This document shows positions 1 to 64,000 of a DNA stretch of 64,000 bases, piece by piece. The notes under the pieces were generated by a model that saw only the letters and a list, made by a program, of their open reading frames with translations, made no database searches and was not told the DNA's origin. The position numbers and the translations under genes were made by a program. Where the stretch lies: assembly GCF_900111745.1 (NCBI RefSeq), contig NZ_FOIJ01000001.1, positions 868,001 through 932,000 on the forward strand, written 5' to 3'. Each line of letters begins with the position of its first letter. Within the stretch, counting starts at the first letter, position 1. This DNA comes from Stigmatella erecta. GTDB taxonomy: Bacteria > Myxococcota > Myxococcia > Myxococcales > Myxococcaceae.

Positions 1-1
1 A

Positions 2-268
2 GAAGTGCGGCCCCGGAGCGGCCTGCTCGTGCACTTCCGGGGAGACCTTCAGCACGAAGTGCAGCCGTTCACGGGCGGCCCGGAAGGCGCGTTGCGCGCG
101 AGCCTCGTCTGCGAGCAGTACGCCTTCGGCCCCGAGGCCCTCGCCCGCATTTCCCCGTTCCGCATCCAGTCCAAGGCGGGCTTCGGGGCCTACCTGGACG
201 CGCACCGGGACCGGGAGCCCTCCGAGGCTCAGAAGCTTTCCTTGAACGGCCGCAGTTCCGTCTCCTGA
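2..268 (+). CDS. C-terminal part of a 2-oxoglutarate/Fe(II) dioxygenase-like protein (5' end outside window)
   Basis: The frame is open to the left edge, so only the last ~88 residues are present. They fit the end of a prolyl-4-hydroxylase-type double-stranded beta-helix: LVHFRGDLQHEV supplies a candidate distal metal-binding His. About a dozen residues later RASLV supplies a candidate Arg for the 2-oxoglutarate carboxylate. The His-to-Arg spacing and the order strand-HEV-strand-R are what I rely on; the HxD motif would lie outside the window. The 3' end overlaps the convergent SDR remnant by 40 bp. The family is inferred from this short segment only. Confidence 0.5.
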   Translation, partial: EVRPRSGLLVHFRGDLQHEVQPFTGGPEGALRASLVCEQYAFGPEALARISPFRIQSKAGFGAYLDAHRDREPSEAQKLSLNGRSSVS

Positions 269-467
269 GTCCAGGCCGAGCGCGGTTGCCGGTGAAGCTG
301 CCAGTAAGTCTCGGCGATGGCATCGATGCCGAGCATCCCCTCTTCTCCCAGGGCCTGCACGGCTTGGGGCGCATGCTGGCGCAGGCGCTCGCCGTCGATG
401 CCGCCGTCAATCACCACGTGGGCGACGTGGATGCCCAGCGGCCCATACTAGCACGCCATGCTCTGGC
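229..467 (-). pseudogene. Remnant of a short-chain dehydrogenase/reductase (SDR), 5' part lost
   Basis: Read on the minus strand, the last ~75 codons give GIHVAHVVIDGGIDG and then AETYWQLHRQPRSAWTQE before the stop. This is a characteristic C-terminus of SDR-family NAD(P)-dependent oxidoreductases. Upstream the frame still reads QSMA, then TGC TAG, then YGPLG; intact relatives typically read QSMARE-GP-G, so the TAG looks like a nonsense change of a GAG codon. Similarity stops exactly where the 42-bp inverted repeat of the neighbouring element begins (base 468), so the gene was cut by that insertion. With the stop codon and the missing Rossmann-fold N-terminus it cannot encode an enzyme. Confidence 0.6.
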
Positions 468-713
468 TGGGCTTGCCCCGATTTAGTGGCTCTCTCGCAC
501 TTTGTGTGGAGGGGGCTCCGAGGAAGAAGCTGCGCGAATGGCTGCTCCGCCGCTCGATCTCCGAGGGGAGAGTGCCTGGGCATAGGTGACGGCAGGCGCC
601 AAAACCCGATTTCCCTGCCGGACGAGTCTGGTTGGCAAGTCGCCGTGTCTCCCTTTCGCCTTCGAGAGAAACCACGCGAAGTGCGGGAGAGCCACCAAAT
701 CGAGGCAAGCCCA
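468..713. repeat. 246-bp MITE-like element with 42-bp terminal inverted repeats
   Basis: Bases 468-509 and the reverse complement of 672-713 match at 37 of 42 positions; the shared end begins tgggcttgcc and includes gatttrgtggctctcycgca. The interior has only short frames that do not look like protein. I see no clear target duplication. A short element with long inverted ends and no transposase is what is called a MITE. It sits directly at the break in the SDR gene, so it or its parent probably caused the disruption. The parent IS family is not identified. Confidence 0.6.
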
Positions 714-829
714 CTACGCCCTCATGCAGAAGACTTATGCCCCCTGGCCCACCTCCAAGCAGCCCACTCAACCTTCCGGTGTATGCCTCCCCGGCTTGGA
801 GAGCCCTCTTAAAAGTGCGAAACTCGAAC
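714..829. other. Unassigned 116 bp between two inverted-repeat elements
   Basis: No convincing gene is visible. On the minus strand, codons at 821-798 read FALLRGLS, faintly like the SDR segment that would precede QSMA in the truncated gene. That would make this the displaced upstream part of the SDR, but the match is too short and contains an extra residue, so I do not rely on it. Confidence 0.3.
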
Positions 830-958
830 TAATACTACCCGGTCACATCGAGACACCGCTCCGAGGGAACCGCCCCTCTGGAACGCACCGGTATCCGGAA
901 GGCCCTTCCCGAGGGGAAAAGCCGCCTGGAGCCCGTTGGAAGTGACCGCGTAGTACTA
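830..958. repeat. 129-bp MITE-like element with 17-bp inverted ends
   Basis: The left end is taatactacccggtcac (830-846). The right end (942-958) is its reverse complement with two mismatches. The last ~48 bases (911-958) are about three-quarters identical to 6013-6060 on the other side of the restriction-modification operon. The same element end therefore occurs three times around the island. No open frame of interest lies inside. Confidence 0.6.
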
Positions 959-970
959 AACCGGGTAGGC

Positions 971-2635
971 TCAGAGTGCTCTATCGCCCAGTTTCCGGCA
1001 GATCTTGGCCATAGCCTGCTTGGGGCTTTCGCGCACCTCGTGCTCCCAGAGGCGGACAACCCGCCACCCTTTCCTTTCGCACTCGGCGTTGATGTGGGCG
1101 TCTCTCTCCCGGTTCCGCTGCACCTTCATGGTCCAGTACTCGGTGTGGGACTTCGGCGTGTGATGACAATCGAGGCACCCGTGCCAAAAACATCCATCCA
1201 CGAAGACAGCGACGCGCTCTACCGGGAACAGAACGTCGGGATTCCCCGGCACCACCTTGGTATGGAGGCGATAGCCCCGGATTCCGGCGGACCACAGGGC
1301 TTTGCGCAGCACCATCTCAGGCGTGGTGTTTTTGCTGGGCACAGCACGCATGATTCGCGAGTGCTGAACCAGATCTTTCACTGGAGCCTTTTTCGGTCGC
1401 CCTGGCGCACGGGCAGCATCAACGCCGGCGGCGATCAGGTCCCTTGCGACCTGGTTGCGTACCGCCCTAGCCATCAGTGGCGGGACGGCATTACCGACGT
1501 GCCTCATCTGCGTTGAGTTGTTTCCCTCGAAGGCGAAGGCATCAGGAAAAGATTGGAACCGCGCCGCCTCGCGCACGGTGATGGACCGGAGATCGCGGTA
1601 GTGCATGAACCGGCCTGACCCCGGGTTGCTGAAGCTCGTCGTGATGGTTTGCGCCAAACCGTTCCGGTGGAGACGGGCGTAGGCTTGGCTGTAGTAGTTG
1701 TCCGAGTAGCGCTGTTCCTTAGGGAGATCCGCGTTCCGGCCGCCCTCTTCAATAATGGAGATCTTCTCCAGATATTTCGACGAGTGGGCGCGCGACCTAT
1801 GGTTGAAGATGGCCACAGATCCGCTACGAGCCCACTTCTGATAGCCCGAAATGGTGGAAGGCCCGTAAAACATCACTTCATCGCCCTCCCCAGCTCGGAG
1901 CTGAGGCAGGTCTCCGATGGCCTCCTCCACGCTCACATAGGGCAGCTTGTCCTGCTCGAACCTAGGCTTGCCCTCATCCTTCTGAAGCTCGCTAGCAAAA
2001 CTAACGCGCTCATGCGTGCGCTTGGGAAGCTGCGGAGGAATGCCCAGATCGGACCTGTACGCTATGAGGAACGCTCGCTTCCGGAACTGGGGAACGCCGA
2101 ATTCGCTAGCCACAAGCACATCGGCGCAACTCGCATATCCCAGATTGGCAAGCCCTTCGCACACTTCGTGGATGATGATGCCGTCGTGGCTGGTGACGAT
2201 CAAAGGTACGTTCTCCATGACCGCCACCATAGGGCGCAGTTCCTTCACCATCCTCAAGAAGTCCAGGACGCACAGGTTACGCTCGTCCTCAAGTGCCCTT
2301 TTGCCAAGCCACGAGAAGCCTTGGCATGGAGGCCCCCCCACGAGGACGTGCACGGGATCCCTAGGTCCGAGGCCCGCCCGTTCGCGGGCCTGCGCCCCGG
2401 TCAGCTTGTTCACGTCAGCCGTGAGGTACGGAATGTGTGGCAGATTCCTAATAGCCACTTCCCGAGCTTCCGGATCGATGTCCACCATGAGGCGCGGGAC
2501 GAAGATGCATCCTGGATCCAAGGAGCGGTCCAGGAAACCAAGTGTTAGCCCGCCGACGCCGGCGAACAGGTCGATGATGTTGAGGCGCCTCGGGGTCGCC
2601 CCGCTCTCTTGAAATACAGTGCGGTCGGACTCCAT
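971..2635 (-). CDS. C5-cytosine DNA methyltransferase fused to a Vsr-type mismatch endonuclease
   Basis: The protein has 554 residues. Residues ~18-400 form a complete m5C methyltransferase: motif I DLFAGVGGLTLGF (22-34), motif IV GPPCQG with catalytic Cys104, motif VI ENV (141-143), and motifs IX-X ending in RHVGNAVPP (378-386). After a short linker (~405-422), residues ~423-554 form a Vsr domain: SRIMRAVPSKNTTPE, PDVLF with the metal-binding Asp467, and CFWHGC (482-487) with zinc-site residues. Vsr nicks at the T of T:G mismatches left by deamination of 5-methylcytosine, so the fusion joins a mutagenic modification to its repair. Vsr-like nucleases have also been recruited as restriction enzymes, so cleavage of unmodified DNA is possible. 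It is last in its operon, with its start 4 bp after the upstream stop. Confidence 0.92.
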   Translation of the reverse strand: MESDRTVFQESGATPRRLNIIDLFAGVGGLTLGFLDRSLDPGCIFVPRLMVDIDPEAREVAIRNLPHIPYLTADVNKLTGAQARERAGLGPRDPVHVLVGGPPCQGFSWLGKRALEDERNLCVLDFLRMVKELRPMVAVMENVPLIVTSHDGIIIHEVCEGLANLGYASCADVLVASEFGVPQFRKRAFLIAYRSDLGIPPQLPKRTHERVSFASELQKDEGKPRFEQDKLPYVSVEEAIGDLPQLRAGEGDEVMFYGPSTISGYQKWARSGSVAIFNHRSRAHSSKYLEKISIIEEGGRNADLPKEQRYSDNYYSQAYARLHRNGLAQTITTSFSNPGSGRFMHYRDLRSITVREAARFQSFPDAFAFEGNNSTQMRHVGNAVPPLMARAVRNQVARDLIAAGVDAARAPGRPKKAPVKDLVQHSRIMRAVPSKNTTPEMVLRKALWSAGIRGYRLHTKVVPGNPDVLFPVERVAVFVDGCFWHGCLDCHHTPKSHTEYWTMKVQRNRERDAHINAECERKGWRVVRLWEHEVRESPKQAMAKICRKLGDRAL

Positions 2636-2639
2636 GGCG

Positions 2640-4637
2640 TCACCGATCCTTGGCCTTCTTTATCTTCTTCGCCTCGTCTGACAGCAGCTCCCCCAGCGAC
2701 GGGATGCCCTCGATGTCTCCCTCATCATAGGCTCCGCCATCGGCGTCCAGTGGAGGCGGTCCCGAGGCCGCGCTCCCGGTGAGGCTCTCGTCGAAGAGGA
2801 AGCTCTCCAAGTCCTCCGAGGCCGCGTCATGGACCTTGGAAGTGACGTCGTCGATCAGGCCGTCCACCTTATCCGGCGTCATCTCGGGATCGCGAGACCC
2901 CATCTCATAGATGGACTGTTTGAGAATGATGTCGGTGTACCGCTGGAACAGGTACTCTCGCCATCGTGCGCTGTCGGCACCGTAGGCATCCATGATCTTG
3001 TTCGCCAGCGGTCTGGCGGTGTTGATCCAGTAGATGCCGTGCTCGATGTCCTCGGCACGTTGGTAAACGGGCGGATGGCGCTCGTCGCAGAGGAACGGGT
3101 TTGTAGGGTTCGGATCTAGCGGATCCATATCGTGGCCCGAGAGAAGGACGCGCGGAAATCGAGGCCCCTTCTTCTTGATGTCCCCGCTCCCCCCTCCCTG
3201 CCCCTCGTCGTCGCCGTCTCGCCCCTTCTCTTCTTTGGGGCTTGCTTCATCTCCCCTGCCTCCCTTTCCCTCACCAGTGCCTCCTCCTACACCTCCCCCC
3301 CCGCCGGTACCACCGAAGGAGCCGCCAATGCCAGCCCCACCGAAGATCTCGGCGCTTAGCTTTGTCATGAACTTGTTTTTCCAGCGGTCCAGCAAGTGGT
3401 TGAACTGCGCGGACTGCCGCAAGTCCCGGCTCTTCTTCTCATCCCGGGTTTTGTCCGCCATTTCCTCCGCGAGCTTATCAACATGCTGCCGGATCCACTC
3501 CAGCAGCGCATCGGTGCGCTCGTTGGGCACAAGCTTCTCGCGGTCGTTCTTCACGCAGTCAAGCTTCTTGTCCTCCATCAGCGGGCATTCGCACTCGCCG
3601 TAGATGAACTCGGTCTCGGGTCCGAACCTCATATACCCAAGCTCGTGCATCCGATAGGAGCCGATGCACCCGATCTCTCCCAAGATGTCGACGGAGTTCA
3701 GGGCGGCCAACTCGCCCGAGCGCGCGAGAGGCTGCTCTGCGGTATAGAGCGTCAGCTTCCCTTCCGGATATTCCTTGTTTCGGAATTCGAAGGTCTCTCC
3801 CTTGAAGTCGAACTTCCTCGGCAACGGGATAACTCGGGGCTCCTCGAACCCAACGCGGGGGGTGATAGTGGGCGTAGTGAGCCGCTTACCCCAGTGCTGC
3901 GCGTGAGAAAGGACGTAGACCTGCTTGTGCGCGAGTACGCGCCGAGCCTGTGGGTGGAAACGGAGCCGCTCTAGGATGGACTCGATAGTGGCCCGCCCGC
4001 TGAAGCGGTCTGGACGCTCGCCCCGGACGACCGTGAAGCCAACGTTCTTGGGGGAGCGCTTCCACCGCTTCCGCACGACGTCAGGGACATCCAGCTTCTC
4101 GATGCCGGCGAAAGCCATTGCCTCATCGATAGTCATTGCTTTGTCCACTAATCCTTGCGCGTAGCCATAGCGCCGCTTCTCGTCGAAACCGAAAACGTTC
4201 AGCTTCCCATCCCGATAGGTGATGAACCTGGACTTGCCGAACATCTGACGCATGTAGAATTTGCCGCCGTTCCCGTGGCCCCCGAACGTCTTGATGTCAG
4301 TGCCACGCTTGGCCGCAGTGGGCAAGCCCCAGATCTTCACCGCCTTGTCTATGTTCACTCTCGTCATCCCGACGAAGTCGATGCACTCAAAGACACTCTC
4401 CTTCTTCGGGTTGCCTTGTTTGAACCGGAGGAGAATGAACTGCTCTGCGTCCTTCACCTGCGCGGTGGTCGAGTAAGCGTCCGCCGAGTTCTTCATCCAC
4501 TCGGCCAAACCCTTCGCGTGGTCGAACTTGAACTCGTTTCCGACTACGTCGAGGAAGGCGTCGTCGAACGAATTCTTCTCAGCCTTGATCTCGGCATTCA
4601 CGTCCAGATTCGCCCCAGCACGGCCCTTTGACGCCAT
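2640..4637 (-). CDS. GHKL (MutL/MORC/Hsp90-type) ATPase in a modification operon
   Basis: The protein has 665 residues. The N-terminal ~200 carry the Bergerat-fold motifs: N-box E46-xxx-N50-xx-D53 (AEWMKNSADAY), G1 motif around D87 (DFVGMT) and the glycine-rich lid GGHGNGGK (119-126). A middle region of ~300 residues would be the transducer domain. A Gly/Lys/Glu-rich low-complexity linker at roughly 425-490 leads to a C-terminal domain rich in charged helices. Such ATPases dimerise on ATP and act as DNA clamps or switches; MutL-like and MORC-like GHKL proteins are known partners of prokaryotic modification systems. It starts one base after the upstream stop and is followed at 4 bp by the methyltransferase-Vsr gene. 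No nuclease motif is evident. The precise role is unknown. Confidence 0.8.
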   Translation of the reverse strand: MASKGRAGANLDVNAEIKAEKNSFDDAFLDVVGNEFKFDHAKGLAEWMKNSADAYSTTAQVKDAEQFILLRFKQGNPKKESVFECIDFVGMTRVNIDKAVKIWGLPTAAKRGTDIKTFGGHGNGGKFYMRQMFGKSRFITYRDGKLNVFGFDEKRRYGYAQGLVDKAMTIDEAMAFAGIEKLDVPDVVRKRWKRSPKNVGFTVVRGERPDRFSGRATIESILERLRFHPQARRVLAHKQVYVLSHAQHWGKRLTTPTITPRVGFEEPRVIPLPRKFDFKGETFEFRNKEYPEGKLTLYTAEQPLARSGELAALNSVDILGEIGCIGSYRMHELGYMRFGPETEFIYGECECPLMEDKKLDCVKNDREKLVPNERTDALLEWIRQHVDKLAEEMADKTRDEKKSRDLRQSAQFNHLLDRWKNKFMTKLSAEIFGGAGIGGSFGGTGGGGGVGGGTGEGKGGRGDEASPKEEKGRDGDDEGQGGGSGDIKKKGPRFPRVLLSGHDMDPLDPNPTNPFLCDERHPPVYQRAEDIEHGIYWINTARPLANKIMDAYGADSARWREYLFQRYTDIILKQSIYEMGSRDPEMTPDKVDGLIDDVTSKVHDAASEDLESFLFDESLTGSAASGPPPLDADGGAYDEGDIEGIPSLGELLSDEAKKIKKAKDR

Positions 4638-4638
4638 C

Positions 4639-5265
4639 TCAGTTGCTCCCCTTCCGACGATTCACCAACGGTTTGAACTTCTTCTCCAAAAACGCCCAGG
4701 CTTCTGCGAGGAGAGCGGCAGCCTCGGGTTCGGGCTGCTTCAACTTCTTGGCAGCGGAGACGGCGTCCGCAGTCGCGGTGAGCCGCCCCAAAAAATCGTT
4801 CCGGGGAGTGCGCACCGTGCAGCCAAGGAACGCGTAGAAGTCGGTGTCCAGCACTCGCTCCCGCTGCCCGTTCACGTAGAGCTTGAAGGCCGCCGAGGCC
4901 AACATCCGCTCGACCTCGACCTGAACGTCACGGGTCATGCGATTGCCGTCACGGGCCTTCGTCAGCTTGTCCCCAGCTGCTCCAATTAGCTGCTGGGCCT
5001 TCTCTACGCCGCGAGCCGTCAGGGCGAAGGTCTTGTTCGCTGCGCGGATAAGGCCCTCGCGCTTTAGGGGCCCGTACAGCGGCTTGTGGAGATCGGAGGA
5101 GTCTGGGTACTGGGGGTATCCGCGCAGCGCAAACTCATCCGGGAACATCTCGAAGGCGGATACCACGATGTCCTCGTACTTGAGCGGCTTGGTGCTACCG
5201 CCAGAGAGCTTCAACATAGCGACCAGAATCTTCTCGGGTCGTTCTTGGGGGCGGCGGCTACTCAT
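4639..5265 (-). CDS. Winged-helix-like protein heading the modification operon (function unknown)
   Basis: The protein has 208 residues. The first ~105 look like a winged-helix unit of the kind seen at the N-terminus of Mrr-type restriction proteins: PLKYEDIVVSAFEMFP, then DLHKPLYGPLKREGLI, then a beta-wing-like KTFALTARG. The remaining ~100 residues are helical and unassigned; no nuclease motif (D-ExK) is visible. The start is an ATG preceded by GGAG. It is the first gene of the operon, and an AT-rich palindrome lies just upstream, so it may regulate the operon, act as its DNA-recognition subunit, or both. I do not recognise the full-length family. Confidence 0.65.
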   Translation of the reverse strand: MSSRRPQERPEKILVAMLKLSGGSTKPLKYEDIVVSAFEMFPDEFALRGYPQYPDSSDLHKPLYGPLKREGLIRAANKTFALTARGVEKAQQLIGAAGDKLTKARDGNRMTRDVQVEVERMLASAAFKLYVNGQRERVLDTDFYAFLGCTVRTPRNDFLGRLTATADAVSAAKKLKQPEPEAAALLAEAWAFLEKKFKPLVNRRKGSN

Positions 5266-5276
5266 AGGGGCTCCAA

Positions 5277-5300
5277 AGTAAATGGATAAATCTATTTACT
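5277..5300. promoter_or_regulatory. AT-rich palindrome upstream of the modification operon
   Basis: agtaaat (5277-5283) and atttact (5294-5300) are perfect inverted arms around 10 bp, 11 bp upstream of the first ATG of the operon. A weak promoter TGGACA-17 bp-GTAAAT can be read on the minus strand with its -10 inside the palindrome. That is where a repressor such as a controller protein would bind. It is a candidate operator only. Confidence 0.35.
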
Positions 5301-5347
5301 AAGTCTCCTGCTTAACTGTCCACAGACAAACCCCAGGAGGGCTCGAA

Positions 5348-6010
5348 GTGAAGTTCGCGTTCATCCAGGCGCAGAAGGCCCACTTCCCAGTGGAGCTCCT
5401 GTGTGATCAGCTGGGCGTGTCGCGCTCGGGCTTCTACGCATGGAGTCGGCGTCCAGCCTCTGCGTGGCAGCAGGAAGACCAGCGGCTGGCGGCCGAGGTG
5501 GCCTAAGCGCACCGCTGCGAGAGCAGGGCCTTAGGCTGAGCCACAAGCGCGTGGCCCAGCGCATGGGTCAGCAGAAACTGGCGGCCCGCCGCAGGTGCCT
5601 CCGGGTGTGCACCACGCACTCCAAGCAAGGCATGCCGGTGGCACCCAACGTGTTCAACAGGGACTTTCGCCCCCAGGCCCCAATCGCACCTAGGCCACGG
5701 ACATCACCTATGTCTGGACGACCGAGGGCTGGCCGTACCTGGCGGTAGTGCTGGGCCTGTTCAGCCGCAAGATGGTGGGCTGGGCCATGGGGGGGAGTAC
5801 ATCGACCGCTCCCTGTTGCTCTCGAGCTTGGAGATGGCACTGCAAGGGCGCCAGCCGCCCAGGGGGCTGCTGCATCACTCTGACCAGGGTAGCCTGTATG
5901 CAAGCTCCGACTACCAGCAGGCACTGGCCTCTCGGGGCATTGCCTGCAGCATGTCCAGGAAGCGCAACTGCTGGGACAACTCGGTGGTGGAGAGCTCTTC
6001 AGCAGCCTAA
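5348..6010 (+). pseudogene. Decayed IS3-family transposase (orfB, rve/DDE domain)
   Basis: The first 52 codons from a GTG after AGGAGG read as the IS3 OrfB N-terminus (VSRSGFYAWSRRP) and stop at 5504. Later pieces lie in other frames: [17 protein letters not shown] near 5700 with the first catalytic Asp, [10 protein letters not shown] near 5876 with the second Asp, and WDNSVVES near 5975 with the Glu. Several frameshifts and stops separate them. The frame runs FFSSL and is then replaced abruptly by the 48-bp terminal repeat, so the 3' end of the transposase is missing. No orfA is seen. The gene is inactive. Confidence 0.85.
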
Positions 6011-6012
6011 GG

Positions 6013-6060
6013 CGGGGAGAAAGCCGCCTAGAGCGCCGTGGGTGTGACCGGGTAGTATTA
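6013..6060 (+). repeat. Right-end repeat of the island, related to 911-958
   Basis: The segment aligns without gaps to 911-958, with the strongest blocks aaagccgcct and gtgaccg-gtagta. Its last 17 bases are the exact inverted copy of 830-846. It directly follows the truncated transposase and directly precedes the A/T-rich tract of the tRNA terminator. Confidence 0.6.
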
Positions 6061-6107
6061 AATAGAAAACAAAAAGGCCCGAGAGCTCCTTACAGAACTC
6101 TCGGGCC
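6060..6107 (-). terminator. Rho-independent terminator of the tRNA(fMet) pair
   Basis: On the minus strand a perfect 10-bp stem (GGCCCGAGAG / CTCTCGGGCC, 6076-6107) is followed by TTTTTGTTTTCTATTT. This is a strong intrinsic terminator lying 10 bp beyond the second tRNA. The T-tract touches the island's right inverted repeat. Confidence 0.85.
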
Positions 6108-6117
6108 CCTCAAGACT

Positions 6118-6191
<74 letters not shown>

Positions 6192-6265
6192 ATATGAAGT
6201 TGAGGCGCGACCTTGAAACACCCGAGGCTCTTCCAGTCATCCCGGAAGAGCCCCCGGACTTACGA

Positions 6266-6340
<75 letters not shown>

Positions 6341-6354
6341 GCGAAGTGGGAGGC

Positions 6355-6383
6355 TAAGTACCGCCCCCCCACCTGAGCGTCAA
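6355..6383 (-). promoter_or_regulatory. Candidate promoter of the tRNA-fMet operon
   Basis: On the minus strand TTGACG is followed after 17 bp by TACTTA, ending 14 bp before the first tRNA base. The -35 and the spacing are good and the -10 is poor, so only the location is well supported. Confidence 0.4.
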
Positions 6384-6408
6384 CACCTTTTTCCCCCGGA
6401 GGCCCGCC

Positions 6409-8403
6409 TCAGGCCTTCCGGTTCTTCAGCAGGTCCGCGAGCGTTCCGAAGCCCTTGCCGCCCGCACCGCTCGGCTTCTGGCTCTTCTGCCACGCGTCCA
6501 GCTCCGCGCGCTCCTCGGCCCGCTCGGCGGCGGTGATCGACAGGCGGATCTTCCCGGACGCATCGATGTCCAGGATGGCCACCTTCACCTCCTGGCCCAG
6601 CGAGAAGTGCTTGCGCAGGTCCGTGCCCCGGTCCGTGCCCGTCTCGGCGGCGGGAATCAGCCCCTTGCCGCCCGGGAACGCCAGGAACACGCCGTACGGC
6701 TCGATGCGGTCCACCTTGCCGGTGACCACCTGGCCCACCTTCGGGCGCGGGGCCGCGGGCTCGGCCGACTTCGCCGCCGCGGCGGGGGCCGCCGTGCGCT
6801 CCTCGGGAGGACGCTGCGCCTCCTCCTCGGAGATCTTCCGCAGGCCGATGCGCTTCTCGTTCGGGTCGATCTTCTCGATCGTCACCCAGATCGTCTCGCC
6901 CACCTGCACCACGTCGCGCGGGTGCGCGATGCGGCGGTCGGACAGCGCGGAGATGTGCACCAGGCCATCCACGCCCGGACGCAGCTCCACGAAGGCACCG
7001 AACTGCTGCAGCCGGACGACCTTGCCCTGGAGCCGGTCGCCTTCCTTCAGCTCGGCCAGCGCCACCTTGAAGGGGTCCTCCTGACGGGCGCGCAGCGAGA
7101 GCGTGATGCGCTCCTTCTGCTTCGCCTTGTCGGGCGAGTTCGGCTGGCCCGCCTCGATGCGGAGGATCTCCACCTCCACCTCGTCGCCGACCTTCACCAC
7201 ATCGTTCGGGTGGCCCACGCGCTGGTAGGACATCTCGGAGACGGGGATCATCCCCTCCACGCCGCCCACGTCCACGAAGGCGCCGAAGTCGCGCACGCCG
7301 GTGATCTTGCCCTTGATCACCTTGCCCTCGGCGAGCGTCTTGCGCGTCTGCTCGGCCTGCTTGCGCTGCTCCTCCTCCAGGAGGGCGCGGCGCGAGAGCA
7401 CCACGTTGCGCTCACGGACCTCGGTGACCCGGAAGGTCAGCTTCTCGCCGATGAACTGGTCCGGCTTCTCCACGAAGCGCAGGTCGAGCTGGCTGATGGG
7501 GCAGAAGGCGCGCACGTCGCCGATGGCGACCTCCACGCCGCCCTTATTCACGCTCAGCACCATGCCCTCCACGGGCATGCCCGAGGCGCGCGCCTCGGCC
7601 AGCATCGCCATGGAGGCGCTGCCCTTGGCCAGCGTCCGGCTCAGCAGCACGCCGCGGGCGCCCGCCTCGATGACGTGCGCCTCGATCGGGTCGCCCACGC
7701 CGTAGCGCAGGATGCCCTCGTCGTCCTTCAGCTCGCGCAGCTCGATCATCGCCTCGCTCTTGACGCCATCGAGCGACACGAACGCGGTGTCCGCGCCCAG
7801 CTGGAAGATCTTCCCGGTGACCTTCTCACCGATGCGCACGCTGCGGCGGGCGGGCACTCCGCCCTCCTTCACCTGCGCCTCGAACATCTCCGCGAAGGAC
7901 TCGTTCTCGGGCACCTCCTCGTAGAGCGCGCTGGACGGCGCGGGCACGGGGCGGGGCGTGGGCACCGGCGTGGCGGACGCCTCGGCGGCCGGGGCCGCGG
8001 GGGCCTCGCCCGCCTCGGAGGGGGCCTGCTCGCTGGAGGGGCTGCGCGTCTCGATGACCCCCGAGGCGCGCTTCACCACCACCATGGGGCCCTGCTTGCG
8101 CTCGCCCCCACCCGCGCCACCGCCGCGGCGCTCGCCGCCACGGTCGCCCCGGGGACGGCGATCCTCGCGCGGAGCGGAGGTGGACGCGCCACCTGCCTCA
8201 CCCTCGGGCTTCGGACGCGCATCGCGCTCGCCGCCCCCACGGCCAGGGCCTCGGCCCTTGTCGTTGGGGCGATCGCTCCCCTTGCCCTCACGCTCGCCGC
8301 TGCGGCCAGAGGGAATACCGAGCATCACGTCGCCGAAGGTGGCCTTTGGCTTCTTCGGGCCAAATCCACCGGCTCCACCAGAACCGCTTTTCTCGTCGCT
8401 CAC
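6409..8403 (-). CDS. S1 RNA-binding protein with five S1 domains and an Arg/Gly-rich N-terminus
   Basis: The protein has 664 residues from a GTG preceded by AGGAAG. Residues ~25-150 are a disordered Gly/Arg/Asp-rich segment (RGGGERDARP, RGGERRGGGAGGG). Then come five S1 OB-fold repeats, e.g. KGKITGVRDFGAFVDVGGVEG and GKVVRLQQFGAFVELRPG. It differs from ordinary ribosomal protein S1 (RpsA) by the long basic tail and the domain number, so it is more likely an accessory RNA-binding or translation/RNA-decay factor than the essential S1. It has its own upstream region and lies just upstream of, and in the same direction as, the tRNA-fMet pair. Confidence 0.85.
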   Translation of the reverse strand: MSDEKSGSGGAGGFGPKKPKATFGDVMLGIPSGRSGEREGKGSDRPNDKGRGPGRGGGERDARPKPEGEAGGASTSAPREDRRPRGDRGGERRGGGAGGGERKQGPMVVVKRASGVIETRSPSSEQAPSEAGEAPAAPAAEASATPVPTPRPVPAPSSALYEEVPENESFAEMFEAQVKEGGVPARRSVRIGEKVTGKIFQLGADTAFVSLDGVKSEAMIELRELKDDEGILRYGVGDPIEAHVIEAGARGVLLSRTLAKGSASMAMLAEARASGMPVEGMVLSVNKGGVEVAIGDVRAFCPISQLDLRFVEKPDQFIGEKLTFRVTEVRERNVVLSRRALLEEEQRKQAEQTRKTLAEGKVIKGKITGVRDFGAFVDVGGVEGMIPVSEMSYQRVGHPNDVVKVGDEVEVEILRIEAGQPNSPDKAKQKERITLSLRARQEDPFKVALAELKEGDRLQGKVVRLQQFGAFVELRPGVDGLVHISALSDRRIAHPRDVVQVGETIWVTIEKIDPNEKRIGLRKISEEEAQRPPEERTAAPAAAAKSAEPAAPRPKVGQVVTGKVDRIEPYGVFLAFPGGKGLIPAAETGTDRGTDLRKHFSLGQEVKVAILDIDASGKIRLSITAAERAEERAELDAWQKSQKPSGAGGKGFGTLADLLKNRKA

Positions 8404-8596
8404 TGCCGAGACCTTCCTGAAGGAAATCCTGCCCAGGGTTCAGGCAAACACCGGGTCCTGAAAAAGGCGGCGCACTCTACACACAGCCCAAGCTGGGACG
8501 GAAGACGCTTGCGTCCTTTTGCGCACACTGCGTCCTTTTTGAACGCAGCGCGGTGCCTTTTGCATTCCATGCAATCGGCTGCCGGGCCCCTCCCTT

Positions 8597-10300
8597 TTAC
8601 CGGCCCAGCAGCCTCCGCGCCCGCCGGAAGACCGCCTGGGCCTGGGGGAACCCGAGCGCCCCCGTGAGGGCGAAGTAGGTGGCCCCAAAGGGCAATACCA
8701 CTGCGAGAAAGGTGACCACCGGGTGCAGCGCGGGCGGGACCAGCCACTCGCCGCCCCACTCCCCCGACACCCCCGGCATGGGCCCCCACCCCCGGAACAG
8801 GGCCCACTTCACGCCCAACCCCACCCCGCCCGCCACCAGGGCACACATCCACAGCTTGGGGAGTACCCCGGGCGGAGGCCCCACGGCCCCGCCCAGAATC
8901 CGGACGAGCTTGCGGCGCAGCAGGAAGGCCTCCAGCCAGGCCACCAGCCCGCTGGCCACGGTGATGAAGGCGGCGCTCAGGTGCCGGGGCAGGCCGAGCC
9001 AGGGGGCCAGGTGCAGGCCCACGCCCCAGGCCAGCGCCGCCCCCAGGGAGACCCGCACCACGGCGAAGCGCAGGGGCGTCCCCGGGTCCTTCAGCGCGTA
9101 ATACGTGGAGGAATAGAGCCGCCCCACCGTGCCGGACACCAGCCCCACGGCGGAGCCCATCAGCAGGTACCAGACGTAGCGCGAGTCCGCGGCCGTGAAG
9201 CGGCCCGTCTGCAGGAGCGCCGCGCTCACCACATCCCCGATGAACAGGAACGCGGCCGCCGAGGGCACCACGAAGAAGGCCACGCGCCGGGCCCCCGCCT
9301 CGATGCGCTCGCGCAGCTTCGCGTTCACCTCCTCGCTGGCCCCGCCCGTGGCGCGGGCCATCTCGGGCAGCTCCGCCGCGGACACCGCCATGCCGAAGAG
9401 GCTCACCGGGATGAGGTAAAGGGTCTGCGCGTAGAAGAGCGAGGAGAGGGCCCGCTCGGACAGCAAGGACGCGATGGCCGTGTCCACGTAGGCGCTGATC
9501 TGCACCACGCCCCGCCCAATCACCACCGTCACGAAGCTGCGCAGCACCTGGCGCACCGAGGCGCTCGCCACGGAGAGCGAGGGCCGGAAGCGCCCCAGCA
9601 GCCGCAGCACCGAGGGCACCTGCACGCCGAACTGGAGCAGCCCGCCCAGCACCACCGCATAGGAGAGCACCTCCACCAGGCGCGCCTCCCCCATCCGGCC
9701 CCCCGCCAGCACGAGCGCGGCGATGATGACGAGGTTCCACACCACCGGGGCCAGGTAGGACAGCAGGAAGCGGCGGTGGCTGTTGAGGATGCCCAGGCAC
9801 CAGGCCGACAGCACCAGCAGGCCCGTGCCGGGAAAGACGATGCGGACCAGCCGGATGGCCAGCTCCCGCGACTCCCCCTCGAAGCCGGGCGCGATGGCGT
9901 CCACGAACAGGGGCGTGGCCAGCATGCCCAGCGCCACCATGACGCTGGTGGCGAGCGCCATCAGCCCGAACACGGCCCCCGCGACCCGGTCCGCCTCCTC
10001 GTGGTCCTTGCGCCCCAGCAGCTGGGCGTACACGGGGATGAAGGAGCCCGAGAGCACCCCCTCGCCGAACAGGTTTTGCAGGAAGTTGGGGATGCGCAGC
10101 GCGGCCTTGAACACGGCCGCCGCGGCCGCGTTGCCCAGGTAGTGGGCGAAGACGCGCTCTCGCACCAACCCCATCAACCGCGAGGCGAGAATCCCCGCGG
10201 CGACGAGCATCGCCCCCCGGCCACTCCCGGCACCGGTGGGCGGGGGGGTGGACGGCGAAGGCCCGGGGGCCGGCGGAGGGGACGGGGCAGGAGCAGTCAA
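8597..10300 (-). CDS. murJ: MurJ/MviN lipid II flippase
   Basis: The protein is a polytopic MOP-superfamily transporter that flips undecaprenyl-linked peptidoglycan precursor across the inner membrane. Family signatures near the N-terminus are ASRLMGLVRERVFAHYLG, FRIPN-like LRIPNFLQNLFGEG, and SFIPVYAQ. About 14 hydrophobic segments follow over 567 residues. The TTG at 10300 gives a Pro-rich 30-residue extension; the ATG at 10210 (MLVAAGILASRL) is an equally plausible start and would give 537 residues. It is transcribed as a single gene, divergent from the NtrC-type regulator. Confidence 0.93.
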   Translation of the reverse strand: MTAPAPSPPPAPGPSPSTPPPTGAGSGRGAMLVAAGILASRLMGLVRERVFAHYLGNAAAAAVFKAALRIPNFLQNLFGEGVLSGSFIPVYAQLLGRKDHEEADRVAGAVFGLMALATSVMVALGMLATPLFVDAIAPGFEGESRELAIRLVRIVFPGTGLLVLSAWCLGILNSHRRFLLSYLAPVVWNLVIIAALVLAGGRMGEARLVEVLSYAVVLGGLLQFGVQVPSVLRLLGRFRPSLSVASASVRQVLRSFVTVVIGRGVVQISAYVDTAIASLLSERALSSLFYAQTLYLIPVSLFGMAVSAAELPEMARATGGASEEVNAKLRERIEAGARRVAFFVVPSAAAFLFIGDVVSAALLQTGRFTAADSRYVWYLLMGSAVGLVSGTVGRLYSSTYYALKDPGTPLRFAVVRVSLGAALAWGVGLHLAPWLGLPRHLSAAFITVASGLVAWLEAFLLRRKLVRILGGAVGPPPGVLPKLWMCALVAGGVGLGVKWALFRGWGPMPGVSGEWGGEWLVPPALHPVVTFLAVVLPFGATYFALTGALGFPQAQAVFRRARRLLGR

Positions 10301-10354
10301 GCGGGCGCGGGACTCTACGCGGGACGTTCACCACCCTGAAGCAGGAAGGCAGCG

Positions 10355-10368
10355 GGGCACTGTTTTGC
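10355..10368 (+). promoter_or_regulatory. Possible sigma-54 (-24/-12) promoter for the NtrC-type regulator
   Basis: GG at 10355-10356 and TTGC ending at 10368 have the GG-N10-GC spacing of a -24/-12 element (GGGCACTGTTTTGC), about 67 bp before the ATG. The -24 half lacks the full TGGCAC. Enhancer-binding regulators in myxobacteria are often autoregulated, which makes the site plausible but unproven. Confidence 0.25.
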
Positions 10369-10434
10369 TTGACGGTCGGCCCAGCGGGCCGCATGGTCCC
10401 CTGCCCCTCCCCTCCCCCTCACTGCCCCCACCGC

Positions 10435-11871
10435 ATGACCAAGGTCCTGGTCCTCGACGACGAAGCGAATTTGCGCAAGGTGCTGGCCGCCATGCTGCGG
10501 CGGGAAGGCTACGACGTCACCGTCGCCGAGAACGGCGAGCAGGGGCTCGCCGAGTTCCACAAGAACGGCGCCGACATCGTGGTGACGGACTTGGTGATGC
10601 CCAAGGTGGGCGGCATGGAGGTCCTTCGCGGCATCAACGCCGCCAACCCGGACGTGCCCGTCATCATCATCACCGCCCACGGCACGGTGGACTCCGCCGT
10701 GGAGGCCATCAAGGCCGGCGCGTTCGACTACATCACCAAGCCCTTCGAGCAGTCGGAGCTGTCCGCCGTCATCGCCAAGGCCTCCAAGGCCCACGAGAGC
10801 GCCCGGCACTCCGTGCGCCCGGACATCAAGGCGCGCACCGCCATCATCGGCGAGTCCCCGCTCATCCAGGACGTCTACAAGATCATCGACAAGGTGGCGG
10901 ACACGCCCTCCACGGTGCTCATCACCGGCGAGAGCGGCACGGGCAAGGAGCTCATCGCCACCGCCCTGCACGGCGCCTCCAGCCGCCGGGACAAGCCCTT
11001 CATCAAGATCAACTGCGCGGCCATCCCGCACAACCTCATCGAGTCCGAGCTGTTCGGCTACGAGCGCGGCGCCTTCACCGGTGCCGTCACCTCCAAGCCC
11101 GGCCGCTTCGAGCTTGCCGACGGCGGCAGCCTCTTCCTGGACGAGATCGGCGAGATTCCCGTCGAGATGCAGGTGAAGCTGCTGCGCGCCCTCCAGGAGG
11201 GGGAGTTCGAGCGCGTGGGCGGCATCAAGACGACGCGCGTGGATGTGCGCCTCATCGCCGCCACCAACCAGGACCTCCAGGCGCAGATCGAGAACGGGCG
11301 CTTCCGCAAGGACCTGTACTACCGGCTCGCCGTGGTGCCCATCGTCCTGCCCGCGCTCCGGGAGCGCCGCAGCGACATCCCCATGCTCGCGCGGTACTTC
11401 GTCGAGAAGTACAACCGCCGCCTCAACAAGCGCATCGAGGACATCACCGACGATGCCCTGGCGCTGCTCCAGGCGTACGCCTGGCCCGGCAACATCCGCG
11501 AGCTGGAGAACCTCATCGAGCGGGTGCTGCTCTTCGCCGACGGGCCCCTCATCACCGTCAAGGACCTGCCGGAGCCCATTCGCCAGGGCGACACCGCCCC
11601 TGCCCTCTCGCCCGCTGGCCCTCCCGCCATGGAGGCACACACGGGGGAGGCCGGGCTCAAGGACATCATCCGCATGAAGGCCGCGGAGCTCGAAAAGGAC
11701 CTGATCACCAAGGCCCTGGAAGAGACCGGTGGAAACGTCACCCGGGCAGCCAAGCTGCTGCAGATCAGCCGGAAGTCCCTTCAGACAAAGATGAAGGAGT
11801 TCGGCCTCCGGGACACGGCCCCGGAGGGCAAGGACGAAGGGACCAGCAAGGACGACGGTCCCGACGAATAG
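10435..11871 (+). CDS. NtrC-family sigma-54 activator (receiver - AAA+ - Fis)
   Basis: The protein has 478 residues. The receiver domain (1-~118) has acidic residues D8/D9, phosphoacceptor D52 (VVTDLVMPK) and a conserved Lys in TKPFE. The AAA+ domain has Walker A GESGTGKE, the sigma-54 contact loop GAFTGA, Walker B-like LFLDEIGE and an arginine-finger region RFRKDLYYRL. A Fis-type helix-turn-helix ends it (GGNVTRAAKLLQISRKSLQ). Every residue needed for phosphorylation-dependent activation of sigma-54 promoters is present. The cognate histidine kinase is not adjacent. The start was taken at the ATG immediately before TKVLVLDDE, where the receiver fold begins. Confidence 0.93.
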   Translation: MTKVLVLDDEANLRKVLAAMLRREGYDVTVAENGEQGLAEFHKNGADIVVTDLVMPKVGGMEVLRGINAANPDVPVIIITAHGTVDSAVEAIKAGAFDYITKPFEQSELSAVIAKASKAHESARHSVRPDIKARTAIIGESPLIQDVYKIIDKVADTPSTVLITGESGTGKELIATALHGASSRRDKPFIKINCAAIPHNLIESELFGYERGAFTGAVTSKPGRFELADGGSLFLDEIGEIPVEMQVKLLRALQEGEFERVGGIKTTRVDVRLIAATNQDLQAQIENGRFRKDLYYRLAVVPIVLPALRERRSDIPMLARYFVEKYNRRLNKRIEDITDDALALLQAYAWPGNIRELENLIERVLLFADGPLITVKDLPEPIRQGDTAPALSPAGPPAMEAHTGEAGLKDIIRMKAAELEKDLITKALEETGGNVTRAAKLLQISRKSLQTKMKEFGLRDTAPEGKDEGTSKDDGPDE

Positions 11872-11939
11872 CGGGGCGAAATATCGCCGCGCGGGCGGCG
11901 GTTTGGGCCCGGCGGAACTGCTCGACACAGGGAGCTTGC

Positions 11940-12974
11940 ATGCGGCCGTCTCTTCCCACTCTCGGAGCCCCCCCCAAGCGCAATCGCCTGGGCTCGGTGG
12001 TCACCATTTCGATGATTCTCGGTGCCGCCGCGGGGGGAGTCTGGTGGTGGAAACAGCGCCCCGCCTCCAGCGAGCCCGAGGCCCCTCCGGCGGCCGCCCT
12101 GCCCGCGGCCCCGCCCGTCGTGGTGGTCCCCACCACCCCCCTGGTCCCCACGGACCCGCTGACCGCCGCGGGGCTGTCCCGGGCCTCCGTGAAGATTGAA
12201 GGCCCCCTGGAGACGGCGCTCGTCCAGGCCTCGGACCCCTCCGTGGGCCCCGCGCTGGCCCAGGTGGTGACGCGCAGCCTCGTCTGGTGGGTGCAGGTGC
12301 CCAACGAGATCCTCCGCGGCGACACGCTGGACGTGCTGTACCAGACGCGCCCCGGCGAGGAGCCGCTCGTGCACGCCGTGCGCTTCGTCAGCAACAAGAC
12401 GGGCCAGACGCACCGGGCCTACCGCTTCCAGGCCCCGGGCGATTCTAACCCGCGCTACTACCTGCCGACAGGCGACGAGATGGAGATGCGCCTGGAGCAC
12501 TCGCCGCTGGATGACTACGAGCAGGTCACCTCGCTGCTGCGAGATGGCCGCCGGCACAAGGGCGTGGACTTCAAGGCCGCCGTGGGCACCCCGGTGAAGG
12601 CCCCCTTCGCCGGCGTCGTCAAGCGCAAGAACTGGAACTTCGGCTCCAACGGCAACTGCGTGGAGCTGGAGGAGCTGGGCGGCAAGCGGCGCCGCGCCCT
12701 GTTCCTGCACCTCTCCGAGCTGTCGCGCGGGCTCGCCCCGGGCAGCCGGTTCTCCACCGGCCAGGTGATCGCCGCCAGCGGCAACAGCGGCCGCTCCTTC
12801 GCGCCCCACCTGCACTACCAGCTCATGACGCAGGATGACCGCGTCATCGATCCCTTCGACAGCCACCGCACCTTCCGGCGCTCGCTGCCCGCGGCCCAGC
12901 GCGGCGCGCTGGAGGCGGAGATCCGCCGGATGGATTCGCTGCTGGCGCCCTCCGTGGCCGGCGCCACCCCCTGA
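11940..12974 (+). CDS. Membrane-anchored M23 (LytM) peptidoglycan metallopeptidase
   Basis: The protein has 344 residues from an ATG after AGGGAG. A single transmembrane anchor (~20-35, VVTISMILGAAAGGVWWW) and a Pro/Ala linker precede a ~100-residue domain resembling the OapA/LysM-like part of DD-endopeptidases. The C-terminal M23 domain has the zinc ligands in HKGVD (H-xxx-D) and HLHYQL (HxH), plus NSGRSFAPHLHY, so it should be an active endopeptidase cutting peptidoglycan cross-links in the periplasm. It follows the NtrC-type gene by 68 bp on the same strand and may be read with it. Confidence 0.9.
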   Translation: MRPSLPTLGAPPKRNRLGSVVTISMILGAAAGGVWWWKQRPASSEPEAPPAAALPAAPPVVVVPTTPLVPTDPLTAAGLSRASVKIEGPLETALVQASDPSVGPALAQVVTRSLVWWVQVPNEILRGDTLDVLYQTRPGEEPLVHAVRFVSNKTGQTHRAYRFQAPGDSNPRYYLPTGDEMEMRLEHSPLDDYEQVTSLLRDGRRHKGVDFKAAVGTPVKAPFAGVVKRKNWNFGSNGNCVELEELGGKRRRALFLHLSELSRGLAPGSRFSTGQVIAASGNSGRSFAPHLHYQLMTQDDRVIDPFDSHRTFRRSLPAAQRGALEAEIRRMDSLLAPSVAGATP

Positions 12975-12988
12975 GGCGCACCCATTTC

Positions 12989-13017
12989 TTGACACCCCTG
13001 GGCATGGCGGCTAGCGT
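12989..13017 (+). promoter_or_regulatory. Candidate sigma-70 promoter of the outer-membrane protein gene
   Basis: A perfect -35 TTGACA (12989-12994), a 17-bp spacer and TAGCGT (13012-13017) lie about 110 bp upstream of the ATG. The -35 and spacing are ideal; the -10 shares three positions with TATAAT. Confidence 0.45.
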
Positions 13018-13130
13018 CGCCGCCAATTTCTCAAGAGTTCTCAGGGGTTAGGCCACCGTCGGCAGCGGGCAAGAGACCGGCTGCCACCATCCGCGGGCCC
13101 TGGGAGCGACAGAGGCTCTTCGGAGGTCGG

Positions 13131-14411
13131 ATGTACAGGCTTCGCGCCGTTCTCGCCGCGCTGACGCTGGGCGCCCCACTGGCAGCCAGCGCAGCGGAAA
13201 TCACCCGCATCGCCTCCTCGTTCGAGGAGAACGATCCGTTCGATCTGTTCATCGACGTCGGCTTCGAGCGCACCCAGACCCGGGCGAAGATTACCCGCGA
13301 GCAGCTCGACCCCGCCGGAGAGGCCGGGCGCATCGAGGCCTCGGAGGTCTGGTTCAAGGGCGTCGACTCGCGCCTGAACATCGACCTGGCCGTCGGCATC
13401 TACAAGGACCTGGAGTTCTCCTTCGGGCTGCCGCTCATCCTCCAGCAGAACGACAGCTACGGCTTCGTCTCCGGAACGACGGATGAGAACTCCACCATCG
13501 TCCACAACCGCCTCCAGCCGAATGGCGATCCCCTCCCGGGAGGCGGGGAGCAGGCCCTCTTCACGGTCCCGTCCACGAGCAAGCGCGGCGGCCTGGGCAA
13601 CATGCGCTTCGGGCTGGCCTACGCCTTCTTCAACCAGGCGGACGACGACACGAAGCCCACGTGGATCCTCGGCATCGACTACGAGGCGCCCACCGCCAAG
13701 CTGAGAGATCCCAGCCAGGACAACACCGAGGTCACGGACGAGCGGGGCAACGTGGGCGACCGCGTCCACAAGTACACCTTCTACACGGCCTTCTCGCGGA
13801 AGCTCGGCGTCGCGGAGCCCTACTTCCGGGCCCACTACACCCTGCCGGTGACCGGCCCGGGCATCTACTCCAACTGCTTCAACCGGAGCGGCAACGAGTC
13901 GCCCACGCTGGGCACGCCCGAGAATTGTGGCAAGGGGCCCTGGAACCGCAAGGAGACGGGCATCAAGGCGCCCAGCATGGCGGGCTTCGTGTTCGGCACG
14001 GAGATCGCCACCTACAACAACAAGAACAAGAACCAGCAGTTCTCGCTCGACCTGCGCACCATCGGCACCTACGTGTCCCGGGGCCGCTACTACAACGAGC
14101 TGAGCTCCGCCCTGCGCAAGCTGCTGGTCAGCCAGGACTACTTCCAGGTGGGTGGCATGATCGGCGCCACGGCGAGCGCCGGCGAGGCCTTCCGGCTGCG
14201 CGCCTCCGGCACCTTCCTCTACAACACGAACCACACGCTCACCGACGAGGACCTCGGCAAGGATCTCAACGGCAACGGGAGGATCGACCTCGAGAACTCC
14301 GAGGAGCTCAACCCCTCGTTCGATTACCGCACGGACCTGCCGTCCCGCCGCTTCCGGGCCACCGAGAGCAAGACGTTCCGCCTGGAGCTGTCGGCGACCT
14401 TCGCCTTCTGA
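13131..14411 (+). CDS. Outer-membrane beta-barrel protein, function unknown
   Basis: The protein has 426 residues with a cleavable signal peptide (LAALTLGAPLAASAA). Alternating hydrophobic/polar strands follow and the chain ends in ...SATFAF, the aromatic C-terminal signature read by the BAM machinery. Strand-like segments such as WILGIDYEAP and FSLDLRTIGTYVSRG recur along its length. An internal pair of Cys (NCFNRS, ENCGKG) may form a loop disulphide. GGAGGT sits 3 bp before the ATG, and a promoter candidate lies 110 bp upstream. The substrate is not predictable. The gene converges on rsmI. Confidence 0.75.
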   Translation: MYRLRAVLAALTLGAPLAASAAEITRIASSFEENDPFDLFIDVGFERTQTRAKITREQLDPAGEAGRIEASEVWFKGVDSRLNIDLAVGIYKDLEFSFGLPLILQQNDSYGFVSGTTDENSTIVHNRLQPNGDPLPGGGEQALFTVPSTSKRGGLGNMRFGLAYAFFNQADDDTKPTWILGIDYEAPTAKLRDPSQDNTEVTDERGNVGDRVHKYTFYTAFSRKLGVAEPYFRAHYTLPVTGPGIYSNCFNRSGNESPTLGTPENCGKGPWNRKETGIKAPSMAGFVFGTEIATYNNKNKNQQFSLDLRTIGTYVSRGRYYNELSSALRKLLVSQDYFQVGGMIGATASAGEAFRLRASGTFLYNTNHTLTDEDLGKDLNGNGRIDLENSEELNPSFDYRTDLPSRRFRATESKTFRLELSATFAF

Positions 14412-14414
14412 GCC

Positions 14415-15242
14415 CTACCGCTTGAGGGAAAGCCCCAGGCGGTAGACGTCCTGTCCAGACCAGCCCGCGCGGCGGGCCAGCTCGGTGCTCAGCGCCTTGA
14501 GCTTCTCGCCGCGCTCCAGCCCCTCCTCCAGCGCCCGCCGCAGCTCCTCCTCGGACCAGCGGCGCTCGCCGGTGCGCCCCTCCACCAGCACCACCACCTC
14601 GCCCCGGGGCTCCTCCGCGCCATAGCGGGCGGCCAGCCCGGACAGCGGGCCGCGCACGAACTCCTCGTGCACCTTGGTCAGCTCCCGGGCCACGCACGCC
14701 CGCCGGTCGCCCCAGGCCTCCTGCAGGTCCACCAGCGTCTCGCCCAGCCGCCGCGGGGACTCGTAGAGCACCAGCGTGGCGGACAGCAGGGACACCTCCT
14801 CCAGCATGGTGCGGCGCTCGGGGCCCTTGCGCGGCAGGAAGCCCAGGAAGTGGAAGCGGCCCGTGGGCAGCCCGGACGCACTCAGGGCGGCGATGAGGGC
14901 CGCCGGCCCGGGCACCGGGACGACTTGAATGCCCCGCTCCAGGGCCTCGGACACCAGCTTCTCTCCCGGGTCGCTGATGCCGGGGCTGCCCGCATCGGTG
15001 ATGAGGGCACAGTCCTCCCCCGCCTCCATGCGGTCCAGGAGACGGCCCGCGCGCTGGCCCTCCGCGAAGGCGGGCAGGCTCACCGTCTCCGGGGCCAGGC
15101 CGAAGTGCTCCAGCAGGATGCGGGAGTGGCGCGTGTCCTCACACGCGACGAAGGCCACCTTCTTCAGGACGTCCAGGGCCCGGGAGGTGATGTCCCCCAG
15201 GTTCCCGATCGGGGTGGCGACAAGGTAGAGCGTCCCAGGCAT
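14415..15242 (-). CDS. rsmI: 16S rRNA (cytidine-1402 2'-O)-methyltransferase RsmI
   Basis: The protein has 275 residues of the tetrapyrrole-methylase fold. Signatures are LYLVATPIGNLGDIT at the N-terminus, EDTRHSRILL, ALITDAGSPGISDPG and PGPAALIAALSASGLP. It methylates the ribose of C1402 in 16S rRNA using SAM. The start was set at the ATG before PGTLYLVATP; the long open frame upstream is only an overlap with yraN. It begins 5 bp after the yraN stop, the usual RsmI-YraN pairing. Confidence 0.95.
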   Translation of the reverse strand: MPGTLYLVATPIGNLGDITSRALDVLKKVAFVACEDTRHSRILLEHFGLAPETVSLPAFAEGQRAGRLLDRMEAGEDCALITDAGSPGISDPGEKLVSEALERGIQVVPVPGPAALIAALSASGLPTGRFHFLGFLPRKGPERRTMLEEVSLLSATLVLYESPRRLGETLVDLQEAWGDRRACVARELTKVHEEFVRGPLSGLAARYGAEEPRGEVVVLVEGRTGERRWSEEELRRALEEGLERGEKLKALSTELARRAGWSGQDVYRLGLSLKR

Positions 15243-15247
15243 CGGTC

Positions 15248-15628
15248 TCACATCCCCGCATCGAAGGCATTGGGCAGGTGCTCCACGCGCGCCTGCGCGC
15301 CGTGGCCTACCACCGAGATGACGTCGAAGCGCATCATCCGGTCTCGCAGCTCGTGCGCGAAGAGATAGTGCAGCGCGGCCTTCACCACGCGGCGCTGCTT
15401 GGAGAAGGAGACGGTGTGCGAGGGGTCTCCCCAGACGGCCGAGGAGCGCATCCGGACCTCCACGAAGCAGACGGTATCCGCCTGCTCGGCCACCACGTCC
15501 AGCTCGCCATAGCGGCACCGGAAGTTCCGCGCGCGGATGCGATAGCCCTTGTCCTCCAGGAAGCGCGCCGCCATCGCCTCGGCCTCGTTCCCATACGCCC
15601 GCCGGTCCACCCCTGCCGCCTGCCCCAT
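15248..15628 (-). CDS. yraN: UPF0102/YraN family endonuclease-like protein
   Basis: The protein has 126 residues. It shows the restriction-nuclease-like core of the family: GNEAEAMAARFLEDKGYRI, then GELDVVAE and CFVEVRMR, i.e. E/D-(x)n-E-x-K-type metal residues with Arg in place of the usual Lys (VEVK). The family is almost universal next to rsmI in bacteria, and its cellular role is unsettled. The start ATG gives GQAAGVDRRAYGNEAE, aligned with family starts. Confidence 0.9.
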   Translation of the reverse strand: MGQAAGVDRRAYGNEAEAMAARFLEDKGYRIRARNFRCRYGELDVVAEQADTVCFVEVRMRSSAVWGDPSHTVSFSKQRRVVKAALHYLFAHELRDRMMRFDVISVVGHGAQARVEHLPNAFDAGM

Positions 15629-15654
15629 CCACCCCTCCCCACGTTCACCCGCCC

Positions 15655-17541
15655 TCAGAGATTGACCGTCGAGTCTGACAACTGGGCGAAGCCCGGGTGC
15701 GCCGTCACGTGCAGCACCTGCGTCAGCGTGCCCAGGTGCTTGAGCATCCGCCCCAGCAGCTGCAGCTTCATCTCCTCCACGCCCTGGAACGGGTGCTCCA
15801 GGAGAAACGGGTACTTCACCCGGGCGCTCGCCTTTTCCACCACCGTGAGGCGCAGGGCCAGGTAGTACAGGTCCAGGTCCTTGGGCAGCAGCTCCCCGAC
15901 GGGCACGTGCCGGCCCTGGGAGAACACGTACCCCCGGCCCTCGTGGTCCCAATCGATGCTCTGGTAGCGCCGGTCCGTGAGCGCCGTGAAGTACTGGAGG
16001 CAGCGGTCCTTGAGCTGGCCCTGCACCGAGGAGATGTCCGAGGCCAGGAGGTCCGCCGCCTGCGCCAGCAACACCGGCGAGGGATCCTCCAGGGGCTCCG
16101 CGGGCCCGCCGCCGAAGGCCGCGGGGGGCGGCGCCTTCGCGAGCGCGATGGACTCCTTCGTCCGGGAGATCTCCCGCTCCACGTCGCGCACGTCGCGCAC
16201 GTAGGTGCCAATCTTGGCGATCTGCGCGCTGAGTTCTTCGATCTGGCGCTTGATGTCGTCGCGCTGCTCGCCCGCCGCGACGAACTCCGGCGAGGCCTCC
16301 ATGGCGGCGAGCTGATCGCGCAGCTCCAGCAGCCTTTGCTCCAGCAGCCCCTTGCGCTCGAACACGGCGGGGATGTCCGCGGGCTCCTCCAGCTCGAGCA
16401 CCTTGAGCGCCTTGCGCACGTGCGCGGACTCCGCCTCGAAATCATCGAGGATCTTCTTCTCCCGCGCGGCGAACATGCCCTCCTTGCGGCCCACGTCCGT
16501 GGTCCTCGACAGGTCGTCCACGTAGCGCAGGGCCAGCATGGCCGCCCAGCCAAACGCCGGGATGTCCAGCAGCACCAGGTACCGCCAGGCGCTGTCCAGC
16601 GCCGAGCCCAGCACAATGCCCAGCACCAGGAGCAGCGTGCCCCCGCCCAGGCCCGCCCAGAATTGCCGGTTGGCCGTCAGGGGCTCCACCGCCACGGGAA
16701 TGGACTGCGCCTCCTGCTCCCGCTCGGCCGCCAGCCGGTTCAGCGCATCGTCCCGCCGGGACAGCGCCTTGGGGTAGCGCTCCACACGCGTGGCGATGTC
16801 CGTGGGCAGCCCCAGGGCCTCGGGCGTGGGGGCGGCGTTCCAGGCGGCCTCCGCGTCCCGCACGGCCACCTTGAGCCCCTCGGTGCTGTTGAGCCTCCGC
16901 TCCGTCTCGAAGAGCTGCGAGTTCAGCCCGTCGAGCTTGAACTGCAGCTCGTCGACCTCGCGCGAGCGCACCATCTCCTTCTCCAGCTCGCGCACCCGCG
17001 CCTCGGCCGCGGGGATGTCCTCCGCGGGCGTCACGGCCTGGTTGCTCGCCAGCGCGGAGCCCGACGTCACCGAGGGCCGCTTCAGATCAGGCCGCGAGAT
17101 CCTCAGCCGCGGCCTGCGCGAGGGCAGATGCCCCGGCAACAGGCAGTACACCTGCTCCAGGGTGGTGCGCGACGGCATCCCCGCCTGCGCCCGGAGGAAC
17201 TGGCCGATCTCCGCCGAGTCCTGGCTCACCAGCTCCGGCGGCTGCCCCGGGGCGGTCTGCCGGTGCAGCGTGCCGGAGCCGCCCAGCTCCCGCAGGAGCC
17301 GGTACGTCTGGGCATCCTGCCCCACGAAGGTGAAGGCCGCCTTGCCCGGCTTCTCGCTCGAAGCCGCGAAGTTCGCATCCCCGCCCCGCCCGTCGGCATA
17401 GAAGAGCGCCAGGGCGAGCCCCGCCAGCGGGCTCACATCGACGGTGGGCGGCTTCAGGACGAGGTAGCCCGCTTTGAGCGCGAAGCGCCCCTGGGCCGAA
17501 AAACCCCGCACGTTCTGGACGGCGACCTCGACAAAATGCAT
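15655..17541 (-). CDS. Membrane-embedded coiled-coil SMC/AAA-like protein, probably ATPase-dead
   Basis: The protein has 628 residues. The N-terminus (VEVAVQNVRGFSAQGRFALKAGY) has the beta-hairpin pattern of SMC/RecF-type heads, but no GxxxxGK[ST] P-loop follows. Coiled coils occupy ~178-280 and ~345-470 and are separated by two transmembrane helices (~294-314 and ~318-338) in place of a hinge. The C-terminus has a degenerate Walker-B/D-loop line, PFLLEHPFQGVEEMK, with Glu/His where Asp is expected. The architecture suggests a membrane scaffold derived from an SMC-like ATPase. Start: the ATG after GGGGGG. It ends 26 bp before yraN, so cotranscription is possible. Confidence 0.6.
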   Translation of the reverse strand: MHFVEVAVQNVRGFSAQGRFALKAGYLVLKPPTVDVSPLAGLALALFYADGRGGDANFAASSEKPGKAAFTFVGQDAQTYRLLRELGGSGTLHRQTAPGQPPELVSQDSAEIGQFLRAQAGMPSRTTLEQVYCLLPGHLPSRRPRLRISRPDLKRPSVTSGSALASNQAVTPAEDIPAAEARVRELEKEMVRSREVDELQFKLDGLNSQLFETERRLNSTEGLKVAVRDAEAAWNAAPTPEALGLPTDIATRVERYPKALSRRDDALNRLAAEREQEAQSIPVAVEPLTANRQFWAGLGGGTLLLVLGIVLGSALDSAWRYLVLLDIPAFGWAAMLALRYVDDLSRTTDVGRKEGMFAAREKKILDDFEAESAHVRKALKVLELEEPADIPAVFERKGLLEQRLLELRDQLAAMEASPEFVAAGEQRDDIKRQIEELSAQIAKIGTYVRDVRDVEREISRTKESIALAKAPPPAAFGGGPAEPLEDPSPVLLAQAADLLASDISSVQGQLKDRCLQYFTALTDRRYQSIDWDHEGRGYVFSQGRHVPVGELLPKDLDLYYLALRLTVVEKASARVKYPFLLEHPFQGVEEMKLQLLGRMLKHLGTLTQVLHVTAHPGFAQLSDSTVNL

Positions 17542-17565
17542 ACGCCCCCCATGGTAGCGCGAACG

Positions 17566-17600
17566 AAAAAAGGAGTGCCCAGGAATGGGCACTCCTTTTT
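17566..17600 (-). terminator. Intrinsic terminator downstream of rplS
   Basis: A perfect 9-bp stem ggagtgccc/gggcactcc (17572-17595) is flanked by A6 and T5, so it can end transcription on either strand. It lies 32 bp after the rplS stop and just upstream of the SMC-like gene, separating the two transcripts. Confidence 0.85.
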
Positions 17601-17632
17601 GGAAAAGCGGGGCGGGTGCCCGGCTTCGAAGA

Positions 17633-18025
17633 CTAGGCCTTGGCGGCGGCCTTGGGGGCCTTCTTGTCGCCCATCTTCTCCTCCTGGACGTCCACGCGGG
17701 ACGCCTTGCCCTTGAGGGCCCGGAGGTAGAAGAGGCGGTTGCGGTTCACGTTGCCGCGCGAGAGCACCTCGATGCGCTCATAGCGGGGGCTGTGCAGCGG
17801 GAAGATGCGCTCCACGCCGACGCCGAAGGAGACCTTGCGCACGGTGAAGCTGGAGCGGTTGTTGCCCTTCTTCTTCCGGATGACGACGCCCTCGAAGGCC
17901 TGCACGCGCTCCTTCTCGCCTTCCTTGACCTTCCAGTGGACCCGGACCGAGTCCCCGGTCCGGAAAACCGCCACGTCCTTGCGGAGAAACTTGGACTCGA
18001 CGTGCTCGATGGCGCTGCGACGCAT
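17633..18025 (-). CDS. rplS: 50S ribosomal protein L19
   Basis: The protein has 130 residues. The L19 signature [21 protein letters not shown], then [10 protein letters not shown] and [15 protein letters not shown] are intact. L19 lies at the 30S/50S interface. The C-terminus has an extra Lys/Ala-rich tail ([10 protein letters not shown]). It closes the rpsP-khpA-rimM-trmD-rplS operon, 112 bp after trmD, and is followed by a strong terminator. Confidence 0.97.
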
Positions 18026-18137
18026 GACGACCTCAGAGAGTAGTACGAACAAAAAAGTAAGAGGGGCGCCTACTAGCAGAGAGCAGCGGGTCCGACAAGC
18101 CCGGAGATCAGCCTTGGCCGCCAAACCCCCGCCGACA

Positions 18138-18872
18138 CTACAGGTCTTCCTCCCGCAGGCCGAGCAGCTTGCGGTCGGCCGGCCCCAGTTCCACGTGGGA
18201 AAAGAGGTCCGCCCGGCGCTCCTGGGTCAGGTGCAGCGCCTTCCAGCGCCGCCAGCGGGCAATCCGGGCATGGTCCCCCGACTGGAGCACCGCGGGCACC
18301 TCCACCCCCCGGAACACGGGCGGCCGGGTGTACTGGGGGTGCTCCAGCAGCCCCTCCTCGAAGCTCTCGCTCACGTGAGAGGCCTGGTTGCCCAGCACCC
18401 CAGGGAGCAGCCGGGCCACGGCATCCACCACCGCCAGGGCCGCCACCTCCCCGCCCGTGAGGATGAAGTCCCCCAGGGACAGCTCCCCGTCGAGGAAGGG
18501 CATCACGCGCTCATCCACGCCCTCGTAGCGGCCACAGACGAGGATGAGCCCCGGCGGGTGGGCCACCAGCTCCTGGGCCCGGGCCTGGGTGAACGTGGGC
18601 CCCCGGGGGCTCATGAGCAGCACCTTCGCCCCGGGGTGCCGGGCCCGCGCCGCCTCGATGGCCGCCACCAGCGGCTCCACCTTCATCACCATGCCGGCGC
18701 CGCCCCCGTACGGGGTGTCGTCCGTCACGCGGTGCTTGCCCTCGGCGTACTCGCGGATGTCCGTGGCGGTGACGGACAGCTTTCCCCGCTCCTGGGCCTT
18801 GCCCAGGATGCTCTGCCCCACGTAGCCGGACACCATCTCCGGAAAGAGCGTGAGGATCTCCACCGGGTACAT
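18138..18872 (-). CDS. trmD: tRNA (guanine-37 N1)-methyltransferase TrmD
   Basis: The protein has 244 residues with the SPOUT trefoil knot. Signatures are ILTLFPEM near the start, [27 protein letters not shown], and [13 protein letters not shown]. It makes m1G37, which prevents +1 frameshifting. The ATG overlaps the rimM stop by one base (TGATG), so translation is coupled. Confidence 0.97.
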
Positions 18873-19393
18873 CAGCGGTCGTCCTCGTACTCCAGGGGCC
18901 GGACGACGATCTTCCCGCCAGCCACATCCACCGTGGGAACGAACTCGTCGGCGAACGGGACGATGATCTCTGGCTTCCCCTCGCCCCGGATGACGAGGTT
19001 GGGCACCTCGCCCGTGTTCCAGATCTCCGCCACCTGGCCCAGCGCCTGGCCGGACTCGTCCACGGCGGTGAGCCCCACGAGGTCCCCCTGGAAGAACTGC
19101 CCTTCCTCCGGGGGCTCCAGGTCCTCGCGGTAGACGAAGACCGCGGCGCCCACGAGCGCCTCGGCCGCCTCGCGCGAGTCCACCCCCTCCAAGGCGACGA
19201 TGTTCTCCTTGGGGGTGGGCCGCACATCCTCGATGCGCAGCACCCGCTCCTCGCCCGCCCGGGTGCGGACCGAGAGCCGCTCGACTACATCGAGCGCCTC
19301 CGAAGCCGCATCGAACGTGCGGATGGCGATCTCCCCCTGGATGCCGTGGGCCCGGGCCACATAGCCGAGCTCCAACAAGGGCCGGGGCGTCAC
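18872..19393 (-). CDS. rimM: Ribosome maturation factor RimM
   Basis: The protein has 173 residues: an N-terminal RimM barrel ([20 protein letters not shown]) and a PRC-barrel ([33 protein letters not shown]). It helps 16S 3'-domain assembly with S19. The GTG start overlaps the stop of khpA by 4 bp (GTGA), and its stop overlaps the trmD ATG by one base. Confidence 0.95.
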
Positions 19394-19677
19394 TGGGCGT
19401 CAGAGCCCGGAGGGGCCGACGGTGCGGGCGCCGCACGCCGGTCATCGAGGATTTCGAGGCGGGCCTTCTGTCCCTGCTTGTGGGCCGCAGCCCCCAGCAG
19501 CGTCCGGAGAGCGTTCACGGTGCGCCCATCACGGCCGATGACCTTGCCCACGTCCTCGGGGGCCACCTTCAGCTCGAAGAGCCGGGCGCCATCCACCTCG
19601 GACACACGCAGGCCCACCTGGTCCGGTTGATCGACCAGGGCCCGCGCCAGATACGTAACGAGTTGCTCCACGTCCAC
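19390..19677 (-). CDS. khpA: KH-domain RNA-binding protein KhpA
   Basis: The protein has 95 residues and a single KH domain with [16 protein letters not shown], the GxxG-containing loop that binds RNA. Proteins of this family sit between rpsP and rimM in many bacteria and often partner KhpB. The start is GTG ([11 protein letters not shown]), 15 bp after rpsP. The C-terminal ~18 residues are Pro/Ala-rich. Confidence 0.93.
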
Positions 19678-19692
19678 TCAGACGGGGGCGGC

Positions 19693-19950
19693 TTAGGCCG
19701 CCGGAGGAGCGTTCTTGGCGGCGACCTTGATGAGGTCGGCCACGGTCTCGGAGGGCAGCGCGCCCGTCTTCAGCCAGTACTGGAGCCGCTCCTGGTCGAA
19801 GAGCACCTTCGGGGGGCTCTCGTTCGGATCGTAGGCACCCACGGCCTCGATGAACTTACCGTCCCGGGGATTGCGGGAATCGGTGGCGACCACGTGGTAG
19901 TACGGCTTCTTCTTGGCGCCCGCGCGGGCGAGACGGAGGACGACGGCCAT
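19693..19950 (-). CDS. rpsP: 30S ribosomal protein S16
   Basis: The protein has 85 residues. RLARAGAKKKPYYHVVATDSR and FIEAVGAYDP are the S16 hallmarks. It is the first gene of the ribosomal-protein/RNA-modification operon. The 78-bp gap to rlmN should hold the operon promoter, and CTGGAG is the probable ribosome binding site. Confidence 0.97.
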   Translation of the reverse strand: MAVVLRLARAGAKKKPYYHVVATDSRNPRDGKFIEAVGAYDPNESPPKVLFDQERLQYWLKTGALPSETVADLIKVAAKNAPPAA

Positions 19951-20028
19951 TGCTTTGAACTCCAGTGAACAGAGCAGCCAACTGAAAATTGTAGGAGGGG
20001 CGCTATTAGCGTCCCTCGCTCGGGATTG

Positions 20029-21174
20029 TCAAGGAAGCTCGGGTGCTTGCGTCGACTGCGCGGCATCCTGCCCGGTGCGATTGGCAAGCTGCCCGCAGGC
20101 GCCGGCAATGTCCCGGCCCCGGTTCTGGCGAATGAACGCCGCGATGTGACCCTCGGCGAGGATGGCGCGGAACTGCTCCGCCCGCTCCTCGACGGTGGTG
20201 TGAAACCCCAACCCGGGGTTCTCATTGTAGGGAATCAGGTTCACCTTGGCCGGGATTCCCCGCAGCAGCGCGATGAGCCGGTGGGCGTCCTCGTCGCTGT
20301 CGTTGAAGCCCTTGAGCAGCACGTACTCGAAGGTGATGCGCCGGCCCTGGCGCAGGGGGAACTTGCGGCAGGCCTCCAGCAAGGCCTCGATGTTCCACTT
20401 GCGGTTGACGGGCATCGTCTGGTTGCGCTGCTCGTCGGTGCTGGCATTGAGCGAGATGGCGAGCTTGACGTCGGTCTCCTGCCCGAAGCGCTCGATCATC
20501 GGCACCAGCCCCACCGTGGAGACGGTGATGTGGCGGTGGGAGAAGTTCGGGCCGTTCTCGGACTGGAGGATGGAGAGCGCCGTCTTGAGGTTCTCGAAGT
20601 TGTGCAGGGGCTCGCCCATGCCCATGAAGACCAGGTTGGAGAGCGGCCGGTAGGTCTCCAGCCCCTCGCGCTGGCGCACCTCCCGGTTCACGGTGTGCAC
20701 CTGTGCGACAATCTCCCCTGGGGTGAGGTTGCGCTTGAGCCCCAGGGTGCCCGTCATGCAGAAGGAGCACTTCATGGCGCAGCCCACCTGGGTGGACACG
20801 CACAGCGTCTTGCGGTCCTCGGAGGGCATGTAGACGGACTCGATGAAGCGCCCGTCGCGCGTCTTGAAGCGGTACTTGATGGTGCCGTCGCGGGAGACCT
20901 GCTCCAGGTCCTTCACCAGGGGGACGATCTCCGCGCGCTCCTGGAGCTTCTGGCGCAGCGCCTTGGAGAGGTCCGTCATCTCGTCAAACGAGGTGACGCC
21001 GCGCTGGTGCAGCCAGCGGTAGACCTGGCCCGCGCGAAACGCCCGCTCGCCCAGCTGCTCGGTCAGGAACTGGGCCAGCCCCTCCAAGGTCAGGCTGGAC
21101 ACGTCCACGAGCTTCGGCGCCGCGGGGGCCGGCAACGGGGTGGTGTCAGGCAGGGTCGCGGAGAGTTCGGCCAT
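20029..21174 (-). CDS. rlmN: Dual-specificity rRNA/tRNA adenine-C2 methyltransferase RlmN
   Basis: The protein is a radical-SAM enzyme making m2A2503 in 23S rRNA and m2A37 in tRNA. The cluster motif is CAMKCSFC in VGCAMKCSFCMTG. Other signatures are NLVFMGMGEPLHN, HITVSTVGLVP, LAISLNAS and a late Cys in GRDIAGACGQL, the second methyl-transfer Cys. I took the ATG at 21174 (381 aa); a TTG three codons upstream is the alternative. It lies upstream of rpsP on the same strand, 78 bp away. Confidence 0.96.
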   Translation of the reverse strand: MAELSATLPDTTPLPAPAAPKLVDVSSLTLEGLAQFLTEQLGERAFRAGQVYRWLHQRGVTSFDEMTDLSKALRQKLQERAEIVPLVKDLEQVSRDGTIKYRFKTRDGRFIESVYMPSEDRKTLCVSTQVGCAMKCSFCMTGTLGLKRNLTPGEIVAQVHTVNREVRQREGLETYRPLSNLVFMGMGEPLHNFENLKTALSILQSENGPNFSHRHITVSTVGLVPMIERFGQETDVKLAISLNASTDEQRNQTMPVNRKWNIEALLEACRKFPLRQGRRITFEYVLLKGFNDSDEDAHRLIALLRGIPAKVNLIPYNENPGLGFHTTVEERAEQFRAILAEGHIAAFIRQNRGRDIAGACGQLANRTGQDAAQSTQAPELP

Positions 21175-21423
21175 TGTCGTCAATCAACGGGAAGGAGATG
21201 GGGTCCCATCCCACATCCGTGGCCATCAAGTCAAAGGAGGGCTCGGTCCCTTTCCCGTCCCCTTCCGCTTAGCAAGCAGACGAAGAGGCGCTCCCCTCCC
21301 CTTCCCCTGCCCTATGGGCCGCGTCGAAGGCACGGGCCCCCACACATTCGCAGGTCATGTGATTGCCCCCCTCACTGGGCGGTCCGTACCTTTCCGCCCT
21401 CCTCCAACCCCAAGGGAACACCC

Positions 21424-21921
21424 ATGCCCAGCGTTCGCACCATCGCCCCCTGCCTCTGGTTCGACACCCAAGCCGAGGAAGCAGCGAGTTTCTACACGTC
21501 TGTCTTCAAAGACTCAAAGATCGAAAAGGTCCACCGCTACAGCCAGGAAGGGCAGGAGGTTCACGGCCGCCCGCCGGGCAGCGTGATGACCGTTGCGTTC
21601 GAACTGAATGGCCAGAAGTTCACCGCCCTCAACGGCGGTCCGGCGTTCAAGTTCAACGAGGCCATCTCGTTCGAGGTGCGCTGCGAGACGCAGGAAGAGG
21701 TCGACTTCTACTGGGAGAAGCTCGGCGCAGGCGGCGATCCAGCGGCGCAGCAGTGCGGGTGGCTGAAGGACAAGTACGGCGTCTCCTGGCAGATCATCCC
21801 CGCTGGGATGGACGAACTGTTCGACGATCACACCTCGCCTCAGGCACAGCGGGCGATGCGGGCGATGCTGCAGATGAAGAAGCTGGACCTCGCTGCCTTG
21901 AAGCGCGCTTACGCGGGCTAG
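21424..21921 (+). CDS. VOC-superfamily (PhnB-like) protein
   Basis: The protein has 165 residues. CLWFDTQAEEAASFYTSVF and FTALNGGPAFKFNEAISFEV match the PhnB/3-demethylubiquinone-methyltransferase-like glyoxalase-fold proteins, and YGVSWQIIPAGMDEL is the typical C-terminal motif. These small dimeric metalloproteins are named after poorly characterised members, so no substrate can be given. AAGGGA precedes the ATG. It stands alone, divergent from rlmN. Confidence 0.85.
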   Translation: MPSVRTIAPCLWFDTQAEEAASFYTSVFKDSKIEKVHRYSQEGQEVHGRPPGSVMTVAFELNGQKFTALNGGPAFKFNEAISFEVRCETQEEVDFYWEKLGAGGDPAAQQCGWLKDKYGVSWQIIPAGMDELFDDHTSPQAQRAMRAMLQMKKLDLAALKRAYAG

Positions 21922-22208
21922 CGGGGGGCGCGAGGTACGCGTGGCGCACGGACGGGATGCTGCGCCCGGTGACGAAACCAGAGAAGAGCTGGCAGGTGCT
22001 CGGGGCCAGTCCACCGCCGGACACGAAGGCCGAGGGCACCTCGCAATGGACGAGCGTTCCGCTGGCCTCGCCGGACCAGCAGTAGGTGCTGCGGGTGGCG
22101 CGCGTCACCTAGGACCAATGGGTGTTGTGGCTCGGGAAACAGGAGCCCGTGGCGCGCACCAAGTCCCCGTGACGGATGGCGCGGGGCTCAGCGCGCGCCT
22201 GGCCTACT
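21922..22208. other. Intergenic 287 bp, no gene recognised
   Basis: Only short frames are present. One plus-strand stretch near 21939-22085 reads like a piece of protein (SWQVLGASPPPDTKAEG) and then meets stops. It may be a relic, but I cannot assign it. Confidence 0.3.
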
Positions 22209-22844
22209 TCAGGCCGCGATGGAGGGAGCGCCCGAGGTTGGGAGCGCTGGGGGCTGCGAGGCGTGTTGTTCCTGGGTGTAGGGGATGCGGTGCCGCTCAA
22301 GAAACTCGAGGGAATACCGCTTGGGATATTCCCGATACCACTTGAGCAGGGTCGCCTCCCCCAGCTCTTCCCCCAGCTCGTCATAGATGAAGCCGTACTG
22401 CCGCTTCAACGAGGCTTGGTACCGTTTCATGAAGCGCTCGGGGTTGGCTTCATAGCGCTTGCGATCTCGCAGCTTGTCGCTCGAGTTCGCGGGCAGGTGG
22501 TGGACGAAAATGCCCAACCGGTCCAGGCAGTAGCGCTGGTAATCCAGCGTGTACTGCATGAAGGTGTGCCACATCTCATCTATCATGAGCAGCGGGGCCT
22601 GCACGGCCAGCCGAGGCCCCTTGGCCTCGAGACTGCGTGCGCAAAGCCATAGCCATTTCTTCGTTTCGTGGAAGAGCTCACGCGCCTCCGCTTCGGGGAC
22701 GGCATAAGTGTCCAGGAAACGCCGGAGAACCTTCTCGTTGCGGTAGGACAGGGCCTCTGACAGCGAGCACACCTTCTTCCCTCTTGGAGACCGGAGGTTT
22801 TGCTGCCCGCGCGCGGTCCTTTTCTTCGCTGCCTTTTTCATCAT
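22209..22844 (-). CDS. GRPD/DUF1399-like protein next to a cysteine-repeat peptide
   Basis: The protein has 211 residues. A basic N-terminus (MMKKAAKKRTARG) precedes a helical domain. Its centre, MIDEMWHTFMQYTLDYQRYC (87-106), followed by GIFVHHLP (111-118), resembles the D-xx-WH...Y...HH-P core of glycine-rich domain-containing protein-like (GRPD, DUF1399) proteins; the biochemical activity of that core is unknown to me. The conserved Asp/Glu, Trp-His and His-His residues could bind metal. The start is one of two adjacent ATGs after GAGGG; the frame extends 33 codons further up, but that part overlaps the peptide gene. It is 77 bp downstream of the peptide gene, across an RNA hairpin, and is the natural candidate for its partner or maturation factor. 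Confidence 0.6.
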   Translation of the reverse strand: MMKKAAKKRTARGQQNLRSPRGKKVCSLSEALSYRNEKVLRRFLDTYAVPEAEARELFHETKKWLWLCARSLEAKGPRLAVQAPLLMIDEMWHTFMQYTLDYQRYCLDRLGIFVHHLPANSSDKLRDRKRYEANPERFMKRYQASLKRQYGFIYDELGEELGEATLLKWYREYPKRYSLEFLERHRIPYTQEQHASQPPALPTSGAPSIAA

Positions 22845-22875
22845 GCCCTCGATCGCGTCTCCCGGAAGAACGCAA

Positions 22876-22905
22876 GTGCCATCGCTCTTTGGCGGGCGAT
22901 GGCAC
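22876..22905 (-). promoter_or_regulatory. Perfect 10-bp hairpin between the peptide gene and the GRPD-like gene
   Basis: gtgccatcgc (22876-22885) and gcgatggcac (22896-22905) form a perfect stem with a 10-nt loop. No T-tract follows on the minus strand, so it is more likely a processing or partial-attenuation structure than a full terminator. A stem at this position would raise peptide transcript over the downstream gene, a common arrangement after precursor-peptide genes. Confidence 0.55.
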
Positions 22906-22921
22906 CCGCGGCCGAAATGCC

Positions 22922-23074
22922 CTACTTGCTGCCGATCCGGCAAAGGTTGCAGAACATGCAGAAGCTACAGATCTTACAGATATCAATGGGGCCCTGGGTG
23001 CTGTCCTTCACCAGCGCGGAGATGAATTGATTGGCCTTCTTCGAGCGGGTCTTCTTCGCATGGGTCTTCGTCAT
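22922..23074 (-). CDS. 50-residue peptide with a CxxCxxCxxCxxC C-terminus (candidate modified or metal-binding peptide)
   Basis: The ATG at 23074 follows GAGGTG at normal spacing. The first ~16 residues are strongly basic (KKTRSKK), then comes NQFISALVKDSTQGP, then the tail CKICSFCMFCNLC (residues 33-45) and RIGSK. Five cysteines fall on every third position, with Ile, Phe and Leu between them. A leader-like N-terminus plus a distinctive Cys-rich end is what precursor peptides of RiPP pathways look like. The overlapping CxxC pairs would equally suit Cu(I), Zn or Fe-S binding. No radical-SAM, lanthipeptide synthetase, YcaO or MNIO gene lies nearby in the window; the GRPD-like gene downstream is the only candidate partner. 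I know of no described family that matches. Confidence 0.6.
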   Translation of the reverse strand: MTKTHAKKTRSKKANQFISALVKDSTQGPIDICKICSFCMFCNLCRIGSK

Positions 23075-23109
23075 GAGACACCTCAAGGGGGGGCAAGTGA
23101 GACGCTAGT

Positions 23110-23115
23110 ATCATA
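23110..23115 (-). promoter_or_regulatory. Candidate -10 box of the peptide operon
   Basis: TATGAT on the minus strand, 35 bp before the peptide ATG, is the best -10-like hexamer in the region. No good -35 lies at 16-18 bp, so an activator or a non-sigma-70 promoter is possible. Confidence 0.25.
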
Positions 23116-23275
23116 GCGCAAATGAAGGCTTCGCGAGGAGTGCAATATCCACATTGGCACTCAAGCCTGGCTTTGTAACATGAATGGATACACCCCCCGC
23201 CCACCTGTAACCGTCCGCGCTACAATGAGCAGGAGGTTCGCCTGCCTCACAAAGCCCCCTCTCTCGTGGCGCATT

Positions 23276-23292
23276 TATATCAGACTGATATA
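23276..23292. promoter_or_regulatory. Perfect palindrome TATATCAG-A-CTGATATA, probable PadR operator
   Basis: The 17-bp sequence is fully symmetric and lies 21 bp upstream of the padR-type GTG. PadR-family repressors commonly bind palindromes in their own promoter, so autoregulation of this gene and the downstream CN hydrolase is the simplest reading. The site is also within ~200 bp of the divergent peptide gene. Confidence 0.65.
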
Positions 23293-23313
23293 TCGGTGCG
23301 CGAGGAGGCCACC

Positions 23314-23907
23314 GTGGCCAGAGAGAACACCTGCCAGTTCGCCATCCTGGGGATGCTGTGCCGGGAGCCCATGAGCGGATACGGCCTGCGCCAGGCCATC
23401 GCGCGGACCGTGGGGCACTTCTGGCAGGAGAGCTACGGCAACCTGTACCCGGCGCTGGAGCGGATGGAGGCCGAGGGGCTGGCCGCGCTCGACCGGGAGG
23501 AGCGTTCGCCAGGCGGGCGGGTGCGCAAGGTGTACCGGGTGACGGCGAAAGGGCGGCGGGTGCTCGCGGAGTGGTTGCGCCGGCCGGTGGTGCCCCACGT
23601 GGAGCGCAACGAGCTGCTGCTCAAGCTCTTTTTCGGCGCCCAAGTAGGGCCGAAGTCCTCGCTGGCGCACGTGGAGCGCAGCCGGGCCGAGGCCGTGGGG
23701 CTGCTGGCCGCGCTGCGGCTCATCGACGAGGACGTCCGCGGCGCGCGCAAGGGCCACCCGGAGCTGCCCTATTGGCACCTGTCCGTGCGCGCGGGATTGC
23801 TGGGCCTGGAGGCGCACCTGCGCTGGTGTGACGAGGCCCGGGAGGCGCTCCAGCGTCTCGCGCACACAGCGCGTCCGACAACGAAGGAGAAGCGGGATGA
23901 GCGGTGA
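23314..23907 (+). CDS. PadR-family transcriptional regulator
   Basis: The protein has 197 residues. The winged helix is clear: CQFAILGMLCREPMSGYGLRQ, then FWQESYGNLYPALERMEAEGL and a wing ending in RKVYRVTAKGRRVL. The C-terminal ~90 residues form the PadR dimerisation (Vir-C) coiled coil. I chose the GTG at 23314 because AGGAGG ends 5 bp before it; an upstream in-frame ATG would run through the operator. The gene overlaps the next by 11 bp. Confidence 0.92.
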   Translation: MARENTCQFAILGMLCREPMSGYGLRQAIARTVGHFWQESYGNLYPALERMEAEGLAALDREERSPGGRVRKVYRVTAKGRRVLAEWLRRPVVPHVERNELLLKLFFGAQVGPKSSLAHVERSRAEAVGLLAALRLIDEDVRGARKGHPELPYWHLSVRAGLLGLEAHLRWCDEAREALQRLAHTARPTTKEKRDER

Positions 23908-25465
23908 AGAAGGCGCGCGGCGCGTGCCGGTGTTCTGGCCCTGGCTCGCCCTGGTGGGGGGAGCCGGCCTGTCGATGCTCTTGAACTCGCGAGGGTCGCT
24001 GCTCCCCGGCTGGGGAATGGGGGCCTTGCTGCTCTTCTTCGTCCGCCAGCAGCGGCCGGGGGTGGGCTTCGCCGGCATCCTCTGCGTGAACACCCTCGCC
24101 ACGGGCCTGGTGAACCGGGAGGTGTTCCCGGGGTCCGTCGCGGACCATGCCGGGATGGCCTTGGGCGGCGCGTTCCTCCTGGCGCTGGTGTTCCTGGCGG
24201 ACCGGCTCATCGTGGGGCCACGCGCGTCCTTCGCGGGGACGCTCTTCCTGCCGGCGGCGATGACGGGGGTGGAGTTCTTCAGCAGCCTGGGCAACCCGTT
24301 CGGCACCTGGGGCTCGCTGGCCTACACCCAGGCGGGCGCGCCCGTGCTCGTGCAGCTCGTGTCGGTGACGGGCCTGTGGGGCCTGACGTTCGTCCTGGTG
24401 TGGTTCGCCTCCGTGGCCAACTGGGCCTTCGAGCACCGGGACGCGGGGCGCCGCGTGCTGCCCGGAGTCGCGGTGTTCGTGGCCGTGCTCGGGGGCATCC
24501 TCGCATTCGGTGCGCTGCGGCTCGCGGGGGCCGGGAGCGTGGGCGAGCGCGTGCGGGTCGCGGGCATCACGGTGGCGGGAGAGGTGGCCGCGGGACGTGA
24601 GGTGGGGCTGTCCCGGCTCATCCAGGAAGGAGCCTGGGGGGACGAGGACTGGCGAGCCTTCGCCGAGGCCTCGGGTGCGGTGAACGAGGAGTTGTTGCGC
24701 CTGTCCGCGCGCGAGGCCGAGCGGGGGGCGAAGCTCATCCTCTGGTCCGAGGGCAACGCGGTGGTGCTGGCCGGGCAGCTGCCGGCCCTGATCTCCCGGG
24801 GGAGCGCCCTGGCGCGCGAGCGAAGCGTGTGGCTCGGCATGGCGGTGGCGAGCTTCGAGCCCTCGGCGGAGCGCATGTTGCGCAACGAGCTCATCCTGGT
24901 AGGGCCGGAGGGGAACGTGGCCTGGCGCTACGTGAAGGCCCGGCCGGTACCGGGTTGGGAAGCGGAGCACTCCATTCCCGGGAGCCCGGAGGTGCCGGTG
25001 CTGCGCGGCTCGGGCGTGGGGAACGTGGGCGGGGCCATCTGCTTCGATGGGGACTTCCCGGCGGACTTCGCCGCCCCTACGGCCCGGGGCCTTGAGCTCC
25101 TCCTGCTGCCAGCGAGCGACTGGCGAGCCATCGGCTGGCTGCACCAGCGGCAGGCGGTGTTCCGTGCCGTGGAGCACGGGTTCAGCCTGCTGCGGCAGGC
25201 CAACCAGGGACAGTCGGTGGCGGTGGATGGCTACGGACGTGTGTATGGCGAACTGGACCACTTCACGGCGGAGGAGCGGGTGCTGCGCGCGGAGCTGCCG
25301 GTGGGCCAGGTCCGCACGCTCTACGCGCGCATCGGTGACTCCGTGGGCACGCTCTCCGGCTTGGCCGCGCTGGGGTGGGTGGGCTGGGCCGTTGTGAGGG
25401 GACTTGCCCGGCGGTGGCGCGCGGCGCAGAGGGCGGCTGGGAAGCCGGTGGAGAGCGAGGGCTGA
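23897..25465 (+). CDS. Apolipoprotein N-acyltransferase-like membrane CN hydrolase
   Basis: The protein has 522 residues. About seven hydrophobic segments fill the first ~220 residues, and a final one follows the catalytic domain. In between is a nitrilase-fold domain with candidate catalytic residues: Glu in LWSEGNAV, Lys in YVKARPVPGWE and Cys in GGAICFDGDFP. This is the layout of Lnt, which N-acylates lipoproteins in the inner membrane. The sequence is divergent, and a PadR-controlled copy suggests a regulated paralogue rather than the housekeeping enzyme. It overlaps the PadR gene by 11 bp, so the two are translationally coupled. Confidence 0.75.
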   Translation: MSGEEGARRVPVFWPWLALVGGAGLSMLLNSRGSLLPGWGMGALLLFFVRQQRPGVGFAGILCVNTLATGLVNREVFPGSVADHAGMALGGAFLLALVFLADRLIVGPRASFAGTLFLPAAMTGVEFFSSLGNPFGTWGSLAYTQAGAPVLVQLVSVTGLWGLTFVLVWFASVANWAFEHRDAGRRVLPGVAVFVAVLGGILAFGALRLAGAGSVGERVRVAGITVAGEVAAGREVGLSRLIQEGAWGDEDWRAFAEASGAVNEELLRLSAREAERGAKLILWSEGNAVVLAGQLPALISRGSALARERSVWLGMAVASFEPSAERMLRNELILVGPEGNVAWRYVKARPVPGWEAEHSIPGSPEVPVLRGSGVGNVGGAICFDGDFPADFAAPTARGLELLLLPASDWRAIGWLHQRQAVFRAVEHGFSLLRQANQGQSVAVDGYGRVYGELDHFTAEERVLRAELPVGQVRTLYARIGDSVGTLSGLAALGWVGWAVVRGLARRWRAAQRAAGKPVESEG

Positions 25466-25562
25466 AGCACCTCTCCCCCCCGGATTGAAGCAGTGTCGGC
25501 AGCAGGAAAGAGGCCGCCAAGGCGCGTTGATTCGGGGGAAACCGGCACGCTAGAGGGCCACC

Positions 25563-27038
25563 ATGCCCTGGGGATTGATCGTCGAACCCAACACCGTCTC
25601 GTCCTCGAAGTTCAGTGCCCTGTTCGCGGATGTGGGCCTCGAGCCCATCGTCGCGAGGGATGGGGCAGCGGCCAAGGCCTTGCTCCTGCAACGCACCGAG
25701 GCCCCCCGCGTGGTGCTGACGGAGCTGTCCTTGGCGGGCATCGATGGCTTTCAGCTGATCCGCGAACTCCGGCAGAGCGTGCCCCAGGCGCACATCCTGG
25801 CGATCTCCTCTTTCGTGAAGCTGCGCAACGCCGCACTCGATCAAAAGCAGCAGTTCAACATCGAGGCGGTGTTCGCCAAGTACGGTCCCCTGGAGTCCAT
25901 CCGCCGGACCCTCTACCGGGTGATGGGCGTCAAGCGCCCCGAGGCCCTCCCCGCGCTCGCCATGGACGCCGCGCTCCCCACGCTGCCCGAGCTGCCGCTG
26001 CTGCCTCTTCTGGAGGCGCGGCTGCTCCCCACGGAGCCCCCTGCCCGCTCACCCGCCGCGGCCCCCACGCTCTCGCAGCGAGAGCAAGTGCGCCTGGCGA
26101 CGATCGCCCACATGAACCTGGCCGACGACGAGGCCCCGGAGGAGCTGCTCCAGAGCCTCGTGCAGGAGACCGCGCGCACCTTCAACGTGCCCATCGCGCT
26201 GCTGTCGCTGGTGCTGAAGGACCGGCAGTGGTTCAAGGCGCATGTGGGGCTCAGCGGCAAGCTGCTCCAGGACCGCGGCACCGAGCGCGAGGCGGCGCTC
26301 TGCGCGCATGTGGTGGAAGCGGACGCAGCCGAGCCCCTGGTCGTCCCCGACGCCGCCACTCACCCCGTGTTCAGCTCCAACCGTCTGGTGCGTGAGGGCG
26401 TGTTCCGCTCATACGCGGGCGCGCCCCTCATCACCCGGGAGGGCACGGTGCTCGGCACGCTGTGCATCCTCGACCACAAGCCTTTGGCCATCTCCGCCGA
26501 GCAGGTGGCCGGGCTGGTGGCACTGGCACGCCGGGTCGCGGGGGAGATCGATCTTCGCGCCCAGCTGCGCAAGAGCCAGCGCGCCTTGAGCCAGGAGCGC
26601 GATGCGCACGTGGCGGTGCGCCTGCAGACGGACGTGCTGGCGGCCGCGCTCAACGGCCTGGAGGACGGGGTGCTGCTCTTCGATCACCGGCGCGTGATCC
26701 TCTTCGCCAACGAATACATGGCCCTGCTGGCGGACAAGAGCGTGCCGCAGCTCACCGGCATGCACCGGGATGCGTTCATCCGCGCCTTCTCGGCCCGCTT
26801 CAAGGATTCCGCCGACTTCCTGCAGCGGGTGCTCATCCCCGCGGATGGCCCCTATGTGGGGCGAGAGGACTTCGAGCTCAACTGCTTCCCGCGGCGCATC
26901 ATTCGATGGACCTCACGGCCGGTGGCCTTCCCTGATGGCAACTTCGGCCAGCTCACCGTCTACCGGGATGTGACAAACGAGATCGAATTCACCCCCGTGC
27001 GCACCTTCCGAGAGAGCGGCGTGTCCTCCGCGGAGTGA
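25563..27038 (+). CDS. Pseudo-receiver - GAF - PAS signalling protein
   Basis: The protein has 491 residues. Residues 1-~120 have a receiver fold, but the phosphoacceptor position holds Glu54 (VVLTELSLAGIDG) and the usual acidic pair is reduced to E8, so it is probably a constitutive or phosphorylation-independent module. A linker rich in Pro/Leu follows. A GAF domain lies at ~170-335 (PIALLSLVLKDRQWFKAHVG, YAGAPLITREGTVLGTLCIL). A PAS domain lies at ~365-470 (NGLEDGVLLFDHRRVILFAN). There is no histidine-kinase, GGDEF or DNA-binding output domain, so it likely acts by protein-protein contact. It is monocistronic. Confidence 0.8.
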   Translation: MPWGLIVEPNTVSSSKFSALFADVGLEPIVARDGAAAKALLLQRTEAPRVVLTELSLAGIDGFQLIRELRQSVPQAHILAISSFVKLRNAALDQKQQFNIEAVFAKYGPLESIRRTLYRVMGVKRPEALPALAMDAALPTLPELPLLPLLEARLLPTEPPARSPAAAPTLSQREQVRLATIAHMNLADDEAPEELLQSLVQETARTFNVPIALLSLVLKDRQWFKAHVGLSGKLLQDRGTEREAALCAHVVEADAAEPLVVPDAATHPVFSSNRLVREGVFRSYAGAPLITREGTVLGTLCILDHKPLAISAEQVAGLVALARRVAGEIDLRAQLRKSQRALSQERDAHVAVRLQTDVLAAALNGLEDGVLLFDHRRVILFANEYMALLADKSVPQLTGMHRDAFIRAFSARFKDSADFLQRVLIPADGPYVGREDFELNCFPRRIIRWTSRPVAFPDGNFGQLTVYRDVTNEIEFTPVRTFRESGVSSAE

Positions 27039-27106
27039 CCACCGGGTCGTCGCTTGCCCACGAAAGGCCTGCGGCGGTAATTTCGCCCTGTTCGCGGGAG
27101 GCAGTC

Positions 27107-27667
27107 ATGGCAGAGGTGATGACGGGCAATCGGCGCGGCAATGGTTGGCGGCTCGCGCTCTGGCCGGGAGCGGGGGCCCTGCTGCTGGCCCCAGCGGTAG
27201 CCATGCAGTTCACGACCGAGGTCAAGTGGGACATAACCGACTTTCTCGTGATGGGCGCGCTGATCGCCGCTGTCGGGGGGGCGATCGAGTTCCTGGTGCG
27301 CCGGTCGAACAGCCCCGCCTATCGCGCGGGCGCGGCGCTCACACTGGTCACGGCCTTTCTGCTCATCTGGGTGAACCTAGCGGCCGGGCTCATTGGGACG
27401 GAGGACCATCGCGCGAACCTTCTTTACGCGGGCGTGTTCGCGATCCTGGCCGGCGGCGCGCTGATGTCGCATTTCCGGCCCGCGGGCATGATGCGCACGC
27501 TGGTCGCAGCGGCGGCGGCGCAGGCGGCAATCGGTGCCGCAGCGGTACTCGCCGGATGGGGCATGGAGGGGCAGAACTGGCCTCGCGACGTGATCGGCGC
27601 CAACGGTATGTTCGCGGCGCTGTGGCTGGCCTCCGCCGCCCTGTTCGGCCGGGCGGCGCGCGTCTGA
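27107..27667 (+). CDS. Small integral membrane protein, function unknown
   Basis: The protein has 186 residues with about five transmembrane helices (LALWPGAGALLLAPAVAMQF, FLVMGALIAAVGGAIEFLV, AALTLVTAFLLIWVNLAAG, LLYAGVFAILAGGALMS, and one near the C-terminus). Residues such as GTEDHRANLLY lie in a loop. It resembles widespread uncharacterised bacterial membrane proteins. The start ATG is preceded by GGGAGG. Confidence 0.7.
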   Translation: MAEVMTGNRRGNGWRLALWPGAGALLLAPAVAMQFTTEVKWDITDFLVMGALIAAVGGAIEFLVRRSNSPAYRAGAALTLVTAFLLIWVNLAAGLIGTEDHRANLLYAGVFAILAGGALMSHFRPAGMMRTLVAAAAAQAAIGAAAVLAGWGMEGQNWPRDVIGANGMFAALWLASAALFGRAARV

Positions 27668-27794
27668 GCCGCTGGACCCGGCGATAGCGGAAGGACCCTA
27701 CCTCGTGACCCTGCCGGCGGGCCTTGCGCTCGTAGCACGTTTCCGGCCAGCCGGTGGGCGGGCCAGGCAACCGGAAGCTGCCTGGTGAACAGGC

Positions 27795-28610
27795 TCAGGC
27801 CTGGGTGCTCTCCAGCAGTTCGATGTAACGCCGGGCGGAACTCGCGATCGCGTCTCCTCCACGCTGGAGCACCTCCCGGCCGGGAAACGCGCCGTAGACG
27901 CGCTCGAATCGCCACGGCGCGAGCGTGGCGGCGATGCGCCGCACCGTGCCCGCCGACAGCGGCATCATGTTGGGGTAGCTCCAGAGGAAGGAGACCCGAG
28001 AGGTGTCGCTGGCGACCTGCACGATGTCTCCGCTCAGCAGGGCCCCCCGCTGGTCCGCGCCAGCCGTCCAGTGCAGCACTGTCCCTCCGGGGAAATGGCC
28101 GCCGAGCCGGAGGAGCGTCACCTGCTCGCCGAGCTTCAGCGTCTCGCCACTCCAGGACTGAATGTGCGGATCCGGGCGCATCACCCACTGCGCATCGGCG
28201 GAATGGAGGTGGATGGGGCACTGGAAGGCGCGCGCCCAGTCCTGCATGCACGTGTAGTAGTGCGGGTGGGAGATGGCAATCGCGCTCAAGCCGCCCAACG
28301 CGCGCACGATCGCCTCGGTCGCCCCGTCGAGCAGCGCCACGCAGTCCCACAAGATGTTGCCCGCCGGCGTGCGCAGCAGCAGCGCGCGCTGGCCAATCGC
28401 GAAGCCCGGCTGTGTGTGGATGGCGAACAGGCCCGGTTCGAGCTCACGCCAGCTGTTGGTGTGCCCCTGGGCGAGTACTTCGGGGGTCGTCCATGTCTGG
28501 CCTCCGCGAGGCATGTACTGGCGCTCGTCTTCACAAATGGGGCAGCGAGGAGGGGGCGTGGAGGACTCCGGGTAGGAAGTCCCACAGGTGGAGCAGAGGT
28601 GTATCGCCAT
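27795..28610 (-). CDS. MBL-fold metallohydrolase with N-terminal zinc ribbon
   Basis: The protein has 271 residues. Two CxxC pairs (C6/C9 and C23/C26) form a small zinc ribbon. The metallo-beta-lactamase fold follows with AIAISHPHYYTCMQDWA, the HxH of the metal site (the usual DH part is replaced), LGGHFPGGTVLHW with the next His, and LLSGDIVQVASD with the bridging Asp. This HPHYYT variant defines an uncharacterised MBL subgroup. AGGAG precedes the ATG. The much longer open frame upstream is a shadow of the GH43 gene. Confidence 0.82.
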   Translation of the reverse strand: MAIHLCSTCGTSYPESSTPPPRCPICEDERQYMPRGGQTWTTPEVLAQGHTNSWRELEPGLFAIHTQPGFAIGQRALLLRTPAGNILWDCVALLDGATEAIVRALGGLSAIAISHPHYYTCMQDWARAFQCPIHLHSADAQWVMRPDPHIQSWSGETLKLGEQVTLLRLGGHFPGGTVLHWTAGADQRGALLSGDIVQVASDTSRVSFLWSYPNMMPLSAGTVRRIAATLAPWRFERVYGAFPGREVLQRGGDAIASSARRYIELLESTQA

Positions 28611-28711
28611 CAGCACGCTCCTGGAGCCGGGTTCACGGTGGAGATTGCGTCCAACGAGCTGCGGGAGCTGGCGCGGCGCGCCAGTTCCCTGAAGGCTGAG
28701 CGCGGAAAGGC

Positions 28712-30142
28712 TCAGGGCATCGGCCGCGAGCTCACCGACGGCGCGGCGGGCATGGACGGCCAACCGTTGCTCCAGACAATGGCATCCACGAGCATCACGC
28801 GCGCGGTGTGGGCGCTGTTCCACGCGTGGTACACCATCACCGAGGTCCCCGAGGGGGCGGTGATGACCGAGCCGTGCCCAGGGCCTTCCCAACCCGGCAC
28901 GGTCTTGAGGATGGGAGCGCTGGCCTTGGTGTACGGGCCCAGGGGGCTCGTCGCGCGGGCCACGCCGATGGCGTAGGTGCCGTTGTAATAGGCGTTGCCG
29001 CTGTAGAAGAGGTAGTAGTAGCCGTCCTTCGCCACGACCCACGGCGCCTCGACCACCCCACCCTCCCAAGAACGGTCATTGGTGATGAGCGTCTGCCGCG
29101 CGCCCACCAGCGACAGGCCATCCGCCGAGAGCGCCTGGCCGTAGATGGGCGTCTTCTGCCCCACCGCGTTGCCGTCCGCCTTCCACACCAGGTACTTCGT
29201 CCCCGCGGTGTCGGTGAAGAACGTGGCGTCGATCATCCCCATCGACGCGTCCTGAATCAGGGGGCGGCCCAGATCGGTGAAGGGCCCGAGCGGACTGGTG
29301 GCGGTGGCGGCGCCAATCGAGAGCACGCCATTGGTGGCGCGCGCCGTGTAGTAGGCGATGTAGCGCGAGCCCACGCGGTGGATCTCCGGAGCCCAGAAGT
29401 CCGAGGAGGCCCAGGCGGGCCGCTTGCCCGAGGGGAAGATGAAGCCCGCCTGCGTCCAGGTCACCAGGTCCGAAGACGTCCGGATGGGGAACGCACTGGC
29501 GGCGCCGCCCGACGTGCACACCGCGATGTACTTGCCCCCATCGAAGATGACGCCTGGGTCGGCGCAGTCATTGGGGAACACCGGGTTCCGGTAGAGCCCT
29601 CCACACCCCGTGTACCGGAACGTCATGGCACAGCCATTGGCCCCGGTGAAATACGGCCGCCAACCATTGGAGAGCGCCGCGTAGGAGTTGGGGCTCTCAT
29701 TGATGCACGAGCGGTCCCAGAACACGCGCCCGCCCACGTCGTCGTAAGTCCCCGGGTTGGCGTGGATCCACTTCGGGCCATAGGTGACGCGCGTGGAGCA
29801 CGCGGGGGCCCCCGCGCAGTCCGAGTCGAACGACATCACGCACGCGTTGTTGCCGGTGAAGTACGGCTTCCACCCGTTGGAAAGGACCGCGTAGGAATTG
29901 GATCCCTCGTTGACGCAGGTCCCATCCCAAGTCACCTGGCCGTCCGCGATGTCGAATTGATCCGGGTGACCGGGGTGGATCCACGCATCGCCGTACACGA
30001 TGCGGGTGGTACAGGCGAGCGGCGCCTGGGCGGTGGCCAGTGCCGCCTCCGCCTCGCTCCCCACCTCATTGCCACATCCCACGCCAGAGACTGCGGCGGC
30101 ACTCAAGACGGTCAGGGCCGCGAACTTCCGATAGGTCTTCAT
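28712..30142 (-). CDS. Secreted glycoside hydrolase family 43-like lipoprotein
   Basis: The protein has 476 residues. A signal peptide with lipobox-like SGVGC gives an acylated Cys around residue 23. Two ~60-residue repeats follow, each running from Y-G-x-x-WIH to SNGW-PYFTG and a Cys-containing end, with four paired Cys; they look like a carbohydrate-binding module duplicated in tandem. From ~170 a five-bladed propeller of GH43 type has the base Asp in DCADPGVIFDGGKYIAV, the second Asp in MIDATFFTD and a candidate acid Glu in GGVVEAPWVV. Expected activity is on arabinan or xylan side chains outside the cell. GGAGGGTG precedes the ATG. Confidence 0.82.
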   Translation of the reverse strand: MKTYRKFAALTVLSAAAVSGVGCGNEVGSEAEAALATAQAPLACTTRIVYGDAWIHPGHPDQFDIADGQVTWDGTCVNEGSNSYAVLSNGWKPYFTGNNACVMSFDSDCAGAPACSTRVTYGPKWIHANPGTYDDVGGRVFWDRSCINESPNSYAALSNGWRPYFTGANGCAMTFRYTGCGGLYRNPVFPNDCADPGVIFDGGKYIAVCTSGGAASAFPIRTSSDLVTWTQAGFIFPSGKRPAWASSDFWAPEIHRVGSRYIAYYTARATNGVLSIGAATATSPLGPFTDLGRPLIQDASMGMIDATFFTDTAGTKYLVWKADGNAVGQKTPIYGQALSADGLSLVGARQTLITNDRSWEGGVVEAPWVVAKDGYYYLFYSGNAYYNGTYAIGVARATSPLGPYTKASAPILKTVPGWEGPGHGSVITAPSGTSVMVYHAWNSAHTARVMLVDAIVWSNGWPSMPAAPSVSSRPMP

Positions 30143-30238
30143 GAAGAGACACCCTCCTGGAGTCATGCTCCAAGAGCACTCTGCCTCAGAACAGAAAATC
30201 CTGAAAATGCGAAAATACCAGTGTGACGTGGAGCGTCT

Positions 30239-32281
30239 TCAGAAGGCCGTGGGAGGGTCGTACACCTCTGCCGACGAGAGGTAGGCGCTGGTGTTGTACC
30301 CCCCTGTGATGAGGACCCTGCCGTCGTCGAGCCGCGTCGCCGTATGCACGTAGCGCGGTGTGGCCAGAGAACCGGTAGGGCTCCAAGTGCCCGTGTCCGG
30401 ATCGTACAGCTCCGACGCCGCCAGGTACCGGCTGCCCACCTCGTTGTATCCCCCTGTGATGAGCACCTTACCGTTGGCGAGCCGCGTCGCCGTATGCCAG
30501 GAACGAGGCGTGGACAGGGAGTTGGTGGGGCTCCAGGTGCCCGTGGCCGGGTCGTATAGCTCCGACGCCGCCAGGTACCGGCCGCTCTGGCTGTTCTCTC
30601 CCCCCGAGACGAGCACCTTGCCGTTGGCGAGCACCGTCGCCGTATGGCCGGCGCGCTTGGAGAGCATCGCGTTGGTGGGGCTCCAGGTGCCCGTGCCCGG
30701 ATCGTATACGTGCGCCGCCGCCAAGTATCCTGCGGGGGACTCTCCTCCCGCGAGGAGAACCTTGCCATTGGGCAGCAGCGTCGCCGTCTGGCGATAGATC
30801 GGTGTGGGCAGAGCGCCCGTGGGACTCCAGGCCCCCGTGGCCGGGTCATACACCTCCGAAGATGCCAGGCGACTCGAATTGTAGATTCCCCCTACGATGA
30901 GCACCCTGCCATCGAGCAGCAGCGTCGCCGTCTGGCGGTAACGGGGAGTAGACAGGGAGCCGGAGAGACTCCAGGTGCCCGTGGCCGGATCGTACACCTC
31001 CGACGCCGCCAAGAAGCCATTGCCGTTGGATCCCCCTGAGACAAGAACCTTGCCATTGGGCAGCAGCGTCGCCGCATGCCAGAAGTGCGCTTTGGACATG
31101 GGGGCGGTGGGGCTCCAGGTGCCCGTGGCGGGATTGAACACCTCCGCCGCCGCCAGGAAGCCCGTGTCACTCCACCCTCCCAAAACGAGCACCTGACCGC
31201 CGGGCAACAGCGTCGCCGTATGCTCGTAGCGCCGCGCGGCCATGGCGTCCACCGCGGTCCAACTCCCCGTAGCCCGCCAGACCACGCCCTTGGAGACGCA
31301 CAGCGCCAGATGGCCCGTGTTCTGTCCGCCGCGTCCGTCCTTCACCGTCACGCTCACCTGGCAGTTGTTGCAAGGCGACGTGGGCAGGGCCGAGGGCGTG
31401 AAAGCCGCGCTGGAGGCGGCCGTGTCCGTGAAGCTGCCCGCGCACGTGGTGTTCCACTGGTAGCTCAGGCTGTCGCCGTCCACGTCGGTGGCCGACACGG
31501 ACAGGGCCGTCGGCTGGCCCACGTTCAGGTAGGACTGCGTGGAGGTCAGGGCTACCAGCTTGGGCGCGGTATTGAAGCCCACCTTCACCTCGGAGGCCCC
31601 GCTGCCCTGCGAGACATTCACCGTCACGCTCACCGAGAGGGCCGCTCCCCGAGAGTCACTCACCGTGAGCACGAGGGGCACCGCGCCCTGGGTGGCGGGC
31701 GCCGCCCAGAGGGTCTGGGGCTGGGTGGGAGCCGAAAAACTCCCGGAGGGAGCCTCCCAAGCGAAGCTCAAGGTGTCGCCCGCGTTGGGATCATGGGCAC
31801 TGACCGTCAGGGAGACACTGCCCCCCGGGACCACGGTGGACGGGTTGACCCTCAAGGAATCGATCAGGGGCGCCTCGTTGATCAAGGGAGGCGGAGGGGT
31901 GACATCTTGGAGCGTGAGGGCCACCAGGCCGGTGGCATCCGCCGTGACGGTGACATCCTCGGCGCGCCCCTCGTAGCGCAAGATGCCGACCGCGGTGAAC
32001 GCCTGGGCCAGGAAGGTCCGGTGAGGGCCCGCTGGGATGCCCTCCAGGACGCCACTCCACGTCCCGTCCGTGAACACCAACTGGGTGGACAGCGAGGCCA
32101 TGTCGGAGGCGGAAACCGTGACGGTGACGCGCGAGACGTCGCCCGGCACGGCCGAGGACGTGTCAACGGCCAGCCGCATCGTGCCGGTGGGAGCACCGGC
32201 GGGGGGCAGCGGCGAGGGTTCACAACCGACGAGCACCGCCAGCATGAGCAGGGGGACGGCGAAGAGACGCAGCAGGGACAC
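30239..32281 (-). CDS. Secreted lipoprotein with Ig-like domains and Kelch repeats
   Basis: The protein has 680 residues from a GTG. The lipobox LAVLVGC puts the acylated Cys at ~20. A ~110-residue domain and two PKD/cadherin-like segments (SVSLTVSAHDPNAGDTLSFAW; ALSVSATDVDGDSLSYQW) lead to a C-terminal propeller of about seven ~48-residue Kelch repeats. Each has the form HTATLL-NGKVLVSGG...AASEVYDPATGTWSPT. The repeats are very alike, as in many myxobacterial surface Kelch lipoproteins. The ligand is unknown. It is 96 bp upstream of the GH43 gene on the same strand. Confidence 0.85.
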   Translation of the reverse strand: MSLLRLFAVPLLMLAVLVGCEPSPLPPAGAPTGTMRLAVDTSSAVPGDVSRVTVTVSASDMASLSTQLVFTDGTWSGVLEGIPAGPHRTFLAQAFTAVGILRYEGRAEDVTVTADATGLVALTLQDVTPPPPLINEAPLIDSLRVNPSTVVPGGSVSLTVSAHDPNAGDTLSFAWEAPSGSFSAPTQPQTLWAAPATQGAVPLVLTVSDSRGAALSVSVTVNVSQGSGASEVKVGFNTAPKLVALTSTQSYLNVGQPTALSVSATDVDGDSLSYQWNTTCAGSFTDTAASSAAFTPSALPTSPCNNCQVSVTVKDGRGGQNTGHLALCVSKGVVWRATGSWTAVDAMAARRYEHTATLLPGGQVLVLGGWSDTGFLAAAEVFNPATGTWSPTAPMSKAHFWHAATLLPNGKVLVSGGSNGNGFLAASEVYDPATGTWSLSGSLSTPRYRQTATLLLDGRVLIVGGIYNSSRLASSEVYDPATGAWSPTGALPTPIYRQTATLLPNGKVLLAGGESPAGYLAAAHVYDPGTGTWSPTNAMLSKRAGHTATVLANGKVLVSGGENSQSGRYLAASELYDPATGTWSPTNSLSTPRSWHTATRLANGKVLITGGYNEVGSRYLAASELYDPDTGTWSPTGSLATPRYVHTATRLDDGRVLITGGYNTSAYLSSAEVYDPPTAF

Positions 32282-32391
32282 AGGAGGTCCTTCTCAAGGA
32301 GAAAAGGGGCGCGAACGGGAGGACGCGGCGGGGACTGTAGAACAACACGCGCATGCGTGCTCAGGGGGGAGCCGCGGCGCTGCTGCGTTGA

Positions 32392-33351
32392 TTACGGAGT
32401 GTCCGAAGTATGGGGGCGAGGCGGCACGAACACAGGGTAGTAACAGGCGCCCTTCCAGTCGTAAGCGCCCTCTCCGCAAGGTGGGGTCCCCCTGGCCCCC
32501 TCGACCCAGCAGCCTCCCCGGATGTTGGTCTGGTACCCAGGGCACGGCGGACGTCGCTGGCCTGGAAGAGGCTCTTTGGGCATTTCGAGGTGCAGTCCTC
32601 CAGGCTCGGACGATGGCGCCATGCTGGGCATTGGCGCTTCTTCCACGGCCGCGTCCGCCACGCCTCGGGTTCCTGCATCGCCCATCACGGAGGGAGGCGC
32701 CCACACGCCCTCCAGGTTCAAGTGACCGGAGAGCAGGACGAGGAGCCCGAAGGCCAAGCAGCCCGCCAGCATGGGCAAGGCCAACCCACGGCTCAGCAAA
32801 GCCACCAAAGGCCGAACCCGTTTCGGCAGCATGGCACGAGGCCCTCGGCCTGCGGAGACCTTCTCCAGGGCAGCGGCCAGTTCGGCCGCACTGCCTCGGT
32901 CCTGAGGTTTCTCGGAGAGCATGCGGAGAATGAGGTTCTCCAGTTCGGAGGCCATCGGGGTCAACCTCCCGGGAGGAACCATGACCGCCAGGATATCGCG
33001 CCCATCATCGCCCACGAGGGATGGGTCCGTCGCCAGGGGTGGAAGGCCCTCTACCCACTGCATCACGAGAAAGGGGTGCCGCTCTCCTTCCCGACTCCCC
33101 GTCCAAGTTCCTCGCCCCAGGAGCTGAGGCACGCTGGGGTGCTGAATCCGGGCGAGCAGTTCCGCCTCGCGGTCAAAACGGAGATCCTCCGGGAAGCGCG
33201 CCAACTTGAGGGCCACCGGAGCCCCCTTTCGCCATCCTTTCCTGTGCGCGCGGTAGACCGCCCCGTACGTGCCATAGCCCGCGCGTCCGTGGACCTGCCA
33301 AGACCCCAGCGGGGTCCCCGGCGGAAGCGCCTCGGGCAGCAACTCCTCCAT
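32392..33351 (-). CDS. Ser/Thr protein-kinase relative with the catalytic core deleted
   Basis: The protein has 319 residues. The N-lobe is normal: Gly-rich loop GRAGYGTYGAV (22-32), VALKL with Lys49, the alpha-C Glu near 63, and the hinge HPFLVMQWVEGLP (92-104). About 30 residues later it already reads TPMASELENLILRMLSEKP, a typical end of the C-lobe. The HRD catalytic loop, DFG and APE, roughly 170 residues, are missing while the frame stays open. A transmembrane helix (~188-208) and a Cys-containing extracellular end (PPCPGYQTNIRGGCW) remain. It cannot be an active kinase; it is a decaying gene or a truncated membrane protein. GGGAGG precedes the ATG. Confidence 0.75.
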   Translation of the reverse strand: MEELLPEALPPGTPLGSWQVHGRAGYGTYGAVYRAHRKGWRKGAPVALKLARFPEDLRFDREAELLARIQHPSVPQLLGRGTWTGSREGERHPFLVMQWVEGLPPLATDPSLVGDDGRDILAVMVPPGRLTPMASELENLILRMLSEKPQDRGSAAELAAALEKVSAGRGPRAMLPKRVRPLVALLSRGLALPMLAGCLAFGLLVLLSGHLNLEGVWAPPSVMGDAGTRGVADAAVEEAPMPSMAPSSEPGGLHLEMPKEPLPGQRRPPCPGYQTNIRGGCWVEGARGTPPCGEGAYDWKGACYYPVFVPPRPHTSDTP

Positions 33352-33379
33352 GGAACACCTCCCAGACACATCTGAGCAC

Positions 33380-33523
33380 ATGTTGTTGGATGCCGCTTCA
33401 TTGCCAGAACAACTCGACTTGTTCCGGCTGACCGACTTCGAGACGACGCTTGTGGGGACGAAGCCATTCGTGGAGGCCGTCCAGCGTCTGGGATTGAGCG
33501 GGATTGATTGCAGAGAACTTCCC
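33380..33523 (+). pseudogene. C-terminal remnant of an Imm11-like (DUF1629) protein
   Basis: The plus-strand frame reads PEQLDLFRLTDFETTLVG, KPFVEAVQRLGLSGID and CREL. This resembles the C-terminal ~45 residues of Imm11 immunity-family proteins, which are numerous in myxobacteria. The frame then runs on without the expected stop into the antisense of the DHDPS gene, and the N-terminal part is absent. It borders the deleted kinase, suggesting a local rearrangement. Confidence 0.4.
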
Positions 33524-33556
33524 ACGCGAAGCCCGGTCTGTCAGATGCAGCGGCCG

Positions 33557-34450
33557 CTACGCGCGCAGCACTTCGAGCGTGACGAGGATCCGCCGCAGAT
33601 CTTCGACCTGCGGGGCTTCCAAGGGGAGCAAGGGCGCACGCAGCGAGCCCACCCGTGTCCCGGTGAGTTCGAGTCCCGCCGAGATGGCACGCGGCAGGCC
33701 GTGCTTCACGATGAACTGCAGCAGGGGAAGCTGGCGGTAGAAGAGCACGCGTGCCCGATCGAGCTCCTTCCGCTCGATCGCCTCGTACAGCTGGACGTTC
33801 AGCTCCGGGATGAGGTGGGGCGCCGCGGTACACCACCCCCGCGCCCCGGCGACGAAGGCCGCGAGCGCCAGCGGGTTGCTGCCGTTGTAAAAGGCCACCT
33901 GCTCACCGGCGAGCTGCACCAGGCGGTGCATCCGGTTCACATCCCCCGTGCTCTCCTTCACCATGGTGACGTTGGGGATCTCCAGAACCTTCGAGATGAC
34001 CTCCGGGGACAGGTCGATTCCTCCGGTCGCCGGGTTGTTGTACAGCGCGATCGGAAGGGAGATGGCCTTCGCCACCGTGTCGAAGTGGCGGAGGATCTCC
34101 GCATCCGTCAGCTTCCAGTAGCTCATCGGGATGATCATCACCGCCGTGGCCCCTACCCGCTCGGCGAAGCGGGCATGGTGGACCGTCCGCTCCGTCGTGA
34201 GGCTCGAGACGCCCACCAAGGTGGGGACGCGCCCAGCGACCTGCTGGACGGTGGTCTCCGTCACGGCCTCACGCTCCTCGTCCGTGAGGTATGGGAGGAC
34301 GCCAGTGCTTCCCAGCGGGGCGATGGCATGCACGCCCGCCTTCACCTGCCGCTCGACCAGCTCGCGCAACAACTCAAGGTTGACGCGGCCGTCCTCCTGG
34401 AAGGGGGTGATGGGGTAGGAGACGATGCCTCGAAGGGGGGCGTTCTTCAT
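33557..34450 (-). CDS. Dihydrodipicolinate synthase-family aldolase
   Basis: The protein has 297 residues and a complete TIM barrel. It has Schiff-base Lys165 (TMVKESTGD), the Tyr of ALYNNP (137), and the GSTGV loop that contacts the pyruvate carboxylate. Residues beyond the pyruvate site differ from housekeeping DapA (e.g. IPMSYW, GSNPLALAAFV). Together with the cupin partner and the MocR regulator, this suggests a catabolic aldolase/lyase for an unknown keto acid. Its ATG overlaps the cupin stop by 4 bp. Confidence 0.85.
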   Translation of the reverse strand: MKNAPLRGIVSYPITPFQEDGRVNLELLRELVERQVKAGVHAIAPLGSTGVLPYLTDEEREAVTETTVQQVAGRVPTLVGVSSLTTERTVHHARFAERVGATAVMIIPMSYWKLTDAEILRHFDTVAKAISLPIALYNNPATGGIDLSPEVISKVLEIPNVTMVKESTGDVNRMHRLVQLAGEQVAFYNGSNPLALAAFVAGARGWCTAAPHLIPELNVQLYEAIERKELDRARVLFYRQLPLLQFIVKHGLPRAISAGLELTGTRVGSLRAPLLPLEAPQVEDLRRILVTLEVLRA

Positions 34451-34947
34451 GACCGCTCCTCGTGGTTCTTGTCGAAGAACTGGTCGCCCCGCTCCGGCAC
34501 CTCCTCGCGCAGCGCGACGCCTCCCATGTTCTGCAGCATGGGAGCGTTCTCGCACGCGAGGTAGCGGGCCACGCCCTTGCCGGTGTTGACGTGGTTGTGC
34601 CACGCCCACACGGGGACGTAGACGGCGTCCCCCTGCTCCCACTCGACGCGCTTGCCCCCCACGTACGAGTACCCCTCGCCTTCGAGGATGAAGAGGACGG
34701 TTTCGTAGGTGTGGCGATGCCGGTTCGAGGACTGGCCCGGATCCAGCCAACCAATCGTCATGCTGAGCGCGTGTGAGGGCAGGTCGACGAAGAAGACGGG
34801 GTGCTTGCGCGCCTTCGAGTACTCCTCCTGCCGCCCGCCCTGTTCCACCTGACGGTGGGCGAGCTTCTCGGGCATGACGACGCGAGGCCGGGGGGGCGTC
34901 TTGTCGAAGTCGGCCGAGTGATACTGGGTGGTTCCTAGGTCTGCCAT
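34447..34947 (-). CDS. Cupin-domain protein (dioxygenase-like)
   Basis: The protein has 166 residues. A single cupin barrel has motif 1 HRHTYETVLFILEGEGYSY, supplying His-His-Glu ligands, and motif 2 around PVWAWHNHVN supplying the third His. Such proteins bind Fe(II) or Mn(II) as ring-cleaving dioxygenases, isomerases or sensors. It is the first gene of the two-gene unit with the DHDPS-family aldolase (4-bp ATGA overlap), divergent from the MocR regulator. The substrate is unknown. Confidence 0.82.
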   Translation of the reverse strand: MADLGTTQYHSADFDKTPPRPRVVMPEKLAHRQVEQGGRQEEYSKARKHPVFFVDLPSHALSMTIGWLDPGQSSNRHRHTYETVLFILEGEGYSYVGGKRVEWEQGDAVYVPVWAWHNHVNTGKGVARYLACENAPMLQNMGGVALREEVPERGDQFFDKNHEERS

Positions 34948-35007
34948 TGGCGGCTCCTCCTGCTTTCTCCGGCGATGTGCCGGACACACCCAGATGAGTA
35001 GCGCTAG

Positions 35008-35054
35008 ACTGGACCCGTGAGAGGAGCCGGTTTCCAGATGACAAGGGGTCCAGT
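35008..35054. promoter_or_regulatory. Inverted repeat ACTGGACCC ... GGGTCCAGT, candidate MocR operator
   Basis: Perfect 9-bp arms lie at 35008-35016 and 35046-35054, spanning the start of the MocR gene and facing the cupin gene. Dimeric MocR regulators bind spaced half-sites in the intergenic region of divergent targets, and CTGGAC-type half-sites are familiar for the family. The right arm lies just inside the chosen coding start. Confidence 0.45.
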
Positions 35055-36477
35055 TGCAAGGCCGTGGCGGTTGGATCTGCCGCTGGAGCCCGACAGCGCC
35101 ACGCCGCTCTACCGCCAGCTCGTCCAGGCCATTGCCCGCGACATCCGCCGAGGAAGGCTGCGCCCAGGAGATGCCCTGCCCGGTACTCGCACGCTCGCCG
35201 AGGAGCTGGGCATCACGCGCAAGGTGGTCGTCACCGCACTCGATGAGCTCGTCTCCCAGGGATGGCTGATCTCGCAGCCCGCGCGTGGGACGTTCGTCTC
35301 CCCTGCCCTTCCGGCCCATGCGGTCGCCGACGCCGAGCCCAGGCGGGCGGAGGTACGCCAAGCTCCCGGGGTGGCAAGGCCCTCTGTCCTCACCTTGAAT
35401 GATGGTTCTCCGGATGCACGCCTCGCGCCCCTGGAAGCCCTCGCGCGGGCGTATCGCAGGGCCCTGCTGCGGCTCTCACGCAAGGGGCTCGGGTATGGAG
35501 ACGCACGCGGTGACGGGGTGCTGCGGGAGGTCCTCTCCTCGTTCCTGAACCAGGCGCGAGGGCTTTCCAGCCGGCCAGAGCAGCTCATCATCACCCGTGG
35601 CAGCCAGATGGCGCTGCTGCTCGCGGGCAAGGCGCTCGTCCGCCCGGGCGAGCTCGTCGCCGTGGAGTCCCCTGGCTACACCCCTGCCTGGGATGCGTTC
35701 CGGTTCGTGGGCGCGGAGTTGTGTCCTGTGCCCGTGGATCATGAGGGGTTGCGGATCGACGCACTGGAGCGGGTGCTCGCGCGTGGGCGGGTTCGTGCGG
35801 TCTACACGACGCCCCACCACCAGTACCCCACGACCGTCTCGCTCTCCGCGGCGCGGCGCCTGGCGCTCCTGGCCCTCGCGGCGAAGCACGGCTTCACCAT
35901 CATCGAGGACGATTACGACTACGAGTACTACTACGCATCGCGTCCGCTGCTGCCCATGGCGAGCACCGGCGAGCTCCGGAGCGTGGTGTACATCGGCTCG
36001 CTCTCGAAGCTGATCGCCCCGGGCATCCGTGTCGGATACCTCGTGGCGAACGAGCAGATTCTCGAGCGGGCGGTGGCGGCACGGGCGACGGTGGACCGGC
36101 AGGGAGAGCCCGCCCTGGAGCGCGCCGTCGCGGAGCTTCTCGAGGACGGCGAGCTTCAACGGCACGCGCGCAAGGCACGCCGGGTGTACGAGGGGCGCCG
36201 GGATCACCTGGTGTCACGCCTGCGGGCCCATCGGCACCTGCGGGAGGTGCTCGAGTTCGATGTGCCCTCCGGGGGACTGGCCCTCTGGCTGAGGGCCCGG
36301 GAAGGGGTGGACGTGGAGGCGTGGAGCCGCCGCGCCGCCGGGCAGGGACTCCTCTTCACGCCCGGCAGTGCGCATGGAGCGGAGCGGCTGGCGCGGCAGG
36401 GCTTTCGCGCTGGATACGCCGCGCTGGAGCCACGGGAGCTGGATGCCGCGGTCACGCTCCTGGGCAAGAGTGCGTAG
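35038..36477 (+). CDS. MocR-family regulator (GntR DNA-binding domain + aminotransferase-like domain)
   Basis: The protein has 479 residues. Residues ~15-90 are a GntR winged helix (ATPLYRQLVQAIARDIRRG, GTRTLAEELGITRKVV). Then follows a fold-type I PLP domain with the PLP Lys in GSLSKLIAPGIRVGY and EDDYDYEYYY around the cofactor Asp. MocR proteins sense PLP adducts of amino acids or amines and regulate adjacent genes. I chose ATG 35038; GTG 35017 would add seven residues. It is divergent from the cupin/DHDPS pair, its likely target. Confidence 0.92.
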   Translation: MTRGPVARPWRLDLPLEPDSATPLYRQLVQAIARDIRRGRLRPGDALPGTRTLAEELGITRKVVVTALDELVSQGWLISQPARGTFVSPALPAHAVADAEPRRAEVRQAPGVARPSVLTLNDGSPDARLAPLEALARAYRRALLRLSRKGLGYGDARGDGVLREVLSSFLNQARGLSSRPEQLIITRGSQMALLLAGKALVRPGELVAVESPGYTPAWDAFRFVGAELCPVPVDHEGLRIDALERVLARGRVRAVYTTPHHQYPTTVSLSAARRLALLALAAKHGFTIIEDDYDYEYYYASRPLLPMASTGELRSVVYIGSLSKLIAPGIRVGYLVANEQILERAVAARATVDRQGEPALERAVAELLEDGELQRHARKARRVYEGRRDHLVSRLRAHRHLREVLEFDVPSGGLALWLRAREGVDVEAWSRRAAGQGLLFTPGSAHGAERLARQGFRAGYAALEPRELDAAVTLLGKSA

Positions 36478-36679
36478 GGCGACGGCCCCGCCCGTCCCGG
36501 GTCTAAGGACCAGCAGACGGACGGAAAGGCGCTCTCATCCATCTCCGGTATCGATGGAAAGCATGAAGACATTGCGGTGTCGAAGCCAGCGCTCGCTCTG
36601 TACTTTGCTTCAACACCCACACGGTGCCGAACCGTCATTACCTCTCTGGGGATGACGTCCCGTGTGAAAGGAACACGCC

Positions 36680-37339
36680 ATGAGCCCTGCATCCCACCCC
36701 GTCCCCGCCCTGCTGGATCCCTCCAATTGCGTCCTCGTGCTGATTGATTTCCAGCCGCAGATGGCGTTCGGGGTGAAGTCCATCGATGGGCAGTTGCTCG
36801 TGAATAACGTCACGGGCCTGGCCAAGGCCGCCCAGGTGTTCAAGGTCCCCACCCTGCTCACCTCGGTGGCGGAGAAGACGTTCAGCGGCCCCACCTTCAG
36901 CCAGATCACCGAGGTGTTCCCCCAGGAGCCCATCATCGACCGGACGACGATGAACACCTGGGAAGACAAGCGGGTGGTCGACGCCATCAAGAAGACGGGC
37001 CGCAAGAAGATTGTCCTCGCCGGGCTCTGGACCGAGGTGTGCATCGCGTTCCCCGCGCTCGACGCGCTCCGGGAGGGCTTCGAGGTCTACGTCGTCGCGG
37101 ACGCCTGCGGCGGCACGAGCCAGGTGGCCCACGATCTGGCCATCCAGCGGGTGGCCCAGGCGGGTGGCACGCCCATCACCTGGCTCCAGTTCCTGCTGGA
37201 GCTCCAGCGGGATTGGGCGCGCCAGGAAACGTACGATCCGGTCAATGCCATCGTGAAGCAGCACGGGGGCACGTACGGCGCGGGCATCACCTACGCGAAG
37301 GCCATGCTCGGCGCGTCGGCGAACGAAGGGAAGCGCTAG
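36680..37339 (+). CDS. Isochorismatase-family (YcaC-like) hydrolase
   Basis: The protein has 219 residues. The Asp of VLVLIDFQPQMAFG, a Lys in the middle region and the Cys of LWTEVCIAFPALDA make the D-K-C catalytic triad of cysteine hydrolases. The LTSVAEKTFSGP and DRTTMNTWED segments match YcaC-like proteins, whose physiological substrates are poorly known. GAAAGGAACACGCC precedes the ATG. It is the first gene of a four-gene plus-strand cluster and is followed after 3 bp by an amidohydrolase. Confidence 0.88.
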   Translation: MSPASHPVPALLDPSNCVLVLIDFQPQMAFGVKSIDGQLLVNNVTGLAKAAQVFKVPTLLTSVAEKTFSGPTFSQITEVFPQEPIIDRTTMNTWEDKRVVDAIKKTGRKKIVLAGLWTEVCIAFPALDALREGFEVYVVADACGGTSQVAHDLAIQRVAQAGGTPITWLQFLLELQRDWARQETYDPVNAIVKQHGGTYGAGITYAKAMLGASANEGKR

Positions 37340-37342
37340 ACC

Positions 37343-39160
37343 ATGGTCCCCGCGAACCTCATCCTCAAGAACGGCCGCATCTTCACCGGCGACACGCGGA
37401 AGCCCAGCGCGTCCGCCGTCGCCATCACGGACGGCCGCATCTCCACCCTCGGCGGTGAACCGGACGTCATGGCCCTGCGCGGCGCGGCCACCCAGGTCAT
37501 TGACCTGGAGGGCCGCACCGTCATCCCGGGGCTCATCGACTCCCACATCCACACCATCCGGGGAGGGCTGAACTTCAATCTGGAGCTTCGCTGGGATGGG
37601 GTTCCCTCGCTCGCGGATGCCCTGCGCAAGCTCCGCGCGCAGGCACAGCGGACGCCTCCGCCCCAATGGGTGCGGGTGGTCGGCGGCTGGAACGAGTTCC
37701 AGTTCGCCGAGCGGCGATTGCCCACCCTGGAAGAGATCAACGCGGCGGCCCCCGAGACGCCCGTCTTCATCCTGTACCTGTACGGCCTGGCGTTCCTCAA
37801 TGGCGCCGCGCTGCGCGCCGTGGGCTACACGCGCGACACGCCCAATCCTCCGGGAGGCGAAATCCAGCGCGACCGGCAGGGCAACCCCACGGGCATGCTC
37901 ATCGCCAAGCCCAACGCCGCCATCCTCTACGCCACCCTCGCCAAGGGCCCGAAGCTCTCCCACGAGGACCAGGTCAACTCGACCCGGCACTTCATGCGGG
38001 AGCTCAACCGCCTGGGGCTGACGAGCGTCATCGACGCGGGCGGCGGGTTCCAGAACTACCCCGACGACTACCAGGTGGTCGAATCCCTGCACCGCCAGGG
38101 GCAGCTGTCCGTGCGGATCGCCTACAACCTCTTCACCCAGCGGCCCAAGCAGGAGATTGAGGACTTCCGCAAGTGGACGGGCATGGTCCGCCCCGGCCAG
38201 GGCGATGCCTTCTACCGGATGAACGGGGCGGGCGAGATGCTCGTCTTCTCCGCCGCCGACTTCGAGGACTTCCTGGAGCCCCGGCCCGAACTTGCCGCCT
38301 CGCTCGAAGAGGAGCTGGAGACGGTGGTCCGGCACCTCGCCGAGCACCGCTGGCCCTTCCGGCTGCACGCCACCTACGACGAGTCCATCAGCCGCTTCCT
38401 GGACGTCTTCGAGAAGGTGAATCGGGACGTGCCCTTCCAGGGGCTGCGGTGGTGGTTCGATCACGCGGAGACCATCACCCCCCGGAATCTGGAGCGCACC
38501 CGGGCGCTCGGCGGCGGCATCGCCGTCCAGGACCGGATGGCCTTCCAGGGCGAGCACTTCATCGCCCGGTATGGCGCGGATGCTGCGGCCCACTCCCCGC
38601 CCATCCGGCGCATGCTCGACCTGGGGATTCCCGTCGGCGCGGGCACCGATGCGACGCGCGTGTCCAGCTACAACCCCTGGGTCTCGCTGTACTGGCTCGT
38701 CACGGGCAAGACGGTCGGGGGCGCCGCGCTGTACCCGTCCTCCAACCGGATGAGCCGGGAAGAGGCGCTCCGGCTCTACACCGCCGGCAGCGCCTGGTTC
38801 TCCGGCGAGGATCAGGACAAGGGCACCCTCTCCGAAGGCAGGTTCGCCGACCTCGCGGTGCTCTCCGCCGACTACTTCTCCGTCCCCGAGGAGGAGATCA
38901 AACAGCTCCAGTCGGTCCTCACCGTGGTCGATGGAAAGGTGGTCTACGGCGCGGGCAAGTTCGGTCCCCTGGCGCCTCCCCTTCCCCCCGTGAGCCCGGG
39001 CTGGTCTCCGGTCGCGGGCACTGGAGGCCTCTCGGGACCGTCGGCCTCCCCTGCGCACGCCCACGCCCACGCCCATGCCCATACCCACGTTCACGCGTCC
39101 CCTGTCGCGCACGGTGCCCTCTGGGGCAGCGGGAGCGGCTGCGATTGCTTCGTGTTCTGA
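37343..39160 (+). CDS. Amidohydrolase-family metal-dependent hydrolase with a His-rich C-terminal tail
   Basis: The protein has 605 residues of YtcJ type. VIPGLIDSHIHTIRGG gives the HxH metal ligands, RLHATYDESI and WWFDHAETI give later His, and VGAGTDATR gives the metal/catalytic Asp. It should hydrolyse an amide or cyclic C-N bond. The last ~60 residues are unusual: a Pro/Gly linker, then AHAHAHAHAHTHVH and finally CDCF, likely a nickel/zinc/copper-binding tail. It starts 3 bp after the isochorismatase-like gene, so the two probably act on one compound. Confidence 0.85.
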   Translation: MVPANLILKNGRIFTGDTRKPSASAVAITDGRISTLGGEPDVMALRGAATQVIDLEGRTVIPGLIDSHIHTIRGGLNFNLELRWDGVPSLADALRKLRAQAQRTPPPQWVRVVGGWNEFQFAERRLPTLEEINAAAPETPVFILYLYGLAFLNGAALRAVGYTRDTPNPPGGEIQRDRQGNPTGMLIAKPNAAILYATLAKGPKLSHEDQVNSTRHFMRELNRLGLTSVIDAGGGFQNYPDDYQVVESLHRQGQLSVRIAYNLFTQRPKQEIEDFRKWTGMVRPGQGDAFYRMNGAGEMLVFSAADFEDFLEPRPELAASLEEELETVVRHLAEHRWPFRLHATYDESISRFLDVFEKVNRDVPFQGLRWWFDHAETITPRNLERTRALGGGIAVQDRMAFQGEHFIARYGADAAAHSPPIRRMLDLGIPVGAGTDATRVSSYNPWVSLYWLVTGKTVGGAALYPSSNRMSREEALRLYTAGSAWFSGEDQDKGTLSEGRFADLAVLSADYFSVPEEEIKQLQSVLTVVDGKVVYGAGKFGPLAPPLPPVSPGWSPVAGTGGLSGPSASPAHAHAHAHAHTHVHASPVAHGALWGSGSGCDCFVF

Positions 39161-39194
39161 GCCAGCCACGGTGGCTCACGGAAAGGAAACGGCC

Positions 39195-39755
39195 ATGGAA
39201 GTGCTGAAGCTCGACAGAACGGCCCCCCAGCCCGTCAAGATCGTGTTGGAGCGGCGCATCAAGCCCGGCACCCAACCGGCCTTCGAGCAGTGGGTCCAGG
39301 CGCTGATGAAGACCGCGTCCGGGAACCCCGCCCTGCAGGGCTCGAGCGTGTTCAAGGCAGGCGAAGGGGACTACTTCATCCTCTTGCGCTTCGAGAGCCA
39401 GGGCGCCCTGGATGCGTGGCAGGCCCTGCCCGAGGTCGTGGAGCTGCTCCGCGCGGGAGATGCGCTCGCCACCCCCCTGGAGCCCCCCGCCGTCCGCACC
39501 GGCCTGGAGACCTGGTTCACCGTGCCGGGGATGAGCCCGCGCGCGGTGCCCCCCAAGTGGAAGATGGCCCTCGTGACGTGGCTGGCCCTGCTGCCCCAGG
39601 CACTCATCCTGGGCATGCTGATTCCCAAGACGCTCCCCCGCTTCGTGGCCGTCTCGCTCTCGACGGCCCTCCCCGTGGCGGCGCTCACCTGGTTCATCAT
39701 GCCCCGGCTGACCGGGCTCCTCTCGCGGTGGCTGTACGGCCCCGCGAAGCGCTGA
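39195..39755 (+). CDS. Antibiotic-biosynthesis-monooxygenase (ABM) domain membrane protein
   Basis: The protein has 186 residues. Residues ~12-95 have the dimeric ferredoxin-like ABM fold (VKIVLERRIKPGTQPAFEQW, YFILLRFESQGALDAW). Two transmembrane helices follow (ALVTWLALLPQALILGML and VAVSLSTALPVAALTWFIM). This fused form is common as a quinol/aldehyde-linked accessory protein of unknown chemistry. GGAAAGGAAACGG precedes the ATG. It lies 34 bp after the amidohydrolase. Confidence 0.82.
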   Translation: MEVLKLDRTAPQPVKIVLERRIKPGTQPAFEQWVQALMKTASGNPALQGSSVFKAGEGDYFILLRFESQGALDAWQALPEVVELLRAGDALATPLEPPAVRTGLETWFTVPGMSPRAVPPKWKMALVTWLALLPQALILGMLIPKTLPRFVAVSLSTALPVAALTWFIMPRLTGLLSRWLYGPAKR

Positions 39756-39795
39756 ATCCGGCGCCTTGCCCCGGAGATCGCATCATGATGGCGGC

Positions 39796-40725
39796 ATGTT
39801 CGACGCCATCACCCTGGATCAGCTCCGCACCTTCGTGGCCGTCGTCGATGAAGGCAGTTTCTCGGCGGCGGGCCGCAAGCTCCGGCGCGTCCAGTCCGCG
39901 GTGAGCCACGCCATGGCGAACCTCGAGACGCAGCTGGGCGTTCAACTCTGGGACCGCTCGACCAAGATTCCGACGCTCACCGGTGAGGGGACCGTGCTGC
40001 TCGCGGCCGCCCGGCGCATCTGCGCCGACGTCGACGCCTTCAAGCGCATGGCCGATGGCTTCGTCGAGGGGCTCGAGTCCAGCATCGCCCTGGCGGTCGA
40101 TGCCCTGTTGCCCGTCCGGGCCCTGGTGGATCTCTGCCGGGAGTTCTCGGCGAAGTTCCCCAGCGTGCAGCTTCGCCTGTACACGGACACGCTGTCGGCC
40201 GTGTCGGAGCTCGTGCTGGAGGGCACCTGCCAGATCGGCGTGGTGGGCCCGGCGGCACAGACGCAGGGGCTCGAACGCCAGCACCTCAGCACGGTCCGGA
40301 TGGTCCCCGTCGCCGCCAAGCACCACCCGCTCGCGCAGCTCCAGGGCCCCGTGCCCACCCAGGTCCTCGCCGAGTACGTCAACATCGTGCTGAGCGAACG
40401 GGGCGGCTCCCGCCAGACGGCGGATCAGGGCCTGCTCTCCTCCAACGTGTGGCGCGTGGCGGACCTCCACACCAAGCACGCCTTCCTCCGGGCCGGCCTG
40501 GGCTGGGGCAACATGCCGGAGCACCTGGTCCTGGAGGAGCTCGCCAGCGGCCAGCTGGTGCGCCTGCGGCCCGCCGCCTGGGGAGAGGACCAGTGGGTGC
40601 TCTCGCTCTCGCTCGTGTACCGGCCGGATCTCGCCAAGGGCCCCGCCACGCGCTGGCTGCTGGAGCGCATGGCGGAGCTGTGCCTGCGCGACATCGGGCC
40701 CCCGCAGCCGGGCCCTTCCCCCTGA
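39796..40725 (+). CDS. LysR-family transcriptional regulator
   Basis: The protein has 309 residues. The N-terminal helix-turn-helix LRTFVAVVDEGSFSAAGRKLRRVQSAVSHAMANLE is canonical, and a periplasmic-binding-protein-like effector domain follows (SSIALAVDALLPV, LVLEGTCQIGVVG). The start is ATG 39796, at the usual distance from the HTH. Being last in the four-gene cluster and codirectional, it probably regulates the upstream hydrolase/monooxygenase genes. Confidence 0.92.
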   Translation: MFDAITLDQLRTFVAVVDEGSFSAAGRKLRRVQSAVSHAMANLETQLGVQLWDRSTKIPTLTGEGTVLLAAARRICADVDAFKRMADGFVEGLESSIALAVDALLPVRALVDLCREFSAKFPSVQLRLYTDTLSAVSELVLEGTCQIGVVGPAAQTQGLERQHLSTVRMVPVAAKHHPLAQLQGPVPTQVLAEYVNIVLSERGGSRQTADQGLLSSNVWRVADLHTKHAFLRAGLGWGNMPEHLVLEELASGQLVRLRPAAWGEDQWVLSLSLVYRPDLAKGPATRWLLERMAELCLRDIGPPQPGPSP

Positions 40726-40734
40726 AAAGACAGC

Positions 40735-40770
40735 GGCCCGGGCCTGCGCCATGAGCGCGGGCACCGGGCC
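40735..40770. terminator. GC-rich hairpin between convergent lysR-type and ndk genes
   Basis: ggcccgggcctgcgc and gcgcgggcaccgggcc form an imperfect ~14-bp stem around 4-5 unpaired bases between converging stops. No T-tract is present, so its function as an intrinsic terminator is uncertain. Confidence 0.3.
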
Positions 40771-40795
40771 GGACGTCCTACTCCAGAAGCGTGGA

Positions 40796-41233
40796 CTACT
40801 TCTGGTGCGTGTACGCGTGGATCTCGGTCTCGCGGAAGAAGTACGCGATCTCGTTCTTCGCGTTCTCCAGGCTGTCCGAGCCGTGCACCGTGTTCTTGTC
40901 GATGCTGGTGGCGAAGTCCTTGCGGATGGTGCCCGCGGCGGCCTGCGCCGGGTTGGTGGCGCCCATCAGGTCACGGTTGGCCAGCACCGCGTTCTCGCCC
41001 TCCAGCACCATGAGCACCACGGGGCCGGAGATCATGAAGCTGACCAGGTCCTTGAAGAAGGGCCGGGCCTTGTGGACAGCATAGAAGCCCTCGGCCTGGG
41101 CCTGGGACAGGTGCTGCAGGCGGATGGCGATGGGCTTCAGGCCCTTCTCCTCGAAGCGGGAGATGATCTTCCCGATGACGCCCTTCTCCAGTCCGTCCGG
41201 CTTGATGATGGACAGCGTACGCTCGATGGCCAT
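40796..41233 (-). CDS. ndk: Nucleoside diphosphate kinase
   Basis: The protein has 145 residues. [20 protein letters not shown] is the family N-terminus, and the phospho-acceptor His lies in [12 protein letters not shown]. It equilibrates NTP pools. It sits 39 bp downstream of sucD: succinyl-CoA synthetase makes NTP, and Ndk is commonly coupled to it, which fits cotranscription. Confidence 0.97.
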
Positions 41234-41272
41234 GTTCGTGGTCCTCGTATCTCGTGCTTGAGTAAAAAACGG

Positions 41273-42172
41273 TTAGCGCTTCTTCGGAGGCCCGCGCTTG
41301 ACGGCCTCCTGGAGCGTGGTGCCCAGCTCGGCGGGGCTCGCGGCCATCAGGAAGCCCGCGGCCTCCATGGCCTTCATCTTCTCGGCGGCCGTGCCCTGAC
41401 CACCGGAGATGATGGCGCCCGCGTGGCCCATGCGCTTGCCCGGGGGAGCGGACTGGCCGGCGATGAAGCCCGCGATGGGCTTGGTGAACTCCTTGGCCAC
41501 GTACTTGGCGGCGTCTTCCTCCGCCGTGCCGCCGATCTCGCCGATCATGATGACCGCGTCGGTCTCGGGGTCGGCGTTGAAGAGCTTCAGCACGTCCACG
41601 AAGTTGGTGCCGTTGACCGGATCACCGCCGATGCCCACCGCGGTGGACTGGCCCAGGCCCAGCTGGGTGAGCTGGTACACGGCCTCGTACGTCAGCGTGC
41701 CCGAGCGCGACACCACGCCGATGCGGCCCGGCTTGTGGATGTGGCCCGGCATGATGCCGATCTTGCACTTGGCCTCGGGGGTGATGACGCCCGGGCAGTT
41801 CGGCCCGATGAGGCGCACGCCCGGCTTGCCTTCCAGGTAGCGCTTGGCGCGCACCATGTCGTTGACGGGGATGCCCTCGGTGATGGTGATGATGAGGGAG
41901 ATGCCCGCGTCCGCGGCCTCCATGATGGAGTCGGCGGCGAAGGGGGGCGGCACAAAGAGGACCGAGGTGTTCGCCCCGGTCTGCTTCACCGCGTCCGCCA
42001 CCGTGTTGAAGACGGGCACCTTGCCCTCGAAGTCGGTGCCGCCCTTGCCGGGGGTGACGCCGCCGACGAGCTTGGTGCCGTACTCCAGCATCTGCTTCGA
42101 GTGGAACGAACCGGCCGAGCCCGTGATGCCTTGGCAGAGGACCTTCGTATCGTGATTGACGAGGATGCTCAT
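41273..42172 (-). CDS. sucD: Succinyl-CoA synthetase alpha subunit
   Basis: The protein has 299 residues. The CoA-binding Rossmann domain ([18 protein letters not shown]) and the ligase domain with the phosphorylated His in [13 protein letters not shown] are complete. With SucC it converts succinyl-CoA to succinate with substrate-level phosphorylation. It follows sucC by 42 bp. Confidence 0.97.
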
Positions 42173-42214
42173 GGCTTCCTTAAAGGGGTGTGGGTGTCGG
42201 AAGAGGCGCGCGGA

Positions 42215-43375
<1,161 letters not shown>

Positions 43376-43526
43376 CGAGGCTCCGGGTGATGGCGACGAC
43401 CTTAGGCGTCAGTGGGGGCTGCCTCTTCTCGCAATACGCGCCAGAGTGCAAGAACGTTTACATTCCGGAGAGGCCAGCCACGGGGGGTTGTAAAACAGAC
43501 GGCGCAACCGCGTAAACGGCCCGGCC

Positions 43527-44333
43527 CTAGCCTGGACCGGAGTGGCCCTTGCTCTCCTCTTCCTTGAAGAAGAGGTCCTTGATGACGACCTTGGTCACCT
43601 CGCGGTTCATCGCCGCGATGGAGCTGGTCAGCGGGATTTCCTTCGGGCACACCTTCACGCAGTTCTGCGCCTTGCCGCAGTCCTGCACGCCGCCCGGCCC
43701 CATGAGGGCCCGGACGCGCTCCTCGGCGTTCAGCTTGCCGGTGGGGTGCATGTTGAAGAGCCGCGCCTGGCTGATGGCCGCCGCGCCCACGAAGGAGTTG
43801 TCGAGCGTCACCTGCGGGCACGCCTCCAGGCAGCTGCCACAGGTGATGCACGTGGAGAGCACGTACATCGTCGAGTGGTCCTTCTGCGACTGGCGCGGGC
43901 CGGGCCCCAGGTTGTGCGTGCCATCCACGGGGATCCACGCCTTCACCTTCTTGAGCGCCTCGAACATCCGGTCGCGGTTCACCGTCAGGTCACGCACGAC
44001 GGGGAACTTCTTCATCGGCTCCAGGGTGATGGGCTGCTCCAGCTTGTCGATCAGCGCCGAGCAGGCCATGCGCACCCGGCCGTTGATGTTCATGGCGCAG
44101 CTGCCGCACACCTCTTCGAGACAGGCGGCGTCCCACACCACGGGGGCCACCTTCTTGCCCTGCACGGTGACGGGGTTGCGCTGGATCTCCATGAGGCAGG
44201 ACACGACGTTGGCACCCTTGTGGTACGGGATGCGGAACTCGTCGTAGTGGCTCTCCCCTCCCGGCCCATCCTGGCGCCAGATGCGGAAGGTCACGGTCTG
44301 CGACGAGACGGAACTTGGCTGAGCGGTATCCAT
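43527..44333 (-). CDS. sdhB: Succinate dehydrogenase/fumarate reductase iron-sulfur subunit
   Basis: The protein has 268 residues. The plant-ferredoxin-like domain has CLEEVCGSC for the 2Fe-2S cluster; the C-terminal domain has CITCGSCLEACP for 4Fe-4S and NCVKVCPKEIP for the third cluster. It passes electrons from SdhA to the quinone. It lies 27 bp downstream of sdhA. Downstream is sucC. Confidence 0.95.
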   Translation of the reverse strand: MDTAQPSSVSSQTVTFRIWRQDGPGGESHYDEFRIPYHKGANVVSCLMEIQRNPVTVQGKKVAPVVWDAACLEEVCGSCAMNINGRVRMACSALIDKLEQPITLEPMKKFPVVRDLTVNRDRMFEALKKVKAWIPVDGTHNLGPGPRQSQKDHSTMYVLSTCITCGSCLEACPQVTLDNSFVGAAAISQARLFNMHPTGKLNAEERVRALMGPGGVQDCGKAQNCVKVCPKEIPLTSSIAAMNREVTKVVIKDLFFKEEESKGHSGPG

Positions 44334-44360
44334 GGTTCGGTGGCCCTTCCTTTCGTGTGC

Positions 44361-46238
44361 TTACGCGTACCAGCGCGGCTCCGGCGCCAGGACCGGGGTC
44401 GGGACATCCTCGTAGGAGATCTGCGGCCCCTCGGGCGAGTAGTTGGCCATGGTCGTCTTGGCCCACTTCTCGTGGCGCTTCTTCCAGAGCTCCATCCACC
44501 CGGCGTCCTCGCGCGGGTCCTTCGACTTCGGCTCCGGCAGGGAGAAGTCCGGCTTGTAGTGGGCGCCCCGGCTCTCGTCGCGCAGGAGCGCGCTGGTGGC
44601 GATCACCTCGCCCAGCTCCAGCATGTTCCACACCTGGTTGGTGTAGGAGAGCGACCGGTTGGCCACGTTGCCCGTGTCCAGCACGTTGACGTTCTTCCAG
44701 CGGTCCTTCAGCTCGCGCACCTTCTCGATCGTCTTCTTGAGCCGGTCGTTGTAGCGCACGACGGTGCAGTTCTCCGTCATCACGTCGCCCAGCTCCTTGG
44801 CGAGCTGGTACGGGTTCTCCGAGCCCGCCATCTTCTTGATGGTGGCGAAGCGCTCGTCCCAGTACTTCTTCGCGTCGTTGAAGTACTTGTCGCTCTTGGC
44901 CGCGGCGCTCTGGGCGTTGTTCTTCGCGTAGGCCGCCATGGCCGGGCCGCCGATCATGCCCGAGTAGATGCAGGACAGGAGCGAGTTGGCGCCCAGGCGG
45001 TTCGCGCCGTGGAAGGCGTAGTCCGCCTCGCCGGCCGCGTAGAGGCCCGGGATGCGGGTGGCCTGGTTCTTCGGGCTGCCCTCGGCCGGGGTGAGCGTGC
45101 GCGAGTCCGCTTCGAACGACACGTGCAGTCCGCCCATGGAGTAGTGCATGCCCGGGAAGATGACCATCGGGGTGTGGCGCGGATCATCCCCCACGAACTT
45201 CTCGTAGATCTCCATCACGCCCTTGATCTTCGCGTCGAGCGTCTTGGCGGGGATGTGCGTCACGTCCAGGTACACGCCGTCCCGGCCGCCGATGCCCAGG
45301 CCCAGGTCGCGGCACACGGTGAAGATCTCGCGCGTGGCCACATCGCGCGGCACCAGGTTCTTGTACTTGGGGTACTTCTCCTCGAGGAAGTACCAGCGCT
45401 CGCTGTCCGGGATGTCCTTGGGCAGGCGCGTGTCGCCCTTCTTGCGCGGCACCCACACGCGGCCGCCCTCGCCACGCACCGACTCGCTCATCAGGCGCAG
45501 CTTGTCCTCGCCCGGGATGGAGGTGGGGTGCACCTGGATGAACTCGCCGTTGGCGTAGACGGCGCCCTCGATGTAGGCGCGGCCCGCCGCGGTGCCGGTG
45601 TTGATGATGGAGTTGGTGGAGCGGCCGAACACGATGCCAGGGCCTCCCGTGGCCAGGCACACCGCCTCGGCCGGGAAGGTGCGGATCTCCATCGTGCGCA
45701 AGTCCAGCGCCACGCTGCCGATGCAGCGGCCGGCCTCGTCCTTCACCGTGCCGAGCCACTCCCAGAACTCGTACTTGGTGACCTTGCCCTCGGCCTCGTA
45801 GCGGCGCACCTGCTCGTCCAGCGCGTAGAGCAGCTGCTGGCCGGTGGTGGCGCCCGCGAAGGCCGTCCGGTGGTGGAGCGTGCCGCCGAAGCGCCGGAAG
45901 TCCAGCAGGCCCTCGGAGGTGCGGTTGAACGTCACCCCCATGCGGTCCAGCATGTAGATGACGCCCGGGGCCGCGTAGCACATGCCCTTCACGGACACCT
46001 GCTCGGCGAGGAAGTCACCGCCCCGCAGGGTGTCCATCACGTGGATGTCCGGGTGGTCGCCCTCACCCTTCGTGTTCACCGCCCCGTTGATGCCGCCCTG
46101 GGCACACACCGAGTGGGAGCGCTTCACCGGCACCACGGAGAGCACGTCCACCTGGTGCCCCGCCTCGGCCAGCTTGATCGTCGTCATCAGTCCGGCGAGA
46201 CCACCGCCGACCACCGTGAACCGCGCTGTTGCTGCCAT
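44361..46238 (-). CDS. sdhA: Succinate dehydrogenase/fumarate reductase flavoprotein subunit
   Basis: The protein has 625 residues. FAD site: FTVVGGGLAGLMTTIKLAEAG. Covalent-flavin His region: KRSHSVCAQGGINGA. Dicarboxylate site: SMGGLHV and the catalytic Arg region GANRLGANSLLSC. The sequence type (QGGINGAVNTKGEGD) resembles the subgroup that pairs with a single di-haem SdhC. Strikingly, no SdhC gene lies upstream: the 220 bp back to mdh holds no suitable frame. Confidence 0.95.
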   Translation of the reverse strand: MAATARFTVVGGGLAGLMTTIKLAEAGHQVDVLSVVPVKRSHSVCAQGGINGAVNTKGEGDHPDIHVMDTLRGGDFLAEQVSVKGMCYAAPGVIYMLDRMGVTFNRTSEGLLDFRRFGGTLHHRTAFAGATTGQQLLYALDEQVRRYEAEGKVTKYEFWEWLGTVKDEAGRCIGSVALDLRTMEIRTFPAEAVCLATGGPGIVFGRSTNSIINTGTAAGRAYIEGAVYANGEFIQVHPTSIPGEDKLRLMSESVRGEGGRVWVPRKKGDTRLPKDIPDSERWYFLEEKYPKYKNLVPRDVATREIFTVCRDLGLGIGGRDGVYLDVTHIPAKTLDAKIKGVMEIYEKFVGDDPRHTPMVIFPGMHYSMGGLHVSFEADSRTLTPAEGSPKNQATRIPGLYAAGEADYAFHGANRLGANSLLSCIYSGMIGGPAMAAYAKNNAQSAAAKSDKYFNDAKKYWDERFATIKKMAGSENPYQLAKELGDVMTENCTVVRYNDRLKKTIEKVRELKDRWKNVNVLDTGNVANRSLSYTNQVWNMLELGEVIATSALLRDESRGAHYKPDFSLPEPKSKDPREDAGWMELWKKRHEKWAKTTMANYSPEGPQISYEDVPTPVLAPEPRWYA

Positions 46239-46458
46239 GCATCGTCTCCTTCACTGCCAGGAGGCAGGGGGCTGCTGGCTCGCCTGACTTGCCGAGCGCG
46301 CCACCCGAAGTCCCCGGTGTGGGCTCTACACGCTAGTGAACTCGTGAACGCTTCGCCGCAATCAGGTTCACGCCAGCAATAAGGGCGCGCCATTCGCGGC
46401 ATTAGGGGCCGGCCCCCTCGGAAGCTGCCAGGGGAGCCGGACCCGGGTTTTACCTGGA

Positions 46459-47418
<960 letters not shown>

Positions 47419-47425
47419 TCAGAGA

Positions 47426-48721
<1,296 letters not shown>

Positions 48722-48861
48722 TGAAAGAACTCCGGGAAGGTGTGGCCGTGTAAGAAGGGTGGCGGATAGTCCGGAACCCGCCCCCTCCAGTCAAGCGCTT
48801 TGGCCTCGTTTCCTCATCCCCCGTGCGCCAAGCGCATGCCGTCGGATAAGCCCCTCTTGTA

Positions 48862-50304
48862 TCAGGGGGGTGACAGGCGCTGGCGCAGCGCCGTGCGCTC
48901 CACCTTGCCCATCGCGTTGCGCGGCAGCGCCTCCAGGGCAAGGAAGCGCGACGGCACCTTGAAGCCCGCGAGCGAGCGGCGGCACCAATCGTCGAGATCC
49001 AAAGGAAAGGCCTGGCCTGCGCGAGGCACCACGAAGGCCACCGGCACCTCCCCCCAGCGCGCGTCCGGAACGCCCACCACGGCCACCTCCTGCACCGCCG
49101 GGTGGCTGGCGATCACCGCCTCGAGCTCCACCGGGTAGAGGTTCTCCCCTCCCCTCACGATGAGATCCGTGCGCCGGGAGAGCACCCTCAGCCGCCCCCG
49201 CCCGTCCAGGACGCCCACGTCCCGCGTGCGCAGCCAGCCCCCGCCCAGCGCCTCGTGCGTGGCCTCCGGCCGGTTCAGGTAGCCCGCCATCACCGTGGGG
49301 CCGCGCACCTCGATGTCCCCCTCCTGGCCCGGCCCGAGCCCCTGCCCCTCCGGCCCCACGATGCGCACCTCCAGCCCCGGCAGCGCCGCGCCCGCGGTCT
49401 GGCCATCCGCCTCGGCGGGGCGCTCGGTCGTCACCTGGGAGCACGCCTCGGTCAGCCCGTATGTCTGCAACGCCAACAATCGGGCTGCCCGGGCGCGCGC
49501 CAGCAAGGGTGCCGGGACCGGACCGCCGCCAATCAGCGCGAGCTGGAAGGACGCGGGCACGGGCCGGTCCGCGCGGGCATCCAGCACCCGCTCCAGCGTG
49601 GTGGCCACGAAGCTCGCGTGGGTGACGCCCTCGTGGTCCAGGGCGTGGTTCACCGCGTCCGCGTCGAACCGGTCCTGGAGCACGAGGCAGCCGCCGTCAT
49701 AGGCGCAGCGCGAGAGCATCGACAGGCCGCCCACGTGGAAGAGCGGCAACGTGCCCAGCCAGCGGGGCGCCGGAAACGCCCCCAGGTTCGCCGCCGAGCA
49801 CCGCGCCGAGGCGCGGAAGTTGCCCTCGGTCAGCACCGCCCCCTTGGGCCGCCCCGTCGTTCCGGAGGTGAAGAGCACCACGCGCGGCGTGGACGCCTCC
49901 CGGGGCAGGCACTCCGTCGAAGCCTCCGGGAGCGCGCCCGCCCAGGCCTCCAGGCGCTCGGCCCCGGGGAGCCGCTCCGCCAGCGCGTCCTGAGCCAGCA
50001 TCAGGTCCGGAACGATTTCCTGCACCAGGGGCGCCAGCTCCTTCGCGGTGAGCCGGGCGTTGAGCGGCGCGAGCAGCGCCCCCAGCCGCCCCAGGGCGAA
50101 GAAGAGGTGCACCGCGTCGGAGTGGTTGGCCGAGAGCAGCCCGACGCGGCTGCCGGGCTTCACCCCCCAGGCCTGGAGCGCGGCCACCCAGCGCCCCACC
50201 GCTTCGTCCAGGAGGCGGTAGGTCCACCGGCGTCCGGCGAAGGTCAGCGCCTCGGCCTCGGGCGCGCGCGCGGCCCCTTCCCGGATGGGACAGCCCAGGC
50301 TCAT
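48862..50304 (-). CDS. menE: o-Succinylbenzoate-CoA ligase
   Basis: The protein has 480 residues of the adenylating superfamily: FTSGTTGRPKGAVLTEGNF (P-loop-like motif), LQTYGLTEACSQV, GGWLRTRDVGVLDGRGRL, and the C-terminal catalytic Lys in PRNAMGKVERT. It activates o-succinylbenzoate for naphthoate ring closure. Its identity as MenE, rather than a general acyl-CoA ligase, rests on the 4-bp overlap with menC and its place in the men operon. Confidence 0.88.
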   Translation of the reverse strand: MSLGCPIREGAARAPEAEALTFAGRRWTYRLLDEAVGRWVAALQAWGVKPGSRVGLLSANHSDAVHLFFALGRLGALLAPLNARLTAKELAPLVQEIVPDLMLAQDALAERLPGAERLEAWAGALPEASTECLPREASTPRVVLFTSGTTGRPKGAVLTEGNFRASARCSAANLGAFPAPRWLGTLPLFHVGGLSMLSRCAYDGGCLVLQDRFDADAVNHALDHEGVTHASFVATTLERVLDARADRPVPASFQLALIGGGPVPAPLLARARAARLLALQTYGLTEACSQVTTERPAEADGQTAGAALPGLEVRIVGPEGQGLGPGQEGDIEVRGPTVMAGYLNRPEATHEALGGGWLRTRDVGVLDGRGRLRVLSRRTDLIVRGGENLYPVELEAVIASHPAVQEVAVVGVPDARWGEVPVAFVVPRAGQAFPLDLDDWCRRSLAGFKVPSRFLALEALPRNAMGKVERTALRQRLSPP

Positions 50305-51437
50305 GGGGCGAGCCCGAGCCCCGGCGCCTCCGGCAACCGGATCCGTCCCTGGAGGGGCTGGAAGGGGTGCACCTCGGGCTCCTCCCGGACAAAGAGGCTC
50401 CCCACCCCCAGCCCCGAGGCCAGCCGCCCCGAGGGCAAGGCCGCCGCCAGGTGCGCCGCGCCCGCGCGCGAGACGACGCCGTCGAGCGCGCTCGTGACGA
50501 ATGCCTCCAGTCCCAGGCTGGCCGCCTGACGCGCGAACATCAGCGCGGGCAGCAGGCCCCCCAGCACCATGGGCTTCAGGACGAAGGCCCTCGCCGCGGG
50601 CATGCCGCCGGCCGCCCCCAGCAACACCGGAATCGCCTCGGGGGAGGCCAGCGCCTCGTCCGCGGCCAGCGGGAACGGGGCCCGGCGCTGGAGCCGCCAC
50701 AGGGCCCGCAGCTCCTGCGGCGGCACGGGCTGCTCGCACAGCTCCAGCCCGTACCAGCCCAGCCGGTCCACCGCATGGACCGCCTCCGTCTCCGACCAGC
50801 CCCCGTTCGCATCCAGCCGGATGTTCACCTCGGGGCCCACCGCCTGGCGGACCGCGCGCACGCGCGCCTCGTCCTCATCGAGCGGCCGGCCCGCCACCTT
50901 CATCTTGACGGTCTTGTAGCCCTCGGCCACGGCCTTCCGGGCCTCCTCGGCCAGCTCCCCGGGCGCCTCCGCCGTCAGCAGCGCGTTGACCCACACCTCC
51001 GGGCGCGCCGCCCGGTCCAGCAGCCGGCACAGGGGGATCCCCCGCCGCTGCGCGAGCAGGTCCAGCAGCGCCATCTCCACCGCGTGATCCGCCGCGGGCG
51101 CGTGGGGAATCTCCTCGGTGGGACGCAGCCGCAGCCCCCTGCCCTGCCCCAGCCCGCCCGTGGGCAGCGCGAAGGCCTCCTCGATGGCATCCAGGCTGTC
51201 CACGAGGCTCTGCCCGTCCAACCGCCGGAAGTGGCCCTGGAGCACCTGCTGGCACACGTTCAGGGACTCGGTGCCGAACTCCACCAGCGGCATCGCCTCG
51301 CCCTGGCCGATGCGTCCCTCCTCGTCCACCAGTTGGACGAGGCAGCCTTCCCGCCGCGTGTAGGTGGCCCGCGCCGTCTTCAGCGGCCGGACCAGCTCCA
51401 GGCGCGACGGTGTGAGCGTTGTCTTCGTGATGCGCAT
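50301..51437 (-). CDS. menC: o-Succinylbenzoate synthase
   Basis: The protein has 378 residues of the enolase superfamily. The KxK general acid/base pair is in YKTVKMKVAG; metal ligands are Asp in IRLDANGGW, Glu in LELCEQPV and Asp/Glu in AADEALAS; the second catalytic Lys is in FVLKPMVLGG. It dehydrates SHCHC to o-succinylbenzoate. Its stop overlaps the menE start by 4 bp, and it starts 7 bp after menA. Confidence 0.9.
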   Translation of the reverse strand: MRITKTTLTPSRLELVRPLKTARATYTRREGCLVQLVDEEGRIGQGEAMPLVEFGTESLNVCQQVLQGHFRRLDGQSLVDSLDAIEEAFALPTGGLGQGRGLRLRPTEEIPHAPAADHAVEMALLDLLAQRRGIPLCRLLDRAARPEVWVNALLTAEAPGELAEEARKAVAEGYKTVKMKVAGRPLDEDEARVRAVRQAVGPEVNIRLDANGGWSETEAVHAVDRLGWYGLELCEQPVPPQELRALWRLQRRAPFPLAADEALASPEAIPVLLGAAGGMPAARAFVLKPMVLGGLLPALMFARQAASLGLEAFVTSALDGVVSRAGAAHLAAALPSGRLASGLGVGSLFVREEPEVHPFQPLQGRIRLPEAPGLGLAP

Positions 51438-51444
51438 CCGGTCA

Positions 51445-52374
51445 TCACCTCAGCCACAGCCCCACCGCGAAGAGTAGCCCGAACACGAGCAGCAGGCGCG
51501 CGGTTGCCGCCAAGGCTGAGTTCAATGCCGAGCCTTGCGCCCTGAAAACGAGTCTCGCAGGACCCACGGCGAAGGGCGCGCTCAAGAGGGCCAGGAAAAC
51601 CCAGGCACTGGCCAGTCCCAATCCAAACATGACAAAGGGCGTGGCATAGGCCACCGCCAGCATCAGCGCGTACTCCGCCTTGCCGCCCGCCGTGCCCAAC
51701 CGGACCACCAGCGTGCGCTTGCCGGCCTTCGCATCGGTCTGGACGTCCCGCAGGTTGTTGACGGCCAGGAGCGCGGTGCCCAGCGCCCCCACGGGAATGG
51801 CCGCCCACCACGCCGCCGGGCAGACCGTCAGCGCCTGGACGTAATAGGTGCCCGTGACGGCCACGAGCCCGAAGTAGATGAAGACGAACACATCTCCCAG
51901 CCCGTGGTACGCCAGGGGAAAAGGCCCTCCGGTGTACGCATAGCCAAACAGCACCGAGCTCAGGCCGATGGCCACGACGGGCCAGCCGCCCACCGCCACC
52001 AGGTAGATGCCCGCCAGGATGGCGACCGCGAAGCACCCCAGTGCCCCGGCCAGCACCTTGCCCGGCGCGATGAGCCCGCGCTGGGTGACGCGCATGGGCC
52101 CCAGCCGCTCGGCCGTGTCCGCGCCCTTCTTGAAGTCGTAGTAGTCGTTGGTGAGGTTGGTGCCGATCTGGATCAGCAGCGCGACCCCCAGCGCCGCGAG
52201 CGCGGGCAGCCAGCGCCCCTCGCCCATCCCGAACGCCAGCCCTGTCCCCACCCCCACCGGCGCCAATGAGGCCGTGAGCGTCTTGGGGCGGATGGCCATC
52301 AGCCATGCGCCCGCCGGAGTCAAGGGATGGGGCGCGGAAGAACTCGGGGACGGGGCAAGGCCATCGGCGGTCAT
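51445..52374 (-). CDS. menA: 1,4-Dihydroxy-2-naphthoate polyprenyltransferase
   Basis: The protein has 309 residues of the UbiA superfamily with about eight or nine transmembrane helices. The first Asp-rich motif is NLTNDYYDFKKGAD and the second NNLRDVQTDAKAGK; both bind the Mg-diphosphate of the prenyl donor. RPKTLTASLAPVGVG is a typical MenA start. The ATG overlaps the menH stop by 4 bp. It acts in the inner membrane. Confidence 0.93.
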   Translation of the reverse strand: MTADGLAPSPSSSAPHPLTPAGAWLMAIRPKTLTASLAPVGVGTGLAFGMGEGRWLPALAALGVALLIQIGTNLTNDYYDFKKGADTAERLGPMRVTQRGLIAPGKVLAGALGCFAVAILAGIYLVAVGGWPVVAIGLSSVLFGYAYTGGPFPLAYHGLGDVFVFIYFGLVAVTGTYYVQALTVCPAAWWAAIPVGALGTALLAVNNLRDVQTDAKAGKRTLVVRLGTAGGKAEYALMLAVAYATPFVMFGLGLASAWVFLALLSAPFAVGPARLVFRAQGSALNSALAATARLLLVFGLLFAVGLWLR

Positions 52375-53216
52375 GTGTGGATCGTGTCGGTGGGGCTCTC
52401 GAACGGGGGCGCTTCGTACCAGGGAGTGCGCAGGAAGGAGAGCACTTCGCCCGCGTAGGCCTCCGGCGCCTCCAGGTGCGGGGCGTGCCCACATCCCGCG
52501 AAGGCATGGCGCCAGACGACGGGAAGCTCGGAGGCCATCTTCCGCGCCAGCTCGGTGAACTTCGTGTCCTTCTCGCCGGTGAGCAGCAGCGTGGGCACGC
52601 GCTGCCGGTGCAGGGCGGGCCAGAAGTCGGGCTGCTCGCCCGTGCCGAGGCACGCCAGCGCCCCGGCCAGCCCCTCCACGGTGCAGGTCAGGCGGCGCTC
52701 GCGCAGGGAGTCGGCCTGCGGGGCGGGCAGGTTCCGCAGCCCCTCGAACAGGGGCAGGGCCTCCCAGCGCTCCACGAAGGCATCCACCCCCCGGGTGCGC
52801 AGAAACGAGGCGAGCTGGGTGTCCGACTCCCGCCGCGCGGCGCGCTCCTGGCGGCGGTGCAGGCCCGGAGAGCCGCTCTCCAGGATGAGCCGGCCAAAGC
52901 GCTGCGGCGCACGCACCGCCGCGGCGAGCGCCACGCGGGCCCCTTGCGAGTAGCCCAGCAGATCCGCCGAGGGCAGCTCCAGCGCGTCCAGCAGCGCGAC
53001 GAGCGCATCCACCGTCTCCAGGAAGCCCTCCCGGCCCGGTTTGCTGGGCAGCGGCGTCTCGCCGTGGCCCGGCAGGTCCACCGCGATGGCGCGCACGGAG
53101 CTTCCGAGCAGCGGGCGCAGGTGATCAAACGAGGTCCGGTTGCCGGTAAAGCCGTGCAGAAGCACGAGCGGCCGGGACCCTTCGCCCCAGGTGCTGTATG
53201 CGAGCTTCACGCCCAT
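52371..53216 (-). CDS. menH: SHCHC synthase, alpha/beta hydrolase
   Basis: The protein has 281 residues. LVLLHGFTGNRTSFDHL (oxyanion region), nucleophile elbow LLGYSQGARVAL with Ser, and GCGHAPHLEAPEAY with His form the MenH catalytic triad. It eliminates pyruvate from SEPHCHC. The start overlaps the end of menD by 10 bp. Identification leans on operon position, as the fold is shared by many hydrolases. Confidence 0.88.
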   Translation of the reverse strand: MGVKLAYSTWGEGSRPLVLLHGFTGNRTSFDHLRPLLGSSVRAIAVDLPGHGETPLPSKPGREGFLETVDALVALLDALELPSADLLGYSQGARVALAAAVRAPQRFGRLILESGSPGLHRRQERAARRESDTQLASFLRTRGVDAFVERWEALPLFEGLRNLPAPQADSLRERRLTCTVEGLAGALACLGTGEQPDFWPALHRQRVPTLLLTGEKDTKFTELARKMASELPVVWRHAFAGCGHAPHLEAPEAYAGEVLSFLRTPWYEAPPFESPTDTIHT

Positions 53217-54964
53217 GGTCCGTCTCCCAAGGCCGCCGCCATGCGTGCGAACAGCCGCTGATGATGCTCCACGTTGAGGGTCCTGTCGGTGCGGACTTCC
53301 ACCAAGTGCAGCCCGCCCTTCATTCCTTCCGCCATCGCGGCGCGCAGGGCCGCGGGCGTCACCGGCCGGTGGAACCGCGCCCCGTAGAGCGCCGCCGCGT
53401 GCGACAGGTCGATGCCGTGGGGCGTGCCGAAGAGCGCCTCGAAGTGCTCCTGGGACTGCGCGATGGGCAGGAAGGAGAAGATGCCGCCCCCGTCATTGTT
53501 GACGGCCACCACGGTGAGCGGCAGCTGGTGGCGGTGCGCGGTCAGCAGGCCTCCCACATCGTGCAGGAGGGCCAGGTCTCCCACGAGCAGCACCGAGGGC
53601 CCGTCGGAGGCCACCGACATGCCCAGCGCGCTGGAGACAATTCCGTCGATGCCGTTGGCGCCCCGGTTGGCCAGGGTCCGCAGTGTCACGCCCCGGGCGG
53701 GCGCGAAGGCATCCACGTCCCGGATGGGCATGCTGCTGGAGACGAAGAGGTTCGCCCCCGCAGGCAGGGAGGCCACCACCTCGTGGGCGATGCGCGGCTC
53801 GGACAGCCCGTCCTGCTCGGCGAAGGCGGCCTCCAGCGCGCCGCGGGCCAGCTGCTCCGCGTGAAGAAAGCTCTGGGCCCAGGGGCCGGGCCCGCGCGAC
53901 AGCCCTTGGGCGAGCGCCTCGCACGCCGCCACGGCCGAGCCCTCGATGATGTGCTCGGCGCGGTGGGCGGGATCGAACAGGGCGCCCTCGTCGCTGAAGA
54001 GGATGGTGCGGGCCCCCGAGCTGTCCAGCCACTGCTGGGGCTTCTTCGGGGTCAGCCCTCCGCCAAACCGCAGCACCAGCTCCGGCCGGTGCGCCCGGGC
54101 AAACGGCGGGTGGCGCAGCAGGGCGTCATAGAGGGAGAGCGTCGTGGCGCTGCCGCCATAGCGCGCCTGGGAGACCGCCTCGGCGAGGATGGGATACCCG
54201 GTGGCCTGGGACAGCGCGGCGAGGGCCTGCGCGAAGCCATCCTCCTCGTCGCGGGGGCCACACACGATGAGCCCGCGCTCCGTGGCGGCGATGCTCTCGC
54301 GCACGCGCTCCAGGATGCGGGCATCCGGCAGCCGGGAGGGCGGATGGATGTGCGTCATCAGCGCGCCCGGGCGGCCCTGGAGCACCTGCGCGGAGAGCTG
54401 CTCCGCGCCGAAGGGCTGGGGAATGGGCGCCAGGGGCTCGCGGAACGGCAGGTTGAGGTGCACCGCGCCCTGGGGCGCCCGCCGCGCCACGCTCACGGCC
54501 CGGGCGGTGGTGGCCCGCAGGTGCGCCAGGACCTCGTTGCTCGCCTCGGGCACCGGCGTGTCCGTGAAGAAGCGCGCGAACTCACCGAACAGCCGCGCCT
54601 GGGGCACCGTTTGCGGCGCTCCCCACCCGTGCAGCTCCGGCGGCCGGTCCGCGGTGAGGACCACCAGCGGCACGTTCGACAGCGCCGCCTCGATGACCGC
54701 CGGGTAGAAGTGCGCGCCCGCCGTCCCGCTGGTGGCGATCACCACCGCCGGGGTGCGCGAGCGCTTGCCGATGCCCAGCGCGAAGAAGCCCGCGCTGCGC
54801 TCGTCGATGACAGACCATGTCTTCAGGCCTTCGATCCGGTGGCACGCCAGGGCCAACGGTGTCGAGCGGGATCCCGGACAGACCACGGCGTGCCGGACGC
54901 CTCCTCGGAACAGCTCTTCGAGTACCACCCGCGCCCAGAGCTGGTTCAGATTCGCATCAGACAT
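53207..54964 (-). CDS. menD: SEPHCHC synthase (thiamine diphosphate enzyme)
   Basis: The protein has 585 residues. The N-terminus GVRHAVVCPGSRSTPLALAC is diagnostic for MenD; IDERSAGFFALGI carries the ThDP-activating Glu; the cofactor-binding GDLALLHDVGGL and NNDGGGIFSFLP form the Mg/ThDP motif. It joins 2-oxoglutarate-derived succinic semialdehyde to isochorismate. It heads the men operon. menF and menB are not in the window. Confidence 0.96.
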   Translation of the reverse strand: MSDANLNQLWARVVLEELFRGGVRHAVVCPGSRSTPLALACHRIEGLKTWSVIDERSAGFFALGIGKRSRTPAVVIATSGTAGAHFYPAVIEAALSNVPLVVLTADRPPELHGWGAPQTVPQARLFGEFARFFTDTPVPEASNEVLAHLRATTARAVSVARRAPQGAVHLNLPFREPLAPIPQPFGAEQLSAQVLQGRPGALMTHIHPPSRLPDARILERVRESIAATERGLIVCGPRDEEDGFAQALAALSQATGYPILAEAVSQARYGGSATTLSLYDALLRHPPFARAHRPELVLRFGGGLTPKKPQQWLDSSGARTILFSDEGALFDPAHRAEHIIEGSAVAACEALAQGLSRGPGPWAQSFLHAEQLARGALEAAFAEQDGLSEPRIAHEVVASLPAGANLFVSSSMPIRDVDAFAPARGVTLRTLANRGANGIDGIVSSALGMSVASDGPSVLLVGDLALLHDVGGLLTAHRHQLPLTVVAVNNDGGGIFSFLPIAQSQEHFEALFGTPHGIDLSHAAALYGARFHRPVTPAALRAAMAEGMKGGLHLVEVRTDRTLNVEHHQRLFARMAAALGDGPWA

Positions 54965-55088
54965 CGCGGGCCTTTCAGAATCGCACCCTGATGAAATGTG
55001 TCGTCTCCATTGTATTCTATTCGACTCACGGTAACATGTCGGCGCAGTTCAAAACCACGTGAACCCGCTGGGCGGAGCTTCAGTGACG

Positions 55089-55118
55089 GCGGGTGAAGTC
55101 TGGTGGTCCTTCACCCGC
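55089..55118 (+). promoter_or_regulatory. 10-bp hairpin in the leader of the aro operon
   Basis: gcgggtgaag (55089-55098) pairs perfectly with cttcacccgc (55109-55118) around a 10-nt loop, ending 20 bp before the aroK ATG. It could modulate translation or attenuate the operon. It also argues against the upstream GTG (55103), which would lie in the loop, as the aroK start. Confidence 0.45.
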
Positions 55119-55138
55119 TGTTGAATCATCCTACCGCT

Positions 55139-55738
55139 ATGCCGCAACGGTCCGCCGAAGCGCGGAGACTCCTCCTCGAACAACTCCTCGACGCCGTGGA
55201 CCCGCGCCTGAACGCCCGGCTCCGCCAGGCGCTGCTGCTGCCCGGGCCCCGGGCGCTCCCCTCCCGGGAGCAAACGGTGGTGCTGGCAGGCCACCGCTCC
55301 GCCGGGAAGACCCGGGTGCTGCCGATCATGTCCGAGCTCCTGGGCCGCCCGGGGGTGGACCTGGACGCGGAGCTGGAGCGGACCACGGGCCGGGTGCTGA
55401 AGGCCTGGGTCGCCGAGGATCCCAAGGCCTTCCGGGCCGCCGAGCGCCAGGCGCTCCAGCACCTGCCTGCTGGCAGTCTGGTGGCCGTGGGCGGAGGGTT
55501 CCTGTCCCACCATCCAGACGCCCTGACGGGGTGTTTCACCCTGGTCATCCCGGTCTCCTTCGAGACCTACCGCGAGCGCCTGCTGGCGGACTCCACCCGC
55601 CCGAGGCTCCGCCCGGGCCTGTCACTGGAAGAGGAGATCTCCACCGTGTTTCATGAACGCGAGGGACTGCACGCCCGCGTCCCCACCGTGCCGCTGGAGG
55701 ATCTGCTGAGAACCTTCTGGCGGGAGGTGACGCCATGA
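55139..55738 (+). CDS. aroK: Shikimate kinase
   Basis: The protein has 199 residues. The Walker A motif is AGHRSAGKTRVLP. GVDLDAELERTTGR carries the shikimate-binding Asp, LVAVGGGFLSH the Gly-rich shikimate loop, and DSTRPRLRPG the lid Arg. About 45 extra residues precede the kinase core. No obvious Shine-Dalgarno is seen before the ATG; an upstream GTG at 55103 is the alternative. It is first of a tightly coupled aro operon (ATGA overlap with the next gene). Confidence 0.88.
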   Translation: MPQRSAEARRLLLEQLLDAVDPRLNARLRQALLLPGPRALPSREQTVVLAGHRSAGKTRVLPIMSELLGRPGVDLDAELERTTGRVLKAWVAEDPKAFRAAERQALQHLPAGSLVAVGGGFLSHHPDALTGCFTLVIPVSFETYRERLLADSTRPRLRPGLSLEEEISTVFHEREGLHARVPTVPLEDLLRTFWREVTP

Positions 55739-56976
55739 AGCCCCTGTGGCGCGTCGTCACCGTGCCCCCCACCCTCCAGGGCGAGGCCGCGGTGCGCTTC
55801 GCGGAAGGGGCCCGCCGCCGGGGCGCGGAGGTGCTGGAGATACGCACGGACCTGCATGGGCCGCAGGACGTCGATCCCCGGGCGCTGAGCCGCGGAGGCC
55901 CCCTGCTCGTCTCCGAGCGCGGACGGCCGCTGCCGCCCGCCTGGGTGGAGGCCGCGCGGTACGTGGACCGGGACCTCACCGTCTCCCTGGACGCCCCCGC
56001 CGAGAAGCTCCTGGCCTCGCACCATGCCGAGCGGCCCCTGTCCACCGCCGAGGCCCTGAAGCTGTGGGACTGTCCCCTGCCGCCGGGCGCGCTCGTGAAA
56101 CACGTGGAGCCGATGGACCAACCCGGCCACGTGGCGGTGCTGCTGGAGACGCAGGCGCGGCTCATCGAGCGCTTTGGTGCCGAACGCGTCACGGTGCTGG
56201 GCATGGGCACCATCGCGCTGGCCGCCCGCGCGGTGCTCTCGGCCCGCAACGTGCTGGAGTACGTGGCCATGGGCGGCGAGTGGAGCGCGGCCCCCGGCCA
56301 GCGGCTCCTGGATGACGCCTTCCGCGACTTCCGCGCCCCACGCCGGGGCCCGGCCCGGCTCGGCATCCTGGGCACGTCCATCGCCCACTCCCGCTCCCCG
56401 CGCATCCACCGGCAGCCCTTCGACCGGATCGACTTGCCCGAGCAGGGCCCCGTCGAGGCGCTCGTCGACTCGCTGCTGCCCCACTACGCGGGCTTCGCCG
56501 TCACCAGCCCCTTCAAGCTGCGCATGGCCCGGCACACCCACTCCTCCCTGGAGGCCATCAACACGCTGGTGCGCCGGGACGGCCGCTGGGAGTCCTTCAA
56601 CACCGACGTCGAGGGCGCCCGCGCGGTGCTCCAGCGGCTGGGCAGCCCGGAGGCCTTCGTCCTGGGCGATGGGGGCTCGACCGCCGCCCTCCGGGCAGTT
56701 TCCGCGGAGGTGAGATGCCCCCTCCGGGTGCTCAAGCGCGCCGACATCACCGCACCCCTGTCCGGCGCGGGCATCTGGACCTGGCCAGACCGCGTGACAC
56801 CCCCTGAATCCCTGCATTTCGATCGCGCACGTGTCGCGGTGATCGCCTACGGTGCGCCTGGTAGACGCATTGCCACGGAGATTCTCCGCCGTGGCGGTAC
56901 ACCGCTCATGCTGGGCGCGGCGTGGTTCGTCGCCCAAGCCCGGCGCCAACGCGAACTTTGGGAGTCCGCAACATGA
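55735..56976 (+). CDS. Bifunctional 3-dehydroquinate dehydratase / shikimate dehydrogenase
   Basis: The protein has 413 residues. Residues 1-~200 correspond to type I dehydroquinase: EIRTDLHG gives E35/R37, SHH gives the catalytic His near 96, and ALVKHVEP gives Schiff-base Lys122. The domain is short and divergent, but these residues are kept. Residues ~207-413 are shikimate dehydrogenase: LGILGTSIAHSRSPRIH with the shikimate Ser pair, VTSPFK with the catalytic Lys, FNTDVEG with Asp, and LGDGGSTAAL for NADP. Fusions of this order occur in plants and Chlamydiae. It is coupled by ATGA overlaps to aroK and aroC. Confidence 0.82.
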   Translation: MKPLWRVVTVPPTLQGEAAVRFAEGARRRGAEVLEIRTDLHGPQDVDPRALSRGGPLLVSERGRPLPPAWVEAARYVDRDLTVSLDAPAEKLLASHHAERPLSTAEALKLWDCPLPPGALVKHVEPMDQPGHVAVLLETQARLIERFGAERVTVLGMGTIALAARAVLSARNVLEYVAMGGEWSAAPGQRLLDDAFRDFRAPRRGPARLGILGTSIAHSRSPRIHRQPFDRIDLPEQGPVEALVDSLLPHYAGFAVTSPFKLRMARHTHSSLEAINTLVRRDGRWESFNTDVEGARAVLQRLGSPEAFVLGDGGSTAALRAVSAEVRCPLRVLKRADITAPLSGAGIWTWPDRVTPPESLHFDRARVAVIAYGAPGRRIATEILRRGGTPLMLGAAWFVAQARRQRELWESAT

Positions 56977-57992
56977 ACACCTTCGGCGTCCTCTTCCGTC
57001 TGACCACCTTCGGCGAGAGCCACGGTCCGGCCCTGGGCGCGGTCATCGACGGCTGCCCCGCGGGCGTGCCGTTGACCACCGCCATGCTCCAGGCCGCGCT
57101 CGACCGGCGCCGCCCGGGGCAGTCGGCCATCACCACCGCGCGCGCCGAGCCGGACCAGGTGGAGATCCTCTCGGGCGTCTTCGAGGACAAGACGCTGGGC
57201 ACGCCGCTGGCGGCCATCGTGCGCAACACCAACCAGCGCTCCGGGGACTACGAGAAGCTCAAGACGCAGGACCGGCCCGGCCACGCGGACGCCGTGTGGC
57301 GCGAGCGCTACAAGCACCGGGACCACCGGGGCGGCGGGCGCACGAGCGGCCGCGAGACGCTCTGCCGCGTCATCGGCGGCACGGTGGCCGAGGCGTACCT
57401 TGCGCGGGACTTCCCCCAGCTGAGCACCGTGGCGTGGGTGTCGCAGGTGGGCAACCTCGTCGCCGAGGTGCCCGCGCCGGGCCTCACGCGCGCCATGGTG
57501 GACGAGCACCCCACGCGCTGCGCGGACCGGGCCGTGCGCGAGGCGATGTCCCAGCGCATCCTGGAGGCCAAGGAAGCCGGTGACAGCCTGGGCGGCTCCA
57601 TCGACATCCGCGTGGAGGGGCTGCCCGTGGGGCTGGGCGAGCCCATCTTCGGCAAGCTCAAGGCGCTCATCGCCCAGGCGCTGGGCAGCGTGGGCGCCAT
57701 CACCGGCGTGGTGTGGGGCCCGCCGGACCTGCTGGCGCGCATCGAGCAGCCGGGCAGCGTGTTCCACTCCCGCAAGGACACCTACGGCGGCATCCAGGGC
57801 GGCCTGGCCAACGGCGAGCCCATGCAGCTGCGCGCCTTCTTCAAGCCGCCCGCCACGCTCGCCGAGCACGCCAAGGGCGGCCGCCATGATCCGTGCATCA
57901 TGCCGCGCGCGGTGCCCGTGCTGGAGAGCATGGTCTCCCTGGTCATCGCCGATCTCGTCCAGCAGATGAACGCCCGCCACCACACCCTATGA
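56973..57992 (+). CDS. aroC: Chorismate synthase
   Basis: The protein has 339 residues. GESHGPALGAVIDGCPAG, DRPGHADAVWRERYKHRDHRGGGRTSGRET (His17-like and His106-like regions) and the C-terminal GGRHDPCIMPRAVPVLE are all intact. It makes chorismate from EPSP using reduced FMN. ATGA overlaps join it to aroDE and aroB. Confidence 0.96.
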   Translation: MNTFGVLFRLTTFGESHGPALGAVIDGCPAGVPLTTAMLQAALDRRRPGQSAITTARAEPDQVEILSGVFEDKTLGTPLAAIVRNTNQRSGDYEKLKTQDRPGHADAVWRERYKHRDHRGGGRTSGRETLCRVIGGTVAEAYLARDFPQLSTVAWVSQVGNLVAEVPAPGLTRAMVDEHPTRCADRAVREAMSQRILEAKEAGDSLGGSIDIRVEGLPVGLGEPIFGKLKALIAQALGSVGAITGVVWGPPDLLARIEQPGSVFHSRKDTYGGIQGGLANGEPMQLRAFFKPPATLAEHAKGGRHDPCIMPRAVPVLESMVSLVIADLVQQMNARHHTL

Positions 57993-59065
57993 GCGACACC
58001 CCCCTTCCCCCGGGTTCCTACCGCCCCGCCACCGACCGGTGGGGCGCCTTCTCCAAGCTCGCCGCGCGTCTGCCCGAGGGAAGCCTCGCCCTGGTGGACC
58101 GCACCGTGGCGAAGCACCACCCGGGCCTCCTCCCGGCGCTGGAGGCGCGCAACCCCCGCGCCATCGTGCAAATCACCGGCGGCGAGCGGGCCAAGAACTT
58201 CGCCTCGCTGGAGAAGGTGCTGACCGGCGGCCTCACCCTGCCCCGCTCCGGCACGCTGATCGTCATTGGCGGCGGCACCCTGGGGGACGTGGCCACGGTG
58301 GCCGCGCACCTGCTCAAGCGCGGGGTGCGGCTGGTGCAGGTGCCCACCACGCTGCTGGCCGCGGTGGACAGCAGCCTCGGCGGCAAGGGCGCCGTGGATC
58401 TGATCGTCCGCGGCAACGTGGTGAAGAACCCCGTGGGCGTCTTCCACTACGCGGACGAGGCGTGGATCTGCCCCGAGTTCTTCACCTCGCTGTCCGACGC
58501 CCAGCGCCGCGAGGGCGCCATCGAGGCGTGGAAAATGGTGGCCTGCCTCGATGGCCGGCTCTTCCGCAAGTACACGCGCCAGGCGCCCGCCCTGGAGCAG
58601 CTCGTGAAGGACGCGCGCCGGCTCAAGGAGAGCGTCTGCGCGAAGGACCCTTACGAGCACAGCGGCCTGCGGCGCGTGCTCAACTTCGGCCACAGCTTCG
58701 GCCACGTGCTGGAGAGCCTGTCGCGCTTCAAGCTGTCCCATGGGGACGCGGTGGGCCTGGGCATGCGCTGCGCGCTGGACGTGGGGCGGCGCCTAGGCGT
58801 CACCCCCGAGCCGGTGGCGCTCCAGGTCGAGCAGGCGCTGGAGCAGGGCCCCGGCATCCTGGGCCGTGACCGGATCGCCTCGCTCATCCAGCGCACGCCC
58901 CTCAAGGACGTGGTGGACCTGCTGGCCGCCGACAAGAAGGCGGGCAAGTCGGGCGAGCTGCGCATGGTGCTGCTCACCGGCATCGGCGCCTTCGACATCC
59001 GGGATGTCCCGGAGCCCGAATGGCGTCAACTCTGGTCCGCCTGGAAGAACGGAATCCGCCCATGA
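57989..59065 (+). CDS. aroB: 3-Dehydroquinate synthase
   Basis: The protein has 358 residues. GGGTLGDVATVAAHLLKRG binds NAD. VPTTLLAAVDSSLGGKGAVD is the substrate/metal region, and NFGHSFGHVLESL carries zinc-binding His. It converts DAHP to 3-dehydroquinate. The ATGA overlaps with aroC and aroA continue the coupling. DAHP synthase is not in the operon. Confidence 0.95.
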   Translation: MSDTPLPPGSYRPATDRWGAFSKLAARLPEGSLALVDRTVAKHHPGLLPALEARNPRAIVQITGGERAKNFASLEKVLTGGLTLPRSGTLIVIGGGTLGDVATVAAHLLKRGVRLVQVPTTLLAAVDSSLGGKGAVDLIVRGNVVKNPVGVFHYADEAWICPEFFTSLSDAQRREGAIEAWKMVACLDGRLFRKYTRQAPALEQLVKDARRLKESVCAKDPYEHSGLRRVLNFGHSFGHVLESLSRFKLSHGDAVGLGMRCALDVGRRLGVTPEPVALQVEQALEQGPGILGRDRIASLIQRTPLKDVVDLLAADKKAGKSGELRMVLLTGIGAFDIRDVPEPEWRQLWSAWKNGIRP

Positions 59066-60324
59066 GCCAGCTGCACCTCGACCCCAGCCACCTCACCGCC
59101 GCGCGCCTCACGCCGCCGGTGTCCAAGTCCGACGCCCAGCGCGCCCTGGTGCTCGCGCACCTCACCGGGCACTGGCCCCTGCGCTCGCTCCAGTCCGAGC
59201 CCGAGGCGGACCTGCCCGCGGACGTGCGCGTGCTCAAGCGCGGCGTGGAGGCCTTGCGCCTGCCGCCCGGCCCCGTGCGCGACGTGAACTGCGCCGACGG
59301 CGGGGCCCCGTTCCGCATCCTCGTCACCCAGGCCGCGGTGACGCCCGGGGCCAAGGTGCGCTTCACCGGCACCCCGCGCCTGGGCGAGCGCCCCCACGGC
59401 GCGCTCTTCGAGTCCCTGCGCGAGGCGCTCGGCCCCCAGGGGCTCACCCTCACCGAGGGCAAGCCCTGGCCCGTGGAGCTCCACGCCCCGGAGACGAGCA
59501 ACGCCCCCGTCTTCCGCGTCCCGGGAGACCAGAGCAGCCAGTACGCCTCCAGCCTCCTGCTGGGCTGCGCGGGGCTGTTCCTGCGCGAGAAGCGCCCCTG
59601 GAGCGTGGAAATCCTGGGCACCCTGACGAGCGCGGGCTACCTGGAGCTGACCCTCACCTGGCTGCGCCGCTTCGGCTTCACCGTGGAGCAGAGCGCCTCG
59701 CGCTTCACGGTGACGGCGTACCAGGCCCCCGAGACCGCCCCGGCGCTGCCGGGCGACTGGTCCTCCCTGGGCTACCTGCTGCTCGTCGCCTGGCGCACGG
59801 GCGGCAGCGTGGAGCGCGCGGACCCCGGCAACGCCCACCCGGACCAGGCCATCCTCCGGCTGGTGCAGCCCGCGGGGCTCACCCCCGTGACGGGGCCGGA
59901 CCTCACCATGCGCATGGAGGGCAAGGCCCGGGCGGGGCTCGTGGCCTCGGGCAAGGAGTGCCCGGACCTGCTGCCCACGCTGGCGGCCCTGGGCTGCGTG
60001 CTGCCCGGCCCCTCGACCCTCACCGATGTAGGTATTCTCCGCGTGAAGGAGAGCGACCGGCTGGAGGGCATCCGCACGCTGGTGGCCGCCTACGGGGGCC
60101 AAACCACCCTGGACGGCGAGACGCTCACGCTCACGCCCCCGGCCGCTCCGCCCGCGCATTTCTCCATGGATAGCCACGGGGACCACCGGCTCGCCATGGT
60201 TTCCGCGACCCTGGCGGTGCTCTCCGGGGCGCGGCTGACGCTGACCGGTCCCGAGTGCGTGGAGAAGAGCTTTCCGGGCTTCTGGCGGCAGATGGAGCGC
60301 ACCGGGGTACGTCTGACCGAGTAA
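59062..60324 (+). CDS. aroA: EPSP synthase with an atypical substrate loop
   Basis: The protein has 420 residues. SKSDAQRALV (Lys22 of the PEP site), KESDRLEGIRTL and MDSHGDHRLAM (Arg/His pair) mark EPSP synthase. The loop that usually reads NAGTAMR or NSGTTIR reads ADGGAPFR (78-85), so the residues that determine PEP and glyphosate contact differ from both common classes. It is last of the aro operon and overlaps aroB by 4 bp. Confidence 0.9.
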   Translation: MSQLHLDPSHLTAARLTPPVSKSDAQRALVLAHLTGHWPLRSLQSEPEADLPADVRVLKRGVEALRLPPGPVRDVNCADGGAPFRILVTQAAVTPGAKVRFTGTPRLGERPHGALFESLREALGPQGLTLTEGKPWPVELHAPETSNAPVFRVPGDQSSQYASSLLLGCAGLFLREKRPWSVEILGTLTSAGYLELTLTWLRRFGFTVEQSASRFTVTAYQAPETAPALPGDWSSLGYLLLVAWRTGGSVERADPGNAHPDQAILRLVQPAGLTPVTGPDLTMRMEGKARAGLVASGKECPDLLPTLAALGCVLPGPSTLTDVGILRVKESDRLEGIRTLVAAYGGQTTLDGETLTLTPPAAPPAHFSMDSHGDHRLAMVSATLAVLSGARLTLTGPECVEKSFPGFWRQMERTGVRLTE

Positions 60325-60408
60325 GCCCTTGGGCCCAAGTGTTCCAGGGAGGCGGAAGCGCGATCTTTTTTGTTGAAAGCTCTCTGCCCCCTGTGAAATC
60401 TCCCGCCC

Positions 60409-61710
60409 ATGCCCAAGGACACGCTGACCATCACGGACAATCGGACCGGGAAGACCTACGAGGTTCCGGTCGAGAACGGGTGTATTCGCACCTCCGCCCT
60501 CCGGCAGATCAAGGTAGGTGACGATGACTTCGGCCTGATGGGGTACGACCCAGCGTTCCTGAACACGGCCAACTGCAAGAGCGCCATCACCTATATCGAT
60601 GGCGACAAGGGCATCCTGGAGTACCGGGGCTACCCCATCGAGCAGCTGGCCGAGAAGTCCTCGTTCCTCGAGGTGGCCCACCTGCTCATCAACGGGGAGC
60701 TGCCCACCCCGAAGGAGCTGGAGCAGTTCACCCACCTCGTGACGCACCACACGTACGTGCACGAGAACATCAAGGCGTTCATGGACGGGTTCCGCTACGA
60801 CGCGCACCCCATGTCCATGCTGGCCTCCACGGTGGCGGCGCTGTCGAGCTTCTACCCGGACGCCAAGAGCATCAAGGACGAGCAGAGCCGCAGCATCCAG
60901 ATCACCCGGCTCATCGCCAAGATGCCCACCATCGCGGCCTTCTCGTTCCGCCACAGCATGGGGCTGCCGTACATCTACCCGGACAACGATCTGTCCTACG
61001 TGGCCAACTTCCTGGCGATGATCCGCCGCATTGGCACCGCCACGTACAAGGCGCACCCGGTGCTGGAGCGCGCGCTGGACTTGCTGTTCATCCTGCACGC
61101 GGACCACGAGCAGAACTGCTCCACCACGTCGGTGCGCACGGTGGGCTCCTCCGAGGTGGACCCGTACTCGGCGGTCAGCGCGGGCATCGGCGCGCTGTAC
61201 GGCCCGCTGCACGGCGGCGCCAACGAGGCGGTGCTGCGCATGCTGCGCGAGATCGGCCACGTCTCGAAGATCCCCGACTTCATCAAGGCGGTGAAGGGCG
61301 GCGAGGGCGAGAAGAAGCTGATGGGCTTCGGCCACCGCGTCTACAAGTCGTACGATCCGCGCGCCAAGGTCATCAAGCGCGTGGCGGACGAGGTGTTCGA
61401 GGTGACGGGCAAGAACCCGCTGCTCGACATCGCCCTGGAGCTGGAGCGCATCGCCCTGCAGGACGAGTACTTCGTCAAGCGCAAGCTCTACCCGAACGTC
61501 GACTTCTACTCGGGCCTCATCTACGAGGCCATGGGCTTCCCGGTGGAGATGTTCCCGGTGCTCTTCGCCATCCCGCGCACGGTGGGCTGGTGCGCGCAGT
61601 GGGAGGAGATGGTGAAGGATCCGGAGCAGAAGATCGCCCGCCCGCGCCAGGTGTTCGTCGGCTCCAAGCGCCGCGACTACATCCCCATGGACAAGCGCGC
61701 CGCCAAGTAG
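60409..61710 (+). CDS. gltA: Citrate synthase
   Basis: The protein has 433 residues of the hexameric type. LHADHEQNCST and GFGHRVYKSYDPRA hold the two catalytic His, and LYPNVDFYSGL the catalytic Asp. GPLHGGANEAVL is the oxaloacetate-binding signature. It is 84 bp downstream of aroA with its own leader. A T-tract-bearing hairpin follows. It completes the TCA genes found 12 kb away on the other strand. Confidence 0.97.
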   Translation: MPKDTLTITDNRTGKTYEVPVENGCIRTSALRQIKVGDDDFGLMGYDPAFLNTANCKSAITYIDGDKGILEYRGYPIEQLAEKSSFLEVAHLLINGELPTPKELEQFTHLVTHHTYVHENIKAFMDGFRYDAHPMSMLASTVAALSSFYPDAKSIKDEQSRSIQITRLIAKMPTIAAFSFRHSMGLPYIYPDNDLSYVANFLAMIRRIGTATYKAHPVLERALDLLFILHADHEQNCSTTSVRTVGSSEVDPYSAVSAGIGALYGPLHGGANEAVLRMLREIGHVSKIPDFIKAVKGGEGEKKLMGFGHRVYKSYDPRAKVIKRVADEVFEVTGKNPLLDIALELERIALQDEYFVKRKLYPNVDFYSGLIYEAMGFPVEMFPVLFAIPRTVGWCAQWEEMVKDPEQKIARPRQVFVGSKRRDYIPMDKRAAK

Positions 61711-61747
61711 GCCTCCGCGCTTCGCGCCATCCAGCGCCGTTGACCGA

Positions 61748-61785
61748 GGGCGAGGGACTTCCGGGTCCCCCGCCCTTCGTCTTTT
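61748..61785 (+). terminator. Intrinsic terminator between convergent gltA and acyl-CoA ligase genes
   Basis: gggcgagggac (61748-61758) pairs with gtcccccgccc (61765-61775) with one mismatch and is followed by ttcgtctttt. The T-rich side follows gltA, so it mainly serves gltA. Confidence 0.6.
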
Positions 61786-61786
61786 C

Positions 61787-63601
61787 TCAGGCCTCGGCGC
61801 CCGCCCCGCTGCCCTCCGCGTAGAGCGACTCGATGAGGGCCGCGTGCTTCTGCTCCACCGCCTGGCGGCGCACCTTGAGGGTGGGCGTCATCTCCCCGGC
61901 CTCGATGGAGAAGTCCTCCGGGAGCACGGCGAAGCGTTTGATGGACTCGAAGCGGGAGAGCTTCGGGTTCACCTCCCGCGCCAGGGCTTGCTCCAGGTAC
62001 TGGTGCAGGCGCGGCTCGGCGGCCAGCGCGCGGGGCTCCTCCGGCCAGCCCTTCTCCCGGGCCAGGGCCCGGGCGGCCTTCGGATCCAACGTCAGCAGGG
62101 CCACCAGGTACTTGCGCCGCTCGCCGATGACGACCGCGTGGGAGATGGGCGGCACGGCCTTGAGCAGGGACTCGATGTTGTCCGGCGCCGTCTTCTTGCC
62201 GCCCGAGGTGACGATGATTTCTTTCTTCCGCCCGGTGATGTGGGTGAAGCCCTCGCCATCCAGCGCGCCCACGTCCCCGGTGTGGAGCCAGCCGTCCTTC
62301 AGCAGCTCCGCGGTGGCCTGCCCGTTCTTGTAGTAGCCCAGGCACACGTTGCCGCCCCGCAGGAGCAGCTCCCCGTCCTCGGCGATGCGCAGCTCCACGC
62401 CCATCAGCGGCCGGCCCACGGAGCCCAGCAGCGTCGCCTCGCGCGTGTTGAGGGTGGCGGGCCCCGTCAGCTCGGAGGAGCCGTACACCTCATGAACGAT
62501 GAGATCGATGGAGGCGAAGAACTCCAGCACCTCCCGGCCAATGGGGGCCGCCGCGGTGACGAGGAACTCCGCCTGGTCCAGGCCGATGCCCGCGTGCAGG
62601 GGGGCGAACACGAGGCGCTGGGCCAGCCGGTACTGGGCCTCCAGCCAGGACGAGGCCCGCTCTCCCCGCAGCGTCTGCGCGTGGTACTCGGAGGCCACGC
62701 GCCGGGCCCACGCCACCACGCGCTGCTGCACCGGGGGCTGGGCCCGCAGGCCCTCCTCCGCCTTGGCCTTGAACTTCTCCCACACCCGGGGAACCCCGAA
62801 GAAGAACGTCGGGCGGACCTCGGGGAGGTTGCGCGGCATCGCGTCCACGGAGTCCGCGAAGTACACCTGGGCCCCGGCCAGCAGCGGCCCGTGCAGGGAG
62901 AGGATCTGCTCGGCGATGTGCGACAGCGGCAGGTAGGAGAGGATGCGCGGGGGGGTGGCCTGAAGGCCTACCTCCTGGAGCACCGCCGCCGCCGTCCACA
63001 CCAGGTTGCGGTGGCTGAGCATCACCCCCTTGGGGGCGCCCGTGGTGCCCGAGGTGTAGATGAGGGTGGCCAGGGCGCCGGGCTCCAGCGCGTGGACCGC
63101 GTCCCAGTAAGCCCCCTCATCCACCCCCATGCCGCGCCCCAGCACGTCCGGGTAGCGCAGCACGCCCTCGGGCAGCCGCTCCGGGGCGTCCATGACGATG
63201 ACGTGGCGCAGGCGGGGCAACCGCTCGCGCAGCGCCAGCGCGGCCTGGAGGAACTTTTCGTTCTCCACCAGGAGCACCTCGGCCTCGCAGTGGCCGAGGA
63301 TGTACTCCAGCTGCTCGACGCTGCTGTTGGTGTAGAGCCCGACGGGCACCCCGCCGAGGGCCATCGTGGCCAGGTCCGCCACCAGCCACTCCTCGCGGTT
63401 GAAGCCGAGGATGCCCAGCGTCCCGCCGGCGGAGAACCCCAGCACCCGGAGGCCGAGCGCGAAGCGGCGCACCCGCAGGGCGTAGTCATGCCACGAGGTG
63501 GGCCTGTAGGTGCCGCCCTGACGGCTCCAGAGCGCCGGGCGGTGCTCGTAGCGCGTGGCCTGCTCGTGGAGGACGTGGACCATCGTCTTGGGCTGTTCCA
63601 T
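61787..63601 (-). CDS. Long-chain fatty-acid-CoA ligase (FadD/ACSL type)
   Basis: The protein has 604 residues. Motifs are LIYTSGTTGAPKGVMLSHRN (ATP loop), SYLPLSHIAEQ, VYGSSELTGPATLN, GWLHTGDVGALDGEGF and ITGRKKEIIVTSGGKKTAPDNIE (linker and fatty-acid signature). YLPLSHIAEQ and the GRKKE-SGGK region place it with long-chain acyl-CoA synthetases, not menE-type ligases. It would activate exogenous or recycled fatty acids. It converges on gltA. Confidence 0.9.
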   Translation of the reverse strand: MEQPKTMVHVLHEQATRYEHRPALWSRQGGTYRPTSWHDYALRVRRFALGLRVLGFSAGGTLGILGFNREEWLVADLATMALGGVPVGLYTNSSVEQLEYILGHCEAEVLLVENEKFLQAALALRERLPRLRHVIVMDAPERLPEGVLRYPDVLGRGMGVDEGAYWDAVHALEPGALATLIYTSGTTGAPKGVMLSHRNLVWTAAAVLQEVGLQATPPRILSYLPLSHIAEQILSLHGPLLAGAQVYFADSVDAMPRNLPEVRPTFFFGVPRVWEKFKAKAEEGLRAQPPVQQRVVAWARRVASEYHAQTLRGERASSWLEAQYRLAQRLVFAPLHAGIGLDQAEFLVTAAAPIGREVLEFFASIDLIVHEVYGSSELTGPATLNTREATLLGSVGRPLMGVELRIAEDGELLLRGGNVCLGYYKNGQATAELLKDGWLHTGDVGALDGEGFTHITGRKKEIIVTSGGKKTAPDNIESLLKAVPPISHAVVIGERRKYLVALLTLDPKAARALAREKGWPEEPRALAAEPRLHQYLEQALAREVNPKLSRFESIKRFAVLPEDFSIEAGEMTPTLKVRRQAVEQKHAALIESLYAEGSGAGAEA

Positions 63602-63674
63602 GGGCGCGGCAGGCTACTGATGTGTCTCCACCGTTGACAGGCGACAGGAGGGCTATGTATTCCGCGCAACGATC

Positions 63675-64000
63675 ATGAGCATCGACTTCACCTGTCAGAA
63701 GTGCGAGGCGAGCTTCGAGCTGGACGCTCAGGACCTCATCGAGGGGACGGAGAAGCTGGTCTGTCCTCACTGCGACGCGAAAGCCCCGGCCAACCTCTCC
63801 GAGGACTTTGTCGCGGCGCTCTCCGAGATGCGCGCCCAGATCGCCGTGCTCGGCAAGAAGTTCGCCGTCAGCATGACGCTCGAGTCCGAGGACTTGGAAG
63901 ACGAGCTCGAGGACGACGAGGAGGATGAGGACGAGGACACCGACGACGACGACGACGACGACGACCTCGAAGAGGATGAGGACGAAGACGAGGACGTCGA
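63675..64000 (+). CDS. Zinc-ribbon protein with a highly acidic tail (3' end outside window)
   Basis: The first 40 residues contain CQKC and CPHC, a zinc-ribbon pair of the MJ0042/FmdB-like kind. A helical segment follows (EMRAQIAVLGKKF). From ~76 onward the chain is almost only Asp/Glu, including DDDDDDDD, and is still open at the window edge. The acidic region could bind basic proteins or RNA polymerase partners. No specific family is recognised. Confidence 0.6.
   Translation, partial: MSIDFTCQKCEASFELDAQDLIEGTEKLVCPHCDAKAPANLSEDFVAALSEMRAQIAVLGKKFAVSMTLESEDLEDELEDDEEDEDEDTDDDDDDDDLEEDEDEDEDV

What the first reader, a model, noticed from the sequence alone, without database searches (positions are those of the whole stretch)
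22209..23074. Unannotated-size cysteine-repeat peptide (CxxCxxCxxCxxC) paired with a GRPD/DUF1399-like protein
Seen: a 50-codon gene with a good ribosome binding site encodes a basic leader-like N-terminus and the tail CKICSFCMFCNLC, five Cys at exact three-residue spacing. It is followed by a perfect RNA hairpin and then a 211-residue protein with a D-xx-WH...HH-P core resembling GRPD/DUF1399. Known: precursor-peptide genes are often short, sit first in the operon and are followed by a stem that favours their transcript. Inference: a two-gene system producing a modified (thioether-, oxidised- or metal-bound) Cys peptide. No known RiPP enzyme class is adjacent, so the chemistry, if any, would be new; a simple metal-buffering peptide is the main alternative.
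Basis: partly seen in the sequence, partly recalled or inferred. Interest (0 to 1): 0.85.

Follow-up and report, generated by a model that had tools for sequence, protein, structure and literature searches.

The report
Two-gene cysteine-peptide cassette, microcin-like
A myxobacterium carries a tiny two-gene unit that makes a cysteine-rich peptide and a partner protein; the partner is related to a protein needed to make an E. coli microcin of unknown chemistry, so the pair probably makes a modified peptide in a way not yet described.

Summary
A 50-codon ORF (23074-22922, minus strand) ending CKICSFCMFCNLC is followed by a conserved, covarying RNA hairpin and a 211-aa protein with a D-xx-WH...HH core. 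The peptide is under purifying selection and has orphan paralogues. The pair sits in different neighbourhoods among relatives. Of 11 loci with a close homologue of the large protein (25 E. coli records counted as one), 9 carry a separate short Cys-rich ORF on the same strand (8 upstream, 1 downstream; Myxococcota, Planctomycetota, Bacteroidota), 1 has the Cys-rich segment fused to its C-terminus (E. coli), 1 has neither. The separate peptides share a leader-like motif but have divergent Cys-rich ends: a RiPP-precursor signature. The E. coli protein is MctA, shown in print to be required for microcin 1229, whose chemical identity was unknown when published. More distant homologues often end in CxxC tails; some lie beside an ATP-grasp peptide maturase, oxygenases or ABC exporters. 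Best reading: a minimal RiPP-type cassette, precursor plus MctA-like maturation or carrier protein (confidence 0.6). The GRPD/DUF1399 label has no profile support; exact Cys spacing is not conserved. Chemistry, export and function in the myxobacterium are inferred.

The parts
22922..23074 (-). 50-aa Cys-rich precursor-like peptide ORF (with stop)
23000..23035 (-). leader-like motif ANQFISALVKDS (residues 14-25), counterpart of KNTLIEKLVKQN / KMQLIENLVEKN etc.
   Evidence: set of six; on its own the window copy is weak, bridged by orphan paralogues
22940..22978 (-). Cys-rich putative core CKICSFCMFCNLC
23079..23084 (-). Shine-Dalgarno-like GAGGTG
22872..22909 (-). conserved, covarying RNA hairpin between the two genes (no T-run after it, so not a canonical terminator)
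   Evidence: not among the terminator-like sites
22209..22844 (-). 211-aa MctA-like (GRPD-like) protein, DEMWH...HH core

Best explanation
The pair is a self-contained RiPP-type cassette. The 50-aa peptide is a precursor with a leader (about residues 1-32, recognition motif around 14-25) and a Cys-rich core. The 211-aa MctA-like protein binds the leader and matures, or carries and protects, the core, possibly through a metal site built from the conserved Asp/His/His-His residues. The product is then exported by a transporter encoded elsewhere in this genome; some relatives have an ABC transporter next door. Shown by computation: both genes, constraint on the peptide, co-occurrence, shared leader motif, homology to MctA, a Cys-rich tail fused to the partner in E. 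coli. Shown in print for the E. coli relative: mctA, mctB (ABC) and mctC (cupin) are each needed for microcin 1229 activity. Inferred: that the peptide is modified, that the partner does it, the metal site, export, and an antagonistic or metal-related role.
For: Of 11 loci with close homologues (4+1 from the window's genus, G032, G033, G056, Uabimicrobium, Aureibacter, E. coli; the genus loci and G032/G033 are not independent), 9 have a separate short Cys-rich ORF within about 125 nt on the same strand (8 upstream, 1 downstream), 1 is fused, 1 has none. Leader motif in six peptides (two of them paralogues in the window genome) scores 332 against shuffles of mean 89.5, max 154, 0 of 500. Leave-one-out: G032, G056 and Uabimicrobium peptides outrank every unrelated ORF among 2890 small ORFs in 347.5 kb; Aureibacter is beaten by one. 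The window protein matches the E. coli protein at 35.2% identity, E=7e-21; p0.1229_3 has the same protein, tail included, at 3094-3792, which is mctA (PMC8853679). ABC exporter directly downstream in E. coli and Uabimicrobium, DrrA-type ABC ATPase after the peptide in G056. Wider family: ATP-grasp ribosomal peptide maturase (sub-cutoff) and 2OG oxygenase beside the R. ruber homologue; JmjC_2 in E. coli; glycosyltransferase-like gene (sub-cutoff) plus ABC exporter in Agrobacterium. C-x(1-4)-C in the last 30 residues in 16 of 33 wider-family proteins read against 2 of 114 heuristic myxobacterial ORFs (7 of them MctA-like), nominal Fisher p=1.4e-10, relatedness ignored. Orphan peptides keep purifying selection, and all 3 genomes holding one have an intact pair elsewhere.
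Against: No exporter, protease or known RiPP enzyme among the nine neighbouring ORFs scanned (RlmN is a radical SAM protein but a housekeeping one). The window peptide's own leader match to distant peptides is weak (67 of 2890 ORFs are unrelated and score as high, 6 of them with 3 or more Cys). The E. coli tail's leader-like stretch is not significant (1175 of 5000 shuffles). One close homologue (G041, the same contig region as Hyalangium versicolor L004) has no peptide. Many wider-family tails are only CxxC and look too short for a RiPP core, and 17 of 33 have no such motif. The partner has no detectable family or fold: only sub-cutoff hits in Pfam, NCBIfam and PHROGs, models of pLDDT 53 and 49.
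Confidence: 0.6

Rival explanations
1. The Cys segment is not a secreted product but a working part of the protein: the MctA-like domain and a CxxC-rich strand together form a metal or redox centre, in cis in much of the wider family and split off as a small subunit in the window group.
For: Short CxxC tails (CGSC, CSQC) occur in homologues from Planctomycetota, Streptomyces, Nonomuraea and rhizobia; conserved Asp/His/His-His could bind metal.
Against: Separate peptides have divergent cores of 3 to 6 Cys but a conserved N-terminal motif, the reverse of a conserved subunit; orphan peptide copies exist without an intact partner next door; MctA is needed for a secreted microcin (PMC8853679).
Confidence: 0.22
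2. A metal-buffering (metallothionein-like) peptide with a partner that loads or senses the metal; no covalent modification.
For: CxxC-rich short peptide; a YHS-domain protein and an apparent metal P-type ATPase (read by eye) lie near the Uabimicrobium pair; CobN, ExbB-type, DUF2149 and TonB-receptor genes surround the Aureibacter pair; a cadmium transporter lies near the R. ruber homologue; iron (Fur) control of mctA (PMC8853679).
Against: No metal gene among the nine window neighbours scanned; leader-plus-variable-core layout; RiPP-type enzymes near wider-family members.
Confidence: 0.12
3. The peptide is a toxin-like or regulatory small protein and the partner its antidote or regulator, with no peptide natural product.
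For: Small basic peptide first in a two-gene unit that sits at different places in related genomes.
Against: No PADLOC match at E<=0.1 for the two window proteins; orphan peptide copies without an intact neighbouring partner; Cys-rich tail fused to the partner in E. coli.
Confidence: 0.04

Closest known systems
Microcin 1229 (mctABCDE, E. coli p0.1229_3; PMC8853679)
   Same: The 211-aa protein is homologous to MctA (35.2% identity, query residues 24-188); MctA carries the Cys-rich segment as a C-terminal tail; the gene is essential for the microcin.
   Different: In the window the Cys-rich segment is a separate gene with its own leader; no ABC transporter, cupin/JmjC or DUF4440/DUF2164 gene among the nine neighbouring ORFs scanned; activity unknown.
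RiPPs in general (leader plus core, maturase, exporter)
   Same: Short ORF, conserved leader-like motif, variable Cys-rich core, dedicated neighbour, ABC transporters in some relatives.
   Different: No recognised RiPP enzyme or protease by profile beside the window pair; RRE models were not searched; no modification shown.
GRDP-like family PF07173 (DUF1399, plant glycine-rich domain proteins)
   Same: D-xx-WH and HH signature by eye (recalled); one E. coli RefSeq record calls the relative 'glycine-rich domain-containing protein' (H125).
   Different: No PF07173 match for the window protein and five homologues at E<=1 and one more at E<=0.1.
MNIO (DUF692) / bufferin and glycocin systems (recalled; MNIO papers seen as listings only)
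   Same: Cys-containing ribosomal peptides handled by a dedicated partner; glycosyltransferase-like gene plus ABC exporter near the Agrobacterium homologues recalls glycocin clusters.
   Different: No MNIO or DUF2063-type gene among the nine window neighbours scanned; the rest of the genome was not searched for one.

Membership tests
Microcin 1229 (Mct) type system | MctA homologue | tested here: met
   tblastn 35.2% identity, E=7e-21; shared invariant residues in A6
Microcin 1229 (Mct) type system | Cys-rich segment in cis on MctA | tested here: not met
   window protein has no Cys in its last 30 residues; segment is a separate ORF
Microcin 1229 (Mct) type system | adjacent ABC exporter, cupin/JmjC and immunity genes | tested here: not met
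   nine neighbouring ORFs: RlmN, 3-dmu-9_3-mt, PadR, CN_hydrolase/LNT, GAF, S16, tRNA_m1G_MT, RimM, one without match
Microcin 1229 (Mct) type system | secreted antibacterial activity, TonB/CirA import, Fur control | not testable with these tools
   bench work; read only for E. coli in PMC8853679
RiPP | short ribosomal precursor under coding constraint | tested here: met
RiPP | conserved leader motif with variable core | tested here: met
   (window copy alone weak)
RiPP | dedicated modifying enzyme | tested here: inconclusive
   recurring partner, but no known enzyme family or confident fold
RiPP | post-translational modification and leader removal | not testable with these tools
   needs mass spectrometry
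GRDP-like PF07173 / DUF1399 | match to the Pfam profile | tested here: not met
   no PF07173 at E<=1 (at E<=0.1); PF07173 found in 0 of 96 genomes, but its controls were silent too, so that search is uninformative

The most novel reading that the evidence does not exclude
The MctA-like domain is the founding member of a new RiPP maturase or carrier family, with a D-xx-WH...HH metal site acting on Cys-rich cores either fused at its own C-terminus or supplied in trans by a leader peptide. It spans at least Myxococcota, Planctomycetota, Bacteroidota and Pseudomonadota, and would explain the unsolved chemistry of microcin 1229.
Probability: 0.35. Interest if true: 0.85.

Novelty: new variant of a known kind. 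Interest (0 to 1): 0.7.

Why it matters
It links an unannotated two-gene unit to an experimentally known but chemically unsolved microcin, and points to a protein family without a Pfam or NCBIfam model reaching cut-off that travels with Cys-rich peptides in cis or in trans across phyla. The separate-peptide version should be easier to test than the fused E. coli one: the substrate is 50 aa, the partner 211 aa, and no other gene is constantly beside them. It also gives a mining rule (MctA-like protein plus Cys-rich tail or neighbouring leader peptide) for finding more such products.

Tried and rejected
Spurious ORF: rejected on constraint, orphan paralogues and recurrence. GRPD/DUF1399 membership: no profile support. 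Known families: NCBIfam gave nothing for the window pair and only a sub-cutoff hit for the E. coli homologue (indoleacetate decarboxylase activase, E=0.00047, 19.6 bits against a cut-off of 425); PHROGs only weak scattered hits. Defence system: no PADLOC match for the window proteins (one weak hit, E=0.036, for the Uabimicrobium protein). Structure: two AlphaFold models with three-sequence alignments gave pLDDT 53 and 49, all helical, not usable; Foldseek against PDB gave nothing at E<=0.001; sequence search of PDB best E=0.13. Viral contigs: four scans, none confirmed; phages: one weak record. Fused leader in the E. coli tail: not significant by itself. Exact CxxC x5 spacing as the defining feature: dropped, since an ortholog has C2C2C3C2C and orphans have C2C3C2C. 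An automatic tail count picked wrong ORFs for some loci and was replaced, where 4 of 37 wider-family loci (L092, L095, L101, L102) were not read; by eye L092 has a Cys-rich tail and L095 none. Promoter scan: one promoter-like site on the plus strand, none for the pair.

Literature (9 searches): glycine-rich domain-containing protein with RiPP (0 papers), pEC16II (1), DUF1399 (10, titles mostly plant), cysteine-rich/RiPP/myxobacteri/Aureibacter (0), plasmid/bacteriocin/cupin terms (12, which brought up PMC8853679), Mcc1229 (5), mctA/microcin/RiPP/JmjC (17 listed of 18), GRDP-like/COG4278 (24, titles mostly plant), MNIO-type (8 listed of 11). Apart from the remark in PMC8853679 on MctA-like ORFs with Cys-rich C-termini, no listed title or abstract start joins this protein family to Cys-rich precursors. 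The library holds open-licence papers only. Papers: PMC8853679, abstract, passages and Discussion read; PMC12710340, passages only (it reports RRE-fused JmjC proteins whose bacterial relatives lie in RiPP-like contexts); the rest seen as listings.

Full report
What is there. On the minus strand, 23074-22922 encodes MTKTHAKKTRSKKANQFISALVKDSTQGPIDICKICSFCMFCNLCRIGSK and 22844-22209 encodes a 211-aa protein. Between them a 14-bp hairpin is kept in the four loci of the genus that have the pair, with two positions changed on both sides and 13 or 14 of 14 pairs standard. It has no T-run, so a transcript-stabilising or processing role is my inference. The nine neighbouring ORFs scanned are housekeeping or unrelated (ribosomal S16, RimM, tRNA_m1G_MT, RlmN, 3-dmu-9_3-mt, PadR, CN_hydrolase/LNT, GAF, one without match). 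The window genome is placed by a genus-mate, G041, whose contig is that of Hyalangium versicolor (Myxococcota, Archangiaceae).

Constraint and spread in the genus. Of 7 genomes of the genus searched, 4 have both genes, 1 has only the large one (G041), 2 have neither (G039 has a peptide hit of E=0.24 that I take as chance). Peptide dN/dS is about 0.3-0.4 for G000/G038 and G037/G038, 0.2-0.7 for G036 over 31 codons, and uninformative for G000/G037 (0.07/0.08). Three orphan peptide copies (G000 contig 6, G036, G038) have dN 0.02-0.04 and dS 0.37-0.68. The G000 orphan is followed by a remnant of a large gene (query residues 147-186, 67.5% identity); the 15-16 kb around the other two gave no convincing one. 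All three genomes with an orphan also hold an intact pair. With heuristic gene calls and blastp at 1e-5, no window neighbour other than the large gene matches a neighbour in G036, G037, G038 or G041; G036 and G038 are syntenic with each other; G037 and G041 share one 28% match. So the unit sits in about four contexts.

Beyond the genus. A profile of the large protein finds close homologues in 8 of 195 genomes of the window's phylum at E<=1e-6. One further strong hit is in the planctomycete Candidatus Uabimicrobium amorphum; the other 11 of 12 matching genomes among 392 searched are distant (E 2e-19 to 4e-7). Reading the neighbourhoods gives a short Cys-rich ORF next to the G032, G033 and G056 homologues, Uabimicrobium and Aureibacter tunicatorum plasmid pAT2. 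Gaps are about 65 to 125 nt with the peptide upstream (start codons partly assumed), except G056 where it follows by about 34 nt. The G032, G033 and G056 peptides were not found by sequence search with the window peptide. Tally of 11 loci: 9 with a separate peptide, 1 fused (E. coli), 1 with neither.

Leader and core. The parts before the first Cys of six peptides (window and its orphan paralogue, G032, G056, Uabimicrobium, Aureibacter) share an ungapped 12-mer beginning about [AK]-[NDEM]-[QT]-[LIF]-[IL]-x-x-L-[VL], scoring 332 against a shuffle maximum of 154 in 500 trials. Leave-one-out ranking over 2890 small ORFs puts the G032, G056 and Uabimicrobium peptides above every unrelated ORF and Aureibacter below one. 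The window peptide, without its paralogue, is matched or beaten by 67 unrelated ORFs. Its link to the motif runs through the orphan copies (16.25 and 19.25 against 10.75). The Cys-rich ends differ freely: CKICSFCMFCNLC, CRICSICSVFCNIC, CDICFIFCNIC, CIPPCVVCSVC, CFCCIGC, CNGSCNGECSGGSCNGQCSSGNC, CSNCGHC; 3 to 6 Cys per peptide. A constant leader with a changing core is the usual pattern of RiPP precursors (established knowledge).

The E. coli link. tblastn of the window protein against plasmids hits 33 records, 25 of them E. coli, at 35.2% identity, E=7e-21. The E. coli protein ends VCGCSGKGCGAGCSCNSR and is followed by an ABC transporter and a JmjC_2/cupin protein. One record is p0.1229_3, where the gene lies at 3094-3792 and encodes the same protein, tail included. 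PMC8853679 (abstract, passages and the Discussion read) names the genes mctA, mctB and mctC, shows by in-frame deletion and complementation that each is needed for microcin 1229 activity, reports an iron-repressed operon and CirA/TonB uptake, notes the Cys-rich C-terminus of MctA-like ORFs, and says the chemical identity is unknown. In 5,426 complete E. coli genomes, 88 match the 3.9-kb region at some length and 30 match at least 80% of it, all on plasmids. The leader-like stretch before the E. coli tail is the best in that protein but not significant (1175 of 5000 shuffles).

The wider family. More distant homologues often carry the Cys segment at their own C-terminus: C-x(1-4)-C in the last 30 residues in 16 of 33 read (4 of 37 loci not read) against 2 of 114 heuristically called myxobacterial ORFs, 7 of which are MctA-like themselves. 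Relatedness is not corrected for. A group of similar myxobacterial proteins (L069-L073, L075, L076) has no such tail. Neighbours include an ATP-grasp ribosomal peptide maturase (TIGR04187 E=4e-33, below its cut-off) and a 2OG oxygenase in Rhodococcus ruber, a 178-aa protein ending with six Cys in Streptomyces NBC_01136, and a glycosyltransferase-like gene (Pfam hits below cut-off) plus an ABC exporter in Agrobacterium. Directly downstream of the Uabimicrobium pair are an ABC exporter and a DUF1854 protein.

What it is not. The window protein and six homologues scanned have no PF07173 match, so the GRPD/DUF1399 label stays a resemblance. Fold prediction was too poor to use.

Mechanism. I take the peptide as a precursor and the large protein as its maturation or carrier protein, because the same protein family either contains the Cys segment or lies next to it, and because MctA is essential for a secreted microcin. 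Which of enzyme or carrier it is, whether the DxxWH and HH residues bind metal, and what the product does are inferences. The main rival is a split metal or redox centre in which the Cys segment is a working part of the protein.

Noticed in passing
L045:1-10513 (Aureibacter tunicatorum pAT2): The Cys peptide and partner sit inside what looks like a metal or haem uptake operon (CobN, TolQ/ExbB-type, DUF2149, TonB receptor, DUF4374), followed by a 310-aa protein without a significant Pfam match (best E=0.16).
   Followed up: partly
L044 and E. coli plasmid records: The Cys-tailed homologue is carried by small plasmids, mostly 7.9 kb and typed mobilizable, in E. coli (88 of 5426 genomes match part of the region); the gene is mostly annotated hypothetical.
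   Followed up: partly
L054:3878-4705 (Azospirillum ramasamyi): Wider-family protein whose C-terminal half is a run of DCLRxAxxA-like repeats with regularly spaced Cys.
   Followed up: no
L047:1373-3675 (Streptomyces sp. NBC_01136): 178-aa protein with a leader-like N-terminal segment (score 106) and a six-Cys C-terminus, next to a 347-aa protein that looks cupin-like by eye (no Pfam match) and a homologue: possible related cluster.
   Followed up: partly
L050:1695-2956 (Streptomyces sp. NBC_01220): Radical SAM gene followed by a 42-aa ORF, about 1 kb from a wider-family homologue.
   Followed up: no
G000 contig 6, 406898-407184 (L006): Orphan peptide followed by an eroded remnant of the partner gene, showing loss of the partner beside a constrained peptide.
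   Followed up: yes
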